From contig PBGH01000007.1 in the NCBI GenBank assembly GCA_002720055.1, forward strand, positions 7,920-24,922: DNA of 17,003 nucleotides, read 5' to 3'. Shown here one piece after another: positions 1 through 17,003 of this stretch. A model generated the notes under the pieces. The model saw only the letters and a program-made list of their open reading frames with translations, had not been told where the DNA came from and searched no databases. The DNA comes from Methanobacteriota archaeon (GTDB lineage: Archaea > Thermoplasmatota > Poseidoniia > Poseidoniales > Thalassarchaeaceae). How positions within the stretch are numbered: position 1 is the first letter of the stretch; every line of letters starts with the position of its first letter. Both the position numbers and the translations under genes were made by a program.

Positions 1-167
1 ATTATGGTCAGTATCCACAGTGTGATCACCTTCTCCTCGGTGCCAAGGCTTTCAGCCACACCGTCGAGGTCTGCCCCGACTGCCAACACCTCGATCAGTG
101 TCAGTATCATCAGTCCGTAGAAGTTCATCCAGTAGGGGTCCTGCCCCAGAATCTTGTAATTCGCCAT
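1..167 (-). CDS. Cytochrome c oxidase subunit IV-like protein, partial (C-terminus cut by window edge)
   Basis: This is the start of a small membrane protein that would be the fourth subunit of the heme-copper oxidase encoded upstream. The visible 55 residues begin MANYKILGQDPYWMNFYGL and contain one clear hydrophobic segment (about residues 17-31) and the start of a second (about residues 47-55), the layout expected of a prokaryotic subunit IV. A strong Shine-Dalgarno GAGGTG lies 7 bases before the ATG and overlaps the stop codon of subunit III, so translation is probably coupled. The assignment rests mostly on its position as last gene of a II-I-III-IV operon and on the transmembrane pattern; sequence similarity in such short subunits is weak. 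The gene continues beyond base 1. Confidence 0.7.
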   Translation of the reverse strand, partial: MANYKILGQDPYWMNFYGLMILTLIEVLAVGADLDGVAESLGTEEKVITLWILTI

Positions 168-174
168 TTTTTTT

Positions 175-180
175 CACCTC
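175..180 (-). promoter_or_regulatory. Shine-Dalgarno of subunit IV gene
   Basis: On the minus strand GAGGTG sits 7 bases upstream of the ATG at 167 and overlaps the TGA stop of the subunit III gene (179-181). This fixes the subunit IV start and implies coupled translation. Confidence 0.6.
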
Positions 181-1306
181 AATACAGATAGAAGAACGGG
201 AAGACAAGGACCCATACCAGGTCCACGAAGTGCCAGTACAGGCCGAAGTACTCTATCGAGACCGCGTTGTCGGGAGTGTATCCTCCTCTCGCGGCCTTCA
301 GGGTCATGTAGGTCAGTCCGATTATTCCACCGAAGACGTGAGCCCCGTGCGTACCCGTAGTGACGTAGAATGTGGTGGCGCTCACCTGTATGTTCGCCAT
401 CATCTGACCTCCTGGGTGCGTTCCCTCCTGCATCATCGCGTAGAGCGCGCTGTCCTTGGAGATGTCCTTGCCATCGTGGTACATCGTGTCGTAGGCGTAG
501 TGTTGGTAGCTTTCGGCGTTGATCGTGTATCCCTCGGAGTAGAGAGATGCTATCTCCGAGTGACCGTGATTAAGTTCCGTGAGAGGGCCAGGAGTTGGGA
601 ACCCAATGAACCACTCGATCATCTTCAGAGTCAGGAACAGTATCGCTAGTACCCACGTTGAACCCAGGTATCGCATGACCTTCCTCTTCCTTATGTCCTC
701 ATCTATGTCCTTCATTTTCGCATAACGCAGGGCCTGAACGATGGTGAACGAGGAAATTATCAGTGCGAAGGTGTTTATCGCACCAGGTGCGATGTGAAAC
801 CAGCTACTCGCGATAAGATGCGCGGCCGGCTCGAAGCATGTCACAGACGTCCCCTCAACCCAATCTCCCGACTCGAATACGGTCTTGCAGTTCGAGATGC
901 CGAATCGGTACCTCATGTATGTGCTGAATAGCGAAGTGAATACCATCATCTCAGACATCAGGAACATCCAGAGCGCTACCTTGCGAATGTCTATGTTCTG
1001 GAACGGAGTACCTGATGACTTTGGCTCCCAGAGATGCTTTGAGTCCTTGCCATCAATCCCATAGCTCCAGTCCTGCCTCCACCATATCAATAGGCCGAAG
1101 AAGACTACTCCTAGCGAGGCGAAGATTAGTGGTACTTCGTTCCATCCTGTGAAGTCGCCCCATTCGAAGGCAGCAGCGAGGGTAAACAGGAATGCTGCGA
1201 ATCCCGCACTCATGATGATGGGGGACCATGAATTGTGCGGAGCACCATGGTTCCAGTCGTGCGGGCCCCATGCACTGGGGTGGTGTTGGTGGTCATCGGC
1301 GCTCAG
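179..1306 (-). CDS. coxC: Cytochrome c oxidase subunit III, probable CTG start
   Basis: Subunit III of the membrane terminal oxidase that reduces O2 to water; it stabilises subunit I and the D proton pathway. Family hallmarks are the helix ALWMFLMSEMMVFTSLFSTY, the block GTHGAHVFGGIIGLTYM and the C-terminal WHFVDLVWVLVFPFFYLY. An insert of about 60 residues lies in the middle, including LNHGHSEIASLYSEG. The first ATG in frame is at 1213, but it has no ribosome-binding site and cuts off a conserved-looking stretch (APHNSWSPII) that precedes the first helix. The frame stays open upstream to a TGA at 1325-1327 and contains no ATG, GTG or TTG there. A CTG at 1304-1306 has GGAGGTG five bases upstream and overlaps the subunit I stop as CTGA. 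I therefore place the start there, giving about 375 residues with a His-rich N-terminus. If CTG is not used, the protein begins at 1213 (344 residues). Confidence 0.9.
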   Translation of the reverse strand: MSADDHQHHPSAWGPHDWNHGAPHNSWSPIIMSAGFAAFLFTLAAAFEWGDFTGWNEVPLIFASLGVVFFGLLIWWRQDWSYGIDGKDSKHLWEPKSSGTPFQNIDIRKVALWMFLMSEMMVFTSLFSTYMRYRFGISNCKTVFESGDWVEGTSVTCFEPAAHLIASSWFHIAPGAINTFALIISSFTIVQALRYAKMKDIDEDIRKRKVMRYLGSTWVLAILFLTLKMIEWFIGFPTPGPLTELNHGHSEIASLYSEGYTINAESYQHYAYDTMYHDGKDISKDSALYAMMQEGTHPGGQMMANIQVSATTFYVTTGTHGAHVFGGIIGLTYMTLKAARGGYTPDNAVSIEYFGLYWHFVDLVWVLVFPFFYLY

Positions 1307-3642
1307 TTCGACACCTCCGAAGAATCATCATCGCTAACCATCAGTCTCTGGAACCAGCGACCCATCACTCCGGGCTCATTGGCAATGTGCTCGTTAGCGT
1401 CCTCGAGAGTTGGAAGCCCCCAAGTCCCGTCACTTAGCTTGTAGAGGGTGTGGGCAGGTGGTGGTGAGCTGGTCATCCACTCGAACGACCATCCGCCCCA
1501 TGGGTCGTCTGGAGCTTCTTCGCCCCTGATGGAGGTGACGATCATGTTGAACACTAGTATGAAGTTAGAGAAGAAGAATATGAAACCGGAGACTGTGATG
1601 AACATGTTCCACCCAGCCGCCTCCATGGGTAGGGAACCGAGGGCCTCTTCGGTGGTAACGAAGTAGGTGTGGTGCCTCCTCGTCATTCCCCACACTCCCA
1701 GCCTGTGCATGGGCCAGAAGAGGGCGTTATAGGATACGAAAGCGGTCAGGAAGTGTAGCACGCCAAGCTTCTCGCTCAGCATCTTTCCTGTCGCCTTTGG
1801 CCACCAATAGTAGATTCCCGCGAAGAACCCGAACACAGTCCCTCCTACGAGGACGTAGTGGAAGTGAGCTACTACAAAGTAGGACTCATGGAGGTGGGTA
1901 TCCATCGCTATGGAGGGGAAGAACATACCTGAAATTCCTCCTAGGGTGAATGTGATCAAGAAGCCCAGAGCCCACAGGGTATGGGTCCTGTAGACGAGGG
2001 ATCCGCCGTGCATGGTCATCAGCCAGTTGAAGATCTTGATTCCGGTAGGGACGGCCACAAGCATCGTGGTCAGCATGGTCACGAACCTTAGAGTGGGGCT
2101 CATACCGCTTGTGAACATATGGTGACCGTAGACTATGAAAGCTACCACGCCGATACCCGCCAGAGCGTAAACCATCGATCTGTACCCGAAGACGGATCTT
2201 CTGGAGCTCGTGGCTAGGACCTCGGAGATAATTCCGAATGAAGGTAGTATCACCACGTATACCTCGGGATGCCCGAAGTACCAGAACAAGTGACTCCAGA
2301 GAAGCGGGTCCCCTCCGGCCTGTATGTCGTAGAAGGCAGTGCCTATTACCCGGTCTAGGTATACTTGTACCAGGCCGACTCCGAATGCTGGTATCGAGAG
2401 GAAAAGCATGACGTTTGCGACTAGTATCGACCAGCTGAATAGTGGCATCTGCATCCACCCCATCCCAGGGGCCCTCATGACCGCCATGGTGGTCAGGAAG
2501 TTGATTCCCGTCAGAGTCGAAGAGGCCACAAGAAGGATCTGTCCCGCAGCCCACATGGTTGTACCAGCATGGGTTCCTTCACTTACCGAGTAGGGGGCAT
2601 ATCCAGTCCATCCAGTGTCGGCCCCGTGCCCAGAGAAGACGCCAGTGAAAATCAGTAGGGCCGCGAATGGTTGAAGCCAGAAGGACATGGCGTTTATTCT
2701 CGGTAATGCCAGATCGGCAGCTCCAAGCTGCAGCGGAATCATCCAGTTGGCGAAGCCGTTAATCATCGGCATCGCAGCTAAGAAAATCATGGTAGTTCCG
2801 TGCAACGTAAAGAACTGATTGTATTGGTCTTGAGTCAGGAAGTCGTTACCAGGTACGGCCAACTGGATTCGGATTATCATAGCCATAATTCCTCCCACTC
2901 CTAGGAAGAATAGTCCTGCGACGAAGTAGAGTGTACCGATCTTCTTGTGATCAGTGGTGGTCAGCCAGTCAGCCAACCAAGGCGCGAAGCTGTCCCAGTC
3001 GAATGCGTCAGGGTCCCTCCTGTAGAAGACATAGACTAGAGTGGTAGATAGGAGGGTGAGAGAGACTAGTATCAGGACAGCTAGAACCACGAAGGGATCA
3101 GCCGACTCGAGGACCTCTATCGGCCCTCCTAGCGTAACTGCCTTCAGGTTCCACATATCCCCGCTAGTACCGGCCCCACCGCCCGCATTTCCATTGACCG
3201 AGTTTGCGTAGAGCTCGAACTCTACATTCCTGTCGGTGGCGGGAGCAGTCCAAGTAATCGTCCAAGAGGTCTGATCGTTTCCAGCCTCGGTATGTCCTGC
3301 CTCATTACCGTTTGGCCAGACTTGCACAGTAGCCTCGCTAGATGACAGGACTCCCTCGCTGACCCATAGGTAGAATCCTCCTTGGTTTATGTTTCCTGGT
3401 TGGGAGGGCCCCCCTTCGAAAGAGAGTGAAAGCTCGTAAGACTCGGAGTAGTTGTAGCTCTCTGGGAGCCCTTCTAGCGAGACCACCACTTCATCATCAG
3501 GAGTAATTGCGTGGCACGTGCACCCTCCAGGGGCCTTCACCCCTCCGGGCAGGGATTGCGCGGAGGGCAGAGCTAGCATACCCGCGACCAGGACTAGTGC
3601 CAAAGCGGCCCACTTTACTTTATTCCGTGCCAAGACTCCCAC
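1303..3642 (-). CDS. coxA: Cytochrome c oxidase subunit I with an N-terminal exported domain
   Basis: Catalytic subunit of a type A1 heme-copper oxidase. Visible ligands: H281 (low-spin heme), H458 and Y462 in HPEVY (CuB and cross-linked Tyr, with D-channel Glu460), H507-H508 (CuB), and H593/H595 in VAHFHYV (hemes). D310 in the GAADLALPR block and K536 in VPTGIKIFNW fit the D and K proton channels. At 779 residues it is about 200 longer than usual. The extra N-terminus has a signal peptide (about 1-29), a beta-rich domain (about 35-175) beginning with CTCH at 41-44, and an additional helix (about 183-207) that returns the chain to the cytoplasm before the normal DHKKIGTLYF start. The domain resembles Reeler/choice-of-anchor-V-like domains, a tentative match from memory. 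The start is GTG directly after the subunit II stop (TAG-GTG), implying coupled translation. Confidence 0.97.
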   Translation of the reverse strand: MGVLARNKVKWAALALVLVAGMLALPSAQSLPGGVKAPGGCTCHAITPDDEVVVSLEGLPESYNYSESYELSLSFEGGPSQPGNINQGGFYLWVSEGVLSSSEATVQVWPNGNEAGHTEAGNDQTSWTITWTAPATDRNVEFELYANSVNGNAGGGAGTSGDMWNLKAVTLGGPIEVLESADPFVVLAVLILVSLTLLSTTLVYVFYRRDPDAFDWDSFAPWLADWLTTTDHKKIGTLYFVAGLFFLGVGGIMAMIIRIQLAVPGNDFLTQDQYNQFFTLHGTTMIFLAAMPMINGFANWMIPLQLGAADLALPRINAMSFWLQPFAALLIFTGVFSGHGADTGWTGYAPYSVSEGTHAGTTMWAAGQILLVASSTLTGINFLTTMAVMRAPGMGWMQMPLFSWSILVANVMLFLSIPAFGVGLVQVYLDRVIGTAFYDIQAGGDPLLWSHLFWYFGHPEVYVVILPSFGIISEVLATSSRRSVFGYRSMVYALAGIGVVAFIVYGHHMFTSGMSPTLRFVTMLTTMLVAVPTGIKIFNWLMTMHGGSLVYRTHTLWALGFLITFTLGGISGMFFPSIAMDTHLHESYFVVAHFHYVLVGGTVFGFFAGIYYWWPKATGKMLSEKLGVLHFLTAFVSYNALFWPMHRLGVWGMTRRHHTYFVTTEEALGSLPMEAAGWNMFITVSGFIFFFSNFILVFNMIVTSIRGEEAPDDPWGGWSFEWMTSSPPPAHTLYKLSDGTWGLPTLEDANEHIANEPGVMGRWFQRLMVSDDDSSEVSN
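1312..1318 (-). promoter_or_regulatory. Shine-Dalgarno deciding the subunit III start
   Basis: On the minus strand GGAGGTG lies inside the end of the subunit I gene, five bases before the CTG at 1306. There is no competing ATG, GTG or TTG in the subunit III frame near it. It is the main support for the non-canonical start. Confidence 0.55.
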
Positions 3643-4365
3643 CTACGCATGCGCCTCTAGTTTCGCGGCCATTATTGAGTGGGCGTCACCACAATACTCT
3701 GCACAGAGTATCATCGACTCATCTGTCATCGAATCAACTATCGTGAGCCATAGTGTTGTTGTCTGACCGGGCACAGCATCTTCCTTGTTCCCAAGGTGCT
3801 GGAACCATGGCGCATGAGTAACATCAATGGTTTCCATAATTGCTAGATAAGTCTCCCCCTTCTTCAGACTTAGAACCGGGACAGTTCCGTATACCTCCAT
3901 CGATTCCGTACCTGTGTCACAAAGTGTGGTGTCTAACTCCAGACAGTCGAAACTCCAGAACCACTGTTGTCCAGTAATCTCGATAACATGATAGCAGTCT
4001 GAGGTTACAATTCCCGAAGAGGCCATGACGTTGTTCGAAAACTCTCCCTCCCCACATTCGTAACCGTGGTTACCTCCATCTGCAGAAGTCCACATTGCAT
4101 CAAGCGGGCCCCAAGAGTAGTATGTTAGCCAGACTATCAGTATGAATGGGAGAATTGTCCAAGCCACTTCTAATCTCATGTCATCGTTGTGTCGTGGGAA
4201 GACTCCGACCTTGAGGTCGTCCTTGTTAGGCAGGGTTTCTCCATCCTTTGACGTGAACCAGAATGAGTGGTGAAACAGCCACCCGAATGCAATCGCTCCC
4301 ACTATTACAGACCAAAAAATGTAATGGTCCCAGAGATTCTCAAAGATAGGAGTCATCACGCTCAT
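3643..4365 (-). CDS. coxB: Cytochrome c oxidase subunit II (CuA)
   Basis: Subunit II takes electrons from the soluble donor through the binuclear CuA centre and passes them to subunit I. The CuA ligands are complete: H184 in DVTHAPW, then C221, E223, C225, H229 and M232 in CAEYCGDAHSIM. The aromatic electron-entry block is GQQWFWSFD (132-140). Two transmembrane helices (about 16-36 and 68-84) anchor the cupredoxin domain outside. No fused cytochrome c domain is present. Four extra cysteines (104, 124, 141, 149) in the exposed domain are unusual and could form disulfides. It is the first gene of the II-I-III-IV operon. The ATG has no Shine-Dalgarno, and a TATA-like element lies about 26 bases upstream, consistent with a leaderless transcript. 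Confidence 0.96.
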   Translation of the reverse strand: MSVMTPIFENLWDHYIFWSVIVGAIAFGWLFHHSFWFTSKDGETLPNKDDLKVGVFPRHNDDMRLEVAWTILPFILIVWLTYYSWGPLDAMWTSADGGNHGYECGEGEFSNNVMASSGIVTSDCYHVIEITGQQWFWSFDCLELDTTLCDTGTESMEVYGTVPVLSLKKGETYLAIMETIDVTHAPWFQHLGNKEDAVPGQTTTLWLTIVDSMTDESMILCAEYCGDAHSIMAAKLEAHA

Positions 4366-4386
4366 GGCTGTATCTATACCTATGCG

Positions 4387-4394
4387 AGTAAAAA
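4387..4394 (-). promoter_or_regulatory. TATA-like promoter of the oxidase operon
   Basis: On the minus strand TTTTTACT is centred about 26 bases upstream of the subunit II ATG, the distance expected when an archaeal transcript begins at the start codon. No Shine-Dalgarno is present there. No mapped transcript supports it. Confidence 0.4.
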
Positions 4395-4489
4395 CCCCTC
4401 ATAAGGGTCGCGGATTGGCCCCTTGCTTGGAACCTTATCATTCCCGGAAAAACACTACAAACGAAACTCATTGTTTACGTACCAATAGT

Positions 4490-5014
4490 ATGGCCAATGA
4501 ACGCGAAATTACCGAGAGGTCACCGAAGGGAAAAGCATCGTCCGGGTCTTCAAATCGCCAGATTAGATATGAGAAGACGGCGAAATCTCTGGCCTGTGCA
4601 ATTCTGAGGAATAGGCCGTTAGAGGAGGGAGGATGCGGCTGCCCAGTAATAGTCGAAGGAATGAGGGATGAAAGAACCCTCAGGGAGATGGGATTTACCG
4701 GACCCATAGAAAAAGTGAACAGAGGTTGGGACCGGTCCCGATTAATTGCCTTCCTGCACAGTGAATATTGTTCAAGATCAGTACCCGATGGAAAATCTCC
4801 AATTATTCTCCTGATGGACTGGGATAGGACGGGAGGGAGACTACAGACTTCCATCAGAGACCGACTAATGGCAATGGACGTGATTGTTGACGAAGATCTC
4901 AGGAACACACTCTTGAGAACCATGAAGCCAGAAGGGAGGACCGTGGAGTCTCTATTGCCGCATTCTAATTCCCTAGCCCCGTTAGTTCACACATTTCTCT
5001 ACGCAATGGAATGA
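4490..5014 (+). CDS. Small TOPRIM-domain protein (archaeal, RNase M5/primase-like fold)
   Basis: TOPRIM domains bind Mg2+ and act in nucleic-acid cleavage, ligation or priming; the substrate of this small archaeal group (UPF0292-like) is not settled. Using the ATG at 4490 the protein has 174 residues. The first TOPRIM motif is VIVEGMRDERTLREMGF, with catalytic Glu about residue 56, followed by EKVNRGWDRSRLI. The second motif is ILLMDWDRTGGRL, with Asp at about 110 and 112. The frame is open back to an ATG at 4364, but that stretch overlaps the oxidase start and promoter and is low-complexity in character, so the internal ATG is preferred. It diverges from the oxidase operon and its stop is one base from the stop of the convergent Lrp gene. 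Confidence 0.82.
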   Translation: MANEREITERSPKGKASSGSSNRQIRYEKTAKSLACAILRNRPLEEGGCGCPVIVEGMRDERTLREMGFTGPIEKVNRGWDRSRLIAFLHSEYCSRSVPDGKSPIILLMDWDRTGGRLQTSIRDRLMAMDVIVDEDLRNTLLRTMKPEGRTVESLLPHSNSLAPLVHTFLYAME

Positions 5015-5015
5015 A

Positions 5016-5459
5016 TCACTCCGGGACGGATGGCGGCATTTCTTTTACAGAGTTGAGGACTAAATGTGTCACAGATCGCTCTATTCCTGACATACTCAGC
5101 ACACTCTTTGTCAAATCATCCAGATCGCCCCGATTCTTAGCTCTAGCAAGTACCATCGAGTCATAGTCGCCAGTTACATCATAAACTCCGTAAACCCGAT
5201 TGTCCTTGGCAATCTTTTCTTGGATTTCTATTAGCCTACCTTTCTCAATCCTCAGACCAATCACTACGCTCAAACCCCAACCAGCCTTGTCCGGATCTAA
5301 AAGTACCGTATAACCCCGAATAACACCCAGACTTTCCAATCTTCTCACTCTGTTGCTCACTGTCCCTAGAGCTACTCCCACTTCATCTGCAATCTTCCTC
5401 AGAGATGTCCTTGCATCGACCTCCAAAACTTTGAGTATCCGTTTGTCCACATCGTCCAT
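5016..5459 (-). CDS. Lrp/AsnC-family transcriptional regulator
   Basis: A 147-residue feast/famine-type regulator. Residues 1-47 form the winged-helix DNA-binding part (DKRILKVLEVDARTSLRKIA, then VGVALGTVSNRVRRLESLGVI). Residues about 62-142 form the RAM effector domain, with the characteristic VTGDYDSMVLAR block around 95-106. Such proteins are octamers or dimers whose DNA binding responds to amino acids or other small ligands; the ligand cannot be read here. The ATG at 5459 has no Shine-Dalgarno. It lies downstream of the methyltransferase gene on the same strand with a 95-base gap, so it may be read through or have its own promoter. It is convergent with the TOPRIM gene. Confidence 0.93.
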   Translation of the reverse strand: MDDVDKRILKVLEVDARTSLRKIADEVGVALGTVSNRVRRLESLGVIRGYTVLLDPDKAGWGLSVVIGLRIEKGRLIEIQEKIAKDNRVYGVYDVTGDYDSMVLARAKNRGDLDDLTKSVLSMSGIERSVTHLVLNSVKEMPPSVPE

Positions 5460-5554
5460 GTCTACACCGAGTTTTTAGGTTGTCTTACAAGGCTCTTGAA
5501 CATATGCCAAGAAAATATGACGATGTGTGTGCGGATGAACAATTTCATGCAGAA

Positions 5555-7201
5555 TTAAACTTCTATATCTGAAACCGCCAACCCCATAGTTGCCCTTAGT
5601 ATAGTCTTTTCAGATTCGTTGATCATTGGGGTTACTCGGGAACCAATCCAAACAGGTAGGCACGCCCCATGATCGTCGATGAGAACAAAATTCCCTTTTT
5701 TCTCAGTAGCGACTCCGATTTGCTCTGATGACGGCTCTTCTCCAGAGAGAATATCATGGAATATAGTCGATTTGACACGAACGAATGGCTCTGATATCTC
5801 ATTGCTTAGACTTCTTGCAGCCTTAGAAACGAGTCTTTCGACGCGACCTTTCCTGATTCTAGCACAAATTAGACCAAGATGGATAACCTTCAGCGGCCTC
5901 CATCGATCTCCCGGGATTAGGATTTTACCACCTCTCCTAAATCTCTCAGCTCTCCAAATCCGCTCAGCCTCTTCTGTAGACCAAAGGATGCTTTTCCCCC
6001 TCGTCCAAATGTGTTGCGGGGCTGAACCCCATGACTCACAGAGAACTGACCTCAGAGTTTTGTTTACGGGTACTGGAGACGCTTCTAGGTCGCCCCTATC
6101 ATCAATAATTACCTTCGAATCGAACTCCATCCTGGCTTCTCCTCCTTCTTTTTCTAGTATCGCGAGGAAGAAACCACCACCATCTATCAAATCGTTCCAC
6201 ACTCTTAGGCACCCCTCTAGTTGAGATGACAACTCATCGTCATCGGGGGGTTTTAGGAAATGAAACTCCGGACTAATCTCGGAAACTTCCCCTGAATCGT
6301 CGAGAATTGGCCAGCTAGTCATTCCTGGCTTAGCTGGGACCATCGGTAGGATATCCCCTGCGGGTATCACCCTTGCCAGTCCTTCGTAAATCACTCTAGA
6401 CACTACGGCCTCATTCTCAATGGGATCCAAGGAACAAGTAGAGTATACGATCCTTCCACCAGGCTTGGTAACTGCTATTGCCCTACGAAGCAAGTCGAAC
6501 TGAAGGGAGTGCATCGAAACTCCTGAAGAAGGGAGCCATTTTTTCCAAACTTCGGGATTCTTTCTTGTTGTTCCAGAACCTGTACAAGGCACATCAGCCA
6601 GAACATAGTCGAAACCGCTGCTGGGAACTTTTGGAATATGCCTTCCGTCGTGTTGAACAACTACTGCTGGTCTAGAAGAATGACGTTGAATATTGGAAAC
6701 TAGAGTGTTAACCCTCCCTCTTACCACTTCGTTTGCGATCACAACTCCTGAATCTCCAAGATGCTCGCATATCTGAGTCGTCTTGGAACCTGGCGATGCA
6801 CACAGATCTAGGACTACAGCTCCAGGTTCCGGTGCAAGCGCTATCACTGGAAGCATTGACACTGCCTCCTGTCTAGTGATTCTGCCTGTATCATGAAGTG
6901 CATTCAAAATCTTCCTTGAATCTCCCTCAGCTGCTCCTCTTGAGAAAGGCATCTCCCAAGCACTACCACGACCAGAGAACCATGAAATCTCACACCCCCC
7001 TATACTCCTCAACCACGACTCTATCCACTCCCTCTCAAAACCGAGTGGATTGACTCTAACTGTTTCTCGGAGTCTATCGAATGAACCTTCGAACCACGAT
7101 GCAGAATCACCTCTCCATTGAGAAACAGCTCTGAGGAGGATGCTGCTCTCAGCATCCGATTCCCAGCTCGAATCTGTACCTGACACGAGAAACCGAATCA
7201 A
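5555..7201 (-). CDS. NSUN2/Trm4-like RNA (cytosine-5)-methyltransferase, TTG start
   Basis: Transfers a methyl group from S-adenosylmethionine to C5 of cytosine in RNA, most likely tRNA. The SAM-binding motif is DLCASPGSKTTQ (132-143). The two cysteines of the mechanism are Cys206 in DVPCTGSGTTRKNPEVWKKW and Cys256 in YSTCSLDPIENEAVV; Cys256 is the expected nucleophile and Cys206 assists release. The wording of these motifs, the 548-residue length and a C-terminal block with RPLKVIHLGL (PUA-like position) are closer to eukaryotic Trm4/NSUN2 than to short bacterial RsmB/RsmF enzymes, judged from memory of the families. The start is TTG at 7199-7201, overlapping the stop of a small upstream ORF (TTGA); an in-frame TGA immediately upstream rules out a longer protein. 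A GTG five codons downstream is a weaker alternative. Confidence 0.92.
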   Translation of the reverse strand: MIRFLVSGTDSSWESDAESSILLRAVSQWRGDSASWFEGSFDRLRETVRVNPLGFEREWIESWLRSIGGCEISWFSGRGSAWEMPFSRGAAEGDSRKILNALHDTGRITRQEAVSMLPVIALAPEPGAVVLDLCASPGSKTTQICEHLGDSGVVIANEVVRGRVNTLVSNIQRHSSRPAVVVQHDGRHIPKVPSSGFDYVLADVPCTGSGTTRKNPEVWKKWLPSSGVSMHSLQFDLLRRAIAVTKPGGRIVYSTCSLDPIENEAVVSRVIYEGLARVIPAGDILPMVPAKPGMTSWPILDDSGEVSEISPEFHFLKPPDDDELSSQLEGCLRVWNDLIDGGGFFLAILEKEGGEARMEFDSKVIIDDRGDLEASPVPVNKTLRSVLCESWGSAPQHIWTRGKSILWSTEEAERIWRAERFRRGGKILIPGDRWRPLKVIHLGLICARIRKGRVERLVSKAARSLSNEISEPFVRVKSTIFHDILSGEEPSSEQIGVATEKKGNFVLIDDHGACLPVWIGSRVTPMINESEKTILRATMGLAVSDIEV

Positions 7202-7317
7202 TCACTCGACATGAATTGCTCGACGTGCCCGTCTTCGTAAAACTCGTAGATTTTCGATTCATATGAACCGCATGCATCAACAACGGTTAAACCTCCTTTG
7301 TCTAGCTCAACCTTCAC
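7198..7317 (-). CDS. Putative 39-residue acidic small protein overlapping the methyltransferase start
   Basis: A short ORF begins with GTG at 7315-7317 (VKVELDKGGLTVVDACG...) and ends at TGA 7198-7200. That stop overlaps the methyltransferase start codon (TTGA), the arrangement of translationally coupled genes. The composition is protein-like: alternating hydrophobic/charged strands, then an acidic segment SKIYEFYEDGHVEQF and the tail MSSD. No Shine-Dalgarno precedes the GTG, so it could be leaderless. I recognise no family. It could instead be a coupling leader ORF, or a chance frame; conservation in relatives would decide. Confidence 0.45.
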   Translation of the reverse strand: MKVELDKGGLTVVDACGSYESKIYEFYEDGHVEQFMSSD

Positions 7318-7329
7318 GGCATTTGCCGT
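7316..7329. repeat. Perfect inverted repeat between divergent genes
   Basis: ACGGCA-TT-TGCCGT is a perfect 6-bp-arm inverted repeat. It lies exactly between the GTG of the small minus-strand ORF and the plus-strand gene beginning near 7341, overlapping the GTG. The position suits an operator for a dimeric regulator or a small hairpin in either transcript. Confidence 0.45.
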
Positions 7330-7340
7330 AAGGGATGTAC

Positions 7341-7703
7341 ATGGCAGGATTCGGATTTAGAAGGAGGATCTCAAATAGCTCCTCAGAGCCAACAAAAACT
7401 GATGATATAGGAACGAAGGTGAAACTTGGAGATTTGGTAAAAAGAGCCAGAGATTACAGCAAGACCAGAGGGCCACTAAAGCCGATAGAGGCACTGATGA
7501 CTGTGGGTCAGAACGAATGGACATGGCAAGTCGTTGATAGGGAAGTACTGGATAGATTGAGCCATAGACTAGTTTTCCAATCAGATGCAGGAATGAGAAG
7601 AGAGATTCTGATGACAGAAGGACTTGAAACGGCTATGGGAGCAGCCTCGATGATCGTAGAATTGGATGGCGGATGCGTTCTGATTGAGACACTGGAGCCA
7701 TAG
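7341..7703 (+). CDS. Hypothetical protein, 120 residues
   Basis: No family recognised. After a basic, Ser-rich N-terminus (MAGFGFRRRISNSSS) the chain reads as a compact soluble alpha/beta protein: LGDLVKRARDY, then PIEALMTVGQNEWTWQVVDREVLDRLSHRLVF and the C-terminal SMIVELDGGCVLIETLEP. There are no transmembrane segments or signal peptide. An ATG at 7335 in the same frame is possible, but AAGGG directly abuts it and is spaced six bases from the ATG at 7341, which I therefore prefer. It is 49 bases upstream of the Sec61-beta gene on the same strand and may be co-transcribed with it; function cannot be inferred from that alone. Confidence 0.75.
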   Translation: MAGFGFRRRISNSSSEPTKTDDIGTKVKLGDLVKRARDYSKTRGPLKPIEALMTVGQNEWTWQVVDREVLDRLSHRLVFQSDAGMRREILMTEGLETAMGAASMIVELDGGCVLIETLEP

Positions 7704-7720
7704 CTTACTCCTCTGGTGGA

Positions 7721-7730
7721 TTTGAAATAG
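7721..7730 (+). promoter_or_regulatory. TATA-like element upstream of Sec61-beta gene
   Basis: TTTGAAATAG is centred about 27 bases before the ATG at 7753, suitable for a leaderless transcript. The match to an archaeal TATA box is only fair. Confidence 0.3.
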
Positions 7731-7752
7731 GGACTGTAGGTGCGGTGTTCCC

Positions 7753-7959
7753 ATGGCCAAGGAGAAAAAGGGGAGTGGAATCCAGCAGGCCGCTGGATTA
7801 ATTCGATACTTCGACGAGGAATCTGAGGATGCTATTCAGATTTCTAAGGGGGCTGTTTACTTCGTATGTGTGGTATTCAGCATCATAGTTTACTTGGCTA
7901 ACGAACCAACTCCCGAGAATAATGTCTGGAAGTGGATGTGGGACACCTTAGTACCTTAA
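7753..7959 (+). CDS. secG: Preprotein translocase subunit Sec61-beta (archaeal SecG equivalent)
   Basis: The small third subunit of the archaeal Sec translocon, associated with SecY and SecE in the membrane. The 68-residue protein has the typical order: basic N-terminus (MAKEKKGSG), the conserved GLIRYFDEES block (about 16-25), then one transmembrane helix (GAVYFVCVVFSIIVYLA, about 33-49) and a short outside tail with PTPENNVWKWMWDTLVP. The tail after the helix is slightly longer than in many archaea. Its TAA stop shares the four bases TTAA with the stop of the convergent gene, leaving no room for a separate terminator. This gene is one of the clearest archaeal markers in the window. Confidence 0.93.
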   Translation: MAKEKKGSGIQQAAGLIRYFDEESEDAIQISKGAVYFVCVVFSIIVYLANEPTPENNVWKWMWDTLVP

Positions 7960-8693
7960 TCCTCCAGTAGAATTCTTTCCATGCTAGACGTAGTTTGGTC
8001 TGAGTCAGCCCTCGCAATCGCACTAGAGGCCCTACTTAGTGCCCTTTCGACTGCTGGCGCATTCTTGTCGGCCAAGGCCTCTCTTGCTCTGTCGAGAGCC
8101 TCTTCTGCCTCCTCGAGTATGCTATCCGATGACTCTACGACTCCCTTCATCCTCTGAGTCGAGTCCTGAAGAATAGAAATGTCTTCGCTCAAACTTTCAC
8201 GGGCGATTGAAATCAAACCTTCCCAGCTTGAGGTATGTGCTTCCATAGAGCCGGATGTAACCTTCTCAAATGCCCTAACTCTTGTTGGCTCCCATGGATT
8301 CCTTCCCAATGATGCAGCGATGTCCATTGCATAACGAGCTCTAACCGGGAGCTCTCCTTCAATTATTATCTCATTAAGAAAACATTTCGAGAAGAGCCCA
8401 AATCCCCAATAGTGCTTACTGGTTATCTTGACTCTTAGGCTATCAGTCGAACAATCCATCTCCCAGTTTTGCTCATCTATTCTAGGTAACCGTGTGAACC
8501 TGGGAGGGCCATGAGAACCCATCGATCGTAGAGCTACCCTAGTAACATCTCCGAGATAGGCCTTCCCGAAAGATCCCTTGGTTCCAATCTGATTCATAAA
8601 ACCCTCTTCATCAAAGGCCATCCTGGGTTCAGAATCTACAACTTGCGCATAAAGAATCGAGCTTTGAGGGTCCACTCCTAGAGGTCCCTTCAT
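7956..8693 (-). CDS. Hypothetical protein with C-terminal coiled coil, 245 residues
   Basis: No family recognised. The N-terminal two thirds look like a soluble globular domain (PLGVDPQSSILYAQVVDSEPRM; later VRVKITSKHYWGFGLFSKCF). The last 80 or so residues are a charged helix with heptad-like spacing (SDSILEEAEEALDRAREALA; VERALSRASSAIARA), likely a coiled coil. No signal peptide or transmembrane segment is seen. The frame opens at a TTG (8717), but the ATG at 8691-8693 has an excellent Shine-Dalgarno GGAGGAGG four bases upstream, which decides the start. It is convergent with Sec61-beta, the stops overlapping in TTAA. The function is unknown. Confidence 0.78.
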   Translation of the reverse strand: MKGPLGVDPQSSILYAQVVDSEPRMAFDEEGFMNQIGTKGSFGKAYLGDVTRVALRSMGSHGPPRFTRLPRIDEQNWEMDCSTDSLRVKITSKHYWGFGLFSKCFLNEIIIEGELPVRARYAMDIAASLGRNPWEPTRVRAFEKVTSGSMEAHTSSWEGLISIARESLSEDISILQDSTQRMKGVVESSDSILEEAEEALDRAREALADKNAPAVERALSRASSAIARADSDQTTSSMERILLED

Positions 8694-8697
8694 TACC

Positions 8698-8705
8698 CCT
8701 CCTCC
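8698..8705 (-). promoter_or_regulatory. Shine-Dalgarno deciding the start of the coiled-coil protein
   Basis: GGAGGAGG on the minus strand precedes the ATG at 8693 by four bases (seven from its first GGAGG). It lies inside the longer frame that would start at TTG 8717, so the shorter protein is preferred. Confidence 0.6.
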
Positions 8706-8787
8706 AGCTTCATGCAATTAAGATAGATTGAGGAAGGCTCTTTCCTGACATCACAATCGCTAAGTCCCCCCTCCTCAAGGCTTCATC

Positions 8788-8982
8788 GTGCCAAGAAGGA
8801 AGTACGGGAAGCTTCAGAAGGTTGTAGAGATGCCCCCTCCCGACAATTGTAGCCGGTGTCGTGCCGGTAAGTTCTGCCCCATTCCAGGGCACTATGGAAA
8901 TGAGGAAGGTGCTAATAGAGAATGGAAAGGGCCAGAATCTGTAGAGAAGCGAACCAACAAAAAGAACCGTTCTAGAAGGTAG
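8788..8982 (+). CDS. Putative small Cys/His (zinc-binding-like) basic protein, 64 residues
   Basis: Starts at GTG (MPRRKYGKLQK) and is strongly basic at both ends, finishing with TNKKNRSRR. The middle has C21-x2-C24-x5-C30-x4-H35 (NCSRCRAGKFCPIPGHYG), which could bind one zinc ion and suggests an RNA- or ribosome-associated role; that is inference from composition only. No good Shine-Dalgarno is seen, so the start is uncertain and the gene might be leaderless. An antisense frame of similar length exists at 8710-8892 but has no such motif. I do not recognise a named family. Confidence 0.5.
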   Translation: MPRRKYGKLQKVVEMPPPDNCSRCRAGKFCPIPGHYGNEEGANREWKGPESVEKRTNKKNRSRR

Positions 8983-9032
8983 ATTTCAGAGCAAAGTAAC
9001 TACTTCCTGAAGATCATCGGAATCATCAATCC

Positions 9033-9040
9033 AAATTAAG
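9033..9040 (+). promoter_or_regulatory. TATA-like element upstream of the 360-residue hypothetical gene
   Basis: AAATTAAG lies about 30 bases upstream of the ATG at 9066 in an AT-rich gap (8983-9065), consistent with a promoter giving a very short leader. Nothing else is seen in this gap. Confidence 0.3.
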
Positions 9041-9065
9041 AAAGATCACTAGATGAGACAGAACG

Positions 9066-10148
9066 ATGGAGACCCTTGGTAGAATCAAGTGTGTGGTAGA
9101 CGTAGGGGAGAACTCTATAGAGATAGACCCATATGTCGCTGACTTCTTTTTCGAACCAGTATTCCTCTCCGGAATGTACCCAGATATCTCTTGTACTGCA
9201 CAGATTCTCGAATTCGATGGTGACAAACCTCCACCATTGACCAAAGTAGAAATTATTTCCAAGAGGAGGGGTCAGAGGTACGATGCACTTAGGATAACCA
9301 GTGAAGAACTATTTTCAAAGCCTAGGAAGTTCACAATCATCTTTGGATTCGATAGTGAAAGGCTGCTAGAACCCCTTCAACTGGAGGCAGAGGTTGAGGT
9401 TAGAAGTTCTGGGAGCCCAATCGTTGCTAGGATTATTTCAGGACTTTCCGAATCTTACCATGGGAGTGTTAGTGCAGACCTATCGGGTGTGAACCAGACA
9501 GTCCGTTCACAGAAGTCAATGACATTCTGGGACTGGCCTCATGAGGATATGATCCTTGAAATAAAAGCAGACAACGGTTGGATTAGTGAATTTGGAGAAA
9601 TTGAGGTATTACACAATGATGGTAAGGAAGGCCTACCTGAATACTCCAAATTAGGAAACGAATTCAAAACAATCGACTTCAGTGCGATTAAACCTCTAGT
9701 AATGCCAACGGGAGGGTTCCCACATGCGCCATATCACTCGTGTGCTTACATTATCCTCAGAGTACAAGACGGTTCGGAGATCCCAGTGGTGAGTCACCTC
9801 GTAGATACAAGAAAATCTCGAAAAAGACATTTTGGAAAGATTTCCGATTTAGACGATCTTGATGGGTGGCCATATTTTCTATGGAAAGGAACACACTTCA
9901 AGGAACAACCAAAGGGAGAGAAGTTCTTAATCAAGAAAGGTAGGCTCTGGGAGGGATTTAATTACAATGATTCGGAAATCCCTGACACAATAAAGAGAGT
10001 ACAACATGACCGCTACACTAGCGTTGTGCCTACTAGAGCATGGTTCGGTTATAAAAATGAAGAATTCATCGTTAATTGGTTCCATCTTGATGAATACGGA
10101 TGGAATATCTATTTCGAGGGTAATTCAGAAGAAAACCACGTAAACTAG
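9066..10148 (+). CDS. Hypothetical protein, 360 residues
   Basis: No family recognised. The protein has no signal peptide and no transmembrane helix and appears beta-rich. It is acidic at the start (IEIDPYVADFFFEPVFLSGM) and aromatic-rich in the second half (MTFWDWPHEDM; GGFPHAPYHSCAYIILRVQD; LDGWPYFLWKGTHF; RAWFGYKNEEFIVNWFHLDE). Such Trp/Tyr-rich blocks can indicate repeated beta-hairpin modules, but I cannot show a true repeat. It stands alone: its upstream gap holds its own promoter and it converges on the recombinase gene, with 22 bases between the two stops. Codon use is A-rich compared with the oxidase operon, which may reflect low expression or a recent arrival. Confidence 0.75.
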   Translation: METLGRIKCVVDVGENSIEIDPYVADFFFEPVFLSGMYPDISCTAQILEFDGDKPPPLTKVEIISKRRGQRYDALRITSEELFSKPRKFTIIFGFDSERLLEPLQLEAEVEVRSSGSPIVARIISGLSESYHGSVSADLSGVNQTVRSQKSMTFWDWPHEDMILEIKADNGWISEFGEIEVLHNDGKEGLPEYSKLGNEFKTIDFSAIKPLVMPTGGFPHAPYHSCAYIILRVQDGSEIPVVSHLVDTRKSRKRHFGKISDLDDLDGWPYFLWKGTHFKEQPKGEKFLIKKGRLWEGFNYNDSEIPDTIKRVQHDRYTSVVPTRAWFGYKNEEFIVNWFHLDEYGWNIYFEGNSEENHVN

Positions 10149-10170
10149 CCCCAGGAAAAATTAGCTCTTT

Positions 10171-11280
10171 TCATGAATTCTCAATCACTGAAGTTAGCTG
10201 ATCATTGGTTTCTGGAACCCCCTCTTCAGAAATTCCACCAACTAAGACTGGACTTCTTTGCGCCCTATGGTATATCTCTCTCAGCGTCTGATCTCCGATC
10301 TCTAGGTAAACCCTGGTTGTTGCTATACTTGAGTGGCCAAGCAGCCTCTGGATCGTTACTAAATCAGCCCCTCTTTCCAGAAGTCCTGTAGCAAACGTAT
10401 GCCTCAGTGTGTGTGGACTCAGGCGACTCCTCGGAATGTCGGACGCATCAGCAAGCCTATCCATCATCTTCTGCACAGATCTCGGATTCACCCTCTTCCC
10501 CCTGCTGGAAACGAACAATGAACGGAGCTCACTTCCTGGTACCAGACTAAGTCTTCTAGATCTAATTGGATCCCATGATTCGATAGCTTTCACAGTGCTC
10601 TCTGTGAATAGAACTGTCCTATCCTTCTCTCCTTTACCTCCTATCACTAGGGCCGAGAGATCCTCTTTATCCACATCGTCGATATCCAATGAACAAAGCT
10701 CTGACACTCTCAGACCTGTATCGAGTAAAATTGTACAAATTGGCATTGCTAGAGGATCTTCAGAGTCACCTACAGCTTTCCACAGTCTAGCTAGCTCCCT
10801 CTTGCCGAGAGTCTTGGGAAGAGATCGGCTTCTCGAAGGCCGCTGAATCCAGTCTGGAACAACGTGACCAATCCATTTCAGTAGGTGAGTTAATGCTGCA
10901 ATCTTCGCATTAATGGTAGACGGTTTTAGTTCACCAAGCCCATTCATCCAGGAGTCCATCCTTCCATTATTCGGATCGACATATAGATGAAATTCTCCTG
11001 TAGTAATGTTAGAAGCTTGCCTCCAATCGAGCCTTTCTTCTCCGGGTAGTCGAGTCCTAGAGAATCCCCTGGCAGCTACATCATATGCTCTAACTGTATG
11101 AGGACTTTTCTTCTCTGATCTCAGTTGCTGAATCCAGCACTCATGCCAAGGCAGGTCCGAAATCCTGTTCAGTCTAGTGGGCAAAGATTTCTCCAAACCT
11201 ATTTCTTCCTTTCCAAACCTACGTCCCAATCTACCTGTAAGATGATCAACAGTGCTCAATACCCCTTCATCTTGGCTCAA
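10171..11280 (-). CDS. xerA: Xer-type tyrosine recombinase, TTG start
   Basis: Catalyses site-specific recombination; chromosomal archaeal Xer proteins act on dif sites to resolve chromosome dimers. The N-terminal core-binding (SAM-like) domain spans about 43-140 (SEKKSPHTVRAYDVAARGF). The catalytic domain follows with all active residues: R191 in LLDTGLRVSEL, K216 in GGKGEKDR, H290 and R293 in PHTLRHTFA, H316 in LGHSS, and nucleophile Y325 in TTRVYLEIGD. An N-terminal extension of about 42 residues precedes the core. The TTG at 11278-11280 has GGGAGG nine bases upstream and no better start nearby. Single-copy Xer and phage-type integrase cannot be fully separated by sequence alone; the lack of other phage genes nearby and the ParA cluster favour a Xer role. 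Confidence 0.92.
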   Translation of the reverse strand: MSQDEGVLSTVDHLTGRLGRRFGKEEIGLEKSLPTRLNRISDLPWHECWIQQLRSEKKSPHTVRAYDVAARGFSRTRLPGEERLDWRQASNITTGEFHLYVDPNNGRMDSWMNGLGELKPSTINAKIAALTHLLKWIGHVVPDWIQRPSRSRSLPKTLGKRELARLWKAVGDSEDPLAMPICTILLDTGLRVSELCSLDIDDVDKEDLSALVIGGKGEKDRTVLFTESTVKAIESWDPIRSRRLSLVPGSELRSLFVSSRGKRVNPRSVQKMMDRLADASDIPRSRLSPHTLRHTFATGLLERGADLVTIQRLLGHSSIATTRVYLEIGDQTLREIYHRAQRSPVLVGGISEEGVPETNDQLTSVIENS

Positions 11281-11289
11281 TTGTTCTCG

Positions 11290-11308
11290 CCTCCCGCCGT
11301 TAACGGCG
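11290..11308 (-). promoter_or_regulatory. Palindrome CGCCGTTAACGGCG abutting the recombinase ribosome-binding site
   Basis: A perfect 14-bp palindrome occupies 11295-11308 and the GGGAGG ribosome-binding site (11290-11295) overlaps its last base. In RNA the palindrome would be a short GC-rich hairpin next to the ribosome site; in DNA it could be an operator. Both would control recombinase expression; which applies cannot be told here. Confidence 0.45.
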
Positions 11309-11340
11309 CGTGCATCCCTGTCCTACTGGACGAAGGCAGC

Positions 11341-11368
11341 GAGAAGTATTGAGACTTGAATGCTTCTC
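11341..11368. other. Candidate dif-like Xer recombination site (28 bp, 11-6-11)
   Basis: Left arm GAGAAGTATTG, spacer AGACTT, right arm GAATGCTTCTC. The reverse complement of the right arm is GAGAAGCATTC, matching the left arm at 9 of 11 positions. Two 11-bp arms around a 6-bp centre is the known layout of dif sites in bacteria and archaea, and the recombinase gene begins about 60 bases away. It does not match any dif consensus I remember, and could instead be a structured leader or terminator. Confidence 0.4.
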
Positions 11369-11380
11369 TATTTCGAAGGT

Positions 11381-11391
11381 TGAATAAACCC
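11381..11391 (-). promoter_or_regulatory. TATA-like promoter of the recombinase gene
   Basis: GGGTTTATTCA on the minus strand, between the ligase stop and the recombinase start, is a fair archaeal TATA candidate. Transcription would begin near 11360, inside the candidate dif site, leaving a leader of about 80 bases carrying the GC palindrome. Confidence 0.3.
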
Positions 11392-11420
11392 GTTAGACAC
11401 AATCATTGTTTTTGCCGAAC

Positions 11421-12374
11421 CTAAAGAGAATACTCAAAATCCCCTGTTTCGGACACATCTGCATGACCTTTGCTTCTAGATTCTGAGAAAGAGTTGTTTT
11501 GATATTCCTCATTTAGATGCTCAGCTACCCTTCCTGCTACATTTACATGAGTAGCACCCTCTATTCCCTCCAGACCCGGGCTAGAGTTCACTTCTAGAAC
11601 CAAGGGTCCTCTCGATGATTCCAACATGTCAACTCCAGCCAGCTCTAATCCCAGAGTCTTAGCAGAGCTAATTGCAATCTCTCTCTGTTCCTGATTCAAA
11701 CCGATTTTGCTGACAGAACCTCCTAGGTGGAAGTTCGATCTAAACTCACTCCCATGAGCTTTCCTCCTCATTGAGGCAACGACCTCACCACCTACTACTA
11801 GGGCTCTAATGTCACTCCCATGCGACTCTTCGATGTACTCCTGAACCAAGGGCCTCATCCCCCTTTCTAACATCTGGTAGACCAACTGCCTGGCTTGTCT
11901 GGAAGAATTGACCAGGAAGACGCCAGATCCGTGCGTACCCTCTGTCGACTTAACTACACAAGGAGTCCCCCCAACTCTCTTAACTGCCCTATCTGTATCT
12001 TCCCAAGAACCAACGTGTGCGGTTATTGGTACTGGGACTCTGGCCTTTGCCATCATCTGACATGCCACTAGTTTGTCTCTACTCCTCATAATGCCCTGAC
12101 TTGAGTTTAGTACGATAGTTCCACCTTGCTCAAATTGCCTGACTATAGCCACACCTCTCCTTGTAATTGAATATCCTATTCTGGGCAGAACAGCCTCGCA
12201 TTCTACTGGCCACCCCTTATGGAAAATCCTCCCCCCATCCTCATCTACGACAATGGTAAGAGCTAATGGATCAATAATCTGAACAATCCAACCAGCTTTT
12301 TCAGCTTCCGTAGCGAGCCTTCTCGTGCTGTAGAGCTCGGGCCCCCTCGAAAGTATGACTAACCTCGGCTCCAT
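11421..12374 (-). CDS. rimK: RimK-type ATP-grasp ligase (glutamate-adding)
   Basis: ATP-grasp enzyme that forms an amide bond via an acyl-phosphate; in E. coli RimK adds glutamates to the C-terminus of ribosomal protein S6. The 317-residue chain follows RimK closely: ILSRGPELYSTRRL at the start, PRIG (64-67), RDK (99-101), the ATP lid VVKSTEGTHGSGV (140-152), QEYI, DIRALVVG (188-195), FRSNFHLGG (211-219), VDML, and EVNSSPGLEGIE (261-272) with the Mg2+-binding Glu and Asn. A Ser/Glu-rich tail of about 30 residues follows. Archaeal relatives include LysX/ArgX, MptN and CofF, which use amino-acid or coenzyme substrates; the similarity here looks greatest to RimK itself. Since archaea lack bacterial S6, the acceptor is unknown. 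The gene diverges from the SAP protein gene. Confidence 0.88.
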   Translation of the reverse strand: MEPRLVILSRGPELYSTRRLATEAEKAGWIVQIIDPLALTIVVDEDGGRIFHKGWPVECEAVLPRIGYSITRRGVAIVRQFEQGGTIVLNSSQGIMRSRDKLVACQMMAKARVPVPITAHVGSWEDTDRAVKRVGGTPCVVKSTEGTHGSGVFLVNSSRQARQLVYQMLERGMRPLVQEYIEESHGSDIRALVVGGEVVASMRRKAHGSEFRSNFHLGGSVSKIGLNQEQREIAISSAKTLGLELAGVDMLESSRGPLVLEVNSSPGLEGIEGATHVNVAGRVAEHLNEEYQNNSFSESRSKGHADVSETGDFEYSL

Positions 12375-12505
12375 AATGTGCGCCGATCAAGATTCATGCT
12401 TCAACCCTTTGTTTCGAAAAAGTGGCCTTCCATGTGCAGAGCGATCTCGAGAGTCCACGAAACCGGAGAGGTTGAAAGCCTTGAGGCTAGACTAAGGCCC
12501 AGAGC
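12375..12505. other. Divergent promoter region between rimK and SAP-protein genes
   Basis: This 131-base gap must hold the starts of both transcripts. GCTTCAACC near 12398-12406 reappears inverted as GGTTGAAAGC near 12471-12480 with one extra base, a possible shared operator. No clear TATA box could be assigned on either side, and no tRNA or other RNA gene is seen. Confidence 0.35.
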
Positions 12506-14599
12506 ATGACCGAAGCCGACCCGATAGACCGCGACACTCTAACATCTAGAACTGTGGCGCAACTCAGAGAAATTTGCAAGAAAAAGGGTCTGATGGTATC
12601 GGGAAAGAAGTCTGAGTTGGTAGAGAGAATTCTCGATGATGAAGGAACAGATCATACCTTGGATGAAGAGGAAACCGAAGATTGGGAACACGAAGAAGCA
12701 CTGGTTATGGAGGAAGAGGAGGATGTATCGGACGTTCGAAAAAAGGTCTCAGAGACACTATCGAAGATAGAAAATGTCGTAGAGGCTGAGGTGGTAGAGG
12801 CAGATGTGTTTGAGGTTGAACAAATATCCGAGGAAAAATCTAAACCCATAATTTTCAGAGAAGACGACCAACCCTCCTTAGTCATTTCAATGCCTACTTT
12901 GTCCTCGATAGGAAATAGATGGAAGGCAGCGACTGCAATAGCGTTAGTTGTAATCCTAGTCGGTGCCGCTGCCACTGTATTTCTACAGAGGAGCTCGGGA
13001 TTCACTTCAGACAGGTTACATTTTGGAGATAGCATGGATTTCCAGGTTATCGACTCCAGTATCAGTATAGTTGGTGATGAAATGCTTGGACTGGTGAGGG
13101 ACTCAACTGGAGGAATCATGGATCCAGCATGCGAGGAACTATCCGTCGAAATGTCTGGCACAGGATTCGTTTCAGTAACAAATGGATTTGAGTCGGGTGC
13201 TGTAGAGACTACCGACAGTCTTGGTAGAAGCGGGTTCCTCGCAGTCGAAAAGAACATTGGTATGGATTTAGATGTGGACTTCGAGGGGAGAACTTGGAGG
13301 GACGATGATCAGACCGACTGTGGTAATATCAAGTGGGTCATGTCAGATAATGAATTATCGATAGAGTCCACTAGCTGGGTAGAAATGGAGAAGAGTGAGG
13401 TGAAGAGAGCAGATACCTTGCTTTCCTTCAGAGACGTAGATTTCGAGACAACTAATTTCCGGACAGTGACTTATGATGATGAAGGACTTGGAGGTTTAGC
13501 AGCAATAATACCCACTCTATCGTTCCCGCTAACCCCAATAGAATTGTACGATTTCTTCGGCGATGCTACTATCAAAGAGGGAGCTAGGTCATCCGATCCA
13601 GACCTAGGTTGGAATTCAGATTGGAGATGGGAGGTCAAGAAGGAAATTTCCGACGAAACACACGGTTTGGTGTATCCAGTTGAGATGGAACATGTCGAAA
13701 TCGATAGGTGCTACGGCCATGCTACAGTATCATTGCTTGTGAAAAAAGGGAGTCCATGGCCAGTAGAACAGATAGCAGACATACTACTCGACAAAGATCT
13801 TCAGACTGGAGACTGTGATTTTCTTGTCAGCGCACTATCCGACGAAATACTCCCAGAGGGATCACTCTCGATTAGAGCTTCATTCTCCAGCACGGACTCT
13901 ACCTCCGGAAGTAAATCTGTAGATTGGGGTAGGAACTACTTTGGAAGCCCTACTGATGGGGAGGATAGACCGGGCACATCCAGCAAAAGAAATTGGGTCG
14001 ATTCGATGTGGGATGAATCTGACATCAGACAATTCGACATCGAAGAAGCCATGGCCTGTCTAAAGTCAAGCCATCCTTCCAATCAGGCTACGATTGCGGT
14101 AGAATCAGGTGGATATATCTGGAAGTCAGATTGGTCTAAGCCAACAGGAGAAGGAGAGTGGAACCTATCTTGGGTAGATGAGGATGACGATTCAGGTTGG
14201 ATAGTACTAAGAAAATCCTCAGATGGGTGCGAGATCATTGATTCCGGATCAAACGATAGAGGGGATGTAATGTGGAATCGAGACTCCATCCCGACAACCC
14301 AGACAATGAATCTGCTAGAGACGAGAATATTGTCTCAAGAAAGGTATCCCGACCTTTCCCAGCACATTCAGTCTGGAAATATTTGGAATCAGGAGGTTCA
14401 CGTCGGGTACAGACTCTCCGTCACAGAAGACAATGAGTTCCTTAGCCTGCTTCCGGGAGATATTGGAGATGGAAAGGTTACAATGTCGGCAAACAGGGAA
14501 TGGGTGAGCGGAAGCCGCGAAAACTCACTGGTTATGGCAATGGACGCGGAGACTGGTGAGATGGTAATCTGGTACCTCATCGACACTACCTCTAATTGA
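12506..14599 (+). CDS. Membrane-anchored SAP-domain protein
   Basis: A 697-residue protein with three parts. Residues about 12-46 are a SAP/HeH-type DNA-binding domain (RTVAQLREICKKKGLMVSGKKSELVERI). Residues 47-125 are a very acidic, probably disordered or helical linker. One transmembrane helix follows at 140-160 (AATAIALVVILVGAAATVFL). The remaining 537 residues should lie outside the cell and are beta-rich and acidic, with six cysteines spaced as pairs (209/272, 402/437, 518/575) that could form disulfides in three modules. With the SAP domain inside, the protein could tether DNA to the membrane. The outside domain matches nothing I recognise. It is upstream of parA on the same strand with a 69-base gap, and diverges from rimK. 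Start: ATG 12506, no Shine-Dalgarno. Confidence 0.85.
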   Translation: MTEADPIDRDTLTSRTVAQLREICKKKGLMVSGKKSELVERILDDEGTDHTLDEEETEDWEHEEALVMEEEEDVSDVRKKVSETLSKIENVVEAEVVEADVFEVEQISEEKSKPIIFREDDQPSLVISMPTLSSIGNRWKAATAIALVVILVGAAATVFLQRSSGFTSDRLHFGDSMDFQVIDSSISIVGDEMLGLVRDSTGGIMDPACEELSVEMSGTGFVSVTNGFESGAVETTDSLGRSGFLAVEKNIGMDLDVDFEGRTWRDDDQTDCGNIKWVMSDNELSIESTSWVEMEKSEVKRADTLLSFRDVDFETTNFRTVTYDDEGLGGLAAIIPTLSFPLTPIELYDFFGDATIKEGARSSDPDLGWNSDWRWEVKKEISDETHGLVYPVEMEHVEIDRCYGHATVSLLVKKGSPWPVEQIADILLDKDLQTGDCDFLVSALSDEILPEGSLSIRASFSSTDSTSGSKSVDWGRNYFGSPTDGEDRPGTSSKRNWVDSMWDESDIRQFDIEEAMACLKSSHPSNQATIAVESGGYIWKSDWSKPTGEGEWNLSWVDEDDDSGWIVLRKSSDGCEIIDSGSNDRGDVMWNRDSIPTTQTMNLLETRILSQERYPDLSQHIQSGNIWNQEVHVGYRLSVTEDNEFLSLLPGDIGDGKVTMSANREWVSGSRENSLVMAMDAETGEMVIWYLIDTTSN

Positions 14600-14668
14600 A
14601 TCTAAACCTTCTTAGAAAGTTGATTTGAAGCGTCATGTTCAACACAGTTTGTTCGACCGTTACACCTG

Positions 14669-15622
14669 ATGTCACCATTGGGGGGAGATGATGCGCTTCC
14701 AAAAGTTAGCGAGGCCCCCCTTATCACCGATGTAGAGTTCTCCGAGGAAGAAGATTTTGATGACCACCAATCTATCCATGCTCCTGAGGAAGTCGGAACT
14801 TCCAATGCTAAGGGGCCGCTAGAGCTCCCTTTGCCCCATCCAACTCCAAGCGGTAGAGCTCGAGTTGTAACAGTTGCCAACCAAAAAGGAGGTGTCGGTA
14901 AAACTACCACTGTAATCAATATCGCAGCCCAACTCGCTCTGAGAGGGCATAAAGTCCTGGTAGTCGACTCCGACTCTCAGGGCAATTGCGCTACCGGACT
15001 CGGAGTAGATAAGAGCAGAGTTAGAACTACCACGAGAGACTTGATTTTTAATCCCGAGAAAGCCGTAGATTCAAGACATGCTACCGCGGTAGAAAATCTG
15101 CACATGATCGTAGGTGATAGGACTTTGATAGGACTAGAGCAGGAAATGTTGAGGCAACTAGGCAGAGAGAAAAGAATGAACGAGGCACTCAAGCCTCTAC
15201 TATCGCACTATGATATTGTCATTATAGACACCCCGCCTACTCTTGGCTTGGTCACGATTAATGCATTTGTTGCATCTGACGCGATTTTGATACCCGTTCA
15301 GACAGAGTACTTCGCATTGGAAGGCCTAGCAATGCTTGCAGGGACAATTAGAGAGGTGAGGAGCCTGCTGAATGAGAGATTAGGAGTTGACGGAGTTTTA
15401 ATGACAATGCACGCGCGTAGTCTCCTGAACAAGCAAGTTGCAGGGGAATTGCTCGAAACCCTGCCTGATTTTGTATTGAAGCCCGCAATTAGGAGAAATG
15501 TCAGACTCGCAGAAGCCCCTAGTCATGGGATACCCATCCATCTCCATGACCCAACGAGCCCTGGAGGGAAAGACTACCAGGAAATAGCAACAGTTCTAGA
15601 GCGACGTTGGGGACTGGCTTAG
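14669..15622 (+). CDS. parA: ParA/Soj-family partition ATPase
   Basis: ParA ATPases form ATP-dependent dimers on DNA and move or position chromosomes and other cargo when a partner protein stimulates hydrolysis. The deviant Walker A is NQKGGVGKTT (71-80, signature Lys73, catalytic Lys78). The A' motif is VVDSDSQGN (98-106), where most family members have DxDPQGN. Walker B is IVIIDTPP (183-190). The C-terminal part (VLKPAIRRNVRLAEAPSHGIPI) is typical of Soj/ParA rather than MinD, and there is no C-terminal amphipathic membrane helix. A 62-residue acidic, Pro-containing extension precedes the ATPase core. No parB with a DNA-binding domain is adjacent; instead the next gene begins directly after the TAG stop and carries a ParB-like N-terminal peptide. 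Confidence 0.94.
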   Translation: MSPLGGDDALPKVSEAPLITDVEFSEEEDFDDHQSIHAPEEVGTSNAKGPLELPLPHPTPSGRARVVTVANQKGGVGKTTTVINIAAQLALRGHKVLVVDSDSQGNCATGLGVDKSRVRTTTRDLIFNPEKAVDSRHATAVENLHMIVGDRTLIGLEQEMLRQLGREKRMNEALKPLLSHYDIVIIDTPPTLGLVTINAFVASDAILIPVQTEYFALEGLAMLAGTIREVRSLLNERLGVDGVLMTMHARSLLNKQVAGELLETLPDFVLKPAIRRNVRLAEAPSHGIPIHLHDPTSPGGKDYQEIATVLERRWGLA

Positions 15623-16591
15623 ATGTCGAAGCGTGGATTAGGTCGAAGCCTCAGTGACGTTCACTCATCATCAGAGGGACCAGATCTTTCCTCATTTCTG
15701 AAACACGAACATTTGCCCGATTCGCCTAGGGTTGCAGTATTATGGATGATTTTCGGCAGTGTGTGCTTTGGAACAATGAATGCCTTAGTCAAGTGGACTA
15801 GTGATTATGCAGACGTTTGGATGATAATAATGGTCAGGTCATCTGTAATTGCCTTCGCAGTTGCGGTTTTTGCTGCATCTAAGGGAATTAGCCTTAGGAT
15901 CAATGATCCTAGAACTATGCTGCTTCGATGCCTGGTCGGGCTGATTGCCATGTCACTATACTTCACCGCACTAGCTCGAATCCCAATCGGCCAAGCAGTA
16001 ACCCTCCAGTATACGGGTCCACTATTCGTGGCATTGCTTTCAGGAAGGATACTTTCCGAGAGGGTCTCGTCCAGAGTTGCAATTCTCGTTATTACAGCAT
16101 TTGTAGGGATAGTTCTGATCATATCCCCTGAGCTAGGAAACGTCCAGCTGGACGCCCTACTCGCTCTTGGTTCAGGTTTCTTTGCAGCTCTCGCATACAT
16201 GTTTGTTAGGGAGCTAAGAAAATCAGACTCCCCGGCTACTGTCGTATTTTGGTTTGCAGTATTTTCAGTTGCTGGAACCTTCTTCCAATCTATCCCGGGA
16301 ATACTATCTGTAGATTCCAAGACTCTAGCAGCTCTCGTAGGGGTTGGTATTGGAGCGGGTGGTGGCCAAATAGGAATCACAATGGCATATCACAAGGCCA
16401 ATGCTGCTTGGGTTAGTGCTTTCTCCTACCTAACAGTCCTAGTAGCCACATTCTATGGATTAATGTTATTCGGCGAGACCCTAAGTCCATCAGATATTAT
16501 CGGTGGAATTATGATCGTCGGATCAGGGATCGCTCTTGTCCTAGCTGTTCCGGTTGAAGAAAATAGCTCATCAGGAGTTAACATATCCTAG
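15623..16591 (+). CDS. EamA/DMT-superfamily transporter with ParB-like N-terminal peptide
   Basis: A ten-helix membrane protein made of two EamA repeats (about 36-170 and 178-312). A family-like block is RCLVGLIAMSLYFTALARI followed by GQAVTLQYTGPLFVALLSG at the end of the first repeat. DMT transporters move small metabolites; the substrate is not readable. The unusual part is the cytosolic N-terminus: MSKRGLGRSLSDV is nearly the opening of bacterial ParB proteins (KRGLGRGLSAL), the peptide that binds ParA and triggers ATP hydrolysis. A polar linker of about 20 residues follows, then the first helix. No ParB CTPase or HTH domain is present in any frame. The ATG is immediately after the parA stop (TAG-ATG), implying coupled translation. 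No other in-frame ATG occurs before codon 42, inside the first helix, so the peptide is very probably part of the protein. Confidence 0.9.
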   Translation: MSKRGLGRSLSDVHSSSEGPDLSSFLKHEHLPDSPRVAVLWMIFGSVCFGTMNALVKWTSDYADVWMIIMVRSSVIAFAVAVFAASKGISLRINDPRTMLLRCLVGLIAMSLYFTALARIPIGQAVTLQYTGPLFVALLSGRILSERVSSRVAILVITAFVGIVLIISPELGNVQLDALLALGSGFFAALAYMFVRELRKSDSPATVVFWFAVFSVAGTFFQSIPGILSVDSKTLAALVGVGIGAGGGQIGITMAYHKANAAWVSAFSYLTVLVATFYGLMLFGETLSPSDIIGGIMIVGSGIALVLAVPVEENSSSGVNIS

Positions 16592-17003
16592 TGTCAAAAT
16601 CTGTATGTTTCCTCCCATACTCCCGTGATTTTGGCAGTAATAGTATAGGTTGTCCGGAGCATCCAAAGGAACTGTGAAAGTAAGAAGTCCATTACTTCCT
16701 TGAGTTCCAGTGTAGGTTACTCCATCCGTATATGCGGATCCTCCCCCATGGGTGCCATCACTCGTGGTGGAAAATCTCAGGGGGTGAGCGGAGTTTGAAG
16801 AAGCAGACTGCTCGAATGTGTAGGTGAATCCTCTGTATAGTCCCACCTCAGCCTGTTGAATACCATCGATGTAGAATTTCATACCCGTCACCGTAACTAC
16901 CATTTCCATTACTACGGGCATCGAGCCGTTGACACCATCGGCACCATCGGCACCATCGGCACCATCGGCACCATCGGCACCATCGGCACCATCGGCACCA
17001 TCG
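16571..17003 (-). CDS. Exported collagen-like/cupredoxin-like protein, partial (N-terminus beyond window)
   Basis: Only the C-terminal 143 residues are visible. They begin with nine Gly-X-Y style triplets (seven Asp-Gly-Ala units, then DGV, NGS), followed by a domain of about 115 residues. That domain resembles a cupredoxin: H46 in SAHPLRF and C96, H99 and M102 in YYYCQNHGSMGG (numbered from the Met at 16921) match the His-Cys-His-Met set of type I copper sites, though with a short Cys-x2-His-x2-Met loop. Such domains occur at the ends of large exported marine proteins. The Met at 16921 should not be taken as the start, since the frame stays open through the repeat to the window edge. The gene overlaps the transporter gene tail-to-tail by 21 bases. 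Confidence 0.8.
   Translation of the reverse strand, partial: DGADGADGADGADGADGADGADGVNGSMPVVMEMVVTVTGMKFYIDGIQQAEVGLYRGFTYTFEQSASSNSAHPLRFSTTSDGTHGGGSAYTDGVTYTGTQGSNGLLTFTVPLDAPDNLYYYCQNHGSMGGNIQILTLGYVNS
16933..17003. repeat. 9-bp tandem repeat (caccatcgg)n
   Basis: Seven perfect copies and most of an eighth of caccatcgg run to the window edge. On the minus strand each copy encodes Gly-Ala-Asp, so copy-number changes keep the reading frame and only lengthen or shorten the collagen-like stalk. The total number of copies is unknown because the array is cut. Confidence 0.95.

Follow-up and report, generated by a model that had tools for sequence, protein, structure and literature searches.

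The window analysed here, 17,003 nucleotides from an archaeon of the order Poseidoniales (contig PBGH01000007.1 of assembly GCA_002720055.1), carries three plus-strand genes of interest. The first (12506..14599) encodes a protein with a SAP domain (Pfam, 5.1e-10; the scan for the domain itself covered the window only), one transmembrane segment (residues 142-160) and a large outer part. Downstream lies parA (14669..15622, with its TAG stop at 15620-15622), whose 317-residue product, hereafter ParA1, is a ParA-family ATPase with a deviant Walker A motif, KGGVGKTT (Pfam AAA_31, 1e-54). The third gene, eamA (15623..16591), specifies a 322-residue EamA/DMT-type transporter (Pfam PF00892, 1.4e-25, in two stretches). 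As the initial annotation of this locus stated, the ATG of eamA at 15623 directly abuts the parA stop codon. Elsewhere in the window, three adjoining minus-strand frames (179-4365) resemble, by eye, subunits III, I, and II of cytochrome oxidase; the subunit I-like frame (779 residues) is extended at its N-terminus by a long stretch that contains a CTCH motif. A further minus-strand frame (16571-17002), without a Pfam match, has an (Asp-Gly-Ala)n repeat and, after it, a small domain that by eye resembles a cupredoxin.

The transporter starts MSKRGLGRSLSDVHSSSEGPDLSSFLKHEHLPDSPR. Its N-terminal peptide, MSKRGLGRSLSDV (15623..15661, plus strand; core GLGRSL at 15635-15652), had been likened to the start of bacterial ParB, and the likeness holds: residues L6, R8, L10, and V13 fit L-x-[RK]-x-L-x-x-hydrophobic, and thereby the ParA-binding motif of Myxococcus xanthus ParB, L-x-R-x-L-x-x-hydrophobic. 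The remainder of the predicted cytosolic tail (15662..15730, residues 14-36) includes a second motif, PDLSSF, that is particular to the EamA carrier; the first transmembrane helix begins at residue 37. Eight clear hydropathy peaks, together with two hydrophobic stretches judged by eye to span the membrane, fit ten helices, and the positive loops, likewise judged by eye, place the tail in the cytosol. The peptide thus appears to sit on the cytosolic end of a ten-helix protein, as the initial annotation proposed. The ParB domain said to be absent from this carrier is indeed absent: the frame has EamA matches only, with no other Pfam family at E ≤ 0.001.

Conservation of the peptide was examined in two sets of sequences. 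Of 819 EamA homologues, 120 were listed, without selection for the motif; among these, L-x-R-x-L lies within the first 20 residues of 111, and GLGRGL within the first 20 of 107. The nine others comprise five database entries that start further down (P0114-P0118), three variants (GLGQGL twice, and GLGISL), and one protein without the peptide. The second set consists of 47 peptide loci with distinct ParA proteins. Selection of these loci used a pattern with the motif residues L, G, and L fixed, so that the invariance of these residues is by choice; they are nevertheless written with 6, 4, and 6 codons, respectively. The motif arginine is kept in 45 of the 47, and the other two have I or M. The conserved core is GLGRGL, the preceding residue varies, and the motif occurs even in EamA proteins about 50% identical to that of the window (L181 and L185). 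Judged from codon freedom, the retained arginine, and the unselected homologues, the peptide is translated and under selection at the protein level.

Thirty-eight eamA loci were fetched from the genome collection, and two 27% matches were dropped; parA lies directly upstream of eamA in all 36 remaining loci, which come from named records, and the peptide is present in 22 of these (two of the 22 with I or M for the arginine). One locus, L005, carries the archaeal parA-eamA cluster under the label of a bacterium, Acidiferrobacter, so this bin probably is mixed. The initial annotation had named homologous parA-eamA pairs without the peptide as evidence against its proposal, and such pairs exist: the peptide is absent in 39/86 distinct parA-eamA rows, and therefore is not obligatory. 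When 11 peptide-less genomes were searched for the peptide elsewhere, none of 45 motif matches was a convincing N-terminus. Together, these results indicate that ParA1 can do without the peptide.

What follows parA in related genomes that lack EamA? Of 292 genomes sampled across the order, with completeness unstated, 86 have EamA (E ≤ 1e-60) and 137 have ParA1 (E ≤ 1e-40), all 86 being among the 137. The gene after parA encodes an unrelated protein of 131-165 residues in 51/51 readable sister loci, representing 50 of the 51 EamA-less ParA1 genomes; in the remaining one, G126, the contig ends within ParA. This small protein also starts with the motif (for example, KKGLGRGLGDLLAQHDTDLPFL): strict L-x-R-G-L occurs near the start in 47/51, the exceptions being three with GGRGL or TGRGL and one in which a base is unreadable. 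Its predicted model is mostly disordered over residues 1-50 and compact thereafter. It matches nothing in Pfam better than E 0.04 (23 members searched) and nothing in NCBIfam (three members). Beyond the motif, the tails of EamA and the small protein show no detectable likeness (HHalign probability 0.4), so that origin of the EamA peptide by fusion with the small protein is not proven.

The small protein (E ≤ 0.01) is present in 170/292 genomes. It never occurs together with EamA (0/292), and 36 genomes have neither. In 120 genomes it is found with no ParA at E ≤ 1e-40; a search of 19 of these at a looser limit gave only a weaker ParA match in each, and the eight such loci read all encode a paralogue with the Walker A sequence KGGCAKTT. 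No ParA was found near the small protein within the few kb fetched at 20 loci from ParA1-less genomes (L260-L279). At these loci strict L-x-R-G-L is present in 3/20 (loose pattern, 7/20) versus 47/51 beside ParA1, as raw counts that ignore kinship. The first half of the motif is mostly lost, and RGLDHLMEQN..FLSAYG or RDLDHLMEQN is kept. Conservation of the stretch DHLMEQN..FLSAYG without an adjacent ParA1 implies that it has a role other than ParA1 binding. The KGGCAKTT paralogue loci (L280-L287) have, by eye, a MoxR-type AAA gene directly upstream, and a match to this paralogue, other than ParA1, is present in 11 of 12 ParA1-bearing genomes.

A tree of 137 distinct ParA rows was rooted on this second paralogue; the root is uncertain, owing to the long outgroup branch. 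Small-protein rows lie at the base, and the EamA rows, 87 in number, group in a single clade (SH-aLRT 93, slightly short of the support that the tool marks with a star). This clade comprises 47 rows with the peptide, 39 without it, and one unreadable row; the first-branching subgroup does not have it, and at least four changes in peptide presence are required. We read this pattern as repeated loss, which seems more probable than the same motif arising several times. In this order, the ancestral carrier probably was a soluble protein of about 150 residues with the same peptide.

The gene upstream of parA accompanies every arrangement. A homologue is present in 36/36 parA-eamA loci. Among loci L100-L219, counted by locus with repeated genomes included, those with more than 1.5 kb of upstream sequence have it in 46/46 small-protein, 41/41 peptide-less, and 24/24 peptide loci; with less upstream sequence the counts are 2/5 and 0/2. 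No homologue lies beside the unrelated ParA of L197. A protein anchored in the membrane and carrying a putative cytosolic DNA-binding domain would fit a system that connects nucleoid and membrane.

Carriers also were sought in other Thermoplasmatota. A sample of 243 genomes from across the phylum yielded ParA relatives (38-45% identity) at 22 places outside the order, and 20 of these loci were read. At seven, the next gene encodes a soluble protein of 210-447 residues starting ALGKG[MI] or ALGRGL, which is the full pattern. At five, it encodes a protein of about 90 residues starting KRGLD[SD]LISQ or KRRGLDDLISQ, a partial motif without the first leucine. The other eight have neither type directly next door; at one of them a short frame precedes a gene of the KRGLD type, and one runs into the contig end. 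Two groups of candidate ParA partners come from loci L341-L351 and L355-L360: the ALGKG[MI] soluble proteins of about 350-450 residues, which give weak TPR matches, and the KRGLD[SD]LISQ proteins of about 90 residues. All of these short motifs may bind ParA. Of the carriers seen, EamA alone is a membrane protein.

The initial annotation asked for a search for a separate parB, and no true ParB goes with ParA1 among relatives in the 292-genome sample. ParB_N (PF02195) is over the cut-off in seven genomes and strong in one (4e-32). At E ≤ 0.001 it is found in 50 genomes, mostly as weak matches of short frames; 43 genomes have sub-threshold matches, at 20-26 bits and for the most part in frames of 110-250 residues. 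The strong case (G287, locus L220) adjoins its own, different parA (43% identity), and its start, read by eye as RLGKGLGALL, provides an example of the bacterial motif from within the sample. This bacterial-type parA-parB pair lies on a 106-kb contig that itself looks bacterial, in a genome of the order Poseidoniales, and probably is contamination.

Does ParA1 retain the site that binds such a peptide? By sequence, its best solved relative is M. xanthus ParA (8RAY, 1.4e-55), followed by 1WCV/2BEK, which we take to be Thermus Soj. According to the available text of PMC12462528, residues L11, L15, L18, and I19 of M. xanthus ParB bind a ParA pocket formed by V116, L150, L152, L155, L187, and L192, and ParB R13, which stimulates hydrolysis, is placed near ParA Y81, E82, D110, and E117. 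In the 8RAY alignment, the hydrophobic pocket corresponds to Q158, L192, L194, I197, E229, and L234 of the window ParA, and the arginine pocket to R123, D124, T152, and E159. The segment L192-I197 (15242..15259, plus strand) thereby aligns with the ParB-binding loop L150/L152/L155, and R123-D124 (15035..15040, plus strand) with Y81-E82; M. xanthus Arg238 aligns with R279. Residues L192, L194, L234, and E159 are identical, and I197 and D124 are conservative. Counting the changes L155 to I and E82 to D in this way, 4/6 hydrophobic and 2/4 arginine-pocket positions are kept or conservative. The four changed residues of the ten are Y81 to R123, D110 to T152, V116 to Q158, and L187 to E229, so that two of the six hydrophobic positions are polar. 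By alignment, then, the floor of the pocket is kept, and its rim differs.

At the position of Tyr81, all readable rows of the three carrier states have Arg or Lys. This substitution and the changed rim imply either that the arginine of the peptide must dock differently or that stimulation is weaker. Columns 194 and 197 are invariant in 47/47 ParA proteins encoded with peptide-bearing EamA, and are the only two of 157 columns (those at least 97% conserved beside EamA with peptide) changed in most rows of at least three of five peptide-less groups, as drawn by the analyst. However, both columns also vary beside the small protein, tree-independent pairs number 2-4, too few for a test, and enrichment over the ten pocket columns gave p 0.07. 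An AlphaFold model of a read-through from ParA into the peptide was of low quality and uninformative (mean pLDDT 59.9; peptide under 50). Inspection of the ParA1 end (ERRWGLA) showed no MinD-like membrane helix.

The most likely reading is that the transporter serves as the partner of ParA. On balance we favour the view that the EamA N-terminus is a ParB-type ParA-binding peptide, through which the transporter became the partner of the preceding ParA. Its parts differ in strength. From sequence comparison, the tail is quite likely a ParA-docking peptide; that it stimulates ATP hydrolysis has slightly better than an even chance; and a purpose in positioning or nucleoid-membrane tethering is put forward tentatively. 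In this model, ATP-bound ParA dimers on the nucleoid would bind the cytosolic EamA tail in the cleft used by bacterial ParB. The tail would speed ATP hydrolysis and release, and ParA would be discharged at the membrane; as a likely outcome, nucleoid and transporter would be transiently tethered or positioned relative to each other. The soluble partner of about 150 residues presumably was replaced by EamA once, and the peptide later was lost in several EamA lineages. The ParA with a membrane-protein activator suggested by the initial annotation therefore stands in part: the ParB pattern, the protein-level selection, the unrelated carriers after the same parA, and the absence of a true ParB accompanying ParA1 in the relatives searched speak for it, whereas the peptide-less rows and the differing pocket residues speak against it.

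Binding might also occur without activation, the tail acting simply as a membrane anchor for ParA (with its DNA), or ParA gating the transporter. Binding in M. xanthus falls to the hydrophobic residues and stimulation to the arginine (available text of PMC12462528); here the tyrosine partner of that arginine is Arg123, and the arginine itself is replaced in two of 47 EamA genes and, by Q, in two of the 120 listed homologues. Such an arrangement nonetheless seems unlikely, given that the other 45 genes keep the arginine and that D124 (47/47) and E159 (46/47) are retained in ParA beside EamA with the peptide. It is improbable that the peptide is a relic, inherited from the small partner and being lost, with no present role. 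Its repeated changes and its absence from 39 rows would fit, but a conserved motif with nearly free synonymous codons, maintained even at about 50% EamA identity, is unlike a relic, and the 39 peptide-less rows hold no half-decayed motif (one chance match). Slightly less probable still is a tail that serves the transporter itself (folding, targeting, or another partner) and resembles ParB by convergence: PDLSSF and the lack of likeness to the small-protein tail are consistent with this, whereas the same motif starts unrelated proteins after parA, both in this order and in other Thermoplasmatota. A wrong start codon or a chance resemblance, to which the five downstream database starts might point, is scarcely credible and is refuted at the sequence level, since the codon pattern over 47 loci and 111 of the 120 listed homologues rule out the true start downstream of the peptide that the initial annotation had considered.

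If the transporter is the partner of ParA, the system resembles ParABS in its chromosomal-type ParA and in a partner, encoded directly after parA, that starts L-x-R-x-L-x-x-hydrophobic. It differs in that the partner is a transporter without ParB_N, and in four of the ten listed pocket residues. Partners of orphan ParA/MinD ATPases, such as TlpT, McdB, and PomX, are soluble proteins; here the partner is a polytopic membrane protein. SegAB and other archaeal segregation systems likewise pair a ParA-type ATPase with an adjacent partner, but the peptide at this locus is of the bacterial chromosomal type. HubP, a landmark, has to our knowledge no ParB-type activating tail, and Noc differs by binding the membrane itself.

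Other comparisons come from the available text of published sources. In the PpfA/TlpT and McdA/McdB systems (PMC10241942, PMC9178275), and also in PomZ/PomX, an N-terminal segment of a non-ParB partner, often a part of the cargo, contacts the ATPase. Partners with N-terminal activating peptides are in the two cited accounts a known class, so that the transporter-borne peptide would be a variant rather than a new class. MinD is a ParA/MinD ATPase activated by an N-terminal segment of MinE (PMC12462528); there the ATPase binds the membrane, whereas here the putative activator is in it. HubP (PMC10241942) and Noc are further links between ParA/ParB-type systems and the membrane or pole. For the ParA of Sulfolobus, differences are described in the pocket region and in the activating peptide (PMC12462528).

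Among the titles and abstract openings listed in searches of the open-access literature, we found neither a transporter with a ParB-type tail beside parA nor ParA in Poseidoniales, and we know of no account of chromosome placement in these marine archaea. A broader view, still short of even odds, is that the peptide is, in Thermoplasmatota, a mobile ParA-docking module shifted among unrelated carriers beside parA. Having reached a ten-helix transporter in one marine lineage, it would there reverse the geometry, with ParA on the nucleoid discharged by a membrane-fixed activator and the membrane-anchored SAP protein as a constant third component. If the ParA partner is an integral membrane protein, the activator would lie on the opposite side from that in ParABS, and the inherited unit suggested would be the ParA-docking peptide, not ParB. 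The carrier swap provides a natural experiment, since one ParA occurs in some genomes beside a soluble partner, in others beside a membrane partner, and in others again with neither peptide.
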